A program made the translations under genes and the position numbers. The notes beneath the pieces were generated by a model. That model was not told where the DNA came from. It searched no databases and worked only from the letters and a program-made list of their open reading frames with translations. A DNA stretch of 64,000 bases from Hyphomicrobiales bacterium. Its GTDB lineage: Bacteria; Pseudomonadota; Alphaproteobacteria; Rhizobiales; Rhizobiaceae. The stretch spans positions 5,449 to 69,448 of the forward strand of contig UCJH01000024.1 of NCBI GenBank assembly GCA_900472785.1, given 5' to 3'. Position 1 is the stretch's first letter. Each line of letters begins with the position of its first letter. Below, in pieces: positions 1-64,000 of the stretch.

Positions 1-963
1 AGACCGCCCGCGGGCGGTCGCGCGGTCGATCAACAGTTTCATGTGATTGTCGAGGTAGCGACGATTGTGCAGCCCCGTCAGTCCGTCGGTAACGGCCATT
101 TCGATGGTTTGCTTGACGCTCATGCGCAGGCGGTCGTTGCAATGCTTGCGCCGGATCTGCGTCAGGCTGCGTGCCACCAACTCATTGGGATCGAGCGGCC
201 GCACGATGTAGTCCGTCACCCCTAGATCGAGCGCCCGCACCACCATCTCGTCCTGCCCCTGCTCGGTGATGAGGAGAATCGGTATGTAGCGTGTGCGCTC
301 AAGCGAGCGCAGCTGCGAGCAAAGTCGCAGCGGATCGTAGTCCTCGAAATTGGAATTGACGATGACGAGGTCGAAATTGTTTTCGGCGGCCTCGAACAAA
401 GCCGCCTGCGGGTCCGGCATCGAGGTCACGGCGGCGATCGGCTTCAAAGCGCGTGAAATCCGTTCCTGCGAACTGCCGCGCGCATCGACGAGCAAGATAT
501 GACCCGGTTCGTCGGGGCGATCCGCGCGGGACATATCCTGCAGTCCGACGGTATGGGCGGTCTCGGCGCGCAGCCGCAATTCATCGCTGACGTTCTTCAG
601 GCGCACCAGGCTCTTCACCCGCGACATCAGCTGCAGGTCGTTGACGGGCTTGGTCAAAAAGTCGTCGGCACCGGCCTTCAGGCCGCGGACGCGGTCGGAC
701 GGCTGGTCGAGCGCCGTGACCATGACCACCGGAATATGCGCGGTACGCGGATTGGCCTTCAACCTTTCGCAGACTTCGAAGCCATCAATACCGGGCATCA
801 TGATATCGAGCAGGATAAGATCGACCGGGGTCTTCTCGCAGATGGCAAGTGCTGCGTAGCCGTCCTCGGCGGTCAGCACGTCGAAATACTCGGCGACGAG
901 CCGGGCTTCGAGCAGCTTCACATTGGCCGGGATGTCATCAACGACAAGGATACGCGCGGTCAT
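1..963 (-). CDS. pleD: PleD response regulator/diguanylate cyclase, 3' end cut by window edge
   Basis: The minus-strand frame opens with ATG at 961-963 and runs without a stop to base 1, giving 321 codons of a longer gene. The translation starts MTARILVVDDIPANVKLLEA, a receiver domain with the DD pair and a phosphoacceptor Asp in LILLDIMMPG. A second, degenerate receiver domain follows at about residues 150-270. The frame then enters the start of a GGDEF domain (DGLTGLHNRRYLDNH). This REC-REC-GGDEF order is that of PleD, which makes cyclic di-GMP and controls the developmental and motility switch in alphaproteobacteria. It lies directly downstream of divK with a 17-base gap, the usual divK-pleD operon. 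The GG(D/E)EF active site itself lies beyond the window, so catalytic integrity cannot be judged here. Confidence 0.95.
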   Translation of the reverse strand, partial: MTARILVVDDIPANVKLLEARLVAEYFDVLTAEDGYAALAICEKTPVDLILLDIMMPGIDGFEVCERLKANPRTAHIPVVMVTALDQPSDRVRGLKAGADDFLTKPVNDLQLMSRVKSLVRLKNVSDELRLRAETAHTVGLQDMSRADRPDEPGHILLVDARGSSQERISRALKPIAAVTSMPDPQAALFEAAENNFDLVIVNSNFEDYDPLRLCSQLRSLERTRYIPILLITEQGQDEMVVRALDLGVTDYIVRPLDPNELVARSLTQIRRKHCNDRLRMSVKQTIEMAVTDGLTGLHNRRYLDNHMKLLIDRATARGRS

Positions 964-980
964 TCAGATCTTCCCAACAA

Positions 981-1352
981 TCAGGCGTCGCCCAGATAGG
1001 TTTTGATCGTCTCAATAAATTTCGGAACGGAAATCGGTTTGGAGACATAGGCCTCGCAGCCGCCCTGGCGGATTCGCTCCTCGTCGCCCTTCATCGCAAA
1101 GGCGGTGACGGCGATGACCGGGATCACGTGGAGCTCGTCGTCTTCCTTCAGCCACTTGGTCACCTCCAGCCCGGAAACTTCCGGCAGCTGGATGTCCATG
1201 AGAATCAGGTCCGGACGGTGTTTACGTGCGAGATCAAGCGCTTCCATGCCATTCCGGGTCTGGATCGTCGTATATCCCGACGCCTCTATCAGATCCCGGA
1301 AGAGCTTCATGTTCAGCTCGTTGTCCTCGACAATCATCACCTGCTTGGGCAT
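981..1352 (-). CDS. divK: DivK single-domain response regulator
   Basis: This is a 123-residue stand-alone receiver domain starting [18 protein letters not shown]. The acidic pocket is E9/D10, the phosphoacceptor is D53 in [10 protein letters not shown], and the conserved Thr and Lys lie in [11 protein letters not shown] and YVSKPI. There is no output domain and the length matches DivK. DivK is the essential cell-fate regulator that, with PleC/DivJ-type kinases, controls the CckA-CtrA pathway and so polarity and division. It is followed by pleD in the same direction. The frame stays open far upstream to 1754, but homology begins at the ATG at 1352. I see no clear CtrA site or core promoter in the 168 bases between this start and the divergent gene at 1521. 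Confidence 0.96.
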
Positions 1353-1520
1353 TTTGATACCTTGTTTCGCGGTTCCGGCTTGCAACCACAGTTCATGTCT
1401 ATAAGTTGCGGCGCGGGTGAACGCACCCCTTCCCGGAAACCCGACGCTAAAGCTATTTGGTTGAAAAATAGGTAATTTCCAGCGGAAAAAATCGCATTCC
1501 CGCAAGAAGGATACAGGCTC

Positions 1521-1793
1521 TTGAAATCGGCTGACGAAACGGCGATCGCCATTCTGGGCTGGCTTGCGAGCGAACCCGACCTTCTTGGCCGGTTTCTGGC
1601 ACTGACCGGCACCGACCTCTCTTCGCTGCGACATGCGGCACGCGACCCCGGCTTCCTCGCGGGCGTCGTCGATTTCCTGATGGGGCACGAGCCGACGCTG
1701 CTCGCCTTCTGCGAAGCGACGGGAACGCTGCCGCAGGACGTTGTATACGCCCACGCTGTCCTGTCTGGCCCGGACAATCCGGGGGATTTCTGA
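1521..1793 (+). CDS. DUF3572 family protein
   Basis: This is a 90-residue acidic, mostly helical small protein without a signal peptide or membrane segment. The start is TTG, preceded by an AGAAGGA ribosome-binding site at 1505-1511, and no in-frame ATG lies nearby. It resembles the alphaproteobacterial DUF3572 family, which has no established function and is usually found next to divK. It ends two bases before the ATG of the HAD-like gene, so the two are probably co-transcribed, divergently from divK-pleD. The family assignment is from recognition of the sequence pattern; no function is proposed. Confidence 0.75.
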
Positions 1794-1795
1794 CC

Positions 1796-2449
1796 ATGAG
1801 CGAAATCCTGACGCTTGATCACGTGACGCTGACGGACCGGCCGCTGATCGTCTGCGACATTGACGAGGTGGTGCTGGAATTCCTGACGCCGTTTCGCAAC
1901 TTCCTGCGCTCCAGCGGCCATGATCTTCTGGCGCGGTCCTTTCGTCTGCACGGCAACATCGTCCTGCGCGCCGACGGAGTGGCGGTCGAAAAAGCCGCGG
2001 TCGACAACCTTCTGGAAGAATTCTTCACGCTTCAGGACAAGTGGCAGACGCCGGCCACGCTTGCGGTCGAGACGCTGGAAAGCCTTGCCGAAGACGCCGA
2101 TCTGGTCTTTTTGACCGCAATGCCGCCACGGCACGCTGTCGTCCGCCGCACCCTTCTCGATCATCATCGGCTGCACTATCCGCTTCTGGCGACCGAAGAG
2201 CCGAAGGGCCCTGTCGTCAAGCAGTTGCAGGATGCCCGGGACGTTCCGGTGGTCTTCATCGATGACATCCTGCGCAACCTTCATTCGGTGCGCAGTCATG
2301 CGCCGGATTGCCTGCTGGTCAACATCATGGCCAACGCCGAATTCCGAGCGATGGCGCCGGAACCGGGCGAAGGCATCGCCAGTGCGGAGGATTGGCCGCA
2401 CGCGGCGAGGATCATCCGCAGCCACTTTGCACGCGGAAACGATCGCTGA
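1796..2449 (+). CDS. HAD-like phosphatase-fold protein, function unknown
   Basis: This is a 217-residue cytosolic protein. Near the N-terminus is [12 protein letters not shown], which fits HAD motif I (DxDxx), and further on are VFLTAMPP (motif II-like, with Thr) and [10 protein letters not shown] (motif IV-like acidic pair). A lysine in [11 protein letters not shown] could be motif III. These support a HAD-superfamily hydrolase fold, but I cannot name the substrate. The gene starts two bases after the DUF3572 stop, indicating translational coupling. An SOS-regulated dinB follows on the same strand but has its own promoter, so a joint DNA-damage role should not be assumed. Confidence 0.65.
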
Positions 2450-2508
2450 CCGCATAAGGCATCGCGCAACAAACATGATCATTGTCCTTTCGCTGCAGCG
2501 CTTCCCGT

Positions 2509-2559
2509 CTTGAGACTCGCCAGCTTACGGGCTAACGTGCCGATGTTCAACTTTTGTTC
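2509..2559 (+). promoter_or_regulatory. dinB promoter with LexA (SOS) operator
   Basis: GTTC at 2545-2548 and GTTC at 2556-2559 are separated by exactly seven bases. This is the GTTC-N7-GTTC direct repeat known as the LexA box of alphaproteobacteria. Just upstream is a plausible sigma-70 promoter: CTTGAG (2509-2514), 17 bases, CTAACG (2532-2537). That puts the transcription start close to 2544, so LexA would sit on the start site. The operator ends six bases before the dinB ATG at 2566. The repeat is seen directly; the promoter hexamers are imperfect and are inference. Confidence 0.8.
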
Positions 2560-2565
2560 CGAGCG

Positions 2566-3858
2566 ATGTCAAACGATCCCGTCGAGTATCCTGGGTTTTG
2601 CCGTGACTGCCTGACCGGCCAGCGTGTCGGCATGCGCCGCTGCACGGCCTGCGGCAGTCCCAGACTTGTCTATCATCCCGAACTTTACCAGCTGACGCTT
2701 GCTCACATCGATTGCGATGCCTTCTATGCTTCGGTGGAGAAGCGCGACAATCCGGAACTCGCCGACAAGCCGCTGATCATCGGCGGCGGCAAGCGCGGTG
2801 TCGTCTCCACCGCCTGCTACATTGCCCGCATTCACGGCGTGCGCTCCGCCATGCCGATGTTCAAGGCGCTGGAGGCCTGTCCTCAGGCGATCGTCATCAA
2901 GCCCAATATGGAAAAATACGTCAGGGTCGGCCGCGAAGTCCGGGCGCTGATGCAGGAACTGACACCCCTGGTGCAGCCCCTGTCGATCGACGAGGCCTTT
3001 CTCGAGCTGAAGGGAACCGAGCGGCTGCACCATGATCCGCCGGCCCGCACGCTTGCGAAATTCGCACGCCGCATCGAGCAGGAAATCGGCATCACCGTTT
3101 CGGTTGGCCTTTCCTACTGCAAGTTTCTCGCAAAGATCGCCTCCGACCTGCAGAAGCCGCGGGGCTTTTCGGTGATCGGTGCCGAAGAAGCCGTAAACTT
3201 CCTGAAGGAACGGCCGGTGACAATGATCTGGGGCGTCGGAAAGGCCTTTGCGGCGACCCTGGAGCGCGACGGCATCCGCAGCATCGGCCAGTTGCAGACC
3301 ATGGAGGAAACCGACCTGATGCGCCGCTATGGCACCATGGGTCAGCGCTTGTTTCGCCTGTCGCGCGGGATGGATGACCGTGCGGTCGAAATCGACGGTG
3401 AAGCCAAGAGCGTCTCGTCGGAAACCACCTTCAACGACGATCTCTGCGATTACGACGACCTCGTCACCCATCTGCGCCGCCTGAGCGAACAGGTCGCCTT
3501 GCGGCTGCGCAAGGCCGATATCGCCGGGCACACGGTGGTGCTGAAGCTGAAGACGGCCGATTTCAAGAGCAGGACGAGAAACCGGCGACTGGAAAGCCCG
3601 ACGCGCCTTGCCGACCGGATCTTCCGCACCGGCATGCAGCTTCTGGAGAAGGAAACGGACGGCACGCGCTTCCGGCTGATCGGCATCGGCGTCAGCGACC
3701 TGACGCCGCCTGACCTCGCCGATCCACCCGATCTTGTCGATGCGCAGGCTGGGCGACGCGCGGCGGCGGAGGCAGCAATCAACGTTCTGCGCGACAAGTT
3801 CGGCAAGGCCAGCGTCGAAACGGGGTACACGTTCGGAAAAGACCGGCGCGGCAAATAG
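2566..3858 (+). CDS. dinB: DNA polymerase IV (Y-family) with N-terminal Cys4 motif
   Basis: The protein has 430 residues from ATG 2566. A TTG at 2554 lies inside the LexA operator and is unlikely to be the start. The Y-family core begins near residue 45 ([17 protein letters not shown]) with the catalytic acidic residues in that motif and in [10 protein letters not shown]. The sequence then follows the palm, thumb (helix-hairpin-helix at [17 protein letters not shown]) and little-finger order. It performs error-prone translesion synthesis during the SOS response. Ahead of the core is a 40-residue extension with C12-x2-C15 and C26-x2-C29, which looks like a zinc ribbon and is absent from E. coli DinB. 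No beta-clamp motif was confidently identified at the C-terminus. Confidence 0.93.
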
Positions 3859-3906
3859 GCAGGTTCGAATAAGGGTTGTGGAAACAGCGTCCTTTACAAG
3901 GGATCG

Positions 3907-3922
3907 TGTTCCAGCGGGAACA
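3907..3922. repeat. Short inverted repeat upstream of the L,D-transpeptidase
   Basis: TGTTCC and GGAACA form perfect 6-base arms around AGCG in the 96-base gap between dinB and the L,D-transpeptidase gene, about 33 bases before the latter's start. It could be an operator. It is not the LexA arrangement, because the half-sites are inverted rather than direct. No regulator can be named. Confidence 0.35.
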
Positions 3923-3954
3923 GTCAAAGGTTCCTTAAATCTATCAGGATAGGC

Positions 3955-5229
3955 TTGTCATCAATTTCTCACGTCCGGATGTTGCCCATGTTTTCGCGTC
4001 TCGCATTTGGAATAAGCCTCTACGCCGTTTTCCTGTCGTCCGGCACGGCCCTTGCCGCAGGGCCGCAGGTACCTTTGCAGGTGATCGTGTCGAAGGACCA
4101 GCAGTCGCTTGTCGTTTATGACGGCGACACTGTCGTCGCGACATCGAAGGTATCAACAGGCAAGGCCGGTTACTCGACGCCGACAGGCATTTTCTCGATC
4201 CTGGAGAAGCGCCGCCACCACCGGTCGAACATCTATTCCAACGCGCCGATGCCCTTCATGCAGCGGCTGACATGGTCAGGTATCGCGCTTCACGCTTCCA
4301 ACCACGTGCCGGATTATCCGGCCTCGCATGGCTGCGTCCGCCTGCCCAATGATTTTGCGGCCGAACTTTACAAGATGACGGGCCGCGGCCTGCACGTGCT
4401 GATCTCGGACCGGCAGGTGACGCCGGTCGAGATCCGTGACGCGATGCTGTTTCAGCCCGTCAGGGACGCGGCCGATCCGCTCCTGCTGTCCGATGCGCAG
4501 CTGAGGCCTTCCATGGCGCAGCACCCGGCACCGGGCAGTGGCGCAGTCGAGGTGGCGATGACCGATCCGGCGCCGACTGCCGCAATTGAAGCCGAACCCA
4601 AGCCGCCGATCCGTATCCTCATCACCCGGCGCGGCGAACGCGAAACCTTCCTCGATATCCAGATGTTGCTCAACCAGCTGGGTCACGACGCCGGCATGCC
4701 GGACGGATATGCTGGCAGCCAGACCTATGCCGCAATCAAATCGTTCCAGACATCCGAAGGCCTGACGCCGGATGGGGTCGTCACGCCTGCGCTGATCGAA
4801 GCCCTCTATCGCAAGGCCGGGAAAGGCACGCCGCCCAATGGACAGCTGATGGTCCGGCAGTCTTTCGCGCCGCTTTTCGAGGCACCGGTCGTCATCGCCA
4901 GGCCCGAGGTCGCACTCGGAACGCATTTCCTGCAGTTCCAGAATATCGACGCGAAAACAAACACGGGCGAATGGTTCGGCGTGACGCTTGAAAACGCGCT
5001 TTCCAAGCCGGCGAAAAAACGCCTTGGCGTCACGGTCGAGGAGGATGCCCTTGCCTTCAACGCCACGCACCGCGCGCTGGATCGCATCACGGTTCCGCAG
5101 GAGGTCCGCGAACGCATCGGCAAACTTCTGGCCGAGGGTTCGTCGCTGACCATTTCCGACATGGGCCTCGGCCAGGAAACCGGCGACGGCACCGATTTCG
5201 TGACCATCACCCACGCACCGAAATCGTAA
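3955..5229 (+). CDS. Exported L,D-transpeptidase with peptidoglycan-binding domain
   Basis: This is a 424-residue envelope protein. A signal peptide spans about residues 10-36 (hydrophobic stretch, then ALAAGP). The YkuD catalytic domain follows at about 40-160, with the signature SHGCVRLPN (catalytic Cys127) and an upstream His in GIALHASNH. A peptidoglycan-binding repeat lies at about 225-290 (LNQLGHDAGMPDGYAGSQTY). Such enzymes form 3-3 cross-links in the peptidoglycan or attach proteins to it; Rhizobiales depend heavily on them for polar growth. The longest start is TTG at 3955, with AGGA five bases upstream. ATG codons at 3979 and 3988 would still leave a signal peptide. The C-terminal region (about 300-424) has no domain I recognise. 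Confidence 0.88.
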   Translation: MSSISHVRMLPMFSRLAFGISLYAVFLSSGTALAAGPQVPLQVIVSKDQQSLVVYDGDTVVATSKVSTGKAGYSTPTGIFSILEKRRHHRSNIYSNAPMPFMQRLTWSGIALHASNHVPDYPASHGCVRLPNDFAAELYKMTGRGLHVLISDRQVTPVEIRDAMLFQPVRDAADPLLLSDAQLRPSMAQHPAPGSGAVEVAMTDPAPTAAIEAEPKPPIRILITRRGERETFLDIQMLLNQLGHDAGMPDGYAGSQTYAAIKSFQTSEGLTPDGVVTPALIEALYRKAGKGTPPNGQLMVRQSFAPLFEAPVVIARPEVALGTHFLQFQNIDAKTNTGEWFGVTLENALSKPAKKRLGVTVEEDALAFNATHRALDRITVPQEVRERIGKLLAEGSSLTISDMGLGQETGDGTDFVTITHAPKS

Positions 5230-5306
5230 CCATCACATTCTACTTCTGGACACGCCTGCGCCAACCCGAAGCATGCGTCAGCGATTTTGGCTGGCGATAC
5301 AGGTCG

Positions 5307-8813
<3,507 letters not shown>

Positions 8814-8942
8814 GCCCGCACATCCCGATTCCGTGAAGATCCAAGGATAGACTGTTTCGGCACGGCGGAGTCCAGTTTCGAGCGCGTGAAAGTCGATTAT
8901 TTTGCGCCAGATGCCTGTTATGCACAGCAAGGCGCGGGGATT

Positions 8943-8966
8943 TCAGGCGGCGATATCGCCGCCTGA
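8943..8966. repeat. Perfect 24-bp palindrome between the small SOS ORF and dnaE
   Basis: TCAGGCGGCGAT is followed immediately by its exact reverse complement. As RNA it can fold into a 10-bp GC-rich stem with an ATAT loop. On the minus strand it begins 17 bases after the stop of the ORF at 8983-9069 and lies 130 bases before the dnaE ATG. There is no U-tract after it, so it is not a canonical terminator. It may be a transcript-stabilising hairpin, a weak terminator or a protein-binding palindrome. Confidence 0.75.
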
Positions 8967-8982
8967 GAAATTACCGGCAGCT

Positions 8983-9069
8983 TCACATGCCCATGACGAT
9001 GATCGATAGGCTGGCAATAAACAGGCTGATCGAGGCGAAGGCGGCGAGGTCGCGAATGAGGTCAGTCAT
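8983..9069 (-). CDS. Unannotated 28-aa single-span membrane protein, SOS-linked (SidA-like candidate)
   Basis: ATG at 9067-9069 starts a 28-codon frame ending in TGA at 8983-8985. The peptide begins MTDLIRDL and is then almost wholly hydrophobic from residue 9 to the end (AAFASISLF..., ...SIIVMGM), long enough for one membrane span. AAGGGAG lies eight bases before the ATG, a strong ribosome-binding site. The upstream region carries CTTGAC, an 18-base spacer containing a GTTC-N7-GTTC LexA box, and CAAAAT. Caulobacter SidA, a 29-residue inner-membrane protein induced by LexA loss, blocks division through FtsW. Size, topology and regulation here match that type, but I have not shown sequence homology. 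It could also be a TisB-like depolarising peptide. Coding is inferred from the ribosome-binding site, hydrophobic pattern and operator. Confidence 0.7.
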   Translation of the reverse strand: MTDLIRDLAAFASISLFIASLSIIVMGM

Positions 9070-9098
9070 GCAGAGGCTCCCTTTTCTATTATGTTTCC

Positions 9099-9128
9099 AT
9101 TTTGTTCTATTTTTGTTCACGCGTCAAG
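9099..9128 (-). promoter_or_regulatory. Promoter with embedded LexA (SOS) box for the 28-aa ORF
   Basis: On the minus strand CTTGAC (9123-9128) and CAAAAT (9099-9104) are 18 bases apart. Between and touching them is a LexA-type direct repeat, seen on the plus strand as GTTC (9104-9107), seven T-rich bases (TATTTTT) and GTTC (9115-9118). LexA bound there would block RNA polymerase. The repeat spacing is exactly that of alphaproteobacterial SOS boxes. Transcription would start near 9092 and give a leader of about 23 bases before the ATG at 9069. The plus-strand gene at 9253 starts 135 bases away and could conceivably share the site. Confidence 0.75.
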
Positions 9129-9252
9129 AAACAAATTCGAATATGTGCATGCCGGTACGCGTATGGTTAATCCCGAAATTCTGATGCTGGACGGAACATC
9201 GACGGCGCTTTATCGTGGGCGTGCAGAAGCATTTTTTGGAGAAAAGAAGCCT

Positions 9253-9831
9253 ATGAAATTTCAGCTCGCGGCCATTGTGATTGCTGGGTTTCTAGCAACG
9301 GCGGCGCATGCCGGCGAACCGATCGATCCCGAGCGGATCGCCTCCGCCACCACCGGGGACTGGGATGGCGACGGCGATATAGATCTGGCAATGCTGGTGC
9401 GTCCGGCGCAGGATCAGGGGACGGCGAAGAACGCCATCTACATCCTGTTCAATGATCCGCTTTCGGGAAGCATGGAAGTGAAGGCGCTGGCAAACGACAA
9501 GGTCGAGGGCGATTTCATCTATGTCGGCAACGAGGCGACGATCTCGGCACTGCCGAACGGCTCCATTCTGGTGAGCACGAAAAACGGCGCCGAAGGCCAG
9601 CGGCACTACGAGCAGAAGCTCACCCTCGCCTACCGCAATTTCCAGTTCGTCGTCGCCGGATACACCTTTACCCGCTCCGACGACAACGGCGTCGAGAACT
9701 TTCAATCCTGCGATCTCAACGTGCTGACCGGCAAGGGCAAACGCGATGATGCGCCATTTTCGGTGGCGCCGCGCTTTACGACGATCGAGGACTGGAACGA
9801 CGAGATGGGCACCCAGTCCTGCAATTATTGA
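9253..9831 (+). CDS. Exported small acidic protein with an Asp-rich calcium-loop-like motif
   Basis: The protein has 192 residues from ATG 9253, which has GGAG 10-14 bases upstream and opens a clear signal peptide (MKFQLAAIVIAGFLATAAHA, cleavage after residue 20). The open frame extends to 9091 but that part is not protein-like. Residues 36-44 read DWDGDGDID, the loop pattern of FG-GAP/VCBS repeats and EF-hand-like calcium sites, here present once. The rest is a mixed beta-rich sequence with two C-terminal cysteines that might pair (QSCDLN and TQSCNY). I know of no assigned function. It ends 10 bases from the stop of the convergent lolD. Confidence 0.75.
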   Translation: MKFQLAAIVIAGFLATAAHAGEPIDPERIASATTGDWDGDGDIDLAMLVRPAQDQGTAKNAIYILFNDPLSGSMEVKALANDKVEGDFIYVGNEATISALPNGSILVSTKNGAEGQRHYEQKLTLAYRNFQFVVAGYTFTRSDDNGVENFQSCDLNVLTGKGKRDDAPFSVAPRFTTIEDWNDEMGTQSCNY

Positions 9832-9840
9832 TCGAGTTCT

Positions 9841-10527
9841 CTATGCGAGTTCGACGACCTTGCCGTCTTCGATGGTGACACGCCGGTCCATCAGGCCGGC
9901 AAGCTGGTGGTTATGCGTCGCGATCATCGCCGCCAGCCCCGACTGCCGGACCAGCGCCTTCAACGCCTCGAAGACATAGCCGGCGGTTTCCGGATCGAGA
10001 TTGCCGGTCGGCTCGTCGGCAAGCAGCACCAGTGGCGCGTTGGCGACCGCGCGGGCAATCGCCACGCGCTGCTGCTCGCCGCCGGATAGCTCCGACGGCC
10101 GGTGATCGCCGCGATGGCCGATGCGCATGTAGTCGAGCAGCGCCGCGGCGCGTTCCCGCGCCTCGGCCTTGCCAAGGCCGGCGATCAGCTGCGGCATCAT
10201 GATGTTTTCCAGCGCCGTGAATTCCGGCAGCAAGTGGTGAAACTGATAGACGAAACCGATATCGCTGCGGCGCACGGCGGTGCGCCCTTCATCGTTCAGG
10301 GTTCCGCAGGAGCGGCCGTTGATCGTCACCTCCCCTGCATCGGGGCGCTCCAGAAGGCCGGCAATGTGGAGAAGGGTCGACTTGCCGGTCCCGGACGGCG
10401 CGACCAGCGCCACGGTTTCGCCGGCGCGCAGGGTGAAATCCGCGCCCCTGAGGATAGACAGGAACGTATCGCCCTGGCTGTATTGGCGGTCGACGCCGGA
10501 AAGCTGCAATGCCACGCGCGCGTTCAT
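9841..10527 (-). CDS. lolD: Lipoprotein-releasing ABC transporter ATPase LolD
   Basis: This is a 228-residue ABC ATPase with Walker [10 protein letters not shown], a Q-loop in [12 protein letters not shown], signature [10 protein letters not shown], Walker [14 protein letters not shown] and switch His in IATHNHQ. LolD powers release of outer-membrane lipoproteins from the inner membrane to the carrier LolA. It starts 17 bases after the stop of the permease gene, which is the expected partner. MacB/FtsE-type ATPases look similar, but the paired LolC/E permease supports LolD. Confidence 0.92.
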
Positions 10528-10544
10528 TGTTCTTGTTATCCTTG

Positions 10545-11852
10545 TTATTCGTACCGCAGGGCCTGGACTGGATCGAGGCGCGAAGCGCGCCAGGCCGGGA
10601 AGATCGTGGCGAGGAACGACAGCCCGATCGCCATGGCGACTACGGAAATCGTCTCGCCGGGGTTCATGTCGGCTGGAAGCTGGCTGAGGAAATAGAGTTC
10701 CGGATTGAAGATCGTCGTCCCGGAAATCCAGGAGAAGAAGCCGCGGATCGATTCGATGTTCAGGCAGACGACGACGCCGAGCGCCACGCCGGCGAAGGTC
10801 CCGACGATGCCGATGGCGGCACCCGTCATGAAGAAGATGCGCATCACCGAGCCGGCCGACGCACCCATGGTGCGCAGGATGGCGATGTCGCTGCCCTTGT
10901 CCTTGACGAGCATGATGAGCCCGGAAACGATATTCAGCGCCGCGACGAGCACGATCAGCGTTAGGATCATGAACATGACGTTGCGCTCCACCTGAAGCGC
11001 GGAGAAAAAGGTCTTGTTTCGGTCGCGCCAGTCGCTGATCAGCACCTGCCGGCCGGCGGCGGCCTCGATCGGCTGGCGAAGCGCATCGACCATGTCCGGA
11101 TTCTCGACGAAGAGTTCGATCGATTGCGCGATGCCCTCGGCATTGAAATAGAGTTGCGCCTCCTCAAGCGGCATGAAGATGATCGAGGCATCATATTCGG
11201 ACATGCCGATCTCGAAGATCGCCGAGACTGTGTAGGATTTCACCCGTGGATTGACGCCCATCGGCGTTACATCGCCCTCCGGCGCCACCAGCGTGATCGT
11301 GCCGCCCGCGGTGATCCCGAGCTGGTTTGCCATGCGCGAGCCGATCGCAACGCCGCTTCCGGCGGCGAAACCGACGAGATCGCCGGACAGGATGTGGTCG
11401 GAAACCGCCTTCATCTTGGTGAAGTCGTCGGCGCGAACGCCGCGGACGAGCGCACCCGTGCCAGCCCCGCTCGGACCGGAGGCCAGCGTCTGGCCCTCGA
11501 TCATCGGGATCGCCATGGTGACGCCCTTGACGCCGGAAAACTTGGTCGCGAGGTCGGCATAGTTGTCGAGCGGACCATCCAGCGGCTGGACGATCATATG
11601 ACCGTTGATGCCAAGGATGCGCGAGATCAGTTCCGTGCGGAAACCGTTCATCACCGCCATGACGATGATCAGCGTCGCTACGCCGAGCATGATGCCGATG
11701 AATGAAAAGCCGGCGATCACCGAAATGAATGCTTCCTTGCGGCGCGAGCGCAGATAGCGCCAGGCCACCATCCGTTCGAATGCGGAGAACGGACGACTCC
11801 CGGACGAACGGACGTCCGCCGTTTCTGCCTGGTCTACGGTCGCGGCACTCAT
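10545..11852 (-). CDS. lolC: Lipoprotein-releasing permease LolC/LolE family
   Basis: The protein has 435 residues from ATG 11852, preceded by GGGAGAG about five bases away; this start lies 24 bases inside the longest frame. Topology fits the family: one N-terminal membrane span (about residues 45-70, [20 protein letters not shown]), a large periplasmic domain to about 290, then three spans in the FtsX-like domain. It forms the membrane part of the complex that extracts lipoproteins for LolA. Alphaproteobacteria usually have one permease gene rather than separate lolC and lolE, so the symbol is a convention. It sits between proS and lolD in the same direction. Confidence 0.92.
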
Positions 11853-11862
11853 CGTCTCTCCC

Positions 11863-13191
11863 TTATTTCGATGCAATCAGCTTGTTGATGGCCGCATCGA
11901 TGGTCATCGTTTCGCGCGCGCCGGTCAGGCGATCCTTGATCTCGACTTCGCCGTTCGCGACAGCCCGCGGCCCGGCGATGATCTGCACCGGCACGCCGAT
12001 CAGGTCGGCGGTGGCAAACTTGGTGCCGGCACGGTCGTCGGTGTCGTCATAGAGCATGTCGAAGCCGGCCTTGGAAAGGCTGGTATAGATCTTGTCGCAG
12101 GTCGCGTCGCAAGCGGCATCGCCAGCCTTCATATTGATCACGACCGCGTCGAACGGAGCCACCGATTTTGGCCAGATGATGCCGTTCTCGTCATGCGAGG
12201 CCTCGATGATCGCCGGCACGAGGCGAGTCGGCCCGATACCGTAGGAGCCCATGTGAACGATGTGTTCCTTGCCGTCCGGCCCCTGCACCTTGGCACCCAT
12301 GGCTTCCGAATATTTCGTGCCGAAATAAAAGATATGGCCGACCTCGATGCCGCGGGCTGACAGACGATCGTCTCCTGAAATGGCATCGAAGGCGGGCGCG
12401 TCGTGCATTTCGGAGGTCGCCGCGTAGTCCGACGTCCAGTCGTCGAAGATCGTCTGCAGTCCGGCCTTGTCGTCGAAATCGGTGTCTATGCCGGGGATGT
12501 TCCGATCCAGGAAGTTCTTGTGACAGAAAACCTCGGATTCACCGGTATCGGCCAGGATGATGAATTCATGGCTGTGATTGCCGCCGATGGGGCCGGTATC
12601 GGCCCGCATCGGGATCGCGCGCAGGCCAAGCCTGTCGAAGGTCCGCAGATAGGCCGCAAACATCTTGTTGTAGGAATGGATCGCCTCGTCCTTGTTCAGA
12701 TCGAAGGAATAGGCGTCCTTCATCAGGAATTCGCGCGAGCGCATGGTGCCGAAACGCGGACGGGTTTCGTCACGAAACTTCAACTGGATGTGGTAGAGAT
12801 TGAGCGGCAGGCTCTTGTAGGACTTGACGTAGGAGCGAAACACATCGGTGATCATTTCCTCGTTGGTCGGCCCATACAGCATATCGCGCTTGTTGCGATC
12901 CTTGATCCGCAGCATTTCATCGCCATAGGCATCATAACGGCCGCTTTCCTGCCAAAGCTCGGCCGACTGCAGCGTCGGCATCAGAAGCTCGATGGCGCCG
13001 GCGCGATCCTGTTCTTCGCGGATGATCTTGGTCACCTTGTCAAGAACACGCTTGCCGAGCGGCAGCCATGTATAGATCCCGGCCGACTGCTGGCGCACCA
13101 TGCCAGCCCGCAGCATCAGGCGATGAGAAACGATCTCCGCTTCCCTCGGATTTTCCTTCAGAATGGGCATGAAAAAGCGGGACAGGCGCAT
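11863..13191 (-). CDS. proS: Prolyl-tRNA synthetase, short form without editing insert
   Basis: The protein has 442 residues. Class II motifs are visible: motif 2 around [21 protein letters not shown], motif 3 in [16 protein letters not shown], and the C-terminal anticodon-binding domain at about 340-440. E. coli ProS is about 570 residues because it carries an INS editing domain between motifs 2 and 3. That insert is missing here, as is normal in alphaproteobacteria, so editing of mischarged Ala-tRNA(Pro) needs a separate protein. It is the first gene of a proS-lolC-lolD unit; its stop lies 11 bases beyond the lolC start, so the two genes nearly abut. Confidence 0.95.
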
Positions 13192-13588
13192 GGATGGGTT
13201 CCAGAATTGAATGACTTCGCCCTATCTTTGGATTCGGGCGAAATAACGTTGAGCGAAACGGCCTTGTGCGAAACGGGATCGGCAAAACGCCAAGCCATCT
13301 CGCTGGGCGCACATCGTTTCCAGGCGGGTGATTCCGTAAAGAAAAGCAGTGTGACGCTGTGCGTTCATAAACGCTTCGAAGCAGGAAGAAAACCCGTCAT
13401 GATGCGCGACCGGGGAGCAGGCAAGTCCCCTGCAATCGCTCAACAAATTGCTTCAGGACGCTGCGTCAGAAAGGCACGGTAATAACAGGATTATGGCAAG
13501 GCTTGTCAACGGAAAAATTTACTCCAACTGTAACAAAAATGCAAAAAAATCAGATGACAACGCTCATTCTTTGAGCTAGTTTTGGCTC
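13192..13588. other. Intergenic region upstream of proS, no gene recognised
   Basis: About 400 bases with no protein-like frame. The part near proS should hold its promoter, but I could not pick one with confidence. The stretch from 13490 becomes A/T-rich. On the plus strand ATGACA (13554-13559), 17 bases and TAGTTT (13577-13582) form a weak candidate promoter for the transcript proposed at 13589-13739. Confidence 0.5.
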
Positions 13589-13614
13589 AGAAAAGAGGCA
13601 AGGAGATTAAATTC

Positions 13615-13689
13615 TTGTCGATTTCGCGGTCAAGTCTTGGGAGGATAAGATCTTTGGCGCGGTTACACGCAGCCACCGGTAACGGATAA
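13615..13689 (+). CDS. Possible 24-aa basic peptide
   Basis: TTG at 13615 follows AGGAG (13601-13605) at a nine-base spacing and opens a 24-codon frame ending TAA at 13687-13689. The peptide begins MSISRSSLGRIRSLARLH and is Arg/Ser-rich, with no membrane span. It lies wholly inside the candidate transcript 13589-13739, 22 bases before the terminator stem. The good ribosome-binding site is the only coding evidence; the TTG start and short length keep this tentative. Confidence 0.35.
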   Translation: MSISRSSLGRIRSLARLHAATGNG

Positions 13690-13710
13690 GGGTCACGCGA
13701 TACTTAAATA

Positions 13711-13739
13711 AAACAAGGCTTTTAGCCTTGTTTTTTTTT
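13711..13739. terminator. Strong intrinsic terminator, probably bidirectional
   Basis: AAACAAGGCT and AGCCTTGTTT form a 10-bp stem with a TTT loop, followed on the plus strand by a run of nine T. Read on the minus strand the same stem is followed by TTTTATTT. It can therefore end the plus-strand candidate RNA and also the long leftward nuo-birA-rnj-mce-DUF1467 unit, whose last stop is at 13880. Confidence 0.85.
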
Positions 13740-13879
13740 GGCTTTTGCCCTCGGCGCTGAGCCAGTTCCTGCCAGAAAATCCTCGTTTACGTTTGATTGC
13801 GCCGCTTGCAAAAGTCGCCGCATCTTCCGCGGCCTCCGCCTGACGTTACGTAAACCGTCCATGCAGCAGGCGTTTTCGA

Positions 13880-14149
13880 TCAGTAAAATTTGGGCGCGAA
13901 CTGCGGGATGGAATCAATACCGTAGCCAAGCCGGACAGAGACGATATACCAGGCCAGATGAATGATGGCGGCGAATACCGTCGTCAGCAGGAAAACCCGC
14001 CCTGCCCTGAACCGTGCCGGTGCGCTTTCGACGCTCCCCGGAACGACATCTTTTTCTTCGGCCTGAGTCCGCAGGCCCAGCGGCAGCACGGCAAAAAGCG
14101 TCAGCCACCAGATGATGAAATATATCGCGAAGGTCGAGAATAGAGGCAT
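13880..14149 (-). CDS. DUF1467 family membrane protein
   Basis: The protein has 89 residues with two predicted membrane spans, at about 3-25 (TFAIYFIIWWLTLFAVLPLG) and 50-73 (VFLLTTVFAAIIHLAWYIV). The intervening segment is polar and acidic. This matches the DUF1467 family, which in Rhizobiales regularly follows mce. It has no known activity. AGGA lies about six bases before the ATG. It is the last gene of the leftward unit that begins with nuoA. Confidence 0.8.
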   Translation of the reverse strand: MPLFSTFAIYFIIWWLTLFAVLPLGLRTQAEEKDVVPGSVESAPARFRAGRVFLLTTVFAAIIHLAWYIVSVRLGYGIDSIPQFAPKFY

Positions 14150-14247
14150 CGTTGTCCTGTTTGTGTCGGCCCTGTCGAAATCAGCGCCTGGCGCTTCTTA
14201 TATAACGGCCACCGATGCTGCACAAACCGGTTGCTCGCGCCCTTGTG

Positions 14248-14652
14248 TCACACCTGCTCAAGTTCGATGAGTGTGCCGAAGAAGCTCTTGGGATGCAGGA
14301 AGAGCACCGGCTTGCCATGGGCGCCGATCTTCGGATTTCCATCACCAAGGATACGGGCGCCGGACGAGACCAGCCTGTCGCGTGCGGCAAGGATATCCTC
14401 GACCTCGTAGCAGATATGATGCATGCCGCCGTCCGGATTCTTCGCCAGGAAGGCAGCGATCGGCGACTGGTGCCCGAGCGGCTCCAGCAACTCCACCTTG
14501 GTGTTCGGCAGGGTCACGAAGACGACCGTCACACCGTGCTCCGGCAGCGCCTGAGGCTCCGTGACGGTTGCCCCGAGCGTCAAGCGATAGCTTTCGACTG
14601 CCGCCGCCAGGTCGGGAACGGCCAGTGCGATATGATTGACCCGCCCGAGCAT
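14248..14652 (-). CDS. mce: Methylmalonyl-CoA epimerase
   Basis: This is a 134-residue glyoxalase/dioxygenase-fold protein with two paired beta-alpha-beta-beta-beta modules. Metal ligands fit the family: His7 in VNHIALAVPDL, a second His in GMHHICYEV, and Glu near the C-terminus in LIELEQV. It interconverts the (R) and (S) epimers of methylmalonyl-CoA in propionyl-CoA catabolism. A strong AAAGGAG precedes the ATG. It follows rnj in the same unit; the mutase and carboxylase genes are not in this window. Confidence 0.92.
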   Translation of the reverse strand: MLGRVNHIALAVPDLAAAVESYRLTLGATVTEPQALPEHGVTVVFVTLPNTKVELLEPLGHQSPIAAFLAKNPDGGMHHICYEVEDILAARDRLVSSGARILGDGNPKIGAHGKPVLFLHPKSFFGTLIELEQV

Positions 14653-14704
14653 TTGCCTCTCCTTTGACCGCCGCGATCCGATGGACAGCGGCGGCCGTGT
14701 ATCC

Positions 14705-16372
14705 TCAGACTTTGGTTATGAAAACCGTGACCACGGGCTTCTTGCCCCAGACCTCGTTGGCCGTCCCGCGCACGGCGCGACGTACGGCTTCCTGAACCAG
14801 GGCGAGATCCTTGCGCTTGCCGCGCGGGATGCTTTCGACCGCGCCGAGCACGGCGTCGTAGAGGGTGTCGTTCATGTCCTCTCCCTCGTCGTCGAACTCC
14901 GGCAGGCCAATCGGCACGACGATCGGATCCTCCAGAAAGTCGAGACGGCTGTCGAGCACGACATTGACAGAGACATGGCCGGCAAAGGACAGTTTGCGCC
15001 GATCGCCGATCCCCATTTCCTCAAAATCACCGATCAGGCTGCCATCCTTGAAAATGCGGCCGTGTTCGGCGGTGCCGATCACCGTTGCCGGTCCCGGCGC
15101 TAGGCGCAGGATATCGCCATTGCGAACCCGCGGCACGGTCTTGATGCCGGACTGCAGGCCGAGCTCGCCCTGCGCGACCAGATGCGCAGCCTCCCCATGC
15201 ACCGGCACGAGGATCTGCGGCCGGGTCCAGGCATACATCTGCTGCAATTCGTTGCGGCGCGGATGGCCAGAGACGTGAACCAGCGCCTCGGTATCGGTGA
15301 CGATGTGGATGCCCTGTTCGACCAGGCCATTCTTGATGTCGTTGATCGCCTTCTCGTTGCCGGGAATGGCGCGTGAGGAAAAGACCACCGTGTCACCGGC
15401 CGAAAACGCGACATTGCGCATCTCGTCACGGGCAATCTTGGCCAGCGCCGCACGCGATTCGCCCTGGCTGCCGGTGAGGATGACGACCACCTTGTCACGC
15501 GGGATATAACCGAACTCGTCTTCGGCGATGAACGGGTTCAACCCCTCAATCAGACCAACGTCGCGAGCAACCGCGCAGACGCGCTTCATTGAGCTGCCGA
15601 GCAGCAAGACTTCGCGACCGGCGGCAGCCGAGGCCTTGGCGATCGAACGGATACGGCCGACATTCGACGAGAAGGTGGTGATCGCCACGCGGCCTTCCGC
15701 ATTCTGGATGATCTTCGTCAGGCTCTCGGAGACTTCGTGTTCGGACGGAGAGACGCCGTCGCGCATGGCATTCGTGCTGTCGCACATCAGGGCAAGCACG
15801 CCTTCGTCGCCGATCGCGCGGAAACGCGCCTCGTCCGTCAGGGGGCCGAGCGACGGCGCGTGGTCGATCTTCCAGTCGCCGGTATGGATCAGGTTGCCGA
15901 GCGGCGTGCGGATCACCAGCGACATGGGCTCGGGGATCGAGTGGTTGACACCGACGGCCTCGATCTCGAACGGGCCGATATTGATGCGATCGCCTTCCTT
16001 GAAGATCGTGATCGGCACTTCAGCCCGGCTGCGCTCGTAGGAGCGCTTGGCTTCGAGCATGCCGGCGGTGAACGGCGAGGCATAGACAGGAACATTGAGG
16101 CCCGGCCAGAGGTCGGCCAGCGCGCCGTAATGGTCCTCATGCGCGTGCGTGATGATGATGCCCTTGAGGTTCTTGCGCTCCTGCGCAAGGAACCGGATGT
16201 CGGGCAGCACCAGATCGACGCCGGGAAGATCGGGGCCTGGAAACGTCACGCCGCAATCGACCATGATCCACTGACGGTGGCCCGGCGCACCATAGCCGTA
16301 AAGGCCAAGGTTCATGCCGATTTCGCCAACCCCGCCGAGTGGGAGAAAGACAAGTTCTTCTGGTTTGGTCAT
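14705..16372 (-). CDS. rnj: Ribonuclease J
   Basis: The protein has 555 residues from ATG 16372 (MTKPEELVFLPLGGVGEIGM); an upstream ATG at 16411 would overlap birA and adds 13 non-conserved residues. It has a metallo-beta-lactamase fold with the HxHxDH motif ITHAHEDH (H76-H81), a beta-CASP domain, and a late beta-CASP signature in HVSGHPRRNEL. RNase J is a 5'-3' exonuclease and endonuclease for mRNA decay and rRNA processing. In Rhizobiales it coexists with RNase E. It lies 19 bases downstream of birA. Confidence 0.95.
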   Translation of the reverse strand: MTKPEELVFLPLGGVGEIGMNLGLYGYGAPGHRQWIMVDCGVTFPGPDLPGVDLVLPDIRFLAQERKNLKGIIITHAHEDHYGALADLWPGLNVPVYASPFTAGMLEAKRSYERSRAEVPITIFKEGDRINIGPFEIEAVGVNHSIPEPMSLVIRTPLGNLIHTGDWKIDHAPSLGPLTDEARFRAIGDEGVLALMCDSTNAMRDGVSPSEHEVSESLTKIIQNAEGRVAITTFSSNVGRIRSIAKASAAAGREVLLLGSSMKRVCAVARDVGLIEGLNPFIAEDEFGYIPRDKVVVILTGSQGESRAALAKIARDEMRNVAFSAGDTVVFSSRAIPGNEKAINDIKNGLVEQGIHIVTDTEALVHVSGHPRRNELQQMYAWTRPQILVPVHGEAAHLVAQGELGLQSGIKTVPRVRNGDILRLAPGPATVIGTAEHGRIFKDGSLIGDFEEMGIGDRRKLSFAGHVSVNVVLDSRLDFLEDPIVVPIGLPEFDDEGEDMNDTLYDAVLGAVESIPRGKRKDLALVQEAVRRAVRGTANEVWGKKPVVTVFITKV

Positions 16373-16391
16373 ACTTGGGTTGTGCCTTGTT

Positions 16392-17159
16392 TCATCCGAA
16401 AAATACGTCACCGGCAGCGATATGCTGCATCGCGCCCGACCCGAGGTCGAGCATCAGCCGGCCATCATCGTCAATCCCGGCAAAACGCCCCGACAGGGAG
16501 CGATCCGGCAGATTGACCGTTATCTTTTCACCAATTCCGCTCGCAACCGCTCGCCATTCGGCGATGATGGCTGCAATGCCCCTGCCCCTGTTCCACAGAT
16601 CCAGCGCTTGCGCCATGGTCCGGAACAGGTGGGCAAACAATTCGTCTGGCGAGATGCTCGCCCCTTCGGCGTGCAGGCTCGTGACCGGATACAGCCCGTG
16701 GTCCGGCGCGATGGCGATATTGATGCCGCAGCCGATGACCAGCGCATGACGCCCATCCGGCAGCCCTTCGCCTTCCAGCAGGATACCGCAGGTCTTCTTT
16801 CCCGCAATCAGAATATCGTTCGGCCATTTGACCGTGACCGGATTAGCGCCTGCGGGCATCACGCTCTGGATCGCCTGCCGTACGGCCACGGCAACCGCCA
16901 GAGGCAGAGAATGCAGCCGTTCCATCGGTGCCGGGTCGATCAGAAGCAGCGATGCGTAGAGATTGCCCCGCTCCGAAACCCATGCGCGGCCACGACGGCC
17001 CCGCCCTTCCGTCTGGCGCGCTGCCGTGATCCAGTGCAATCCCGGATCGCCGGCCCGCGCGCGCAACAGGCATTCGGTATTCGTAGACCCGGCATCATCC
17101 AGTGCCGTATGCCGGAAATCCTCGAGCTTCAGACGCCCGGTGCGGGCGTAGCCGCTCAA
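16392..17159 (-). CDS. birA: Biotin--[acetyl-CoA-carboxylase] ligase, single-domain type
   Basis: The protein has 255 residues. The biotinyl-AMP loop appears as [12 protein letters not shown] and the lysine motif as [17 protein letters not shown]-like ligand contacts follow ([11 protein letters not shown]). There is no N-terminal winged helix, so it attaches biotin to carboxylases but cannot act as a biotin repressor, unlike E. coli BirA. The start codon overlaps the nuoN stop by four bases (ATGA), so it is translationally coupled to the end of the nuo operon. Confidence 0.92.
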
Positions 17160-18598
17160 AAGAACGTCCGGGCGGCGACTTCAGCAGCGGTCCCGATCGG
17201 CCCGCCGATCAGCACATAGCCGAGAACGAAGAGGCCGGACAGGCCGTAGACAAGCCGCAACTCGCCAGCCGGCCGGGCAAACTCGCCCTTCGGCTCATCA
17301 AACCACATCAGCTTGATGACCCGCAGGTAGTAATAGGCGCCGACCACAGACGCGAGAACGCCGATGATCGACAGCGCGTAAAGATCCGCCTCGATGGCGG
17401 CGATGAAGACGAAATACTTTGCGAAGAACCCGGCAAGCGGCGGAATGCCGGCCAGCGAGAACATCAGGATCGTCAGCACGGTCGCCATGAAGGGATTGGT
17501 CTGCGACAGGCCGGCAAGGTCATTGACCTCCTCGACATGCGCGCCTTCCTTGCGGCGCATCGCCATGATGCAGGCAAAGGTGCCGAGCGTCATGACCATG
17601 TAGATCAGCATATAGAGCGCCACGCCGCGCACACCCGCGATAGAGCCGGCAGCAAGACCGACCAGCGCATAGCCCATGTGGCCGATCGAGGAATAGGCCA
17701 TCAGGCGCTTGATGTTGTTCTGGCCGATGGCGGCAAAGGAGCCGAGGATCATCGAGGCGATCGAGATGAAGACGATGATCTGCTGCCAGTCATGGACGAT
17801 CGGCTGGAAGGCGATGATGACGATCCGCACCAGCATGGCCATGGCCGCGACCTTCGGCGCCGCGGCGAAGAATGCCGTGACCGGTGTCGGCGCGCCCTCG
17901 TAGACGTCCGGCGTCCACATATGGAACGGCACGGCGGAAATCTTGAAGGCGATACCGGCGAGGATGAAGACGAGGCCGAAGACGAGGCCGAGCGAACGGC
18001 CTTCGGCCGTCAACGCCGTGGCGATCTCCTCGAAACCCGTATGGCCGGTGAAGCCGTAGACCAGCGACATGCCATAGAGCAGCATGCCCGACGACAGCGC
18101 GCCGAGGACGAAATACTTCAGGCCGGCTTCGGTCGAGCGCAGGTTGTCGCGATTGATCGCGGCGACGACATAGAGCGCCAGCGACTGCAGTTCGAGCGAT
18201 ATATAGAGCGACATCAGGTCGTTGGCCGAGATCATCAGCAGCATGCCGAGCGTCGACAGCACGATCAGCACCGGATATTCGAACCGGTCGATACCGGCCG
18301 AACGGGCCTGCCCGGCCGACATGATGAGCGCCACGACGGAGCCGATCAGCGCCAGCAGCTTCATGAACTTGGCGAACGGGTCCGACAGGAAAGCGCCGTT
18401 ATAGGCCCGGCCATCGCCGGTCTTCAGCACCAGCCATGCGCCGGCCACGACGAGCACGCCGACGGCCAGACCGGTGACAAGGCCGGACGATTTTTCGCCG
18501 GAAAACACGCCGATCATCAGCAGCACCAAAGCGCCGACCGCAAGGATCAGTTCCGGTGTCGAAAGATGCAGGCTTGCAAGGATTGTTTCAGCGGTCAT
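17156..18598 (-). CDS. nuoN: NADH-quinone oxidoreductase subunit N
   Basis: The protein has 480 residues from ATG 18598 with AGGA ten bases upstream; a TTG two codons earlier is less likely. It has about 14 hydrophobic spans and the antiporter-like (Mrp) core with conserved charged residues, for example [21 protein letters not shown] and [18 protein letters not shown]. NuoN is a proton-pumping membrane subunit of complex I. It is the last of the fourteen nuo genes. Confidence 0.95.
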
Positions 18599-18616
18599 GT
18601 CCAAAGGATCCTGTCG

Positions 18617-20128
18617 TCATTTCACCGAAAGCGCAACGTCATGCGCCGCCTGCACAGCTGCGGAGTAGTTGTTTACGAGCGCGTCCACCGAGGCGGCCGT
18701 TGCATCGAACACCGGCGCGGGATAGACGCCGAAGAAGATGGTCAGCACGATCAGCGGATAAAGCAACGCCTTTTCCCGGCCCGAAAGATCGAGCAGCGAC
18801 TTCAGGTTTTCCTTGTCGAGCGTGCCGAAAATCACCCGGCGATAGAGCCAGAGCGCATAGCAGGCCGACAGGATGACGCCGGTCGTCGCGAAGAAGGCGA
18901 CCCAGGTGTTTGCCCGGAAAGCGCCGAGCAGCGTCGTGATTTCGCCGACGAAACCCGATGTGCCCGGAAGGCCGACATTGGCCATGGTCAGGATCAGGAA
19001 CACGACCGCATATTTCGGCATGTTGTTGACCAGACCGCCATAGGCGCTGATTTCGCGGGTATGGGTGCGGTCGTAGACCACGCCGACACAGAGGAAGAGC
19101 GCGCCGGAGACGATGCCGTGCGACAGCATCTGGAAGATCGCGCCCTGCACGCCCTGAACGTTCGCGGCGAAGATGCCCATCGTCACATAGCCCATATGGG
19201 CGACGGAAGAATAGGCGATCAGCTTCTTGATATCGGACTGCATCATCGCCACCAGCGAGGTGTAGATGATCGCAACGACCGACAGCGTGAACACGAAAGG
19301 CGCGAAATAGTCGGAGGCCAGCGGAAACATCGGCAGCGAGAAGCGCAGGAAGCCGTAGCCGCCGAGCTTCAGGAGGACGCCGGCCAGGATGACGGAGCCG
19401 GCCGTCGGCGCCTGGACGTGCGCATCCGGCAGCCAGGTATGGACCGGCCACATCGGCATCTTCACCGCAAACGAAGCGAAGAAGGCCAGCCACAGCCAGG
19501 TCTGCATCTGGCGCGGGAACTGATAGGCCAGAAGTTCGGCGATATCGGTCGTGCCGGCCTGCCAGTACATCGCCATGATGGCGAGCAGCATCAGCACCGA
19601 GCCGAGCAGCGTGTAGAGGAAGAACTTGTAGGACGCGTAAACGCGGTCCTTGCCGCCCCAGACGCCGATGATGATGAACATCGGGATCAGGCCGGCTTCG
19701 AAGAACACGTAGAAGAGCACGATATCGAGCGACACGAAGACGCCGATCATGAAAACTTCCAGCATCAGGAAGGCGATCATGTAGGCCTTCAGGCGCTTTT
19801 CGATCGTCACCCAGCTCGCCACCACGCAGAATGGCATCAGGAAGGCCGACAGCACGACGAACAGCACCGAAATGCCGTCGACGCCAAGGTGATAGGCGAT
19901 GCCGGTGCCAAGCCAGGCATGGTTCTCGACCATCTGGAAACCGGGATTGGCGGCATCGAAATCCCACCAGACAATCAACGACAGGACGAACACCGCCAGC
20001 GTCGTCAAAAGCGAAATGCTCAGCACGTTGCGGCGCCCGGCGACACTGTTCTCATTGGTCAGCAAGAGCAGCGCGATGCCGACGAGAGGCAGGAAAGTGA
20101 CCGCGGAAAGAATAGGCCAATCGGTCAT
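18617..20128 (-). CDS. nuoM: NADH-quinone oxidoreductase subunit M
   Basis: The protein has 503 residues and about 14 spans. Antiporter-like core motifs include [20 protein letters not shown], with the essential Lys in the span before it, and [16 protein letters not shown]. It is one of the three proton-pumping subunits of the membrane arm. Its start shares one base with the nuoL stop (TGATG), so it is translationally coupled; nuoN follows after 18 bases. Confidence 0.96.
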
Positions 20129-22149
20129 CAGACGGAACTCCCGAGCATCATCCAGGTAACAAGCGCGGCGATGCCGATAAGCATCACGAACGCGTAGTGA
20201 TAAAGGTAGCCGGTCTGCAGGCGCACGACGCGGTCTGTAACATCCATGACGCGCGCGGCAATGCCGTTCGGGCCATAGCCGTCGATGACGCGACCGTCAC
20301 CCTCTTTCCAGAGGAAAGTGCCGATGCGCTTGGCCGGGCGGACGAACAGGAAGTCGTAAAGCTCGTCGAAATACCATTTGTTGAGCAGGAACTGGTAGAG
20401 GCCGCGATGCTGCTCGGTCAGGTATCTCGGTGTCGAGGGCGAACGGATATACATGTACCAGGCCGTGACGAAGCCGAGGATCATGGCGATGAACGGGCTG
20501 AGCTTCACCAGAGCCGGAACGTGATGGAAGTGCTCCAGAACCTCGTTTTCCGACGAGGTGAACAGCGCGCCCTGCCAGAATTCGGTATAATGATGGCCAA
20601 AGAAATAGCCCTCGCCGAGGAAACCGGCGACGACTGCGCCGATCGCCAGCACATAAAGTGGCACCAGCATGACCTGGGGCGATTCGTGCACGTGATGCAT
20701 GACCTCATGCGATGCCCGCGGCTTGCCGAAGAATGTCATGAAGATCAGGCGCCACGAGTAGAAGCTCGTGAACATGGCGGCGATCACCAGCAGCGTGAAG
20801 GCAAAACCGCTGACCGGCGAATGCGCCGCATAGGCTGCCTCGATGATCACGTCCTTGGAGAAGAAGCCCGCGAAGCCGACCGGCGTGAAGGGAATGCCGA
20901 CGCCGGTGATCGCCAGCGTGCCGATCATCATCATCGCGAAGGTGACCTTGATGTGCGGACGAAGGCCACCCATGTGGCGCATGTCCTGCTCACCGTCGAC
21001 GGCATGGATGACCGAGCCTGCGCACAGGAACAGCAGCGCCTTGAAGAAGGCATGCGTGAACAGATGGAAGATCGCCGCGCCATAGGCGCCGACGCCGAGC
21101 GCCACGAACATGTAGCCGAGCTGCGAACAGGTCGAATAGGCGATGACACGTTTGATGTCGTTCTGAACGAGGCCGACGGTTGCTGCGAAGAAGGCGGTGA
21201 TCGCCCCGACAACCGTCACGACGGTCAGCGCCGTATGCGACAATTCGAACAGCGGCGACATGCGGGCGACGAGGAAGACGCCGGCGGTGACCATGGTCGC
21301 GGCATGGATGAGCGCCGATACCGGCGTTGGGCCTTCCATGGCGTCCGGCAGCCAGGTGTGCAGCAGGAACTGCGCCGACTTGCCCATCGCGCCCATGAAC
21401 AGAAGCAGGCAGATGCCGGTGATCGCACCGGCTTTGTCGAGGTGCATGCCGAAGAGATTGATGACGGCTTCGCCGGCCACATGGGCGCCTTCCGCAGCAG
21501 CGCCGTGCGCTTCCGCAGCGGGCAGGTAGGTGGAAGCAGCGGCAAAGATCGTCTCGAAGCTCACCGAGCCGAACAGCACGAAGACGCCGAAAATACCGAG
21601 CGCGAAGCCGAAGTCGCCGACGCGGTTGACGATGAACGCCTTCATCGCGGCAGCCGATGCCGACGGCTTCTTGTACCAGAAGCCGATCAGCAGATACGAG
21701 GCAAGACCGACGCCTTCCCAGCCGAAAAACATCTGCAGCAAGTTGTCCGACGTCACCAGCATCAACATGGCGAAGGTGAACAGCGACAGATAGGCAAAGA
21801 ACCGCGGCCGATGCGGGTCATGGTGCATGTAGCCGATCGAATAGATATGAACCAGGCACGAGACCGTGTTGACGACGACGAACATGACGGCCGTCAGCGT
21901 ATCGACGCGAAAGGCCCATTCGGTGTCGAAACTGCCGGACTGGACCCAGCGCATGACCGAGACCTTGATCATCTCCGTTTCGCCGATTGCGACGTCGAAG
22001 AACACGATCCAGGACAGGACCGCGACAATGATCATGAAACCGCTGGTGACATATTCCGAGGCCTTGGCGCCGATCGACGTTCCGAACAGGCCGGCGATCA
22101 GGAAGCCGATCAGGGGCAGAAAAACGACAGCCTTGATAATCGTATCCAT
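20128..22149 (-). CDS. nuoL: NADH-quinone oxidoreductase subunit L
   Basis: The protein has 673 residues, the largest membrane-arm subunit. It carries the antiporter core ([39 protein letters not shown]). The C-terminal part beyond about residue 500 contains the region that becomes the long lateral helix and last span. Length is a little over the E. coli protein (613), owing partly to a hydrophilic Ala/Glu/His-rich insert near residues 205-225. It pumps protons at the distal end of complex I. Confidence 0.96.
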
Positions 22150-22156
22150 GGAGCCC

Positions 22157-22465
22157 TCAGCCCTTCATCATGTTGACGTCTTCCACGGCGATCGAGCCGC
22201 GGTTGCGATAGAAGACGACGAGAATTGCAAGACCGATGGCCGCTTCAGCGGCAGCGACGGTCAGGATGAACAGAGCGAAGACCTGTCCGGTGATGTCGTT
22301 GAGGAACGCCGAGAAGGCCACCATGTTGATGTTTACCGCCAACAGGATCAATTCAACCGACATCAGGATGACGATGACGTTTTTCCGGTTCAGGAAGATG
22401 CCGAAGACGCCGAGCGTGAACAGAATGGCGCTGACGGTCAGATAGTGGGAAATACCGATTTCCAT
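22157..22465 (-). CDS. nuoK: NADH-quinone oxidoreductase subunit K
   Basis: The protein has 102 residues with three membrane spans and conserved glutamates inside them ([34 protein letters not shown]). These glutamates belong to the proton path between the quinone site and the antiporter subunits. It lies seven bases before nuoL and 29 bases after nuoJ. Confidence 0.96.
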
Positions 22466-22494
22466 GATGTTTGTTCCTTGACCTCGCGTCCGTC

Positions 22495-23109
22495 TTATAA
22501 GCCCTGGCCCGACTTGACCTTGACCACCTCGACGGCGGTCGCGGGCGAGCGGGCAACTTGTTTTGAAATATCCTGGCGCTTGATGTTTTCGCGGTGACGC
22601 AGGGTCAAGACGATGGCGCCGATCATGGCGACCAGAAGGACAAGGCCGGCAAGCTGGAAGAAGTAGATGTAATGCGTATAGAGTACGTCGCCGAGTGCTG
22701 CGGTGTTGGTGCGCTCCGTGACAGCCGGGATCGGCATCGAGATCGTTTTGGCGATTTCCGGCGAAAACGTGCTGCCGGCAACGACGATGATCAACTCGGC
22801 CGCCAGGATGATCCCGATGAGGGCGCCCACCGGCGCATATTCGAGCGCGCCCGAGCGCAGTTCCGCAAAATCGATGTCAAGCATCATGACGACGAACAGG
22901 AAGAGAACCGCCACCGCGCCGACATAGACGACGAGCAGGATCATCGCCAGGAACTCGGCCCCCGTCAGCAGGAAAAGCCCGGCGGAATTGAAGAATGTCA
23001 GGATCAGGAACAGCACGGAATAGACCGGGTTCCTGGCCGAGATCACCATGAAGGCCGACGCCACGGCGACGAAGGCGAAAAGATAGAAAAAAAGAGCCTG
23101 CAGACCCAT
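22495..23109 (-). CDS. nuoJ: NADH-quinone oxidoreductase subunit J
   Basis: The protein has 204 residues from ATG 23109 ([20 protein letters not shown]); the 44 codons upstream in the same frame are not membrane protein-like. It has five spans, with the conserved third-span region [22 protein letters not shown] that carries the pi-bulge of complex I. A hydrophilic C-terminal tail of about 35 residues ends the protein. The 146 bases between nuoI and nuoJ contain a small hairpin at 23140-23157. Confidence 0.95.
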
Positions 23110-23139
23110 GATCGGTGCCTTTTTGTCTTCCCCGGGTCT

Positions 23140-23157
23140 GATGGCCGGGCGGCCATC
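23140..23157. repeat. Intercistronic hairpin between nuoI and nuoJ
   Basis: GATGGCC and GGCCATC pair around GGGC within the largest gap of the nuo operon (146 bases). It lies about 30 bases before the nuoJ ATG on the minus strand. No U-run follows. It may mark an RNA processing or stability site between the peripheral- and membrane-arm genes. Confidence 0.4.
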
Positions 23158-23255
23158 CTTCCCACTGGCGCACCGGACATCGTCCGGCCCTCGCCCCAAA
23201 TCTGTTCCGCACCGGCCACCCTTGCGGGCGGTGCGGTGCAATGTTCGTCCGCGCC

Positions 23256-23747
23256 TTACCGGTAAGGCGAGTCCATGCCGATGTTGCGGGCGATTTCACG
23301 CTCCCAACGGTCGCCGTTCGCGAGCAGCCGGTCCTTGTCGTAATACAGCTCTTCGCGGGTCTCGGTGGCGAATTCGAAGTTCGGGCCTTCGACGATCGCA
23401 TCGACCGGGCAGGCCTCCTGGCAGAAGCCGCAATAAATGCACTTCACCATGTCGATATCGTAACGGACGGTGCGGCGCGTGCCATCGTTGCGGCGCGGGC
23501 CGGCTTCGATGGTGATCGCCTGGGCGGGACAGATCGCCTCGCACAGCTTGCAGGCGATGCAGCGCTCTTCGCCGTTCGGATAACGGCGCAACGCGTGCTC
23601 GCCGCGGAAACGCGGGCTCACCGGTCCCTTTTCAAAGGGATAGTTCAGCGTTGCCTTCGGCGCAAAGAAATAGCGCATCGACAGAAAAAACGCGCCTACG
23701 AATTCCTTGAGGAACAGCGAACCGACGGCTTGCGACAGACTTGCCAT
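23256..23747 (-). CDS. nuoI: NADH-quinone oxidoreductase subunit I
   Basis: The protein has 163 residues, choosing the second of two adjacent ATGs because GGAGG is better placed for it. Two ferredoxin-type [4Fe-4S] motifs are intact: [12 protein letters not shown] and [12 protein letters not shown], the ligands of clusters N6a and N6b. It passes electrons from NuoG to NuoB in the peripheral arm. Confidence 0.96.
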
Positions 23748-23811
23748 CATCGACCTCCAAACGCGCCGGACGGAGAGACGCCGGCAAAAACTGTGAAATT
23801 GCGCGCCGCCA

Positions 23812-24855
23812 TCATGCCCATCCCGTCAATTTTAGCGTGAAGGCGACGATGATGACCATGGCGAGCGACAAAGGCAGGAAGACCTTCCAGCCGAGACGCA
23901 TCAGCTGGTCGTAGCGATAGCGCGGGACGAAGGCCTTGACCATGGCGAACATGAAGAAGACGAACGAGGCCTTGAGCAGGAACCAGATGATCCCCGGAAC
24001 CCAGTTGAGGAACCAGACATCGACCGGCGGCAGCCAGCCGCCCATGAACAGGATCGTCGTCAGCGAGCACATCAGAACGATGGCTGCATATTCGCCCAGC
24101 ATCAGCATCATGTACGGCGCGGAGCTGTATTCGACCATGTATCCGGCAACCAGTTCCGACTCCGCCTCAGGCAGATCGAAGGGCGGCCGGTTTGTTTCGG
24201 CGAGCGCCGAGATGAAGAAGATGATGAACATCGGAAACAGCGAGATCCAATGCCAGTCGAGGAACGAGGCCGGCAGGCCAAGGCGCGTTCCGAGCCCATC
24301 CTGCTGCGCGTTGACGATGTCGCTGAGGTTCAGCGAGCCGACGCAGAGAAGCACGGTGACGATCACGAAGCCGATGGAAACTTCGTAGGACACCATCTGG
24401 GCGGCCGAGCGGAGCGCGCCCAGGAACGGATACTTCGAGTTCGATGCCCAGCCGGCCATGATGATGCCGTAGACTTCGAGCGACGAGATCGCGAAGACAT
24501 AGAGGATGCCGACATTGATGTTGGCGATCATCCAGCCGTTGTTCAGCGGAATAACCGCCCACGTCGCCAGAGCCAGCGTCACCGAGACAAGCGGCGCCAA
24601 GAGAAAGATCGCCTTGTTGGCGCCGGCCGGAATGACCGGCTCCTTGAAGACGAACTTCAAAAGATCGGCGAAGGATTGGAAGAGGCCGAACGGACCGACG
24701 ACGTTGGGACCCCGGCGCAGCTGGACGGCCGCCCAGATCTTGCGGTCTGCCAAAAGGAAGAAGGCGATGAAAATCAGGAGCGCGACCAGAAGCAGCAGCG
24801 ACTGGCCGATCATGATGGCCGCTGGCCAGACATAGGTCGAAATGAAGGCGTCCAT
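23812..24855 (-). CDS. nuoH: NADH-quinone oxidoreductase subunit H
   Basis: The protein has 347 residues with about eight or nine spans. Quinone-site loops are recognisable: [22 protein letters not shown] near residue 45 and [21 protein letters not shown] near residue 220. NuoH joins the membrane arm to the peripheral arm and forms the ubiquinone entry chamber. It lies 20 bases after nuoG. Confidence 0.97.
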
Positions 24856-24875
24856 TGTGTCTTATTCCCTCGCGC

Positions 24876-26957
24876 TCATTCCGCCGCAGCTTTGAAATTG
24901 TTGCGTGCCAAAGCCGAGCATTCGGCCATGACGGCAGAGGCGCGTGCTATCGGGTTCGTCAAATAGAAGTCTTTGACCGGAGACGCAAACGCCGATTTCG
25001 TCATCTCACCGGCTTTTTGCGCAAGTGCGGCAATTTCACCGCCCTCGCCGGCCAGGATGCCGTCGATCTCGCCGAAATGCGGATGAGCGGCATGCAGTTT
25101 TCTGCGCAATTCGCCAAGCGAATCAAATGGCAGCTTCTTGCCGAGCACGTCGGAGAGCGCGCGCAGGATAGCCCAGTCCTCGCGGGCATCGCCCGGTGCG
25201 AAACCGGCGCGGTTGCCCATCTGGACACGGCCCTCGGTATTGACCCAGGTTCCGGACTTCTCGGTATAGGCGGCACCCGGCAGGATGACGTCGGCACCAT
25301 GCGCGCCCTCATCCCCATGCGAGCCGATATAGATGGTGAAGCCGGCGGTCTTGCCCGAGAAATCCATCTCGTCGGCGCCCAGCAGGAAGAGAACATCCGT
25401 TCCCGTCAACATCTCGGCTGCGGTCTTGCCGCCCTCACCCGGCACAAAGCCGAGATCGAGGCCGCCGACGCGCGAGGCTGCCGTGTGCAGAACCGCAAAG
25501 CCGTTCCAGTCGGTCGTGACGACGCCGACGGCACCGGCAAGCTTGGCCGCCGCCGCCAGAACAGCCGAGCCGGACGTTCCGGCAAGAGCCCCCTGCCCGA
25601 TGATGATCATCGGACGCTGCGCCTTGGTCAGCACCTCGAAGAACTTGCCCTTGCCTGCAACCAGTTCGCCAAGCGAATCGGTACCGGCACCGAGATAGTC
25701 GTAGTCGTAGCGAAGTTCACCCGGCTCGCCGATGACGCCGATCGGGAAGTTCGCCATCCGGAACCGCTTGCGGATACGGGCATTCAGGACGGAGGCTTCA
25801 AAGCGCGGATTGGAACCGATGATCAGCAGCGCATCGGCGCTTTCGATGCCCTGGATTGTCGGGTTGAAGAGATAGCTGGAGCGGCCGAGCGAGGGATCGA
25901 GCGCTGCTCCATCCTGGCGGCAATCGAGGTTCTTCGAACCGAGCGAAGTCACCAGTTCCTTCAGCGCATACATCTCCTCGACGGACGCGAGGTCGCCGGC
26001 GATCGCGCCGATCCGGTCTGCGCTGGTCTTGGCGACGGCAGCCTTGATCGCGGCAAAGGCCTCGTTCCAGCTGGCAGCCTTCAGGCGGCCATCCTTCTTC
26101 ACATAGGGGCGATCGAGACGCTGGGTCTTCAGGCCATCCCAGATGAAGCGGGTCTTGTCGGAAATCCACTCTTCGTTGATGTCCTCGTTGACGCGCGGCA
26201 TGACGCGCATGACTTCGCGGCCGCGTGTATCGACACGGATCGCCGAGCCGAGCGCATCCATGACGTCGATCGATTCGGTCTTGCCGAGTTCCCACGGGCG
26301 GGCATTGAAGGCGTAGGGCTTGGAGGTCAGCGCGCCGACCGGGCAGAGATCGACGACATTGCCCTGAAGCTCCGACGTCATCGCCTGCTCGAGATAGGTG
26401 GTGATCTCGGCATCCTCGCCCCGGCCGATCAGGCCGAGTTCGGCAATGCCGGCAACTTCCGTGGTAAAGCGGACGCAGCGCGTGCAGTGGATGCAGCGGT
26501 TCATCACGGTCTTGACCAGCGGGCCGATATACTTGTCTTCGACCGCACGCTTGTTCTCGTTGTAGCGGGTCGAATCGACGCCGAAGGCCATGGCCTGGTC
26601 CTGCAGGTCGCATTCGCCACCCTGGTCGCAGATCGGGCAATCGAGCGGATGGTTGATCAAAAGGAATTCCATGACGCCTTCGCGTGCCTTCTTGACCATC
26701 GGCGTGGTCGTGAAGACTTCCGGCGCTTCGCCGTTCGGGCCGGGACGCAGATCGCGCACGCCCATGGCGCAAGAGGCTGCCGGTTTCGGCGGCCCGCCCT
26801 TCACCTCGATCAGACACATGCGGCAATTGCCGGCGACCGACAGCCGCTCATGGAAACAGAAGCGCGGAACCTCGGCGCCGGCTTCTTCACACGCTTGAAG
26901 CAGTGTGAAATGATCCGGAACCTCGATCTCTTTTCCGTCGACTTTCAGCTTTGCCAT
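24876..26957 (-). CDS. nuoG: NADH-quinone oxidoreductase subunit G
   Basis: The protein has 693 residues from ATG 26957 (MAKLKVDGKEIEVPD); the frame is open for 34 more codons upstream without homology. The N-terminal domain carries the [2Fe-2S] cysteines (VPRFCFHERLSVAGNCRMC), the His/Cys cluster N5 (CPICDQGGECDLQ) and the N4 cluster (CIHCTRCVRF). The rest is a molybdopterin-oxidoreductase-like fold without cofactor. It carries electrons from NuoF toward NuoI. A 109-base gap separates it from the upstream helix-hairpin-helix ORF. Confidence 0.97.
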   Translation of the reverse strand: MAKLKVDGKEIEVPDHFTLLQACEEAGAEVPRFCFHERLSVAGNCRMCLIEVKGGPPKPAASCAMGVRDLRPGPNGEAPEVFTTTPMVKKAREGVMEFLLINHPLDCPICDQGGECDLQDQAMAFGVDSTRYNENKRAVEDKYIGPLVKTVMNRCIHCTRCVRFTTEVAGIAELGLIGRGEDAEITTYLEQAMTSELQGNVVDLCPVGALTSKPYAFNARPWELGKTESIDVMDALGSAIRVDTRGREVMRVMPRVNEDINEEWISDKTRFIWDGLKTQRLDRPYVKKDGRLKAASWNEAFAAIKAAVAKTSADRIGAIAGDLASVEEMYALKELVTSLGSKNLDCRQDGAALDPSLGRSSYLFNPTIQGIESADALLIIGSNPRFEASVLNARIRKRFRMANFPIGVIGEPGELRYDYDYLGAGTDSLGELVAGKGKFFEVLTKAQRPMIIIGQGALAGTSGSAVLAAAAKLAGAVGVVTTDWNGFAVLHTAASRVGGLDLGFVPGEGGKTAAEMLTGTDVLFLLGADEMDFSGKTAGFTIYIGSHGDEGAHGADVILPGAAYTEKSGTWVNTEGRVQMGNRAGFAPGDAREDWAILRALSDVLGKKLPFDSLGELRRKLHAAHPHFGEIDGILAGEGGEIAALAQKAGEMTKSAFASPVKDFYLTNPIARASAVMAECSALARNNFKAAAE

Positions 26958-27066
26958 CGTAGTCTCAATCCTGTCTTGCGTTCGTCGTCCCCAGGGCGAC
27001 GAACCGATATTATTAGGCAAATCAACCTTTACGCACCGCAGCCGACCGGCCGCGGTCAATCCACTC

Positions 27067-27651
27067 TCAACCCTTCAAGAGGGCTTTCGCCTGTACAACC
27101 CAGCCGTCGCGCACGATCCGCCCGGCGAAACCAAGCTGCTCATCGACACGCTGCACGTCCTTTTCCGTCCAGCGGGCAATATCGGCGAATTGCCGGATAC
27201 CCATGCCGTTCAGCACCTGTTCCAGCTTTGGGCCGATGCCCGATATCCGTTTCAGATCGTCGGCGCGCGCTTCGACAATCCGGGCAGCGCGGGGCCGCTT
27301 CTGTTCTTTAGGCTTGGCAACCGGTTTGACGGCGACCGCTTCCATGACAGACGCGAGAGGCTCGCCAACGGCCACCGAAGGCTCCACAGCTGCTGCCGTC
27401 TTCTGGGTCGCCTCGACGAAGCCCTGCATGGCGCCGAGCATGAACCCGGCAAGTTGGCTCGTGATCCCGATGCCGACGGCGGTGGCGGCCGCAACGGCGG
27501 CCGTCGGATGCGCCATCAGCGGATGAAGCGACGCTCCCGGCATCCACTGTGTCAGACCGAAGGGATCGTTTCCGCTGGAGTCAGACAGGGATGCAGCGCC
27601 GGCAGAACCAGCCTGCGCACCCTTTCCTGCCTCTGCCGCCAGCTTCACCAT
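27067..27651 (-). CDS. Unassigned nuo-operon protein with C-terminal helix-hairpin-helix domain
   Basis: This is a 194-residue protein between nuoF and nuoG. The N-terminal 45 residues are low complexity. A hydrophobic segment lies at about 50-78 (AAVAAATAVGIGITSQLAGF), and a Pro/Lys/Ala linker at 105-128. Residues 131-190 (DDLKRISGIGPKLEQVLNGM and on) form a helix-hairpin-helix with the GIGPK turn. The same domain is found at the C-terminus of NuoE in this operon, with the matching end GRIVRDGWVVQA against GRIDRDDWVKQA. From memory, a similar tail occurs on other alphaproteobacterial proteins such as ribosomal protein L21. Location suggests a complex I accessory or assembly role, but none is demonstrated. 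Confidence 0.7.
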   Translation of the reverse strand: MVKLAAEAGKGAQAGSAGAASLSDSSGNDPFGLTQWMPGASLHPLMAHPTAAVAAATAVGIGITSQLAGFMLGAMQGFVEATQKTAAAVEPSVAVGEPLASVMEAVAVKPVAKPKEQKRPRAARIVEARADDLKRISGIGPKLEQVLNGMGIRQFADIARWTEKDVQRVDEQLGFAGRIVRDGWVVQAKALLKG

Positions 27652-27657
27652 ACCGTC

Positions 27658-28962
27658 TTACTCCGCCGCTTCCAGAACCGCGCCGTGTGAGGAGGCATTG
27701 CGCGTGTATTCGTCGATACGCGCCTCCATCTCCGGGCGGAAATTGCGGATCAAAGCCTGGATCGGCCAAGCGGCCGCGTCGCCGAGCGCGCAGATCGTAT
27801 GGCCTTCAATTTGCTTGGTCACGTCGAAGAGCATGTCGATTTCGCGCTTCTGCGCGTTGCCCTTCACCATGCGCTCCATAACGCGCATCATCCAGCCGGT
27901 GCCTTCGCGGCACGGCGTACACTGGCCGCAGCTCTCATGTTTGTAGAAAGCCGAGAGACGCCAGATCGCCTTGATGATGTCGGTCGATTTGTCCATGACG
28001 ATCACGGCAGCCGTGCCGAAGGACGACTTCACGTCGCGCATGCCGTCGAAATCCATCGGCGCGTCGAGAATGTTCTCGCCCTTGACCACCGGGCAGGACG
28101 AGCCGCCGGGGATGACCGCCAGCAGATTGTCCCAACCACCGCGAATGCCGCCGCAATGTTTTTCGATCAGCTCGCGGAAGGGAATGCCCATGGCTTCCTC
28201 GACCGTGCAGGGCCGGTTGACGTGGCCGGAGACCATGAACAGCTTGGTGCCGACATTGTTGGGACGGCCGATCGACGAGAACCAACCGGCACCGCGGCGC
28301 AGAATAGTCGGCGCGACGGCAATCGATTCGACATTGTTGACCGTCGTCGGGCAGCCGTAGAGGCCCATATTTGCCGGAAATGGGGGTTTAAGGCGCGGCT
28401 GGCCCTTTTTGCCTTCGAGGCTTTCCAGAAGAGCGGTCTCTTCGCCGCAGATATAGGCGCCGGCGCCGTGATGGACGAAGATGTCCATGTCCCAGCCGCA
28501 TTTGTTGTTCACGCCGAGAAGCCCGGCATCGTAGCATTCGTCGATCGCCGCCTGCAGCGCCTCGCGCTCGCGCATATATTCGCCGCGCACATAGATATAG
28601 GCGACGTGCGCGCCCATCGCGAAGCTGGCGATGACGCAGCCTTCGATCAGCGTGTGCGGATCGTGGCGCATGATATCGCGGTCCTTGCAGGTGCCAGGCT
28701 CGGATTCATCGGCATTGACGACCAGATAATGCGGGCGACCGTCGCTTTCCTTGGGCATGAACGACCATTTGAGGCCCGTCGGAAAGCCCGCGCCGCCGCG
28801 ACCGCGCAGACCCGAAGCCTTCATCTCGTTGATGATCCAGTCGCGACCCTTTTCGAGGATCTGCTTGGTGCCATCCCAATGGCCGCGGCTCATCACGCCC
28901 TTCAGCGACTTGTCATGAAGGCCGTAGATGTTATTGAAAATGCGGTCTTTATCGTCAAGCAT
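27658..28962 (-). CDS. nuoF: NADH-quinone oxidoreductase subunit F
   Basis: The protein has 434 residues. The NADH and FMN sites are visible ([39 protein letters not shown]-like segment [20 protein letters not shown]), and the N3 [4Fe-4S] cluster ligands are in [16 protein letters not shown] with a later Cys in [13 protein letters not shown]. It oxidises NADH and feeds electrons to NuoE and NuoG. It lies 11 bases after nuoE. Confidence 0.97.
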
Positions 28963-28973
28963 GGTTCACCTGT

Positions 28974-30131
28974 CTATCGCGGCTTCTTGCCGAAAACCCG
29001 GATGTATTCGGCTTCGCCGCCCTTGGCCAGCGCCGCTGCCTGTTTGACCCAGTCGTCGCGGTCGATCCGGCCCTTGAAATTCAGGTAGGCATCAGCCCAT
29101 TCGCGCTCGGCCTCTTTCCAAGAGGCAACCTGGGCAAAGGTATAGATGCCAAGCTCGTGGAGAATGGCTTCGATCTTCGGGCCAACGCCGGAAATCAGCT
29201 TCAGGTCGTCCACCGTGGTTGGGCGCGCAATGGCCGCCGGACGGTTCTTGTCGTCCAGCGATGGTTTTGCGACAGCAGCCGCCTTGACCGGCTTTCCGGC
29301 AGGCAGAGAGCCATCGGGGGCGACGTTCCTAGTATCGCCCTCGACCTTGTCGTTGGCGGCGGACGCGGCCTTAGCAGTGGCCGGCGTCTTGACGGACGGA
29401 TCCGTTTCAGGCGCATGCGTCTTGGCGCGACCCGCGTTGGCTGGCGGAACCGATACGGCGTCGGCGCTGACTTCGGCAGCAGCCGGATCGGCATCAGTGA
29501 CCTGATTGCGCTGGCGCACATAGGGTGCAGACAGCGTCGTCGTGCCGCCCACCGGCGCCGAGAAGATGCGGTCGATCTGCGTGCCCGGCTTGACGTCCGC
29601 GCCCCTGCCTGCGTCGAAACGGTCGATGATGTAGTCAAGCTGCGGAACCGTCAGATCCTCGTAGCTGTCCTTGAAAATCATCACCATCGGCGCGTTCACG
29701 CAGGCGCCCTGACACTCGACCTCTTCCCAGGAAAGCGTACCGCTCTCGTTCGGGGTCAGCGGCTCGGGATGGATGCGCTTCTTGCACAGCTTGATCAGTT
29801 CTTCCGAACCGCGCAGCATGCACGGCGTCGTGCCGCAAACCTGCACATGCGCCCGCGTGCCGACAGGCTTGAGCTGGAACTGCGTATAGAAAGTCGCGAC
29901 TTCAAGCACACGGATATAGGCCATGCCGAGCATGTCGGCGACACTCTCGATGGCCGCCTTGGTCACCCAGCCGTCCTGCTCCTGCGCCCGCATCAGAAGC
30001 GGGATCACGGCGGACTGCTGACGGCCTTCCGGATATTTCTTGATCGTTGCCTGAGCCCAGGCCACATTTTCACCCTTGAAGGCAAAGCTCTGCGGCTGGA
30101 CATTTTCCTCGGCTAGTCGACGAACGGACAT
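28974..30131 (-). CDS. nuoE: NADH-quinone oxidoreductase subunit E with long C-terminal extension
   Basis: The protein has 385 residues, about twice the usual 160-240. Residues 1-185 are the thioredoxin-like NuoE domain with [2Fe-2S] ligands C99, C104, C140 and C144 (VQVCGTTPCML; VECQGACVNAP). Residues about 190-305 are an Ala/Pro/Thr/Asp-rich linker without obvious fold. Residues 308-368 are a helix-hairpin-helix domain (DDLKLISGVGPKIEAILHEL) nearly matching the one in the ORF at 27067-27651. The core passes electrons from FMN in NuoF. The extension has no known function. Confidence 0.95.
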   Translation of the reverse strand: MSVRRLAEENVQPQSFAFKGENVAWAQATIKKYPEGRQQSAVIPLLMRAQEQDGWVTKAAIESVADMLGMAYIRVLEVATFYTQFQLKPVGTRAHVQVCGTTPCMLRGSEELIKLCKKRIHPEPLTPNESGTLSWEEVECQGACVNAPMVMIFKDSYEDLTVPQLDYIIDRFDAGRGADVKPGTQIDRIFSAPVGGTTTLSAPYVRQRNQVTDADPAAAEVSADAVSVPPANAGRAKTHAPETDPSVKTPATAKAASAANDKVEGDTRNVAPDGSLPAGKPVKAAAVAKPSLDDKNRPAAIARPTTVDDLKLISGVGPKIEAILHELGIYTFAQVASWKEAEREWADAYLNFKGRIDRDDWVKQAAALAKGGEAEYIRVFGKKPR

Positions 30132-30146
30132 TCTTCCCGCACCTTA

Positions 30147-30413
30147 TCAGTTAATCAAACCGCACCGCGATTTCGTCAGCGTGACGAATTCGCAGGCATA
30201 GGCTGACTTTTCTTTCTGCAAAAACACGATGAACCGCGTGCCATTCGGCACGGCGGTCTTGATTTCATATCCTTCGGCCAGAAGGCTGCTCATGCCGCTG
30301 CCGCCGGCAACGCTCACTTCGCCCTGCGTCGTGGTCTTGCTCTTCGCCTCCTGCGCCAGCGCGGCGCCGGACAGGAAAAACAGGGCGATTATCGCAGGAG
30401 CGAGGCGACGCAT
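30147..30413 (-). CDS. Small exported protein of unknown function inside the nuo operon
   Basis: The protein has 88 residues with a signal peptide ([20 protein letters not shown], cleavage near residue 20), so the mature part of about 68 residues is probably periplasmic. Two cysteines (YACEFVTLTKSRCGLIN) could form a disulfide. The ATG shares one base with the nuoD stop, and nuoE starts 15 bases after its stop, so it is firmly part of the operon. I do not recognise a family. Its presence between two cytoplasmic-arm genes is odd for an exported product. Confidence 0.75.
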   Translation of the reverse strand: MRRLAPAIIALFFLSGAALAQEAKSKTTTQGEVSVAGGSGMSSLLAEGYEIKTAVPNGTRFIVFLQKEKSAYACEFVTLTKSRCGLIN

Positions 30414-31603
30414 CAGCGGTCAACCTCGCCGAAAACGATGTCGAGCGAGCCCAGCACAGCGGAAACGTCCGCAAGCTGGTGGCCACGACAGATATAATCC
30501 ATGGCCTGCAGATGGGCATAACCCGGTGCCTTGATCTTGCAGCGGTATGGCTTGTTCGAACCGTCCGACACGAGATAGACCCCGAACTCGCCCTTCGGCG
30601 CTTCGACGGCAGCATAAACCTCGCCTTCAGGCACGTGATAGCCTTCGGTATAGAGCTTGAAGTGGTGAATCAGCGCTTCCATCGACCGCTTCATCTCGCC
30701 ACGCTTCGGCGGCACGACCTTGCCGTCCAGCGACGAAACGGGACCGATCTTCGCATTGCCGAGAAGGCGGTCAACGCACTGGCGCATGATCTTTGCCGAC
30801 TCGCGCATCTCGATCATGCGGATCAGATACCGGTCGTAGCAGTCGCCGTTCTTGCCGATCGGGATGTCGAAATCCATTTCCGAATAGCATTCATACGGCT
30901 GCGACTTGCGCAAATCCCAGGCGGCACCCGAACCGCGAACCATGACGCCGGAAAAGCCCCAGGCCCAGGCATCGTCCAGCGTGACGACGCCGATATCGAC
31001 GTTGCGCTGCTTGAAGATACGGTTGCCGGTCAGAAGCTCGTCAATGTCGTCGACCGTCTTCAGGAAGGGGTCGATCCACTTGCCGATGTCTTCGACGAGT
31101 TCATGCGGCAAATCCTGGTGTACGCCACCCGGACGGATATAGGCCGAGTGCATGCGCGCGCCGCAGGCCCGCTCATAAAATACCATCAGCTTTTCGCGCT
31201 CTTCGAAACCCCAGAGCGGCGGCGTCAAAGCGCCGACGTCCATCGCCTGCGTGGTGACGTTCAGCAGATGCGATAGGATGCGGCCGATTTCCGAATAGAG
31301 CACGCGGATCAACTGCCCGCGAATTGGAACTTCGGTCTTCGTGAGCTTCTCGACGGCCATCGCGAAAGCATGTTCCTGGTTCATCGGCGCGACATAGTCG
31401 AGCCGGTCGAAATAGGGCACCGCCTGCAGATAGGTCTTCGTTTCGATCAGCTTTTCGGTGCCGCGATGCAGAAGGCCGATATGCGGATCGACACGCTCGA
31501 CGATTTCGCCATCCAGCTCGAGAACCAGACGCAACACGCCGTGCGCCGCCGGATGCTGCGGTCCGAAATTGATATTGAAATTGCGGACGTTGTGTTCGTT
31601 CAT
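30413..31603 (-). CDS. nuoD: NADH-quinone oxidoreductase subunit D
   Basis: This is a 396-residue 49-kDa-type subunit related to [NiFe]-hydrogenase large subunits but without metal-binding cysteines. Characteristic segments include [36 protein letters not shown] and [10 protein letters not shown]. It forms the quinone-binding pocket with NuoB. It stands as a separate gene from nuoC, unlike the fused NuoCD of E. coli. Sixty-three bases separate it from nuoC. Confidence 0.97.
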
Positions 31604-31666
31604 ACCGCTTGCTCCAAGCCGGATAAAATCCTGCTGCGAAGGCGATCAGCCTTCATCATAACTGCG

Positions 31667-32272
31667 TTACTGCGCTTTCGCCTTCTCATCGCCTGGCAGA
31701 ACGTATTCCGTTCCTTCCCAGGGCGACATGAAGTCGAAGTTGCGGAATTCCTGTTTCAGCTCGACCGGCTCGTACACCACGCGCTTGGCTTCGTCGTCGT
31801 AGCGAACCTCGACGAAACCTGTCGTCGGGAAGTCCTTGCGCAGCGGATAGCCTTCAAAACCGTAATCGGTCAGGATGCGGCGCAGATCCGGGTGGCCGGT
31901 GAAGAGGATGCCATACATGTCGTAGGCTTCGCGCTCGAACCAGTCGGCGCCCGGATAGACCGCAGTCGCGGACGGCACGGGCTGGTCCTCGTTGGTCGCC
32001 ACCTTGATGCGGATGCGCTGGTTCTGCTTCGGCGACATCAGGTGATAGACCACGTCGAAACGGTCGGCGCGTTGCGGCCAGTCGACACCGCAGATATCGG
32101 TGAAGTTGACGAAACCGCAGCGCTTGTCGTCGCGCAGGAAGGTCAGGAGCGGGATGATGCTTTCGGCGGTCGAGGTCAGCGTCAGTTCGCCGAAGCTGAT
32201 CGCGGTGTCAGCGACCAGCGACCCACGCGCCTCGGTGATGTACGTGGCAAGCTCGTTCAGGGCTTCACTCAT
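31667..32272 (-). CDS. nuoC: NADH-quinone oxidoreductase subunit C
   Basis: This is a 201-residue 30-kDa-type subunit. The signature [22 protein letters not shown] followed by [19 protein letters not shown] identifies it clearly. It is a structural part of the peripheral arm next to NuoD. The ATG at 32272 lies 18 bases after the nuoB stop. Confidence 0.97.
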
Positions 32273-32290
32273 TGCTCAGGTCCCCTGCCC

Positions 32291-32866
32291 TTACCGTTCG
32301 ATCGTGCCGGTGCGGCGGATTTTCTTCTGCAGCAGAAGCACCCCGTAAAGGAGAGCCTCTGCCGTGGGAGGACAGCCCGGCACATAGATATCGACAGGCA
32401 CGACGCGATCGCAGCCGCGCACCACCGAATAGGAATAATGATAATAGCCGCCACCGTTGGCGCAGGAACCCATCGAGATCACGTAACGCGGCTCAGGCAT
32501 CTGGTCGTAAACCTTGCGCAGAGCCGGCGCCATCTTGTTGGTCAGCGTGCCGGCGACGATCATCACGTCGGACTGGCGCGGTGAGGCGCGCGGCGCAAAG
32601 CCGAAACGCTCCGCGTCGTAACGCGGCATCGACATCTGCATCATCTCGACGGCGCAGCAGGCGAGACCGAAGGTCATCCACATCAGCGAGCCGGTGCGCG
32701 CCCAGTTGATCAACTCGTCGGTCGAGGTGACGAGAAAACCCTTGTCGGCGAGTTCGTTGTTGATCTCGCCAAAGAATGCGTCGTTGCTGCCGATCGGCTT
32801 GCCGGTCGACGGATCGATGATGCCCGTGGACGCCTGAGCGACGAGCGGTGTGGTTGCTACTCCCAT
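32291..32866 (-). CDS. nuoB: NADH-quinone oxidoreductase subunit B
   Basis: The protein has 191 residues from ATG 32866, which overlaps the end of nuoA by 10 bases; an upstream start at 32887 would deepen the overlap. It carries the ligands for the terminal cluster N2: the adjacent cysteines in [11 protein letters not shown], then [11 protein letters not shown] and [15 protein letters not shown]. It hands electrons to ubiquinone. Confidence 0.96.
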
Positions 32867-33222
32867 TCGAGTGCTCCCTTCTTCCATTCATAGATGAAGC
32901 CGATGGTCAGCACGCCCAGGAAGACCATCATCGACCAGAAGCCGAGCCAGCCGATATCCTTGAAGGCCACCGCCCAGGGAAACAGGAAGGCAACTTCGAG
33001 ATCGAAGATGATGAACAGGATCGAGACGAGATAGAATCGGATGTCGAATTTCATGCGCGCATCGTCGAAAGCGTTGAAGCCGCATTCATAAGCCGAGAGC
33101 TTTTCAGAATCAGGCGCCTTGAATGCGACCGCGAACGGCGCGACCAGCAGCGCGATACCGATAACAAGGGCAATACCGATGAAAATCGCGATCGGGATAT
33201 AGGAACCGAGAAGGTCTGTCAT
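32857..33222 (-). CDS. nuoA: NADH-quinone oxidoreductase subunit A
   Basis: The protein has 121 residues from ATG 33222 ([20 protein letters not shown]); the 19 codons upstream in frame are not conserved. It has three spans and the hallmark loop [12 protein letters not shown] with the conserved cysteine, then [23 protein letters not shown]. It is the first gene of the nuo operon. The promoter should lie within 33223-33559, where I see a stable hairpin but no convincing sigma-70 hexamers. Confidence 0.96.
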
Positions 33223-33345
33223 TGTGTCCGTCCCTGCCCGCAAGGGGCGCCGAAGAGCGCCGAAACCAAAGCCATGCAAGCCGAAAAATATGTTGCAACG
33301 CCAAAGTGGTTAGCGCAGCCGGAGCCGGCGCGCAACCCTTGAAGC

Positions 33346-33382
33346 GGCTTTTCAACCCGTTCCTTCGCGGGAATGAAAAGCC
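33346..33382. repeat. Stable imperfect hairpin upstream of nuoA
   Basis: GGCTTTTCA and TGAAAAGCC form perfect 9-base outer arms. Just inside, CCCG and CGGG add a further four base pairs, with an eight-base loop TTCCTTCG. It lies 124-160 bases before the nuoA ATG. No U-run follows on either strand. It is probably within the nuo leader or at its promoter. Confidence 0.55.
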
Positions 33383-33559
33383 TGCAAACGCTAGCATCTC
33401 CGGTAAGCCGGCGCAAATGCCTTAAAACGATTGAAAACATGTCCGAACGCATGGAAGACGAGCAGGAAATGCACGGCTTGAGTGCGCAGGACATAAGGTC
33501 GCAAGGCGACCGAAGCGCGCTTTTGACCATATGGATACTGAGATTTAGAAGAAGAAAAA

Positions 33560-33636
33560 TGGCGCGAGTGACGGGGCTCGAACCCGCGACCTCCGGCGTG
33601 ACAGGCCGGCACTCTAACCAACTGAGCTACACCCGC
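33560..33636 (-). tRNA. tRNA-Asp (anticodon GTC)
   Basis: The minus strand begins GCGGGTGTAGCTCAGTTGG and folds as a complete cloverleaf. The acceptor arm is GCGGGTG/CACTCGC, the anticodon loop is CTGTCAC with anticodon GTC, the T-arm has GGTTCGAGC, and discriminator G is followed by an encoded CCA at 33560-33562. It lies between the nuoA leader and a matching upstream promoter at 33710-33738. Confidence 0.97.
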
Positions 33637-33709
33637 GCATTTTTCTAAAAGACCGCCCGGAGGCGTCTTCCGTGTCGAACCAGCGTGTTGCGCCGTTCGA
33701 TGAGCGGCT

Positions 33710-33738
33710 GATTAAGGGGTTCGATCCGGAGTGTCAAG
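33710..33738 (-). promoter_or_regulatory. Promoter for tRNA-Asp
   Basis: On the minus strand CTTGAC (33733-33738) and TTAATC (33710-33715) are exactly 17 bases apart. The -35 is the perfect rhizobial form. Transcription would begin near 33703, about 67 bases before the tRNA. Confidence 0.7.
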
Positions 33739-33836
33739 CGCGTTGAAAACAAAATCATGACATTTCTAAAAATCTTTCCCGCAACCCCAGCAAATGCGGT
33801 GATCAGCCGGCAAAAGTTTTTCCTACACCCCTTCGC

Positions 33837-33845
33837 TTATCCACA
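33837..33845 (+). other. Consensus DnaA box between two tRNA genes
   Basis: TTATCCACA is an exact match to the high-affinity DnaA 9-mer. It lies in a 460-base non-coding gap that is otherwise without a recognisable gene; only short frames without ribosome-binding sites occur. A single box does not make an origin. It may be a titration site or chance. Confidence 0.4.
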
Positions 33846-34051
33846 GACGCAGCGGCTGATCTCGAAATTTCAATGACTTGCCGGAGAATCGATAATTTTG
33901 CGCAGCTTTGAGGCCGAGCCCGGAAGAACCCATGGTCATCGGCAACATGCATCGACCAACCATGATGGTGAACCGCTGAAAGCATCATCCCCGCCCCTGC
34001 AGGGCTTTGCGGCGGATCCTTAAAAAAAATCGAAAAATCTTTGCCTGCGCT

Positions 34052-34080
34052 CTTGCGGTTTCAGCCAGATACGCATAGAT
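34052..34080 (+). promoter_or_regulatory. Promoter for tRNA-Val
   Basis: CTTGCG (34052-34057), a 17-base spacer and ATAGAT (34075-34080) lie 18 bases before the tRNA. An A-rich tract (34022-34037) stands upstream, like an UP element. Expected transcription start is near 34087. Confidence 0.6.
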
Positions 34081-34098
34081 CACGGCCACCAACGCGGC

Positions 34099-34174
34099 GG
34101 GCGATTAGCTCAGTTGGTAGAGCGCCTCGTTTACACCGAGGATGTCGGCGGTTCGAGTCCGTCATCGCCCACCA
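34099..34174 (+). tRNA. tRNA-Val (anticodon TAC)
   Basis: The gene starts GGGCGATTAGCTCAGTTGG. The acceptor arm is GGGCGAT/ATCGCCC, the anticodon loop TTTACAC carries TAC, the T-arm has GGTTCGAGTCC, and an encoded ACCA ends at 34174. All cloverleaf arms pair. A T-run follows directly (34174-34179). Confidence 0.97.
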
Positions 34175-34356
34175 TTTTTCCTTGTCAATAAATGGTATCC
34201 GCCGCGTTCAGTCGATGATAGTTGTCGCGCGATTTCAGAAAATGCTTCCATGACCGCCGCAGCAGTCGGCCGATCGACGCCCCAGCTGAAACAAGCTGAT
34301 CATACAGGCTGACCGCTGCACCTCGACAGGTCGAAAATTCTTCCATTCTGCGCACG

Positions 34357-36102
34357 TCATTCCGCAGCAACGGTATGCCCGGAATCCTTCGAAGCCGATT
34401 GTGCCTCATGCAGACGCCGATAAGCACTGTCCCTGGACAGCAGCATCGCGTGGCTCCCGGTTTCGACGATTCGGCCGTCGCTCACCACGGCGATGCGATC
34501 GGCATTGCGGATCGTCGCCAGCCTATGGGCGATTACCAGAACCGTTCTTCCCTTCGAAAGCTCGTCCAGCGACTGCTGGATCATCCGCTCGGTCTCCGTA
34601 TCGAGGGCGGAGGTCGCCTCGTCGAGAATCAGAATCGGCGGATTCTTCAGGAAGATGCGGGCGATGGCGACGCGCTGCTTCTGGCCGCCGGACAATTTTA
34701 CGCCACGTTCGCCGATGACCGTATCGAGCCCATCCGGGAGAGCGGCAATCATCTCGGCAAGTCGCGCCCGACGCGCCGCTTCCATGATCTCGTCTTCGCC
34801 CGCCTCCAGGCGGCCATAGGCGATGTTTTCCCGCAGCGTGCCTGCGAAGAGGAAAACGTCCTGGCTGACGATGCCGATGTTCCGGCGCAGGGAACCCATG
34901 GCGAGCGTGCGAATGTCGCGGCCGTCGATTGTGATGCGCCCGCCATCGACATCATAGAAACGCGGCACGAGTGCCAAAAGCGTCGTCTTGCCGGCACCGG
35001 ACGGGCCGACGAACGCCACCGTCTCGCCCGGCGCGACCGACAACGTGATGCCGCGCATGACGGGGCGTTCGGGGTCATAACCGAACGTGACGTCTTCGAA
35101 GCCAATGGCGCCCTTGACGTCCTCCAGCATCACCGCGCCTTCGGCATCGACGATATCCGGTTCCGTTGCCATCAGTTCGCTATAGCGCCGGAATCCGGCA
35201 ATGCCCTTCGGATAACTCTCGACCACCGAGGCGATTTTTTCGAGCGGCTGGTAGAAGACATTGATCAGAAGCAGGAAGCCGACGAAACCGCCGACACTCA
35301 GGCTGCCGGCAGTCACGAACCATGTACCCGCAACGAGGATGACGATCTGGACGATCCGCATGCCGAGATAGTTGATCGCCAGCGTCGAGGCCATGATGCG
35401 ATAGCCCTGATGCTTCACCAGCCGGTACTGATCGTTATCGGCGGCGAACAGCGCGCGCTCGTGGTCCTCGTTGGCAAAGGCGCGCACGACGCGGGCTCCG
35501 CCGACATTTTCTTCGATCCGGGCGTTGAATGCGCCGATTCGACCAAACTGAGCCTGCCAGTTCTTCGTCATGGCACCCCCGAATCGAATCACCAGCCACA
35601 TGATCAGCGGTGCGATCGAGGCGGCGATCATCGCCAGTTGCGGATGAACCCAGAACATCAGGATCAGCGCGCCGACAAAAGTCATGACAGCGACGAACAG
35701 GTCTTCCGGCCCATGATGGGCAACTTCGCCGATTTCTTCGAGGTCCTTCGTCAACCGGCCGATCAAATGCCCGGTCTTCTGGTTGTCGAAAAACCGGAAG
35801 GAGAGTTTCTGCAGATGATCGAAGGCGCGGCGGCGCATTTCCGTTTCGATGGCGATGCCCAGCACATGCCCCCAATAGGTGACGACGACCATCAGGCCGG
35901 TGTTGATCAGGTAGATGCCAAGAAGGCCTGCGGCGGCAATCCAGATCAACACCCAGTCACCCCGCGGCAGCAGCGTATCGACAAAACCCGTCACAGCGAG
36001 CGGAAAGCCGAGCGACAAGAGGCCCGACAGAACCGCGCACCCGAAGTCGATCAGAAAAAGCCGCCTGTGAGGCGTATAATAGGAAAAGAAATCCTTCAGC
36101 AT
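34357..36102 (-). CDS. MsbA-like ABC exporter (fused membrane and ATPase domains)
   Basis: The protein has 581 residues from ATG 36102 (MLKDFFSYYTPHRRLFL); starts at 36147 and 36123 are possible. Six membrane spans occupy about residues 15-310. The ATPase domain follows with Walker A GPSGAGKTTLLAL, signature LSGGQKQRVAIARIFLKNPP, Walker B ILILDEATSALD and switch His in VIAHRLATI. It is a homodimeric half-transporter of the lipid/multidrug exporter class. The substrate cannot be told from sequence. It is a single gene with convergent tRNA-Val on one side and the YhaN-like gene on the other. Confidence 0.88.
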   Translation of the reverse strand: MLKDFFSYYTPHRRLFLIDFGCAVLSGLLSLGFPLAVTGFVDTLLPRGDWVLIWIAAAGLLGIYLINTGLMVVVTYWGHVLGIAIETEMRRRAFDHLQKLSFRFFDNQKTGHLIGRLTKDLEEIGEVAHHGPEDLFVAVMTFVGALILMFWVHPQLAMIAASIAPLIMWLVIRFGGAMTKNWQAQFGRIGAFNARIEENVGGARVVRAFANEDHERALFAADNDQYRLVKHQGYRIMASTLAINYLGMRIVQIVILVAGTWFVTAGSLSVGGFVGFLLLINVFYQPLEKIASVVESYPKGIAGFRRYSELMATEPDIVDAEGAVMLEDVKGAIGFEDVTFGYDPERPVMRGITLSVAPGETVAFVGPSGAGKTTLLALVPRFYDVDGGRITIDGRDIRTLAMGSLRRNIGIVSQDVFLFAGTLRENIAYGRLEAGEDEIMEAARRARLAEMIAALPDGLDTVIGERGVKLSGGQKQRVAIARIFLKNPPILILDEATSALDTETERMIQQSLDELSKGRTVLVIAHRLATIRNADRIAVVSDGRIVETGSHAMLLSRDSAYRRLHEAQSASKDSGHTVAAE

Positions 36103-36258
36103 CCGCTTATGCCTGCCTCGCATGAATAGAAGAATGGAAATGCGCATCCGAGTAAACGCGCTACGCCACAGCGTCGGCGCCCCTTATACATAGCCCGCAG
36201 CCGAACCGAAACTTTGGATTTTTGGCCGGCCATGTGCGAGGCCCGCATCGGGACCGTC

Positions 36259-39200
36259 CTACAGACGATGGATCGTCGCGTCCGGGCAGGCCCTCTTGGC
36301 GATATCGCACAGATGCTGATGATGGGTGAGGTAGATGACCTGCCCGACGCGCGCCATGTCCGCCATCAGTCCGAAGGCATGTTCGGCGCGGCCGTCGTCG
36401 AAGGTTTCCATGATGTCGTCGGCGATGAAGGGCAGGCTTTCGCGGGTGGCGGCAATCTCGTGGTAACCCGCCATGCGCAGCGCCAGATAAAGCTGAAACC
36501 GCGTGCCCTTGGAAAGATCGTCGGCGACCTTGGAGGCCCCTGTCGCCGCGTTGGCGATCAGGAACTCCCGGCCGTTTTCGCTCTCGGTCGAAAGCCCCGC
36601 ATATTCCCCGCCGCTGATCCTGTTGAAGGCGGCGGATGCCCGCTGCATCATCGCGCTGCGATGGCGCTCGCGGTAGAGCCGGAGCGCCAGTTCGGCGGAC
36701 AGAATGCCGGCCCGCAGCTTCAAATAGATTATCGCTTTATCTTCGATATCCATCAGGATCGTCCGCCGCCGTTCCTCCAGATATGCCGCCTGGTCGTCAC
36801 CGTCGATGGCGGCCAGCGCCTTGTCCGCCTCGCGGCGCTCGGCATGCGTCTCGGCCGCGTCGCGATCGCATTCCTCCAGGCGCAACTCCAGCGTTGTGAC
36901 ATCACGGCTGAGTTCGAGGGTATCGACGGCGGCAAGGATGGCTTCGGCTTCGTCGGTGCCCGAAACCTTGAGCCGGGCGCAGAGATCGCGGCCGGTCTCG
37001 GTGATACGGTCGCGCAGGCGGTCGCGTGCCTTTGAGGCTTCCAGCCTTACGCTCACCTCCGCCAATGTTTCGCATCCGAAGAACGACAGCATCTCGCCCT
37101 TCATCGCGTCGTGGCGCGTTCGCTCATCGGCGATGGTGAGACGGTCCGCCTGCTTGTCGTCGTTCTCGCTCGTCAGCCGCTTCAGGAGTGCCTGGTTTTC
37201 ACGCAGGCCAGCGAGCCTTGCCTTGATCTCCATGAATGCAGGGAGCGGTTCCGCAGCGTCGATTGCCAATCGATCCGCGATGGCGCCGACAGAGGTCCGG
37301 AAGTCCGACTGGTCCCGGCGCATACCGTCGATGCGGTGGTCGAGGTCCGACTTTCGCTGCAGCAGTTTTTCGAGATCCTGCAGGACGACGAGAACCGCGG
37401 TAATCTCCGACGGTGCCGACGGTTGCTTTTCGGTGCCGAGCCATGTCTCGGCGGTGACGCTCTCCCATTCGGATGTCCAATTCCGCAGGGCATGTTCGGC
37501 ATCGGCCAGCGCCTGACTGCGCATCTCCAGCGCCTTGTCCGTTCGCTCCACCCGCTCCGCGGCCGTGACCTGCTGACTACGGAGCGCCTGGATGCGCGTT
37601 ACCAAAGCATCGGCGAAACCGACGGCGTCTTCCAGATGGTCCGGCATATCCCCGGCGTCGAAGCGGGCCAGTTGAACAGCAAGCCGCTGACGCAGGCCTT
37701 CTTCTTCACGGGCTGCCGTTTCCAACTCGCGGTGAGCGGCTTGCCATGCCGTCCGGGCCTCAAGCGCATCGACGCGCCGTCCCAGCCAGACCTCCAGTCG
37801 CGCGACGGAAATCGCCTCGGGCAGGCCGCAGAGATTCGCAGCGGATGCGACGATCGCAATGTGCCCGTCAAGCAATGCGCGGTTTTCCTTGAATTGCTCC
37901 TCGAATACCGCCAGACGCGCCTGCCGTTCGGCAAGCGACAACGAAAGCCCCCTCGCCTCGGCCAGCCGCTCCGATTGCGCCAGCCGGAGCGCCGAAGCCT
38001 CGTCGTCCCGCTTCAGGGCGTTTTCGAAAGCTGTCGCAGACGACGTATCGAGGAGTTCCATATGCCTGTCCCACGCCTGATCGCGGGCCTCGCGCAGCGC
38101 AAGCGCGACGTCATCGACGGCAAAACCGCCAAGCCGCGTCAATTCATCCAGCCGGCCCCGCTCGGCAGCGATACCGGCGCGCTCTTCGGCGATGCGGTCC
38201 CGTAAACGCTCAACAGTCGCTTCAAGGGCGGCACCCTGTCGCTTCCATTCGGCAATTTCCGCCGCGGTCGGCACCGACATCGTCGCCAGGTCGTCCGGAT
38301 CCCCGCTGAAAGGCGAAAGGCCTGCCAGATGCTGCTCAAACCGGTCTTGCAGAACGGCGATGTCGCGCCGGGCCGCCTTCTGCCGACGCACGCAGTCGTC
38401 CTGGCGGATTAGCCGCAAAAGATCGGCAAGGGCAGACGGATCGGGCACAACGGTCTCCGATTCGCGGCCGCTCAGCCTCGCGAAAACCTTGGCGGCCTCC
38501 TCGCTCTCCTGCTGCGCGAGCAACACCTCCGATCGTGCGGAGGCCAGTTTCTCGACAAGGCTGGAATGGCGCTGTGCGAGCTCCTGCAGCCGGCCGCTGA
38601 TCACTGCGGGCAAAACCAGCCGTTCCGGTTCTTCTCCCGGATCACGCCCCAGCCGTGCCAGCACGCGGGTGATTTCCCCCAACAACCGCTCGCGTTCGTC
38701 AAGCCGCAACGGCAAATCTTCCAGCGCCGTTACATGACGCGCCTCGAGACCGGACCGCTCAAGGCTCCCCACCGCTGGTTCCACCGCAAGCACGGAGTCA
38801 TCGATCCCTATTCCGGCAATTTCGCTCTCGCGGCGTTGAAGATCGCTATCGATCTGCGCCAACCGTGTCGACAGCTCGACGTCACGCTGCATCAGTTGCG
38901 GCAGAAGGGCATGCCAAGCCGGTGGCGGCTCCGGATCATCCCCGCCACTGGCCAGTTCCGCACGAAGCCCCCTCAGGCGGTCGAGCAAATCCAACCCGCC
39001 GATCTTGTCGCGGGCGAATTCCAGAGCAAGCCGCGTCTCGGTTCGCGCGTCCGATGCTTTTCCATGTCGCGCTGCCGCGGTATCGCGCGTCTTGCGCAGC
39101 GCCGCATATTCCCGGGCGTTAATGTCGATCGCGGCCTTCTCATCCTTCAAGGCGTCAAGTTCAGCCTTCAGTTCCCCCAGTTGATGCTTGCGGCCCTGCG

Positions 39201-39729
39201 GCTTGTAGAAGCCGTCAGCCTCGGCCTTCAGCGCGGACAGGATGGCATTGCTGTCGGGCATGCCGGAACTTGCCGAAAATAGGAGGGTACCGAGTTCACC
39301 CTCGCTCTTCAGAATGCTTTCGCCACCCTTCTCGATGCTGTCGTCGTCGAGCGAAAACATCATCTGGTAGGTTGACCGGTCGATCGATCCAAGCGCGCCG
39401 GAAAACAGATTGTCCGGCAGCGGCTGATCGTCCGGACCGATCAGGCTGTTCTGCTTGCGCTTGACCCGCCAGGCCTGATGCGTGCGCCCGTCCGCCTCGA
39501 TTTCGCCGCCGATCCGCATGGTCGGATAGGGATGCAGGAAGCCATAGCCGCTCGAATGCTCGATGCCGAAAAGGAAATCGAGAAAGGCGGAGAACAGGGT
39601 CGATTTACCGGCCTCGTTCGGGCCGTAGACCACATGCAGATCGGGGCTTCCCGCGTCTTTTCTGCCGAAGTCGAGCGTGTGCCCGGTAAATTTGCCGTAG
39701 CGGACTAGATCAAGCCGGTTGAGCCGCAT
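36259..39729 (-). CDS. Large SMC-like AAA ATPase, YhaN/SbcC family
   Basis: The protein has 1156 residues. The N-terminal half of the ATPase begins MRLNRLDLVRYGKFTGHTLD with Walker A GPNEAGKST (about 35-43). A long Glu/Arg/Ala-rich coiled-coil body spans about 170-1000. The C-terminal half has signature DDLSKGTRFQLYLALRM, Walker B LPFIADDIMETFDD and a THHQH switch. This is the RecF/SbcC/Rad50-type layout, closest to YhaN. It overlaps the nuclease gene upstream by one base, so the two proteins are made together and probably form a DNA-end-processing complex. The zinc hook CxxC of SbcC is not evident. Confidence 0.85.
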   Translation of the reverse strand: MRLNRLDLVRYGKFTGHTLDFGRKDAGSPDLHVVYGPNEAGKSTLFSAFLDFLFGIEHSSGYGFLHPYPTMRIGGEIEADGRTHQAWRVKRKQNSLIGPDDQPLPDNLFSGALGSIDRSTYQMMFSLDDDSIEKGGESILKSEGELGTLLFSASSGMPDSNAILSALKAEADGFYKPQGRKHQLGELKAELDALKDEKAAIDINAREYAALRKTRDTAAARHGKASDARTETRLALEFARDKIGGLDLLDRLRGLRAELASGGDDPEPPPAWHALLPQLMQRDVELSTRLAQIDSDLQRRESEIAGIGIDDSVLAVEPAVGSLERSGLEARHVTALEDLPLRLDERERLLGEITRVLARLGRDPGEEPERLVLPAVISGRLQELAQRHSSLVEKLASARSEVLLAQQESEEAAKVFARLSGRESETVVPDPSALADLLRLIRQDDCVRRQKAARRDIAVLQDRFEQHLAGLSPFSGDPDDLATMSVPTAAEIAEWKRQGAALEATVERLRDRIAEERAGIAAERGRLDELTRLGGFAVDDVALALREARDQAWDRHMELLDTSSATAFENALKRDDEASALRLAQSERLAEARGLSLSLAERQARLAVFEEQFKENRALLDGHIAIVASAANLCGLPEAISVARLEVWLGRRVDALEARTAWQAAHRELETAAREEEGLRQRLAVQLARFDAGDMPDHLEDAVGFADALVTRIQALRSQQVTAAERVERTDKALEMRSQALADAEHALRNWTSEWESVTAETWLGTEKQPSAPSEITAVLVVLQDLEKLLQRKSDLDHRIDGMRRDQSDFRTSVGAIADRLAIDAAEPLPAFMEIKARLAGLRENQALLKRLTSENDDKQADRLTIADERTRHDAMKGEMLSFFGCETLAEVSVRLEASKARDRLRDRITETGRDLCARLKVSGTDEAEAILAAVDTLELSRDVTTLELRLEECDRDAAETHAERREADKALAAIDGDDQAAYLEERRRTILMDIEDKAIIYLKLRAGILSAELALRLYRERHRSAMMQRASAAFNRISGGEYAGLSTESENGREFLIANAATGASKVADDLSKGTRFQLYLALRMAGYHEIAATRESLPFIADDIMETFDDGRAEHAFGLMADMARVGQVIYLTHHQHLCDIAKRACPDATIHRL

Positions 39730-41009
39730 CAGAGTAAGCCCTCCGCGTTGCCGCCGCCATGCAGCCGGGCAAGCACGTCGTCGCTCCCTTCCTGCGCGAC
39801 GCGCGCCAGCAGACCATCGATGGCTGCCTCGTCGCTCTCAAGGCGCTCGCGAATGTCGCGCGGAAGCTGTGCGAGCAGTTCCTTCATGGTCTCCCCGATC
39901 TGCTGGCGAAACGTGAAGGAGGACAGCACATCGGCCTGAATGAGGCCTGCAATCTCCTCGACGGGGTCCGGCCCGCCGTGCGCGACGTGCGCACCGGGGG
40001 CCTCGCAGTCAACCTCGACCTTTTCTATCCAGCAACCGGCATGACCGGCAGCCAGATTGGCCATTTCGGCGCTCAGGAACTCTGGGTCGCGACGGAGTTT
40101 CCATGCGAGAGATGTCGTGCCGGTGAGATGAAGCCTCAGGATCAGTTGTTCGGCGGCCGTCGCCTGACGGGCTGCAGCGATAGCCCGGCCAGCCTCGTCG
40201 ATCATCTGCGACCAATCCTGAAGATCGTTGAGATCGACCTGCAACCGGTCGAACACGGCATGGCCGATGGCGCGTTCGACGGCCGCCGGCCGGCCATCGT
40301 CGTCGACGGTAACCAGCGTCACAGTCTTCGCACCGGCCTCGTTGATGTCGCGCCCTTGCGGCATGCCGGGCATGACGATCAGCGGCCGCTCATGGTGCAC
40401 CTGCCGCTGGTGCACATGCCCGAGCGCCCAGTAGTCGAAACCATGCCGCGCAAGCTCGGCGACGCTGCAGGGCGCATAAGGATCATGCCCCGGCGCACCG
40501 GCGAGACTGGTGTGCAGCATGCCGATATTGACGGCATCGGCGATCGGCGCCTGGAAAGATGAAAGCAGGCTGTCCGGGGCATGGGGATTGTCGAAACCGA
40601 CGCCATGGATATAAACCGGCCGCCCATTGTCGAGGGTCTTCGCCAGGATCGGTTTCACACGCCCCGAAAAGAGATGCACGTTTCCGGGAAGCGTCAGCTC
40701 CTTCTTGATGGTCGACTGCGAATCGTGATTGCCGCGAATGAGGAACGCCCGGATCCCGGCCTGTTCGAGCCGGCGCAATTCGCTCGCCAGGAACAGCGCC
40801 GTGTTCATCGAGGTTTGCGATCCGTCATAAAGATCGCCCGCTACGAGCAGCGCGTCTGCCTGCTCGGCAATACACAGATCAACGATCGCTTCCAGGGCCT
40901 TGCGTGTCGCACCACGCACGAGACCGGCGAGCTCGGGATTTTTCAAGGCCAGGCTGCGCAACGGCGAATCGAGATGCAGATCGGCTGTGTGGACAAATCG
41001 GAACGGCAT
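39729..41009 (-). CDS. Metallophosphoesterase DNA nuclease, YhaO/SbcD family
   Basis: The protein has 426 residues. All five phosphoesterase motifs are present: HTADLHLDSPL, VAGDLYDG, IRGNHDS, LHTSLAG and LGHVHQRQ. The C-terminal third is the capping region that contacts the ATPase. This is the Mre11/SbcD fold, in the YhaO branch by its pairing with a YhaN-like ATPase. Likely role: nuclease action on DNA ends or hairpins. It is the first gene of the pair and is divergent from the MarR gene, sharing a 185-base intergenic region. Confidence 0.88.
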   Translation of the reverse strand: MPFRFVHTADLHLDSPLRSLALKNPELAGLVRGATRKALEAIVDLCIAEQADALLVAGDLYDGSQTSMNTALFLASELRRLEQAGIRAFLIRGNHDSQSTIKKELTLPGNVHLFSGRVKPILAKTLDNGRPVYIHGVGFDNPHAPDSLLSSFQAPIADAVNIGMLHTSLAGAPGHDPYAPCSVAELARHGFDYWALGHVHQRQVHHERPLIVMPGMPQGRDINEAGAKTVTLVTVDDDGRPAAVERAIGHAVFDRLQVDLNDLQDWSQMIDEAGRAIAAARQATAAEQLILRLHLTGTTSLAWKLRRDPEFLSAEMANLAAGHAGCWIEKVEVDCEAPGAHVAHGGPDPVEEIAGLIQADVLSSFTFRQQIGETMKELLAQLPRDIRERLESDEAAIDGLLARVAQEGSDDVLARLHGGGNAEGLL

Positions 41010-41194
41010 GACCGACCATGGCCCGCCCGGCAGCTTTGCGTCAATGGCGGAGCGATGCCGGTGCCGCCGCTATTCAGGCCTTTCGTTCCAAAGCGTCTTT
41101 GATCGCCTATATTCAGGGTTCGAATGAGTTTTCAGCAGAAAAATATTGACTTTGACAAGAAGGTCGTAGCAACAACAGTGTTACGCCATTTGAC

Positions 41195-41698
41195 ATGGCC
41201 CCTCATAATATCCATATCGTGGTAATGAAAAGTACATTCGAAGTTTCAGACAAACTCTTTGAGCTTTACCATCGGGTCCACCGATTGGTGAACGAATCGA
41301 TGACCGAAGAGGGTGTGTCTCTGGCGCGCAGCAAGTTTTTGTTCTTCCTGAGCAAGCTTGGCCCCTGTCGGTCGACGGATATTGCCTGTGCCTTGAATTT
41401 CGCGCCCCGGACGGTGACGGAAGCGATCGATGGCCTGGAGCGCGACAAGCTCGTGGTCCGGAAGCCCGATCCCGAGGATCGTCGGGCGAAGATCGTATCG
41501 ATTACCGAAGTCGGTCGTGTTGTCCTGGAGGCGGCCGAACACCCCCGCAAGCAGCTGATCGAGGAGATATTCTCCGCCCTCGACGATACGCAGCTCGACC
41601 AGATGTACGACATCGTCAGCCGTCTCGTGGTCAAGGCCGACGATATCCGCAAGCGCAAGGAAGAAACCGACGTGGCGCCGGATCAGGCAGCCCAGTAG
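41195..41698 (+). CDS. MarR-family transcriptional regulator
   Basis: The protein has 167 residues; an ATG at 41228 (MKSTFEVSD) is an alternative start. The winged helix spans about 55-125, with recognition helix FAPRTVTEAIDGLERDKLV and wing RKPDPEDRRAKIVSITEVG. The target and ligand are unknown. It is divergent from the nuclease/ATPase pair and may regulate it or itself. A TTGACA-like -35 lies in the upstream region (about 41153) but no good -10 matches it. A strong terminator follows the gene. Confidence 0.88.
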   Translation: MAPHNIHIVVMKSTFEVSDKLFELYHRVHRLVNESMTEEGVSLARSKFLFFLSKLGPCRSTDIACALNFAPRTVTEAIDGLERDKLVVRKPDPEDRRAKIVSITEVGRVVLEAAEHPRKQLIEEIFSALDDTQLDQMYDIVSRLVVKADDIRKRKEETDVAPDQAAQ

Positions 41699-41724
41699 CT
41701 CGCATCGAACAAGGCGACACAGCA

Positions 41725-41762
41725 AAAAGGCCGGGTCATCATGTCCCGGCCTTTTCGTTTTT
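41725..41762 (+). terminator. Intrinsic terminator after the MarR gene
   Basis: AAAAGGCCGGG and CCCGGCCTTTT pair as an 11-bp stem around a nine-base loop, followed by CGTTTTT. It lies 27 bases after the MarR stop and also separates it from the convergent phytase-like gene. Confidence 0.88.
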
Positions 41763-41785
41763 GGACGTTTGCAAGCCTGCAGGCG

Positions 41786-43981
41786 TTACATGGCGTCCAT
41801 GTTTCCGATCGAGAAGAACAGCGTCTCGCCCGAGGAATCGTCGACCCCGTCATTGTCGGTCACGACATAGCCGTTGCCGGCCGCATCGATCGTGAAGCCT
41901 TCGACCTTGTCGACCACGTAGCCGCCGAGCTTCTTCAGGTCCGGGATAAGGTCGCGGACCTCTTCCTTCTTCACCACCGGCAGTTCGCCGCCGAGCTTGG
42001 CAGGCTTCAGGTCGGCAAGGGCGACACGATAGAGCTTCTTCAGCTTGGCGGCATCCCCGATCAGATTGTCGCGCTCGATGACGTAGGCGTAGTCGCCATG
42101 GACGGTGATTTCCGAAAGACCGACCCAGCCCTCTTCCGTTTTTTCAAGCGGGTAGCGCACCGCACCCCATTCCTCGGATGACGGATTGTAGGAAACGAGC
42201 TTGACGAACCCCTTCTCGTCGTCCTTCCAGCCGCGCTGCATGGCCATCCACAGCGTCAAGCCATCGCCCTCGCCGATCGTCGTCACGCCTTCGAAACCCC
42301 AGCGCGCTTCATGGGCGCGCAGCTCCTCCGGAAGGGCGATTTCCTTCTTGATGGCGCCCTTGGCGTTCACGTGAATGAGCGCGTTGGCATAGAGCTTGGC
42401 CGCGTCTCCCTCGGAGGCCAGCCAGTATCCGCCCTCGCCGTCGCCGGTGATACCCTCGATATCGAGCTTCTGCGCGGGCGCGCCGTCTCGCTTGACTGTC
42501 AGGGCGTCCGTGACCACCGCCGGTGTCTGCGTCGCATCGATCGTGAAAATGCGCGGCTGCCCGGCATAGACCGAATCCGACACCGCCTGGAGTATGCCCG
42601 GCTTGTCCTTGACAGCCGAGAGACCGGAAAGCGCACCAAAGCCGAGCGGAATTCCGTCCTTCTCGGCAGAAACGAGCTGCGGATAGGCGGCGGTGCCTTC
42701 GGCGCGCTCATAGATCATTACATGGGAGCGGGCACCGCCGTCTTCAACCAGATCGACTTCATTTGCAGTCGCCAGCAGGTTGCGACCCGGAATGGCGACA
42801 CCGCCCTCCGGCGATATGCCCGACGGCAGAAGCTGCAGCAGTTCCGGCTCGGCGCCCGTGTCCTTGTAGACGCCGACGACCGATGCGCGTTCAGCCAGAA
42901 CGAAGAACAGCTTGTCTTGCCCAAACGTCGCGGCCTCCAGGCCTTCCGGTTCGACACCTTTGGCGGAAGAGCGCTTTTCCGGGTAGTGACCGATCGCGGC
43001 AACGGCATGTTCGAAGCTCGAACCGGCTTCGTAAGCCAGCTTGCCGGTCTTGTCGAAGATGGTGAAGCTGCGCGAACCGCCTTCGTAATCCCCTTCGTTG
43101 GCAACGACGAGGCGATCGTCGTCCAGCCATTTCACCGCGTCCGGCTCGCGCTTGACGCCGGCCAGATCGTCGGAGAATGACAAAGCGCCATCCTTCTTGC
43201 TATCCACCTGCTTCAGATCTGCGGTGCCTGCGGAGAAGTGCGTCTTTATCGCGCCGGTCTTGCCGTCGATGATGACGATATGGTTGTTTTCCTGCAGCGT
43301 CAGGGCGATTTCGCCAAGCGCGTTGATTGCTACGAATTCCGGTTCCGGATCGTCGCCGGCAACATCGGAAAGGCCCGTCAGCGTGACGTCCTTGATCGTG
43401 CCGCAATCAACCGCGCCATCCTTCAGCGAGACGATGACGAGGTCGCCTGCCGGCATCTGTGGGATCTGGCCGTCATTGACGTCCTCGTCACGTTCGTTTT
43501 CGATGGCGACAGCCGCGAAAGTCCCGTCCTTGCTGACCGCGACCGAATCCGGCTGGCCGCCGAGATCGCATTTCGCATCGATCTGTTTCGTCGCGACATC
43601 GACGGTGGCGAGGAAACCGGAGGGCTTGACGAAGCTTTCGCGCGTGTTGACGGCGACCAGTGCCTTGGCGCCAACGGCCGTAACCGACGTCGGCTCGCCC
43701 TCGAACGAAACGATACCGCCGGCTTTCGGCGCCTTGGCATCGGTGATGTCGATGAAGCCGATCGCCTTCAGCGGGCTATCGGAATAGATCAGCGTCAGTC
43801 CATCCGGCGTTGCCGTGATGATTTCGGCGGATGTAACCGACTTCCTGTCGACCTCGGCCGGCAGGTTGCCGGCCACGGCAAAAGAGGCGATCCGGTTGAA
43901 TACCGGTTCAGCTGCGGCCGGTGCGACTGTGGATGCCGCAAGCACCGCGGCCAGCGTTGCGGTCAAGGAAATTGTCTTCAT
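41786..43981 (-). CDS. Exported phytase-like esterase family protein
   Basis: The protein has 731 residues from ATG 43981, with GGAGGGG upstream; 31 codons of open frame before it are ignored. A signal peptide ends near residue 25 (VAPAAAEP). The N-terminal half (about 30-420) reads as a beta-propeller with repeated VVANEGDYEGGS and VAVNTRESF-type blades, like choice-of-anchor/YncE proteins. The C-terminal half (about 430-731) resembles the esterase-like phytase domain (ASEGDAAKLYANALIHVN; TIGEGDGLTLWMAMQRGW). Probably a secreted or periplasmic phosphoester-related enzyme. A PhoB box lies 49 bases upstream, so phosphate starvation likely induces it. Substrate unproven. Confidence 0.82.
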   Translation of the reverse strand: MKTISLTATLAAVLAASTVAPAAAEPVFNRIASFAVAGNLPAEVDRKSVTSAEIITATPDGLTLIYSDSPLKAIGFIDITDAKAPKAGGIVSFEGEPTSVTAVGAKALVAVNTRESFVKPSGFLATVDVATKQIDAKCDLGGQPDSVAVSKDGTFAAVAIENERDEDVNDGQIPQMPAGDLVIVSLKDGAVDCGTIKDVTLTGLSDVAGDDPEPEFVAINALGEIALTLQENNHIVIIDGKTGAIKTHFSAGTADLKQVDSKKDGALSFSDDLAGVKREPDAVKWLDDDRLVVANEGDYEGGSRSFTIFDKTGKLAYEAGSSFEHAVAAIGHYPEKRSSAKGVEPEGLEAATFGQDKLFFVLAERASVVGVYKDTGAEPELLQLLPSGISPEGGVAIPGRNLLATANEVDLVEDGGARSHVMIYERAEGTAAYPQLVSAEKDGIPLGFGALSGLSAVKDKPGILQAVSDSVYAGQPRIFTIDATQTPAVVTDALTVKRDGAPAQKLDIEGITGDGEGGYWLASEGDAAKLYANALIHVNAKGAIKKEIALPEELRAHEARWGFEGVTTIGEGDGLTLWMAMQRGWKDDEKGFVKLVSYNPSSEEWGAVRYPLEKTEEGWVGLSEITVHGDYAYVIERDNLIGDAAKLKKLYRVALADLKPAKLGGELPVVKKEEVRDLIPDLKKLGGYVVDKVEGFTIDAAGNGYVVTDNDGVDDSSGETLFFSIGNMDAM

Positions 43982-44030
43982 GGAAACCCCTCCGGAATGA
44001 TCGAATTGAGAGAGGTTTTGGTCCGGGACT

Positions 44031-44048
44031 GTAACAGGCGGATGACAG
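44031..44048 (-). promoter_or_regulatory. PhoB box upstream of the phytase-like gene
   Basis: On the minus strand CTGTCAT, four bases (CCGC), and CTGTTAC form the direct repeat of the PhoB box (consensus CTGTCAT-N4-CTGTCAT). Thirteen of fourteen repeat positions fit the consensus if the last base is allowed to vary as known sites do. It ends 49 bases before the ATG at 43981, the usual position for activation. Confidence 0.75.
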
Positions 44049-44090
44049 CGGCACGGAATAAAAACGTGAGGCAATCCGTGGCGTCAAACG

Positions 44091-44118
44091 CAAAGAGGCC
44101 CGGGAAAACCCGGGCCTC
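44091..44118 (-). terminator. Intrinsic terminator after hup
   Basis: GAGGCCCGGG and CCCGGGCCTC pair perfectly around AAAA (44095-44118). On the minus strand the stem is followed by TTTGCGTTTG. It lies 63 bases after the hup stop. Confidence 0.75.
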
Positions 44119-44180
44119 CAAACAACCTGCGATCCAATTCATGCGAAGAGGCATGCAATGCCGCAGATGAAACATGAAAC

Positions 44181-44453
44181 TTAGTTGACGGCGTCCTTCA
44201 GACCCTTGCCGGCCGTGAACTTCGGCACGTTGCGCGCGGGAATATCAACTTCGGCGCCGGTGGACGGGTTACGTCCCTTGGATGCTTCGCGGCGGCTGAC
44301 GGAGAAGTTTCCGAAACCGACGAGACGGACGTCGCCGCCGTTCTTCAGTTCTGCCTGGACAACTTCAAAGATTGCATCAACTGCAGAAGATGCGTCGGTC
44401 TTGGACAGGCCGGCCTTCTCGGCAACTGCCGACACGAGCTCATTTTTGTTCAT
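44181..44453 (-). CDS. hupB: DNA-binding protein HU
   Basis: The protein has 90 residues from ATG 44453, with GGGGTGG just upstream. It is a complete HU/IHF-fold protein: MNKNELVSAVAEKAGLSKTD at the start, then VGFGNFSVSRREASKGRNP and the DNA-binding arm with the conserved RNP. HU compacts the nucleoid and bends DNA without strong sequence preference. It is placed downstream of lon in the same direction with terminators on each side, so it is its own unit. Confidence 0.95.
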   Translation of the reverse strand: MNKNELVSAVAEKAGLSKTDASSAVDAIFEVVQAELKNGGDVRLVGFGNFSVSRREASKGRNPSTGAEVDIPARNVPKFTAGKGLKDAVN

Positions 44454-44587
44454 GTTTCCACCCCTTTCATACTGGTTCGACACGAATTAATTTTCAAGCC
44501 GGGAGCAGCATACGCATTGCCCCCGCCTTGGCAAACCCAATCGCCCCGAATGCCCGGCAATGCAAGGCTTTGCGTGACGTTTTACAT

Positions 44588-44614
44588 AAAAAAGACCGGC
44601 ACGAGGGCCGGTCT
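44588..44614 (-). terminator. Intrinsic terminator after lon
   Basis: AGACCGGC and GCCGGTCT pair as an 8-bp stem with a six-base loop. On the minus strand it is followed by six T (44588-44593 on the plus strand are A). It lies about 60 bases after the lon stop. Confidence 0.85.
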
Positions 44615-44674
44615 CCAGTGTTTTTTGTGCCGAAGTGATGCGCGCACCACAAAACGGCAGGGATATTAACGATT

Positions 44675-47095
44675 TCAGTGGGCGATCAGGGCGCCTGCAT
44701 CGTCCGCTGATTCCGGTGCGGGAATCGGTGTTGCCTGCTTCGAAGCGTCCCATTCGATCGCAACCGGAACCCGTATCAGCGCGTGTTTGAGCACCTCGCC
44801 GATATGGGAGACCGGAATGATCTCCATGTTGTTCTTCACGTTGTCCGGGATTTCCGCCAGGTCCTTGGCATTTTCTCCCGGGATCAGCACCTTCTTGATA
44901 CCGCCGCGAAGCGCAGCCAGCAGCTTCTCCTTCAGGCCGCCGATCGGCAGGACACGACCGCGCAGGGTGATTTCACCCGTCATCGCGACATTCTTGTCGA
45001 CAGGAATGCCCGTCATGATCGACACGATCGCGGTTGCCATGGCGACGCCGGCCGACGGGCCGTCCTTCGGGGTTGCACCCTCTGGAACGTGGACATGGAT
45101 GTCGCTCTTGTCGAACAGCGGCGGCTCGATGCCGAAGTCGATCGCACGCGAACGGACGTAAGAAGCCGCAGCGGAAATCGATTCCTTCATCACGTCGCGC
45201 AGGTTGCCGGTGACCGTCATGCGGCCCTTGCCCGGCATCATCACGCCTTCGATCGTCAGCAGCTCGCCCCCGACTTCCGTCCAGGCGAGACCGGTCACGA
45301 CGCCGACCTGATCCTCGCCCTCCGCTTCGCCGTGGCGATAGCGCGGAACGCCGAGATACTCATGCAGGTTGGCCTTCGTGACCTCGACAGTCTTCGTCTT
45401 GCCCTTGATGATTTCGGTCACCGCCTTGCGGGCGACCTTCATCAGTTCGCGTTCGAGGCTGCGGACGCCCGCTTCCCTTGTATAGGTCTGGATCGTCGCT
45501 TCCAGCGCTTCGTCCGTCATCGAGAATTCGGCCGGCTGCAATGCGTGATCGCGGATGGCCTTGGGAAGCAGATGCCGCTTGGAGATCTCCTTCTTTTCCT
45601 CTTCGGTGTAGCCGGCGATGCGGATGATCTCCATGCGGTCCATCAAAGGTGCCGGGATGTTCAGCGTGTTCGCGGTGGTGATGAACATCACGTTCGAGAG
45701 GTCATACTCGACCTCCAGATAGTGGTCCATGAACGTCGAGTTCTGTTCCGGATCCAGCACCTCAAGCAAGGCCGACGACGGATCGCCGCGGAAATCCTGG
45801 CCCATCTTGTCGATCTCGTCGAGCAGGAAGAGCGGGTTGGACTTCTTCGCCTTCTTCATCGACTGGATGACCTTGCCGGGCATCGAGCCAATATAGGTGC
45901 GGCGGTGACCACGGATTTCGGCTTCGTCACGAACACCACCGAGCGCCATGCGCACATATTCGCGGCCGGTCGCCTTGGCGATCGACTTGGCAAGCGAAGT
46001 CTTGCCGACGCCCGGAGGGCCGACGAGGCACAGAATCGGGCCTTTGATCTTCGTCGAGCGGGCCTGCACGGCGAGATATTCGACGATGCGTTCCTTGACC
46101 TTGTCGAGACCAAAGTGATCGACTTCCAGCACCTTTTCGGCGTGGTTGAGATCGGTCTTGATCTTCGACTTCTTGTTCCAGGGAATGCCCGTCAGCCAGT
46201 CCAGATAGTTGCGCACGACGGTGGCTTCCGCCGACATCGGGCTCATCTGGCGCAGCTTCTTCAATTCGGCATCCGCCTTTTCGCGGGCTTCCTTGGAGAG
46301 CTTGGCCTTGGCGATCTTGTCTTCCAGTTCGGCCATCTCGTCGCGGCCTTCCTCGCCGTCGCCGAGTTCCTTCTGGATCGCCTTCATCTGCTCGTTGAGA
46401 TAATATTCGCGCTGGGTCTTTTCCATCTGGCGCTTGACGCGCGAGCGGATGCGCTTCTCCACCTGCAGGACGGAAATCTCGCCTTCCATGAAGCCGAGGG
46501 CCTTTTCCAGGCGCAGCTTGACACTCGTCGTCTCCAGCATTTCCTGCTTTTCGACGATCTTGATGGACAGGTGCGACGCAACCGTATCGGCAAGCTTGGA
46601 ATAATCCTCGATCTGGCTGGCAGCGCCGACCACTTCCGGGGAAATCTTCTTGTTGAGCTTTACGTAGCTCTCGAATTCGGAGACGACCGAACGGCTCAGC
46701 GCCTCGACCTCGACCGGATCATCGGTCGGTTCCGGCAGCGCATGCGCCATCGCTTCGTAGAATTCCTCGCGGCGCGTATAGCCATCGATCTCGGCCCGGG
46801 AACGGCCTTCCACGAGAACCTTGACCGTGCCGTCCGGCAGTTTCAGCAATTGCAGAACATTGGCGATCGTGCCGATCTGGTAGATGGCCGAAGGCTCTGG
46901 ATCGTCGTCGCTGGCATTGATCTGGGTCGCAAGCATGATCTGCTTGTCCGTGCCCATAACTTCTTCAAGCGCGCGGATCGACTTTTCGCGCCCGACAAAG
47001 AGCGGCACGATCATGTGCGGAAACACCACAATATCGCGCAGCGGCAGCACCGGATAAGTCGCGCTCTCGGTTGCCGAAGACGTTTTGTTCGTCAT
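44675..47095 (-). CDS. lon: ATP-dependent protease Lon
   Basis: The protein has 806 residues. The substrate-recognition N-domain covers about 15-210, followed by a coiled-coil stretch, the AAA+ module (Walker [10 protein letters not shown] at 359-367, Walker [11 protein letters not shown]) and the C-terminal protease with catalytic Ser in [11 protein letters not shown] and Lys further on. Lon degrades damaged and regulatory proteins; in alphaproteobacteria it also removes cell-cycle factors such as DnaA and CcrM. Its own terminator follows. I found no certain heat-shock promoter upstream. Confidence 0.97.
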
Positions 47096-47410
47096 GTCAT
47101 TTCCTTTCCGTCCCGTTTCCGGGCCCGTTACCGGATGCGTTCAAGGCGCTGCCGGCCGTCATTTTTTCCACAACAGAAGTGGAGTGCGCCAACTCTGTTT
47201 TCAACCCTTCGACCAATACCGGCCATCGCATAGAGAGGGTCTTTGACATATACGGCACCTGACTGTTGCGGACCTTGCCTTGGGATAAAGCCACGCATCG
47301 TCGCCGTTCAAACGCGTCAACACAGAATCGTCACATCATCGCGTTGTTGGCCGTACTTGGCAATCGCGGAATCTTTCCATGCTGCCGACTCGTAAAACGA
47401 AATAGCAAAC
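47096..47410. other. Intergenic region between clpX and lon
   Basis: About 315 bases without a protein-like frame. It must hold the lon promoter. Candidate hexamers on the minus strand (TTGAAC near 47307, 17 bases, TTATCC) are only fair. TTTTCCACA at 47164-47172 fits a relaxed DnaA box. Confidence 0.4.
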
Positions 47411-47436
47411 GAAAAAGGCCCGCTTGCGGCGGGCCT
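47411..47436 (-). terminator. Intrinsic terminator after clpX
   Basis: AGGCCCGC and GCGGGCCT pair around TTGCG. On the minus strand TTTTTC follows the stem. It lies 31 bases after the clpX stop. Confidence 0.85.
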
Positions 47437-47466
47437 CTTCCAATCCGTTATGCCTGCATCCGGTCA

Positions 47467-48744
47467 TCAGGCCGAAACATTGGCCTTCTCCTCGGACCGT
47501 TCCGAGTAGATGTAGAGCGGACGGGCAGAGCCCTTGACCACTTCGTCGGAGATGACCACTTCGCGCACGCCTTCGAGCGTCGGCAGTTCGAACATCGTGT
47601 CGAGCAGGATCTTTTCCATGATCGAGCGCAGGCCGCGCGCACCGGTCTTGCGGGTAATGGCCCGACGGGCGATCTCGCGCAGCGCATCCTCGTGGAACGT
47701 CAGTTCGACGTCTTCCATCTCGAACAGGCGCTGGTACTGCTTGATCAGCGCGTTCTTCGGTTCCGACAGAATCTGGATAAGCGCGTCTTCATCAAGATCC
47801 TCGAGCGTTGCCAGAACAGGCAGACGGCCGATGAATTCCGGGATGAGGCCGAACTTGACCAGATCTTCCGGCTCCAGTTCGCGCAGGACTTCGCCGACGC
47901 GGCGATCCTCCGGCGAACGCACCGAAGCGCCGAAGCCGATCGAGGTCTTTTCACCGCGTGCCGAGATGATCTTGTCCAGGCCGGCAAACGCGCCGCCGCA
48001 GATGAACAGGATGTTGGTCGTATCCACCTGCAGGAATTCCTGCTGCGGATGCTTGCGGCCGCCCTGGGGCGGTACGGACGCGACCGTGCCTTCCATGATC
48101 TTCAGAAGCGCCTGCTGGACGCCCTCGCCCGAAACGTCGCGGGTGATCGACGGATTGTCGGACTTGCGCGAAATCTTGTCGACTTCGTCGATATAGACGA
48201 TGCCGCGCTGGGCGCGTTCGACATTGTAGTCGGCCGATTGAAGCAGCTTCAGGATGATGTTCTCGACGTCCTCGCCGACATAGCCGGCTTCGGTGAGTGT
48301 CGTGGCATCCGCCATGGTGAAGGGAACGTCGATGATGCGGGCGAGCGTCTGGGCAAGATAGGTCTTGCCGCAGCCGGTCGGACCGACGAGCATGATGTTG
48401 GACTTCGCCAGTTCGATGTCGCTACCCTTCGTCGAGTGCGCCAGCCGCTTGTAGTGATTGTGAACGGCAACCGACAGGATGCGCTTGGCCTGCTGCTGGC
48501 CAATGACGTATTCGTCGAGAACCTTGATGATTTCCTGTGGTGTCGGCACGCCATCGCGCGACTTGACCATCGAGGTCTTGTTCTCTTCGCGAATGATGTC
48601 CATGCACAATTCGACGCATTCATCGCAGATGAATACCGTCGGTCCGGCAATCAGCTTGCGGACCTCGTGCTGGCTCTTGCCGCAAAACGAACAATAAAGG
48701 GTATTCTTGGAGTCACCGCCGTTGCTACCGCTGACCTTGCTCAT
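47467..48744 (-). CDS. clpX: ATP-dependent Clp protease ATPase subunit ClpX
   Basis: The protein has 425 residues from ATG 48744 ([20 protein letters not shown]); 43 upstream in-frame codons are not conserved. The zinc-binding N-domain has C18, C21, C40 and C43. Walker A is GPTGCGKT (121-128), Walker B is [10 protein letters not shown], and the ClpP-docking loop IGF occurs in [10 protein letters not shown]. It unfolds substrates for ClpP; in alphaproteobacteria this includes CtrA. It lies downstream of clpP with about 300 bases between, so it may have its own promoter. Confidence 0.97.
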
Positions 48745-49047
48745 TTCAATGTCCTTCCAGCACGCCGGGCACCCACCGAAAGGCACCACGGACCACTCAA
48801 CCCGCCCTGCAGAAACTGCCCGCTTCTTGCGCCTGCAGACTGCAAGGCTTTCGGGAGTACGAGCCGGCTTCAAACAACCTGTTTGACGTCCGGCGGCAAC
48901 AGAACTCCCACCGAATACCGAATGCTAGAACTTCAAACTTCAACATAGCATTAACGGCAGATATTAACGGCTTTGACGGGCGGATAAAGCCCAATAACAG
49001 TTAGAAATGTGTCACAATTGCATCTATCCGCACACAAAAGCTTGAAC
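48745..49047. other. Intergenic region between clpP and clpX
   Basis: About 303 bases, A/T-rich near the middle (48920-49020), with no protein-like frame and no clear terminator. It probably holds a clpX promoter. On the minus strand TTGAAG near 48935 with GGTATT 18 bases later is the best pair I see, but it is weak. Confidence 0.4.
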
Positions 49048-49680
49048 TTACGCCGGCTGCGCGCCTTCCATAGCCTCACGCGACGTGATCACCTTGTCGA
49101 CCACGCCCCAGCTCAGGGCCTCGTCCGAGGTCATGAAATGATCGCGATCGAGCGTCTGCTCGACTTCTTCCAGGGTGCGGCCGGTATGCTTGACATACAC
49201 CTCGTTCAGGCGGCGCTTCATCTTCAGGATATCGCGCGCATGACGCTCGATGTCGGAGGCCTGGCCCTGGAAACCGCCGGATGGCTGGTGCACCATGATG
49301 CGGGCGTTCGGCGTTGCGAAGCGCATATCCTTGTGGCCGGCGGCCAGAAGCAGCGAGCCCATGGATGCCGCCTGACCGATGCACAGCGTCGAAACGGCAG
49401 GCTTGATGAACTGCATCGTATCGTAGATCGCCATGCCGGCGGTGACAACGCCACCCGGCGAATTGATGTACAGCGCGATTTCCTTCTTCGGGTTTTCCGC
49501 TTCCAGGAACAGGAGCTGCGCGCAGATAAGGGTCGCCATGTGATCTTCGACCGGGCCGGTCAGAAAGATGATTCGCTCTTTCAGAAGGCGGGAGAAGATA
49601 TCGTAGGAGCGTTCGCCGCGGTTGGTCTGTTCAACAACCATCGGCACCAAGGCCATCGCGGTATCAACGGGATTTCTCAT
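49048..49680 (-). CDS. clpP: ATP-dependent Clp protease proteolytic subunit ClpP
   Basis: The protein has 210 residues. The catalytic triad is Ser106 in [11 protein letters not shown], His131 in IMVHQPSGG and Asp180 in LDRDHFM. The handle helix and C-terminus have normal lengths. It forms the tetradecameric protease chamber used by ClpX and ClpA. A promoter of CTTGAA type lies 73-101 bases upstream. It is separated from the phospholipase D-like gene upstream by about 260 bases, so it starts its own transcript. Confidence 0.97.
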
Positions 49681-49752
49681 GTCAAACCTTTGTCAATCTG
49701 GATCGCAAACCCTTTTGCGCTCCGGGAATCATCGAAAATATCTCGTCCCATA

Positions 49753-49781
49753 CATAGAGTGTCCATACACCCGACTTCAAG
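49753..49781 (-). promoter_or_regulatory. Promoter of clpP, possibly heat-shock type
   Basis: On the minus strand CTTGAA (49776-49781), a 17-base spacer and TCTATG (49753-49758) precede clpP. CTTGAA is the -35 form shared by rhizobial sigma-70 and RpoH promoters. The predicted leader is about 66 bases. Which sigma factor uses it cannot be decided from sequence. Confidence 0.6.
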
Positions 49782-49940
49782 TCGCCAACGTTGATAACGT
49801 TAATTGCGCCCGGGCCACTTGCATCGTGCGGCGCCGTTTCCCCGATTTGCCACCCGAACGGGCGAATCGCATTGGCCGCGGCGGCCTTCCCACAGGCTTT
49901 GCGGCGTTCTCGGTGAAGAAACGGTAAATGCTCCCCGCAA

Positions 49941-51500
49941 TCACAGTTGCGATTCGATCGGCAGAATACCGATGATGCCGGCGGTGACGCGGCGCAGGAA
50001 ACCGGCCTCCGGCTCCCGCTTCAGGGTCCTTGCCCTGCCTTCGCACTGGTCATGCCAGCGCAATCGGTCGTTGCTCAGCGACAGCCGGAAGCTGTTTATC
50101 GGGGATGTTTCCTCGTCGAAGATCGAACGGACCTCCGCCAACAATCCCGCATGCTCGAACAGCACGCCCATTTCCGTGTTCAGCGATGCAGATCGCGGAT
50201 CGAAATTCATCGAGCCGACGAAACCGATGCGCTCGTCGACAATGAATGCCTTGGTGTGCAGGCTCGCACCGCGCGACCCGAACAGCGACATGCGTTGCGG
50301 ATCGTCGTCCTCGGTGTCGGCCTTGAGTTCAAAAAGGGTAACCCCGCTCTTCAGCAAGGCCTTGCGATAGTTCGCATAGGCGCCATGAACGGCGGCGACA
50401 TCGGTGGCAGCAAGGGAGTTGGTGAGGATGGAGACCGCAACCTTTGCCTCCACCAGGCGCGCCAGTTCGCCAGTGCCGTTGCCGCCCGGGATAAAATAGG
50501 GCGAGATGATCCGCACGTCCGAGCGCGCGCCGCGCAGGACCGGCAGCAGCTCGCGCATCAGCCAGTTCTGACGCTTCTGCAGATGCGCCTTTTCCGGAGG
50601 ATCGCAGACGATGCGGGCATGCGCCGTCCAGTGAAGCGGACGGCTGCCGTGCCAGAGGCCGCCCTCGGCTTGCGCCTTTTCGACCTGAGACAGATAGAAC
50701 AGGCCGCCCTTGCTTTGCGCACGTTTTTCCAGCTTGCGGCGAAGGGCCGGCAGATAATGGGCACGCGGCGTGCGCAATGCACCGATCGGCAACACCACCT
50801 GGCTGTTCCAGTATTGGTCGAACACCGCGCCGGTTTCCTCGGCGATCGGACCGAGCATCCAGACATCGAGATCGTGAAAATTCGAATCGTCGGCCGCATC
50901 GAAATAGGCATCACCGATATTGCGGCCGCCGGTGATCACCACCCGACCGTCGGCAATCCACGCCTTGTTGTGCATGCGGCGGGTTGCACTGAAGGCGCGC
51001 AGCACCATCTCGACACCACGCTTGAAACGATCCGTGCGCGCTCGGCTCGGGTTGAACAGCCGGACCTCGATATTCGGATGCGCATCGAGCGCAAGGCACA
51101 TCCGGTCATGCAGCCCGGCATTGATATCGTCGAGCAGGAGACGAACGCGCACGCCACGGTCGGCCGCATCCAAGACCTCCCGCGTCAAAAGCCGCCCGGT
51201 GAGATCGTTCTTCCAGTAGTAATATTGCAGGTCGAGGCTGCGCCCGGCATTGCGGGAAGACAATGCCCGCGCGACAAAAGCATCGACATTTCCGGACAGC
51301 AGCGAAAGGCCGTTTTGCCCCGCGTGCTTAAGCAGCAGCGGATGCCCGAACCGGTCCAGAACCGTCGCATCCTCGATTAGCGGAAGTATACTGCTTTCGG
51401 GGCCGTGCGGGCGGCGTCCGAACCGCCCCCAGGCATAGACGCCAGCGATCACCGCAAGGGCGATGATCAACAGGGTTGCGAGGATCTGCATGATCGTCAC
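49941..51500 (-). CDS. Phospholipase D family protein, cardiolipin synthase-like
   Basis: The protein has 519 residues. Two HKD motifs are intact: MHNKAWIADGRVVITGGRNI near residue 170 and LHTKAFIVDERIGFVGSMNF near residue 415. An N-terminal membrane span (ILATLLIIALAVIAGVYAW) anchors it. This layout fits cardiolipin synthase-like or phosphatidyltransferase enzymes; the exact lipid is unknown. The longest start is GTG at 51500, overlapping the upstream stop (GTGA); ATG at 51491 is an alternative. It is coupled to the endonuclease/phosphatase-family gene upstream, a pairing that recurs in rhizobia. Confidence 0.85.
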   Translation of the reverse strand: MTIMQILATLLIIALAVIAGVYAWGRFGRRPHGPESSILPLIEDATVLDRFGHPLLLKHAGQNGLSLLSGNVDAFVARALSSRNAGRSLDLQYYYWKNDLTGRLLTREVLDAADRGVRVRLLLDDINAGLHDRMCLALDAHPNIEVRLFNPSRARTDRFKRGVEMVLRAFSATRRMHNKAWIADGRVVITGGRNIGDAYFDAADDSNFHDLDVWMLGPIAEETGAVFDQYWNSQVVLPIGALRTPRAHYLPALRRKLEKRAQSKGGLFYLSQVEKAQAEGGLWHGSRPLHWTAHARIVCDPPEKAHLQKRQNWLMRELLPVLRGARSDVRIISPYFIPGGNGTGELARLVEAKVAVSILTNSLAATDVAAVHGAYANYRKALLKSGVTLFELKADTEDDDPQRMSLFGSRGASLHTKAFIVDERIGFVGSMNFDPRSASLNTEMGVLFEHAGLLAEVRSIFDEETSPINSFRLSLSNDRLRWHDQCEGRARTLKREPEAGFLRRVTAGIIGILPIESQL

Positions 51501-52351
51501 CCGCGCGTCAGCCCCTGTCCGACTGGCAGCGTCTCGGCGCTGTCGGCAAGGGCCGCCTTCATATCGACGAAGGCCTTGATCGGCAGGTGATCCGAAGCAA
51601 GCCGGGCAAGCGGCGTATTATGCACCTCCACCGCCGTGACCAGACTGTGCGGGCTGCCCATGACCCGGTCGAGCGCCAGAATCGGAAACCGGGAAGGAAA
51701 GCTCGGCACCGCAGTCGCCGCCGGGTCGAATACGGGCGTCAGGAATTTCAGGGCGGAGCGTCGGCCCATCCGCCATTCGTTGAGGTCGCCGATCAACAAC
51801 GTGGGCCGATGCTCGGCGCCGTCGATCGCCGCCAGGATCGCTTCGGCCTGCTGGGCGCGGGAATAGCGCAGAAGACCGAGATGCGCCGCGATGATCCGCA
51901 GAGGGCCGGCTTTCAGATCAAGATCGACAACCAGCGCGCCGCGCGGCTCGACACCCGGCAATTTCAACTGGTGAACCTTGGCAACGGCGCCTTCGCGCAA
52001 AAGCAGCACATTGCCATGCCAGCCATGACCCTTTGGCGAGAAGGCTTCGATCGGCACGGCGACAAGATGACTGTCGCGGTGGAGACGCTCCAGATCGAGC
52101 AACCCTGCCCGCTCGCCGAACCTCTGGTCGGCCTCCTGCAGGGCAATGATATCGGCACCGATCTCGCCGATCACGTCGGCGATGCGACCGGGATCAAATC
52201 GCTTGTCTGTGCCGACGCATTTATGGATGTTGTAGGACGCGATGACCGTGTCGCCTCGCTCCCCAGCCGGATCACGGCCGGGCAGCGGCACGCGCTTTCC
52301 ACGGATGGCCGCGAAAATTCCGGCGGTAAGACTGCTGCGCGGTGCCGTCAT
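51497..52351 (-). CDS. Endonuclease/exonuclease/phosphatase family protein
   Basis: The protein has 284 residues from ATG 52351; the frame is open 16 codons further. Fold motifs are visible: VIASYNIHKCVGTD near the start, IIALQEADQRF (catalytic Glu), RIIAAHLGLLR, LLIGDLNEWRMG and a C-terminal SDHLPIKAFVD with the catalytic His. Members cleave DNA, phosphoinositides or sphingomyelin-type lipids. Because it is translationally coupled to a phospholipase D-like gene, a membrane-lipid role is more likely than DNA cleavage, but that is inference. Confidence 0.83.
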   Translation of the reverse strand: MTAPRSSLTAGIFAAIRGKRVPLPGRDPAGERGDTVIASYNIHKCVGTDKRFDPGRIADVIGEIGADIIALQEADQRFGERAGLLDLERLHRDSHLVAVPIEAFSPKGHGWHGNVLLLREGAVAKVHQLKLPGVEPRGALVVDLDLKAGPLRIIAAHLGLLRYSRAQQAEAILAAIDGAEHRPTLLIGDLNEWRMGRRSALKFLTPVFDPAATAVPSFPSRFPILALDRVMGSPHSLVTAVEVHNTPLARLASDHLPIKAFVDMKAALADSAETLPVGQGLTRG

Positions 52352-52544
52352 GATGTCCGTTCCAACCCTTGCTGTTCCTCTATTGACATAGACTGGCACA
52401 CCGCATTGGCAAGACAGGCGCGCCGAAATGCCGAACGTCGAATCCGGCTGTGCATCCGCGCGAATCCGCCTTGTCGCGCCCAGGCGTTGCGCCCTAGATG
52501 GCGATCGGAACCAAAAGCATTATCATCCTGTGAGACCATCTGCC

Positions 52545-53831
52545 ATGCCTGCATCCGTCAGCAATCCCGCCTGCATCAAGATCGATCCGGCGAGCCGCCA
52601 TGTCAGCCTGGATGTGCGAAATCCGGCATTTTACCAAAATCCCCTGCCCGCTTATGCCGCTCTTCATGCCCTGTGTCCGGCTTTTTTCTGGGAGGAGCAG
52701 GCGCAATGGTATTTTGCGGGCTACGATCAGGTGAACGCGCTTCTTCGCGATCGGCGCTTCGGCCGCCAGATCCTGCACGTCGCAACACGCGAGGAACTCG
52801 GCATGCCCCAGCCGAAACCACACCTGAAAGATTTCGATGCGCTCGAATCTTACTCGCTGCTGGAGCTCGAGCCGCCGGCACACACCCGCTTGCGCACACT
52901 CGTCAACCGCGCCTTCGTGTCGCGCCAGATCGAGCAGCTGAAGCCCGAGATCGCGGCGCTTGCCCATCGCATCATCGACGGCTTCGAGAACGGTGGTCGC
53001 GTCGAGCTTCTGAAAACCTATGCGGAGATCATTCCGGTCACGGTGATCGCGCGCATGCTCGGGGTTCCGGTCGAAGACGGCCCGCGACTGCTCGACTGGT
53101 CGCACCGGATGGTGCGCATGTACATGTTCAATCCGACACTGGAGACCGAACACGACGCCAACCGGGCATCGGCCGAATTCAGTGATTATCTGTCAGGCGT
53201 CATCGCGACCAAGCGCCTTGTCCCCGGAGACGATCTGCTCACCCACATGATCACCACCGAAAAGGACGGCGAGCGCCTTTCCGATGCCGAATTGATCTCG
53301 ACTGCGGTGCTGCTCTTGAATGCCGGCCACGAAGCAACCGTCCACCAGCTCGGCAATGCCGTGCACGCGATTCTCGAAACCGGTGCCAGCCCGGACACGC
53401 TGTTTGCCGACGATCGGGCGACGGAGCGAACGGTCGAGGAATGCATGCGTTATGCCGCGCCTCTGCATATCTTCCAGCGCTACGCCCTTTCGGATATCGA
53501 GCTTGAAGGCGGCATTCGCCTGAAGAAGGGCGACAAGATCGGCCTTTTGCTTGCCGCTGCCAATGTCGACCCGAAGAAATTCAGCGATCCCCTGACCTTC
53601 CGGCCGGATCGCGACGAAGGCGTGCATGTCTCCTTCGGCGCCGGGCTGCACTTCTGCATCGGCGCCCCGCTCGCGCGATTGGAGTTGAAACTGTCCTTGC
53701 CCATCCTGTTTGAGCGCCTGCCCGGCCTCAGGCTGGCGTCAACACCGCCGGTCAAAGACAGCTACCACTTTCACGGGCTGGAAAGGCTGGAGCTGGAATG
53801 GCCGGTTCAGAAGCCTGACGTCACACCTTGA
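52545..53831 (+). CDS. Cytochrome P450
   Basis: The protein has 428 residues from ATG 52545; the frame extends upstream without homology. The heme loop is FGAGLHFCIGAPLAR with axial Cys371. The K-helix ExxR is EECMR (E299-R302). The I-helix oxygen-activation region reads LLLNAGHEATVHQ, with Glu in place of the common Asp. It is a soluble class I bacterial P450 that needs a separate ferredoxin and reductase, neither of which is nearby. The substrate is unknown. Its 3' end overlaps the cupin gene on the other strand by 11 bases. Confidence 0.93.
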   Translation: MPASVSNPACIKIDPASRHVSLDVRNPAFYQNPLPAYAALHALCPAFFWEEQAQWYFAGYDQVNALLRDRRFGRQILHVATREELGMPQPKPHLKDFDALESYSLLELEPPAHTRLRTLVNRAFVSRQIEQLKPEIAALAHRIIDGFENGGRVELLKTYAEIIPVTVIARMLGVPVEDGPRLLDWSHRMVRMYMFNPTLETEHDANRASAEFSDYLSGVIATKRLVPGDDLLTHMITTEKDGERLSDAELISTAVLLLNAGHEATVHQLGNAVHAILETGASPDTLFADDRATERTVEECMRYAAPLHIFQRYALSDIELEGGIRLKKGDKIGLLLAAANVDPKKFSDPLTFRPDRDEGVHVSFGAGLHFCIGAPLARLELKLSLPILFERLPGLRLASTPPVKDSYHFHGLERLELEWPVQKPDVTP

Positions 53832-54165
53832 TCACGTAGTCCTTGCGAGTCGTTTCAATCACTTCCCAGCTTCCCTTGAAGCCGGGTCTCAGGATCAGCC
53901 TATCGCCGGCCTTCAGGTGAATTGGCTTGCCGCCCTCTTCCGTGACGATCGAATAGCCGGAGAGAATGTGAAAATACTCCCACTCGTCATAGACGATCCT
54001 CCATTTTCCAGGTGTCGCCTCCCAGATCCCCGCATAGATGCCGCCCTCGGCCTCCTCGAAATTCCACGTGCGAAACTGCGGATCGCCTGCGATCAGACGA
54101 TCGGCAGCAGGTGAGCCGATTTCGGGTGTGATGGCATTGGGGTCGAATGTCAGAACCTTGGACAT
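53821..54165 (-). CDS. Cupin domain protein (DUF861/cupin_3 type)
   Basis: The protein has 114 residues. The single beta-barrel is seen in GGIYAGIWEATPGKWRIVYD, YFHILSGYSIVTEEGGKPIH and LKAGDRLILRPGFKGSWEVI. The family resembles ureidoglycine aminohydrolase-like cupins, but metal-binding histidines are few here, so a catalytic role is doubtful. GGAG lies six bases before the ATG. It is convergent with the P450 gene and ahead of the sulfhydrylase gene on the same strand. Confidence 0.8.
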   Translation of the reverse strand: MSKVLTFDPNAITPEIGSPAADRLIAGDPQFRTWNFEEAEGGIYAGIWEATPGKWRIVYDEWEYFHILSGYSIVTEEGGKPIHLKAGDRLILRPGFKGSWEVIETTRKDYVIKV

Positions 54166-54216
54166 GCATTCTCCGGAAAAGATCGGCGGCCAGTTAGTCT
54201 GGCCAACTGGACGATA

Positions 54217-55497
54217 TCAGATCTTGGCCAACGCCTGCTCAAGGTCCGCGATGATATCGGCGACATCCTCGATGCCGACCGACAGGCGAACCACCTCCGG
54301 GCCGGCGCCTGCCGCAGTCTGCTGCTCGTCGGTCAACTGGCGATGGGTCGTGGAGGCCGGGTGAATGACCAGCGAACGGGTATCGCCGATGTTGGCCAGA
54401 TGCGAAAACATCTCCAGCCCTTCGACAAAGCGCTTGCCTGCCTCGTAGCCATCCTTCAGGCCGAAGGTAAAGACGGCTCCTGCGCCCTTCGGCGAATAGC
54501 GCTTCTGCAGCGTATTGTTGGCATCCGTTTCAAGGCCGGCATAATTCACCCAGGCGACCTTTTCATGAGTCTTGAGCCATGTCGCGACGGTGAGCGCATT
54601 ATCGCAATGGCGCTGCATCCGCAGGGGCAGCGTTTCGATGCCCGTCAGAAGCAGGAAGGCGTTAAACGGCGAAATCGCCGGGCCGAAATCGCGCAAACCA
54701 AGCACGCGGCATGCAATCGCAAAGGCGAAATTGCCGAAAGTTGCGTGCAGCACCATGCCGGCATATTCCGGACGCGGCTCCGACAGCATCGGATACTTGC
54801 CGGATTTCGACCAGTCGAACGTACCGCCATCGACCAGCACGCCACCCATCGAGTTGCCGTGACCGCCCATGAACTTCGTCAGCGAATGCACGACGATATC
54901 GGCACCGTGCTCGATCGGCCGGATCAGGTACGGCGTCGCCATGGTATTGTCGACGATCAGCGGCAGGCCGTGTTTCCTGGCGACAGCCGAAATCGCCTCG
55001 ATATCGACGAAGGTGCCACCGGGATTGGCGAGGCTTTCGATGAAGATCGCTTTTGTTCTGTCGTCGATCTGGCTCTCGAAGCTGCCGATATCGGCAGTGT
55101 CGGCCCAGCGCACGTGCCAGTCGAAGGATTTGAACGCATGGCCGAACTGGTTGACGGAGCCGCCATAAAGCCGGCGTGCGGCGATGAAATTGTCGCCTGG
55201 GCTCATGATCGTATGGAAGATGAGCAGTTGCGCCGCGTGGCCCGAAGCGACGGCCAGTGCGGCCGTACCGCCTTCGAGGGCTGCGACACGCTCCTCCAGA
55301 ACGGCCTGTGTCGGGTTCATGATGCGCGTATAGATGTTTCCGAACGCCTGCAGCCCAAACAGGGAAGCCGCGTGATCCGCGTCGTTGAAGACGAAACTCG
55401 TGGTCTGGTAGATCGGAGTGGCACGGGCGCCGGTCGTCGGATCCGGCTGCGCACCGGCATGGATGGCAAGCGTATTGAAACCCGGATTGTTCTTCAT
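54217..55497 (-). CDS. metY: O-acetylhomoserine sulfhydrylase family, PLP-dependent
   Basis: The protein has 426 residues of the Cys/Met metabolism PLP family. The cofactor lysine is K208 in IVVHSLTKFMGGHGNSMGG; the Tyr/Arg phosphate contacts are in NIYTRIMNPTQ. Length (about 425) and the ATPIYQTTSFVF start favour O-acetylhomoserine aminocarboxypropyltransferase over cystathionine gamma-synthase (about 390). It makes homocysteine from O-acetylhomoserine and sulfide. GGAGG lies eight bases before the ATG. No SAM riboswitch is visible upstream. Confidence 0.87.
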   Translation of the reverse strand: MKNNPGFNTLAIHAGAQPDPTTGARATPIYQTTSFVFNDADHAASLFGLQAFGNIYTRIMNPTQAVLEERVAALEGGTAALAVASGHAAQLLIFHTIMSPGDNFIAARRLYGGSVNQFGHAFKSFDWHVRWADTADIGSFESQIDDRTKAIFIESLANPGGTFVDIEAISAVARKHGLPLIVDNTMATPYLIRPIEHGADIVVHSLTKFMGGHGNSMGGVLVDGGTFDWSKSGKYPMLSEPRPEYAGMVLHATFGNFAFAIACRVLGLRDFGPAISPFNAFLLLTGIETLPLRMQRHCDNALTVATWLKTHEKVAWVNYAGLETDANNTLQKRYSPKGAGAVFTFGLKDGYEAGKRFVEGLEMFSHLANIGDTRSLVIHPASTTHRQLTDEQQTAAGAGPEVVRLSVGIEDVADIIADLEQALAKI

Positions 55498-55631
55498 GGA
55501 CGTGTCCTCCCCGTGACCAAGATCGGCGCCACTATTTCAGAGGCCTAGCCATCCGCAAAGATCGATTTTCTTATTTTCGCGACAAACGTGCGCCGGATAT
55601 TTCCTCGGCATCCGTGCGGCTGCGCCTACTT

Positions 55632-56060
55632 TTACCCGATCAGCCGCGGATATTCGATGGCCGGACAGCGATCCAGCACGACCTTGATGCCATGCTCCTC
55701 CGCCTTTTGAGCGGCAGCATCGTCCCGCACCGTCAGTTGCCCCCAGATTACCTTCGGCCGATCTTTCAATTTGAGAATTTCCTCGACAAGCGCCGGCAGG
55801 GCATCGGCAGCACGAAACACGTCGATCATGTCGACCGGCTCAGGCAGGTCCGCCAGCGTCGCATAAACGGTTCGGCCCTGAATTTCCTTGCCCGCCTGGC
55901 CCGGATTGACCGGGTGAACGGTGTATCCCTTGCGAAGAAGGAAAGCCATGACCCGGTAACTCGGGCGCTCGGTATTGGGCGAGGCTCCGACCAGCGCGAT
56001 CGTCTTCGTCGAACGCAGGATATCGGCGATGTAGTAGTCGGGATAAGTGTCGTGATTCAT
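55632..56060 (-). CDS. CoA-binding domain protein
   Basis: The protein has 142 residues from ATG 56060. It has a Rossmann-type CoA-binding fold with TIALVGASPNTERPSYRVM, GYTVHPVNPG and WGQLTVRDDAAAQKAEEHG, a stand-alone version of the domain found in succinyl-CoA synthetases. No catalytic activity is known for this YccU-like family. Its start faces the DMT transporter gene across a 220-base gap. Confidence 0.85.
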   Translation of the reverse strand: MNHDTYPDYYIADILRSTKTIALVGASPNTERPSYRVMAFLLRKGYTVHPVNPGQAGKEIQGRTVYATLADLPEPVDMIDVFRAADALPALVEEILKLKDRPKVIWGQLTVRDDAAAQKAEEHGIKVVLDRCPAIEYPRLIG

Positions 56061-56283
56061 GAAACCCTGTCCGCGGCGCAATTGGCAGTTCCTGGATAAT
56101 TGGGACCGTCCCGCCGGGAGTCAACCGCTGCGTGCCAATCTACCTGTATCGCTGAAAACGGATCGTGCACTGTGCCCTCGGCAATCGCTCGAACGGCCAG
56201 AAAGGCGGTTGCAATTTGCCGATAGCCGCTTCAGAACCATGGCGCGACACGCGCATCCGTTTCCCGCCCCGCCGAGGTCTGTC

Positions 56284-57120
56284 TTGCCCCTGGAAGTCAT
56301 CGCGCTCGTTCTGCTCGGCGCATTGCTGCATGCCTCATGGAATGCGCTGGTCAAGTCCGGCTCGGAAAAATCACTGGATGCGGCGATGATCGCGCTCGGC
56401 GCAGGTGTCGTCGCTCTTTCCTTTCTGCCCTTCCTGCCGTTGCCGCATCCGGATGCCTGGCCCTTCATCCTCGTATCAGCGGTCTTCCAGTTCGCCTATT
56501 TCCAGTTGGTCGCCGCCGCCTACCGCGCCGGCGATATCGGCCTCGTCTACCCGCTGATGCGCGGGGTCGCACCGGTGCTTGTGGCTGCGACCAGCGGCGC
56601 TCTGATCGGCGAAACCCTGACCACCGGTGCGCTTGCGGGCGTGCTGACCATCTCGACCGGCGTGCTGACACTGGCATTCGAGGCCCGCAAGGGCGGCAAG
56701 CGCGCGATCCTGTTGGCGCTCGCCAATGCCGTCGTTATCGCCAGCTATACCTATGTCGACGGCATTGGCGCCCGATTGGCTCTCAACCCCATTTCGTACA
56801 CGCTTTGGATGGCACTCCTACCGCCCGTGCTGCTTTTTGCCTGGGCTTTCTCGAAACGCGGCGTGGCGCCTGTGCTGTTTCATGTCCGCCATCAATGGTG
56901 GCGCGGTCTCATCGGTGGCGCGGGCTCGATCGGATCCTACGGGCTTGCTCTCTGGGCCATGACGAAAGCACCGGTTGCGACGGTCGCGGCGCTTCGCGAA
57001 ACCTCGATCCTGTTTGCGATCGTCATCTCGATCGTCTTCCTCAAGGAACGCGTCAGCGTCTTCCGCATCGCTGCCGCCTGCCTGATCGCGCTCGGCGCGC
57101 TGATGCTGAAGCTGGCTTGA
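56284..57120 (+). CDS. EamA/DMT-family transporter
   Basis: The protein has 278 residues with ten hydrophobic spans arranged as two EamA repeats (LLGALLHASWNALVKSGSEK; SYTYVDGIGARLALNPIS). Drug/metabolite transporters of this kind move small molecules across the inner membrane; the substrate is unknown. I chose TTG 56284 (MPLEVIALVLLGALL) because GAGG lies seven bases upstream and it starts right at the first span. ATG 56239 in the same frame would add 15 residues and has no ribosome-binding site. Confidence 0.8.
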   Translation: MPLEVIALVLLGALLHASWNALVKSGSEKSLDAAMIALGAGVVALSFLPFLPLPHPDAWPFILVSAVFQFAYFQLVAAAYRAGDIGLVYPLMRGVAPVLVAATSGALIGETLTTGALAGVLTISTGVLTLAFEARKGGKRAILLALANAVVIASYTYVDGIGARLALNPISYTLWMALLPPVLLFAWAFSKRGVAPVLFHVRHQWWRGLIGGAGSIGSYGLALWAMTKAPVATVAALRETSILFAIVISIVFLKERVSVFRIAAACLIALGALMLKLA

Positions 57121-57141
57121 AAAACGTGCCTTCACAATGTA

Positions 57142-57159
57142 TGTACGTAAAGACGTACA
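57142..57159. promoter_or_regulatory. Palindromic operator upstream of the YefM-YoeB pair
   Basis: TGTACGT and ACGTACA form perfect 7-base arms around AAAG, 12 bases before the antitoxin ATG. YefM-type antitoxins bind palindromes with TGTACA-like cores at their own promoters. CTTGAA (57116-57121) with TATGTA 18 bases later would place the -10 over the left arm, so bound antitoxin would block transcription. Confidence 0.7.
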
Positions 57160-57170
57160 GAGAGGCCGCC

Positions 57171-57437
57171 ATGAACGTTATAAGTTTTTCCGAACTGCGC
57201 GCCAATATGGCGAAGCATTTCGACAAGGTGGAGCAGGATCACGACGAACTCATCGTGACACGGCAGAACCGCGAGCCAATGGTCGTGATGTCGCTGAGTG
57301 ACTTCGAGGGATGGAAAGAGACGATGTACCTGACGGCTAATCCCGTTAACAAGGAACGTCTTCTTCGCTCGATTGCCGAGTTGGATGCCGGCAAGGGTAT
57401 CGAAGTCGATTTCGACGCGTTACTCGCGCAAGAATGA
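57171..57437 (+). CDS. yefM: Antitoxin, YefM/Phd family
   Basis: The protein has 88 residues from ATG 57171, starting MNVISFSELRANMAKHFDKV, the Phd/YefM DNA-binding fold, followed by LIVTRQNREPMVVMSLSDFE. The acidic C-terminal tail (AELDAGKGIEVDFDALLAQE) is the part that wraps the toxin. The gene overlaps the toxin gene by four bases (ATGA), which keeps antitoxin synthesis ahead. A palindromic operator lies just upstream. Confidence 0.93.
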   Translation: MNVISFSELRANMAKHFDKVEQDHDELIVTRQNREPMVVMSLSDFEGWKETMYLTANPVNKERLLRSIAELDAGKGIEVDFDALLAQE

Positions 57438-57703
57438 AACTCCAGTTTTCGGCCGACGCCTGGGACGATTTGCAGTACTGGATCGCTCACGATCGAAAAA
57501 TGCTGGAACGCATTCTCTTGCTGCTGAAAGAATGCCAGCGTACGCCTTTCACCGGTACCGGCAAACCTGAGCCTCTCCGGAATGAGCTTAAAGGCTGGTG
57601 GTCGCGTCGGATTAACCAAGAACACCGCCTGATTTACCGGATATCCGGCGGCCGTGACCTGCAACTGCTTGAAGTCGCAGCCTGCCGGTCGCACTACGAG
57701 TAG
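57434..57703 (+). CDS. yoeB: Toxin YoeB (ribosome-dependent mRNA interferase)
   Basis: The protein has 89 residues and aligns with E. coli YoeB over its length. The active-site residues are kept: E46 in KPEPLRNELKG, R65 in NQEHRLIY, and H87-Y88 in the ACRSHYE tail. It cleaves mRNA in the ribosomal A site when the antitoxin is degraded by Lon; lon lies 10 kb away in this window. It ends two bases from the stop of the convergent enoyl-CoA hydratase-like gene. Confidence 0.95.
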   Translation: MKLQFSADAWDDLQYWIAHDRKMLERILLLLKECQRTPFTGTGKPEPLRNELKGWWSRRINQEHRLIYRISGGRDLQLLEVAACRSHYE

Positions 57704-57704
57704 A

Positions 57705-58529
57705 TCAATTTCCCTTCCATTCCGGCAGCCTCTTGCCGAGCACCGCATCGATCCCTTCGATTGCATCACCCATCATCAGGTTCTCGACCATCACGCCCAC
57801 CGCGTAATCATAAGCTTGATCTAGCGGCATGTCCGCCTGCCGGTTGAACGCCTGCTTGCCGATCTTCAGCGCCTGCGGTGATTTCGACGCGATGACGGCG
57901 GCATATTTGTTGACGACCTGCTGCAGGTACTGCTTCGGAACAATGCGATTGACCAAGCCGAAATCCTTGGCGGTGGAGGCGTCAATCGTCTCTCCGGTCA
58001 AAAGCATTTCCATGGCCTGCTTGCGGTGGGCTGCGCGGGAAACGGCGACCATCGGCGTCGAACAGAACAGGCCGATATTGACGCCCGGCGTGCAGAAGGT
58101 CGAACTGTCGGTGCAGATGGCAAGATCGCAGGTCGCAACCAGCTGGCAACCGGCCGCCGTCGCCAGACCGTCGATCTCGGCAATGACCGGCTGTGGCAGA
58201 TGGGTAATCTTGACCATCAATGCAGAGCAAAGCCGCATGGCCTTCTCGAAAAAGGCGCGCCCGGAATCGGCATCCGTCCGATGCGTGGTTAGTTCCTTGA
58301 GATCGTGACCCGCCGAGAACAGGGCTCCGGATGCGGCGAGGATCACCACACGGACATCATCGGCCCGTGCGATCACATCCAGTTCCGTCACCAAAGCCTC
58401 GAGCAGCGCGATGGAAAGCGCGTTGGCCGGTGGGTTGTTCAGGGTCAGCCTGACAACGCCGGCGGATGCATCGCTACGCAGCACCAGCCCGCGTGCCTCG
58501 TCCTTGCGCAAGGAAACCACCTCTGCCAT
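57705..58529 (-). CDS. Enoyl-CoA hydratase/isomerase family protein
   Basis: The protein has 274 residues from ATG 58529, with GGGAGAG upstream. The crotonase fold shows the oxyanion-hole segments ALFSAGHDLKEL and GLATAAGCQLVATCDLAI. The usual catalytic glutamates of true enoyl-CoA hydratase are not obvious: the second one is replaced in FCTPGVNIGLFCSTPM. It resembles the ECHDC3-like branch, whose reaction is uncertain. The gene stands alone, facing away from rplM. Confidence 0.85.
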   Translation of the reverse strand: MAEVVSLRKDEARGLVLRSDASAGVVRLTLNNPPANALSIALLEALVTELDVIARADDVRVVILAASGALFSAGHDLKELTTHRTDADSGRAFFEKAMRLCSALMVKITHLPQPVIAEIDGLATAAGCQLVATCDLAICTDSSTFCTPGVNIGLFCSTPMVAVSRAAHRKQAMEMLLTGETIDASTAKDFGLVNRIVPKQYLQQVVNKYAAVIASKSPQALKIGKQAFNRQADMPLDQAYDYAVGVMVENLMMGDAIEGIDAVLGKRLPEWKGN

Positions 58530-58727
58530 GTCACTCTCCCATATCACCTGCAGTATGATCGCTTGGTACGCCGCACATGCGCGGCTTTCAAGCACGCAAG
58601 ATGGAGCAATCGTTGTTCCGATCCATCCCCGACCGCGCGGGCGCCTCTAAACAACCCATTCATCTTCGGATTCGCGAAAGGCGAAGCGGTCTGCGAGCTC
58701 AATTTCGCTCAGTTCATGACGATAAAG

Positions 58728-58747
58728 TGTGGTATATAAATACCTCA
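58728..58747. repeat. AT-rich inverted repeat, possible operator
   Basis: TGTGGTAT and ATACCTCA are 8-base arms with one mismatch around ATAA. It lies in the 270-base region between the enoyl-CoA hydratase-like gene and the rplM promoter, about 200 bases from the former's start and 55 bases before the -35 of the latter. The form suggests a dimeric regulator site; none can be named. Confidence 0.35.
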
Positions 58748-58801
58748 TAACTAAGTAATTGTTTTTGCTTTCTATTTTTTCTAACCGCTGAAAATGCCGA
58801 T

Positions 58802-58830
58802 CTTGACGGTTTTTCATGCCTTGCGTATAA
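58802..58830 (+). promoter_or_regulatory. Promoter of rplM-rpsI
   Basis: CTTGAC (58802-58807), a 17-base spacer and GTATAA (58825-58830) form a near-ideal rhizobial sigma-70 promoter. The start would be near 58837, leaving a leader of about 114 bases before the rplM ATG, enough for ribosomal-protein feedback control. Confidence 0.85.
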
Positions 58831-58950
58831 GCCGCGTCAGATCGCGGTCCTTTGGGCCGTTTTCCTTTTGGCGTGTGTCAAGCCCGCCAAATCAAGCAAC
58901 AAGAAACGCCCGGCGGCAACGCATCGGGTCTCAAACGAAAGAGTTTTACC

Positions 58951-59415
58951 ATGTCAACCTTCGTTCAGAAGCCTGCAGAGGTGGAGAAGAAGTGGATCCT
59001 CATCGATGCCGAAGGCCTCGTTGTCGGTCGCGTCGCTTCCATCATTGCCAACATCCTGCGCGGCAAGAATAAAGTCACCTACACGCCTCACGTTGACGAC
59101 GGTGACAATGTCATCGTGATCAACGCCGAGAAGGCTGTCCTGACCGGCAAGAAGTACAGCGACAAGAAGTACTACTGGCACACCGGTTATCCGGGTGGCA
59201 TCAAGGAGCGCACCGCGCGCCAGATCATCGAAGGCCGCTTCCCGGAGCGCGTTCTCGAGAAGGCTGTCGAGCGCATGGTTCCCCGTGGTCCGCTTGGCCG
59301 TCGCCAGATGAAGAACCTGCGCGTCTACGCCGGCACCAATCATCCGCATGAAGCACAGCAGCCGACCGTCCTCGACGTCGCCGCGCTGAACAGCAAGAAC
59401 ACAAGGAGCGCCTAA
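58951..59415 (+). CDS. rplM: 50S ribosomal protein L13
   Basis: The protein has 154 residues from ATG 58951 ([20 protein letters not shown]). Signature segments are [38 protein letters not shown] and [20 protein letters not shown]. It is an early-assembly protein of the large subunit. It is co-transcribed with rpsI two bases downstream, the conserved rplM-rpsI pair. Confidence 0.98.
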
Positions 59416-59417
59416 TC

Positions 59418-59885
59418 GTGGCTGATCTCTCTTCCCTGAAAGACCTCGGCACGACGTCGGAAGCCTCGGCTCCGGTTCATGTCAAGAAAGTTGACGCCCA
59501 GGGCCGCTCCTACGCGACCGGCAAGCGCAAGAACGCCGTCGCCCGCGTCTGGGTCAAGCCGGGTTCCGGCAAGATCACGATCAACGGCCGCGAATTCGCG
59601 ACCTACTTCGCCCGTCCGGTTCTGCAGATGATCCTGCGCCAGCCGATCGTCGCCGCTGCCCGTGACGGCCAGTTCGACATCGTTGCGACGGTTGCCGGTG
59701 GTGGTCTTTCCGGTCAGGCCGGTGCCGTTCGTCATGGCATCTCGAAGGCCCTCACCTACTTCGAACCGGGCCTGCGTCCGGTCCTGAAGAAGGGTGGCTT
59801 CCTGACCCGCGACAGCCGCGTCGTCGAACGCAAGAAGTACGGCAAGGCGAAGGCCCGCCGTTCGTTCCAGTTCTCGAAGCGTTAA
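59418..59885 (+). CDS. rpsI: 30S ribosomal protein S9
   Basis: The protein has 155 residues. The start is GTG at 59418, right after the rplM stop. The N-terminal 25 residues are an extension common in alphaproteobacteria. The core runs from [20 protein letters not shown] to the basic tail [18 protein letters not shown], whose last Arg contacts P-site tRNA. A strong terminator follows. Confidence 0.98.
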
Positions 59886-59908
59886 TCGTTTCAGGCATAT
59901 CGATTTGG

Positions 59909-59940
59909 AAAAGGCGGGCTTGGTCCCGCCTTTTTCTTTT
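59909..59940 (+). terminator. Intrinsic terminator of rplM-rpsI
   Basis: AAAAGGCGGG and CCCGCCTTTT form a 10-bp stem with loop CTTGGT, followed by TCTTTTT. It begins 24 bases after the rpsI stop. Confidence 0.92.
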
Positions 59941-60018
59941 TGCGATCAACCTCTTCTGCTTGCCTTCGCCGGCTCGATTGTCCACGATTGCAAAAAACAC
60001 GCAGGGGGGGAGCGCACC

Positions 60019-60996
60019 ATGGCCAACAAGACGATCGACCATGCGATCACGGCACGATCTCTAACGGATGCTGCCACCGATCCGACACATGCCGGCATCC
60101 TCTCCTTCATGCGCCGCCGCTACACCAAGACGCTCAAGAATGTCGATGCGGTCGTCTGGGGGATCCCGTTCGATGCCGCCACCTCCAATCGGCCGGGTGC
60201 ACGCTTCGGGCCGCAGGCAATCCGTCGCGCCTCAGCCATCTTCGACAACGATCCGCAATATCCGTTCGAGCGCGATCTCTTCGCGCACATGGCGACAATT
60301 GACTATGGCGATTGCCTGCTCGATTTCGGGAATCACAGCAAGACCCCGGCGACGATCGAGCGCGAAGCGATGAAAATCCTGAAGAGCGGCGCTTTCCTTC
60401 TGACGCTCGGCGGCGATCATTTCGTCACACTGCCACTGTTGCGCGCCCATGCCGCCATCCACGGGCCGCTGGCGCTTGTCCAGTTCGACGCGCATCAGGA
60501 TACCTGGGCGGACGAGAAGGGCCGCATCGATCACGGCTCCTTCGTCGGCCGCGCCGTGCGCGAGGGCCTGATCGACGCGACGGGATCGATCCAGCTCGGC
60601 ATCCGCAGCCACGCACCGGACGATTGCGGCATCCGTATCCTCTACGGATATGACATCGAGGAGATGACCGCAGCCGACATCGCCGACGTCATCCTGCACC
60701 ATGTCGGCGACCGCGCGGCCTATCTGACCTTCGATATCGATTGCCTCGACCCGGCCTACGCCCCCGGCACCGGCACGCCGGTCTCCGGCGGCCCGTCGAG
60801 CGGCAAAATTCTTTCCGTGCTGCGCAAGCTCGGCGCTCTGCGGATCAAGGGTGCCGATGTGGTCGAAGTCGCACCGGCCTACGATCATGCCGACATTACC
60901 GCCATCGCCGGTGCGACGATCGCCATGTACATGCTGGGCCTGCATGCGGAAGAACTGGCCGAGCGCGAACCGGCCGGGACGATCAGTAAAGCCTGA
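60019..60996 (+). CDS. speB: Agmatinase (ureohydrolase family)
   Basis: The protein has 325 residues from ATG 60019, preceded by GGGGGGAG. Manganese ligands of the arginase fold are in GGDHFVTL (H134), FDAHQDTW (D157, H159, D161) and FDIDCLDPAYAPGTGTP. Agmatinase makes putrescine and urea from agmatine; guanidinobutyrase or related activity is possible. Its 3' end overlaps the convergent sulfatase-like gene by 14 bases. Confidence 0.9.
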   Translation: MANKTIDHAITARSLTDAATDPTHAGILSFMRRRYTKTLKNVDAVVWGIPFDAATSNRPGARFGPQAIRRASAIFDNDPQYPFERDLFAHMATIDYGDCLLDFGNHSKTPATIEREAMKILKSGAFLLTLGGDHFVTLPLLRAHAAIHGPLALVQFDAHQDTWADEKGRIDHGSFVGRAVREGLIDATGSIQLGIRSHAPDDCGIRILYGYDIEEMTAADIADVILHHVGDRAAYLTFDIDCLDPAYAPGTGTPVSGGPSSGKILSVLRKLGALRIKGADVVEVAPAYDHADITAIAGATIAMYMLGLHAEELAEREPAGTISKA

Positions 60997-62671
60997 GCAG
61001 GCCGGCGTCCGAGCGTTCCCTCAAATGGGCATCGACCTTCTGCCGATCCCTGCACTGGTGGTAACGACCGTCGCAATCGTCCCGCAAAGTCGCCAGCGAC
61101 CGGAACATCGGCGAACTCGGAAGCCCCGCAGCCTGAATAAGGCTTGCGGAAAGGAAGCCGACATCCATCGGCAGGGCAAGCGGCTTCATGTCGATTGTCC
61201 GGCCGAAGCCATGCACCGAGAAATAGGTCCTGTAGGCTAGAGAATGCAGGTCTGCGAAAACGTTCGTGCCGTCCTTTTCCTCCGGAAGGTAGAGCTTGGT
61301 GGCCGACGCCTGATGGTCACCATATTCCAGGACGACCGAACCCGCATTACCCGGCGCTTCTTCCCGCCTGTTTAGAAAGGTCTGGAAATCCTGCTTCGCC
61401 AAGACAACCCGGCGCATGTATTCATTGGCCTCGTCATCCGGCGCATAGCGCGGCCCGCCCGGCAGTTCCTTGTCGCTGACCAGTGAATGATCATAAGGTC
61501 CGTGCGGGAACATCGTCTGCAATGCGACGAACAGCGGCCGCTTGTCGGTCTTGCGGTGTTCTCGGATCAACTTCTCGGCGACGTCGAAATAAAAGCTGTC
61601 GCGGACGAAATGGTCTTTCGGCGCCATGGACTGATAGTCCAGCACCTCCTGAAAGCCGAGGGACTTCAGGAAAGGCCCCTCGTTCACGAAGGAGAAGTCC
61701 ATCGGCATGATGGCAACGGTCCGGTAGCCGCATTGGGCCAGAAGTTCGGGAAAACTCGCCTTGACGCGGCTCTCCATCATCTGGGTGACGTAGGGGCTCT
61801 GCCAACCGAAATCCGAACCGGAAAGGCCCGTCATAACAGAGAAATTGGTGACCCAAGTGCCGCCGCCGAAGGTCTCGACATACATCGGATGCACCTTGCC
61901 GTCATCCGACTGAAAGGTCTTCCCGATCGCGGCGGGAATGGTGACCTGTGGAAAATTCGCAGGATCCGTCTGGCTTTCGGAGAGCACATAGAAAACATCC
62001 GACCGCGCCGCCATGTCGCCGCAGGTGACGTCATTGGTCATGCGCCCTTCGACGGCGGCCGCCTCCACGACATCGACCAACGTGATCTTGCCGAACGGCA
62101 GATGCAGGTCGCCGAGCGACACGAAGAAGGACGAGGCATTGTAGCCGGAGATATAATGGATGTAGCTCGGTTCGCCCGGCTTGGCCGGATAGGTCATCAA
62201 CGCCGCGCCCACGGTCGACGCCACCAGCCCCGTCTTCAGCCAGAGCGGCGAGCGGCGCGGGCGGTCGCCGATGAACAACACCATCAGGAAAAAACAGACC
62301 GCAGCAAGGACCACAAGGCCGGCGACTAGGAGATGCAGGTAGGATCCGGCCAGAAACCGAAGCGCCGATCCGTCGAGGCCAGTGAAGGCCAGATCGAAGA
62401 CATGTAGCGAAAAGCCTTTCAGCTGAAATTTTGCCTCCGACATGGCCGAAATCATCACGACAAGCGTCACGGACGCATAAATTGAAAAAACCGGACGCCG
62501 GCTCAAAAGGAAAAGCACACCAGCAAAGGCTGCGATGACGGTCGTCATGAAGGGTACGAAGGCCCAGCGCGTATCAAAATAATGCAGCAGGTAAAGCGTC
62601 GCGGCAGCAAGAACGAAGGCGATAAAAGGGTTTGCCAGCGCAGCCACCGCCCGAGCAAAAATAGGTTTCAT
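60983..62671 (-). CDS. Membrane-anchored sulfatase/LtaS-like phosphotransferase
   Basis: The protein has 562 residues from ATG 62671, chosen because ACGGAG precedes it; ATG 62689 has no ribosome-binding site. Four or five membrane spans occupy about residues 10-160. The periplasmic catalytic domain has the nucleophile motif SESQTDP (E232, T235), GGGTWVTNFSVMTGL and the metal-binding LEYGDHQASATKLY. The Thr nucleophile points to phosphoglycerol- or phosphoethanolamine-type transfer (LtaS/OpgB/EptA class) rather than sulfate ester cleavage. Acceptor unknown; glucans, lipid or polysaccharide are candidates. Divergent from argC. Confidence 0.83.
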   Translation of the reverse strand: MKPIFARAVAALANPFIAFVLAAATLYLLHYFDTRWAFVPFMTTVIAAFAGVLFLLSRRPVFSIYASVTLVVMISAMSEAKFQLKGFSLHVFDLAFTGLDGSALRFLAGSYLHLLVAGLVVLAAVCFFLMVLFIGDRPRRSPLWLKTGLVASTVGAALMTYPAKPGEPSYIHYISGYNASSFFVSLGDLHLPFGKITLVDVVEAAAVEGRMTNDVTCGDMAARSDVFYVLSESQTDPANFPQVTIPAAIGKTFQSDDGKVHPMYVETFGGGTWVTNFSVMTGLSGSDFGWQSPYVTQMMESRVKASFPELLAQCGYRTVAIMPMDFSFVNEGPFLKSLGFQEVLDYQSMAPKDHFVRDSFYFDVAEKLIREHRKTDKRPLFVALQTMFPHGPYDHSLVSDKELPGGPRYAPDDEANEYMRRVVLAKQDFQTFLNRREEAPGNAGSVVLEYGDHQASATKLYLPEEKDGTNVFADLHSLAYRTYFSVHGFGRTIDMKPLALPMDVGFLSASLIQAAGLPSSPMFRSLATLRDDCDGRYHQCRDRQKVDAHLRERSDAGLLRLY

Positions 62672-62696
62672 ATCAAGGGCTCCGTTCATGACAATC

Positions 62697-62713
62697 TCAT
62701 GAATATTTCATGA
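62697..62713. repeat. Inverted repeat upstream of the sulfatase-like gene
   Basis: TCATGAA and TTCATGA are perfect 7-base arms around TAT, 26-42 bases before the ATG at 62671. It could be an operator or a leader hairpin. Confidence 0.45.
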
Positions 62714-62760
62714 CAAATCTCATCCGCAGCCCAGGAAGACAAGGAACGCAGCCATATTCG

Positions 62761-62788
62761 TTAAATCGCTGTTAATATGCATGGTTAA
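62761..62788. promoter_or_regulatory. Candidate CtrA-binding sites
   Basis: TTAA (62761-62764), seven bases and TTAA (62772-62775) match the full CtrA box TTAA-N7-TTAA. Ten bases on, ATGGTTAA (62781-62788) is the reverse complement of the half-site TTAACCAT. They lie in the divergent region between the sulfatase-like gene and argC, 90-117 bases before the former's start and about 190 before the latter's. Confidence 0.45.
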
Positions 62789-62973
62789 GAAGGCGTGAAG
62801 GAATCGCACGGACGGCATCGGCGATTGCGATCCGGGCAGGCAGTGTATATATGCTCGAAAAGCCGTTCTCGGTCTTGTAGCAAGGCTTCGGCGGGCAGTT
62901 AAGGCGTTGATTCAACCGGGTCGGAAACCGAATCCGAAACCTGCTTCAAGCATCTGGAAACACGAGGTTATTC

Positions 62974-63906
62974 ATGAAACCGAAGATCTTCATCGATGGC
63001 GAGCACGGCACCACCGGTCTGCAGATCCGCGTTCGCATGGCAGATCGTCCGGATGTGGAGCTTTTGTCTATTCCGGAGGCCGAGCGGCGCAATGCGGCGA
63101 TGCGCGAAGATCTCCTGAACAGCGCTGACGTCGCCATTCTCTGCCTGCCGGATGATGCCTCCAAGGAGGCGGTCGGTATGCTCGAAGGCAACAACAGCGT
63201 CCGGATCATCGACACCTCGACGGCCCATCGCGTGGCGCCCGGCTGGGCCTACGGTTTTGCCGAAATGGACAGCGACCAGCCGGAAAAAATCCGCTCGGCG
63301 CGTCTGGTGGCCAATCCCGGCTGCTATCCGACCGGCGCCATCGGCCTGATCCGCCCGCTCCGCCAGGCCGGCATCCTGCCGGAACGTCATCCGGTGACCG
63401 TAAACGCCGTTTCCGGCTATACCGGCGGCGGCAAGCAGATGATCGCGCAGATGGAAGACGAAAGTCATCCGGAGCATATCGCATCTCCGCATTTCCTCTA
63501 CGGCCTGCCGCTGAAGCACAAGCATGTCGGCGAGATGCAGACGCATGGCCTGCTCGCCCGGGCACCGATCTTTTCACCCTCTGTCGGGCGCTTCCCGCAG
63601 GGCATGATCGTGCAGGTCCCGCTCTATCTCGAGGACCTGAACGACGGCGCCACGCTTGAAAGCGTTCACGCGGCTCTGACCGCGCATTATGCCGGTCAGT
63701 CGATCGTCGAGGTTGTGCCATTGGCGACAAGCGCTGCCATGGCCCGCGTCGATGCAGTCGAACTTGCCGGCAAGGACACGATGAAACTCTTCGTCTTCGG
63801 TTCGACCGGTGGAGAACAGATCAACCTCGTTGCCCTCCTGGACAATCTCGGCAAGGGTGCCTCGGGTGCTGCCGTCCAGAACATGGACCTCATGCTGTCG
63901 GCTTAG
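62974..63906 (+). CDS. argC: N-acetyl-gamma-glutamyl-phosphate reductase, short type
   Basis: The protein has 310 residues, the shorter ArgC type common in alphaproteobacteria. The NADP site is [14 protein letters not shown] and the catalytic cysteine is C117 in [11 protein letters not shown]; the active-site His is in [14 protein letters not shown]. It reduces N-acetylglutamyl phosphate in arginine synthesis. The 284-base upstream region contains candidate CtrA boxes and an inverted repeat nearer the divergent gene. Confidence 0.96.
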
Positions 63907-63951
63907 GCCGCATGCCGATCCAGCAAGCGCAACGCGAGGACGAAGTACCAT

Positions 63952-64000
63952 CATGGGCGATACCGGTTTCCTCGCGCCCCTTGTTTTGAGGATCGCAGCC
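63952..64000 (+). CDS. Start of a gene cut by the window edge, unidentified
   Basis: ATG at 63952 opens a frame that stays open to the last base, reading MGDTGFLAPLVLRIAA. GAGGA lies 12 bases upstream. Sixteen codons are too few to identify it; the hydrophobic run suggests an N-terminal signal or membrane segment. It would follow argC by 45 bases on the same strand. Confidence 0.35.

Follow-up and report, generated by a model that had tools for sequence, protein, structure and literature searches.

A 28-codon gene for a predicted SidA-like membrane peptide with a putative LexA operator lies upstream of dnaE1 in Rhizobiaceae

The window analyzed here (the whole stretch of 64,000 nucleotides from a Hyphomicrobiales bacterium of the family Rhizobiaceae) carries on its minus strand a 28-codon ORF that runs from an ATG at 9069 to a TGA at 8983 and has dnaE1 as its downstream neighbour (Table 1). 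The encoded peptide, MTDLIRDLAAFASISLFIASLSIIVMGM, is predicted to form a single hydrophobic span (best 15-residue Kyte-Doolittle mean 2.39). A first-pass annotation, made from the sequence letters, had called this frame and its one-span product; the AAGGGAG ribosome-binding site that it listed with eight-base spacing is also present, yet lies 7 nt from the ATG. No intrinsic terminator was found by scanning between the ORF and dnaE1, zero Pfam or NCBIfam models match the 28-residue peptide, and an Rfam search of positions 8700-9400 up to E 1 returned zero matches. Divergently oriented at 9253-9831 is an ORF whose 192-residue product begins with a signal-like stretch and matches FG-GAP weakly, below cut-off; it is present at 19 of the best 30 loci described below (window counted) and could share the operator region with the 28-codon ORF.

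Table 1. Features of the 28-codon ORF and its surroundings in the window
Feature	Coordinates	Strand	Basis or remark
28-codon ORF, SidA-like single-span membrane peptide (predicted) MTDLIRDLAAFASISLFIASLSIIVMGM	8983..9069	-	frame conservation, codon use, profile scores
Ribosome-binding site AAGGGAG	9077..9083	-	5' of the ATG
-10 hexamer CAAAAT	9099..9104	-	promoter scan; 17-nt spacer holding most of the operator
-35 hexamer TTGACG	9122..9127	-	promoter scan
Putative LexA operator, GAAC-N7-GAAC direct repeat (GAAC-AAAAATA-GAAC; + strand GTTC-TATTTTT-GTTC)	9104..9118	-	motif match
Degenerate third half-site AAAC	9093..9096	-	one 11-bp period past second GAAC
Perfect palindrome CAGGCGGCGATATCGCCGCCTG, 22 bp, separating the 28-codon ORF from dnaE	8944..8965	.	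sequence scan
dnaE1 (DNA polymerase III alpha subunit), neighbour on the downstream side of the 28-codon ORF	5307..8813	-	likely start ATG 8813

The sole promoter-like site recovered from a scan of 8780-9300 is TTGACG-17-CAAAAT (9127..9099, minus), which overlaps GAACAAAAATAGAAC and is the same site that had been written as CTTGAC-N18-CAAAAT, with the frame shifted by one. Its spacer indeed holds the direct repeat reported earlier (9118..9104), which matches the GAAC-N7-GAAC motif named for alphaproteobacteria (PMC3323433). By itself the promoter match is not beyond chance (1 found in 8780-9300, 0.5 expected), and occurrences of GTTC-N7-GTTC in the window are near chance (5 found, 2.2 expected, with 6 of 100 shuffles reaching 5). 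Both matches are raised above chance level by the excess of the T-rich box form GTTCNNNNTTTGTTC in the host genome (12 copies, against 1 for the reversed control), by the SOS-like frames that adjoin several of these boxes, which we take to be uvrA/ssb, imuA, dinB, a uvrD-type helicase and a methylguanine-DNA methyltransferase from their resemblance, by the recurrence of the frame in 30/30 loci and by codon selection. Another box of the window, GTTCAACTTTTGTTC (2545-2559), lies directly upstream of another ORF, which reads like dinB and is a second likely SOS gene.

Searching the same family with the peptide gave matches (E up to 1) for 227 of 394 genomes and 60 of 109 genera, many of the weaker matches among the 227 being possibly due to chance; the loci read in detail are the best 30 of these 227, the window counted. 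In all 30 the ORF is exactly 28 codons long and followed by dnaE1 on the same strand, and an exact GAAC-N7-GAAC stands 47-50 nt 5' of the ATG in 27, the other three having AAAC-N7-GAAC instead. Conservation of start, peptide and LexA box upstream of dnaE, proposed earlier as a check, was thus recovered in relatives, and the companion codon-level check gave a pN/pS of 0.17 across 71 close pairs of ORF sequences. The 29 distinct ORF DNA sequences average 0.59 for pS and 0.17 for pN; their variability is 0.235/0.065/0.488 at codon positions 1/2/3, highest at the third position and lowest at the second. These results show purifying selection on the peptide sequence of the 28-codon ORF.

The operators of the best 30 loci also tend to carry a third half-site (at most one mismatch from GAAC) at +22, exactly 11 bp on, which occurs in 25 of the 27 exact-box operators, while neighbouring offsets score 0 to 2 of 27. 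The same periodic half-site was found at 0/9 other boxes of the host genome and, elsewhere, at 5/18 boxes of family representatives without a strong peptide hit, 5/24 of the order, 0/18 of the class and 1/9 of Caulobacteraceae. The three tandem half-sites at an 11-bp period (9093-9118 in the window; loci L011-L040) possibly constitute an extended LexA operator.

Counterparts occur in named rhizobia, whose Sinorhizobium and Shinella records share 81-82% DNA identity with the dnaE region of the window, in keeping with the surveyed family being Rhizobiaceae. Sinorhizobium meliloti Ak57 encodes a 28-residue family member, MADFVRDLAAFASMSLFIVSISVIALGL, flanked by dnaE and a LolD-type gene and preceded by an operator (TTGACTATC-GAACGGAAATAGAACAAAAAGGGAAC) with three exact half-sites at an 11-bp period. 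Sinorhizobium sp. K101 has a 28-residue member upstream of dnaE with exact boxes and a layout like that of Ak57, and Shinella sp. PSBB067 has one, also upstream of dnaE, with one exact box plus a degenerate third half-site. The Sinorhizobium copies begin MAD instead of MTD or MTE. A tblastn search of the plasmid collection with the peptide gave zero matches though three of its records carry the family, this mode being powerless for so short a query. No CDS is listed at the position of the Ak57 peptide, in a collection whose feature table is incomplete. The earlier view of an unannotated ORF needs amending, as the gene has probably been seen before by Ribo-seq. In S. meliloti 2011 the translated small ORF sORF25 lies in the 5'-UTR of dnaE1 and is included among the 5'-UTR ORFs named as possible uORFs (PMC10117765), in a main text with 0 occurrences of SOS and 0 of LexA. 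Since one family member, MADFVRDLAAFASMSLFIVSISVIALGL, lies upstream of dnaE in strain Ak57, sORF25 is probably the S. meliloti copy of the 28-residue peptide gene.

Beyond the family, the narrow profile A1, run across the class, matched 98 of 385 genomes at E up to 1, the best match outside the host genome reaching only 0.0024 over 15 positions. This search was uninformative, and a locus-based search was therefore used, covering 208 of 211 dnaE loci beyond the best 30, each with at least 300 nt upstream (L106, L108 and L142, with <300 nt, were dropped). The set consists of 64 family representatives without a strong peptide hit (68 minus 2 without a dnaE match and 2 with a partial match), 47 loci from the same order, 81 from the class and 16 from Caulobacteraceae. 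Order loci derive from 48 chosen among the better matches from 76 genomes in which dnaE was matched (L076 was counted with the family instead; the host genome and G029 were left out), and class loci from 84 chosen among the better matches from 338 such genomes.

An exact GAAC-N7-GAAC occurs within 600 nt upstream of dnaE at 69 of the 208 loci (18 family, 24 order, 18 class, 9 Caulobacteraceae). Control patterns in the same loci gave 10 for the opposite orientation GTTC-N7-GTTC, 2 and 3 for reversed forms and 1 to 5 for other spacings. An ATG mini-ORF with a hydrophobic span starts 10-60 nt past the box at 61 of the 69 box loci. The background was 56 of 2780 for random positions at boxless loci and 42 of 1380 for antisense positions. 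Also, the family profile, which was partly trained on box loci and is not fully independent of them, matches 66/69 box loci versus 16/139 boxless loci (Fisher p ~9e-35). No recognisable SidA-like peptide was found at three exact-box dnaE loci (L080, L084, L204), and neither box nor peptide at 62 of the 81 class loci read. In 42 of the 64 representatives, which had been preselected for lacking a strong direct hit, the 1000 nt upstream of dnaE gave no family match.

Absence of the peptide at dnaE is frequently accompanied by its presence elsewhere. A genome-wide search with the family alignment A3, in which rows are partly hand-picked, was run on 51 of the 68 representatives, namely 12 known positives, all of which were found, and 39 without the peptide at dnaE. 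From reading of the matches, 30 of these 39 carry it elsewhere in the genome (26 at E <1e-3, 4 at 0.001-0.01); it was not accepted genome-wide in nine, three of which gave weak matches (E 0.005-0.04) and seven of which have genomes of at most 2.0 Mb. Thirty-one peptide loci were defined as away from dnaE by having no dnaE motif downstream in the fetched stretch, L391 and L401 coming from one genome; at L407 dnaE lies ~1.5 kb downstream. An exact box stands at most 110 nt before the ATG at 28 of the 31 (17 at -48) and is missing at three. The genome that contributes two loci, G059, has two SidA-like peptides, one with the box and one without. The operator-peptide unit is not tied to dnaE, which amends the earlier reading of an effector beside dnaE. 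A LolD-like gene is found in the fetched stretch at 22 of the 31 away loci, which suggests that in many lineages dnaE became separated from an ancient lolD-sidA-dnaE arrangement.

The published point of comparison is SidA of Caulobacter, a 29-residue SOS-induced inner-membrane division inhibitor that acts on FtsW and also interacts with FtsN (PMC4211646) and whose gene is under LexA (PMC12700426). A comparison by DnaN found no Caulobacter among the 73 sampled genomes (best identity 60%). The C. crescentus clamp DnaN (PDB copy) was used as query, leading to 80 Caulobacteraceae loci, and 16 genomes were followed with dnaE searches; the Caulobacter origin of the PDB chain was borne out by its 100% identity to C. 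vibrioides DnaN. A hydrophobic ORF of 29-30 residues lies upstream of dnaE in 16/16 of these genomes (29 residues in C. vibrioides DSM 9893), with boxes that are exact at nine loci and have one mismatch at seven. In published numbering, sidA is CCNA_02004 (PMC11034885), dnaE and recN are CC1926 and CC1983 (PMC1839093), and recN is also ccna_02062 (PMC12700426). The offset between the two series is 79 at recN and CCNA_02004 equals CC1926 + 78, which places sidA within about one gene of dnaE. From length, position and locus tags we infer that the 29-residue ORF of C. vibrioides is the published sidA.

Kinship between the rhizobial and Caulobacteraceae peptides was evaluated with profile models built from all box-associated ORFs by automatic alignment, a few doubtful ORFs (e.g. 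L072, L156) included; controls were 255 ORFs from unrelated loci and antisense strands, 232 to 248 of which were scored per model. A model of 75 peptides without Caulobacteraceae scored 14/14 Caulobacteraceae peptides at 19.4-29.6 bits, the best of 248 controls reaching 10.8, and 0/4000 shuffles scored as high as the C. vibrioides peptide. Likewise, a model built on 36 peptides that belong to neither Rhizobiaceae nor Caulobacteraceae placed 14/14 Caulobacteraceae peptides above its 243 controls. Conversely, with Rhizobiaceae left out, the window peptide scored 24.1 bits (best of 239 controls 10.6; 0/2000 shuffles reach its score) and 23/23 Rhizobiaceae peptides exceeded all controls. With a profile of Rhizobiaceae only, the C. 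vibrioides peptide scored 0.8 bits, equalled or bettered by 68/232 controls and by 713/2000 and 833/2000 shuffles of two kinds, and 3/14 Caulobacteraceae peptides stood above all controls. Comparison of Rhizobiaceae with Caulobacteraceae by hhalign, for one pair, gave a probability of 43.6 and an E of 2.4e-4. Nearly all A3 rows are free of internal gaps through the core, and an [RKQ][DE]xx[AS] core recurs before the span in most of them. Homology through intermediate families is thus supported by the profiles, and the direct pairwise link between the rhizobial peptide and SidA appears weak. The idea of a rhizobial SidA counterpart, which had been a guess from size, operator and promoter, is in agreement with both the position of the Caulobacteraceae ORFs and the profiles via intermediates.

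Compared with Caulobacter SidA, the window peptide is of similar length (28 versus 29 residues), has one hydrophobic span, is preceded by GAAC-type direct repeats, is encoded upstream of dnaE and shares a core R-[DE]-x-x-A-x-x-S-x-x-x-F. It differs in having few identities overall (18-29% to the six Caulobacteraceae rows of A3), in lacking the FVW and Cys of Caulobacteraceae, in which the Trp and Cys are fixed, and in that operators of its family usually include a third half-site at a distance of 11 bp. YneA, SosA and ChiZ are also small DNA-damage-induced membrane division inhibitors, with FtsW as a target shown (YneA) or modelled (PMC13396833). However, YneA has a LysM domain (PMC13396833), and yneA and chiZ are described as unrelated genes (PMC4211646).

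Computation supports the coding capacity of the ORF, the promoter-operator layout, its conservation, the homology via intermediates and the linkage of operator and peptide without dnaE. The ORF is a real gene behind a LexA-type operator and, with good confidence, orthologous to SidA, the division-inhibitor mechanism being carried over from SidA by analogy. The full reading, a SidA orthologue repressed by LexA that would stall division via FtsW, is considered likely, with induction, FtsW target and division arrest all modelled on SidA. LexA bound to GAAC-N7-GAAC within the promoter would keep the peptide gene off; RecA on single-stranded DNA would trigger LexA cleavage, upon which the promoter would fire. 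The 28-residue peptide, by analogy with SidA, would then insert into the inner membrane and keep the FtsW/FtsI/FtsN complex of septal synthesis from becoming active, thereby preventing division over damaged chromosomes. Read-through may also raise dnaE, although this would not be the conserved part of the response.

Other readings differ in what the ORF would act upon. A translated leader (uORF) tuning dnaE1 expression, as suggested for sORF25, would make the LexA box an element serving dnaE, and this is consistent with the same-strand position upstream of dnaE1 in 30/30 best loci, with the negative terminator scan, with the mention of sORF25 among ORFs possibly acting as uORFs (PMC10117765) and with the listing of dnaE among genes predicted to be under LexA in multi-chromosome alphaproteobacteria, as had been reported for Caulobacter (PMC3323433). 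Yet selection acts on the amino-acid sequence, 8700-9400 has no Rfam match, the counterpart in Caulobacter acts in trans if it is indeed SidA, and the peptide persists at the 31 loci without a dnaE motif in the fetched stretch. That 28 of these keep the exact operator argues strongly against a dnaE leader peptide, and we regard such a role as highly improbable. At the other extreme, the ORF is only 28 codons long and matches no Pfam or NCBIfam model, as a chance ORF beside a real LexA box might, but frame conservation, codon selection, profile scores, box-peptide co-occurrence, the away loci and the S. meliloti Ak57 copy make this hardly credible.

Among SOS-induced peptides, TisB of E. coli is another short membrane peptide under SOS control, and its antitoxin is an antisense RNA of the IstR type. 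The window locus has no Rfam RNA in 8700-9400, although an unlisted antisense RNA would escape such a search. DinQ, likewise SOS-controlled, is described as a toxic single-span peptide (PMC3567139), and the length, single hydrophobic span and LexA-type operator of the ORF are compatible with a membrane-depolarising toxin of the TisB/DinQ type instead of a divisome inhibitor; given the profile kinship with the Caulobacter peptide and the [RKQ][DE]xx[AS] core before the span, this is very unlikely. A member of the SidA family that blocks division through another target in rhizobia, such as a different septal or polar-growth factor, is unlikely too: the late divisome is shared and no positive evidence for another target was found, against the low identity to Caulobacteraceae rows. 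In favour of such a target, SidA itself interacts with FtsN too (PMC4211646). A low-confidence model puts SidA on FtsW TM7 (PMC13396833). The SidA orthologue acting on FtsW is the preferred reading.

Among the literature matches listed, in which subscription journals are thinly covered, neither a described SOS division inhibitor for rhizobia nor a rhizobial SidA member was found. It seems rather probable that SidA is an old alphaproteobacterial DNA-damage checkpoint and not a Caulobacter speciality, that many families have the operator-peptide unit next to lolD/dnaE, that it is sidA for which the LexA site ascribed to dnaE exists, and that a usual length of 28-38 codons caused the gene to be overlooked. 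The peptide gene offers another owner for this LexA site, and the diverged peptide series may be useful for dissecting how FtsW and septal synthesis are controlled. As a conserved candidate whose promoter is defined, it makes SOS division control in rhizobia directly testable.
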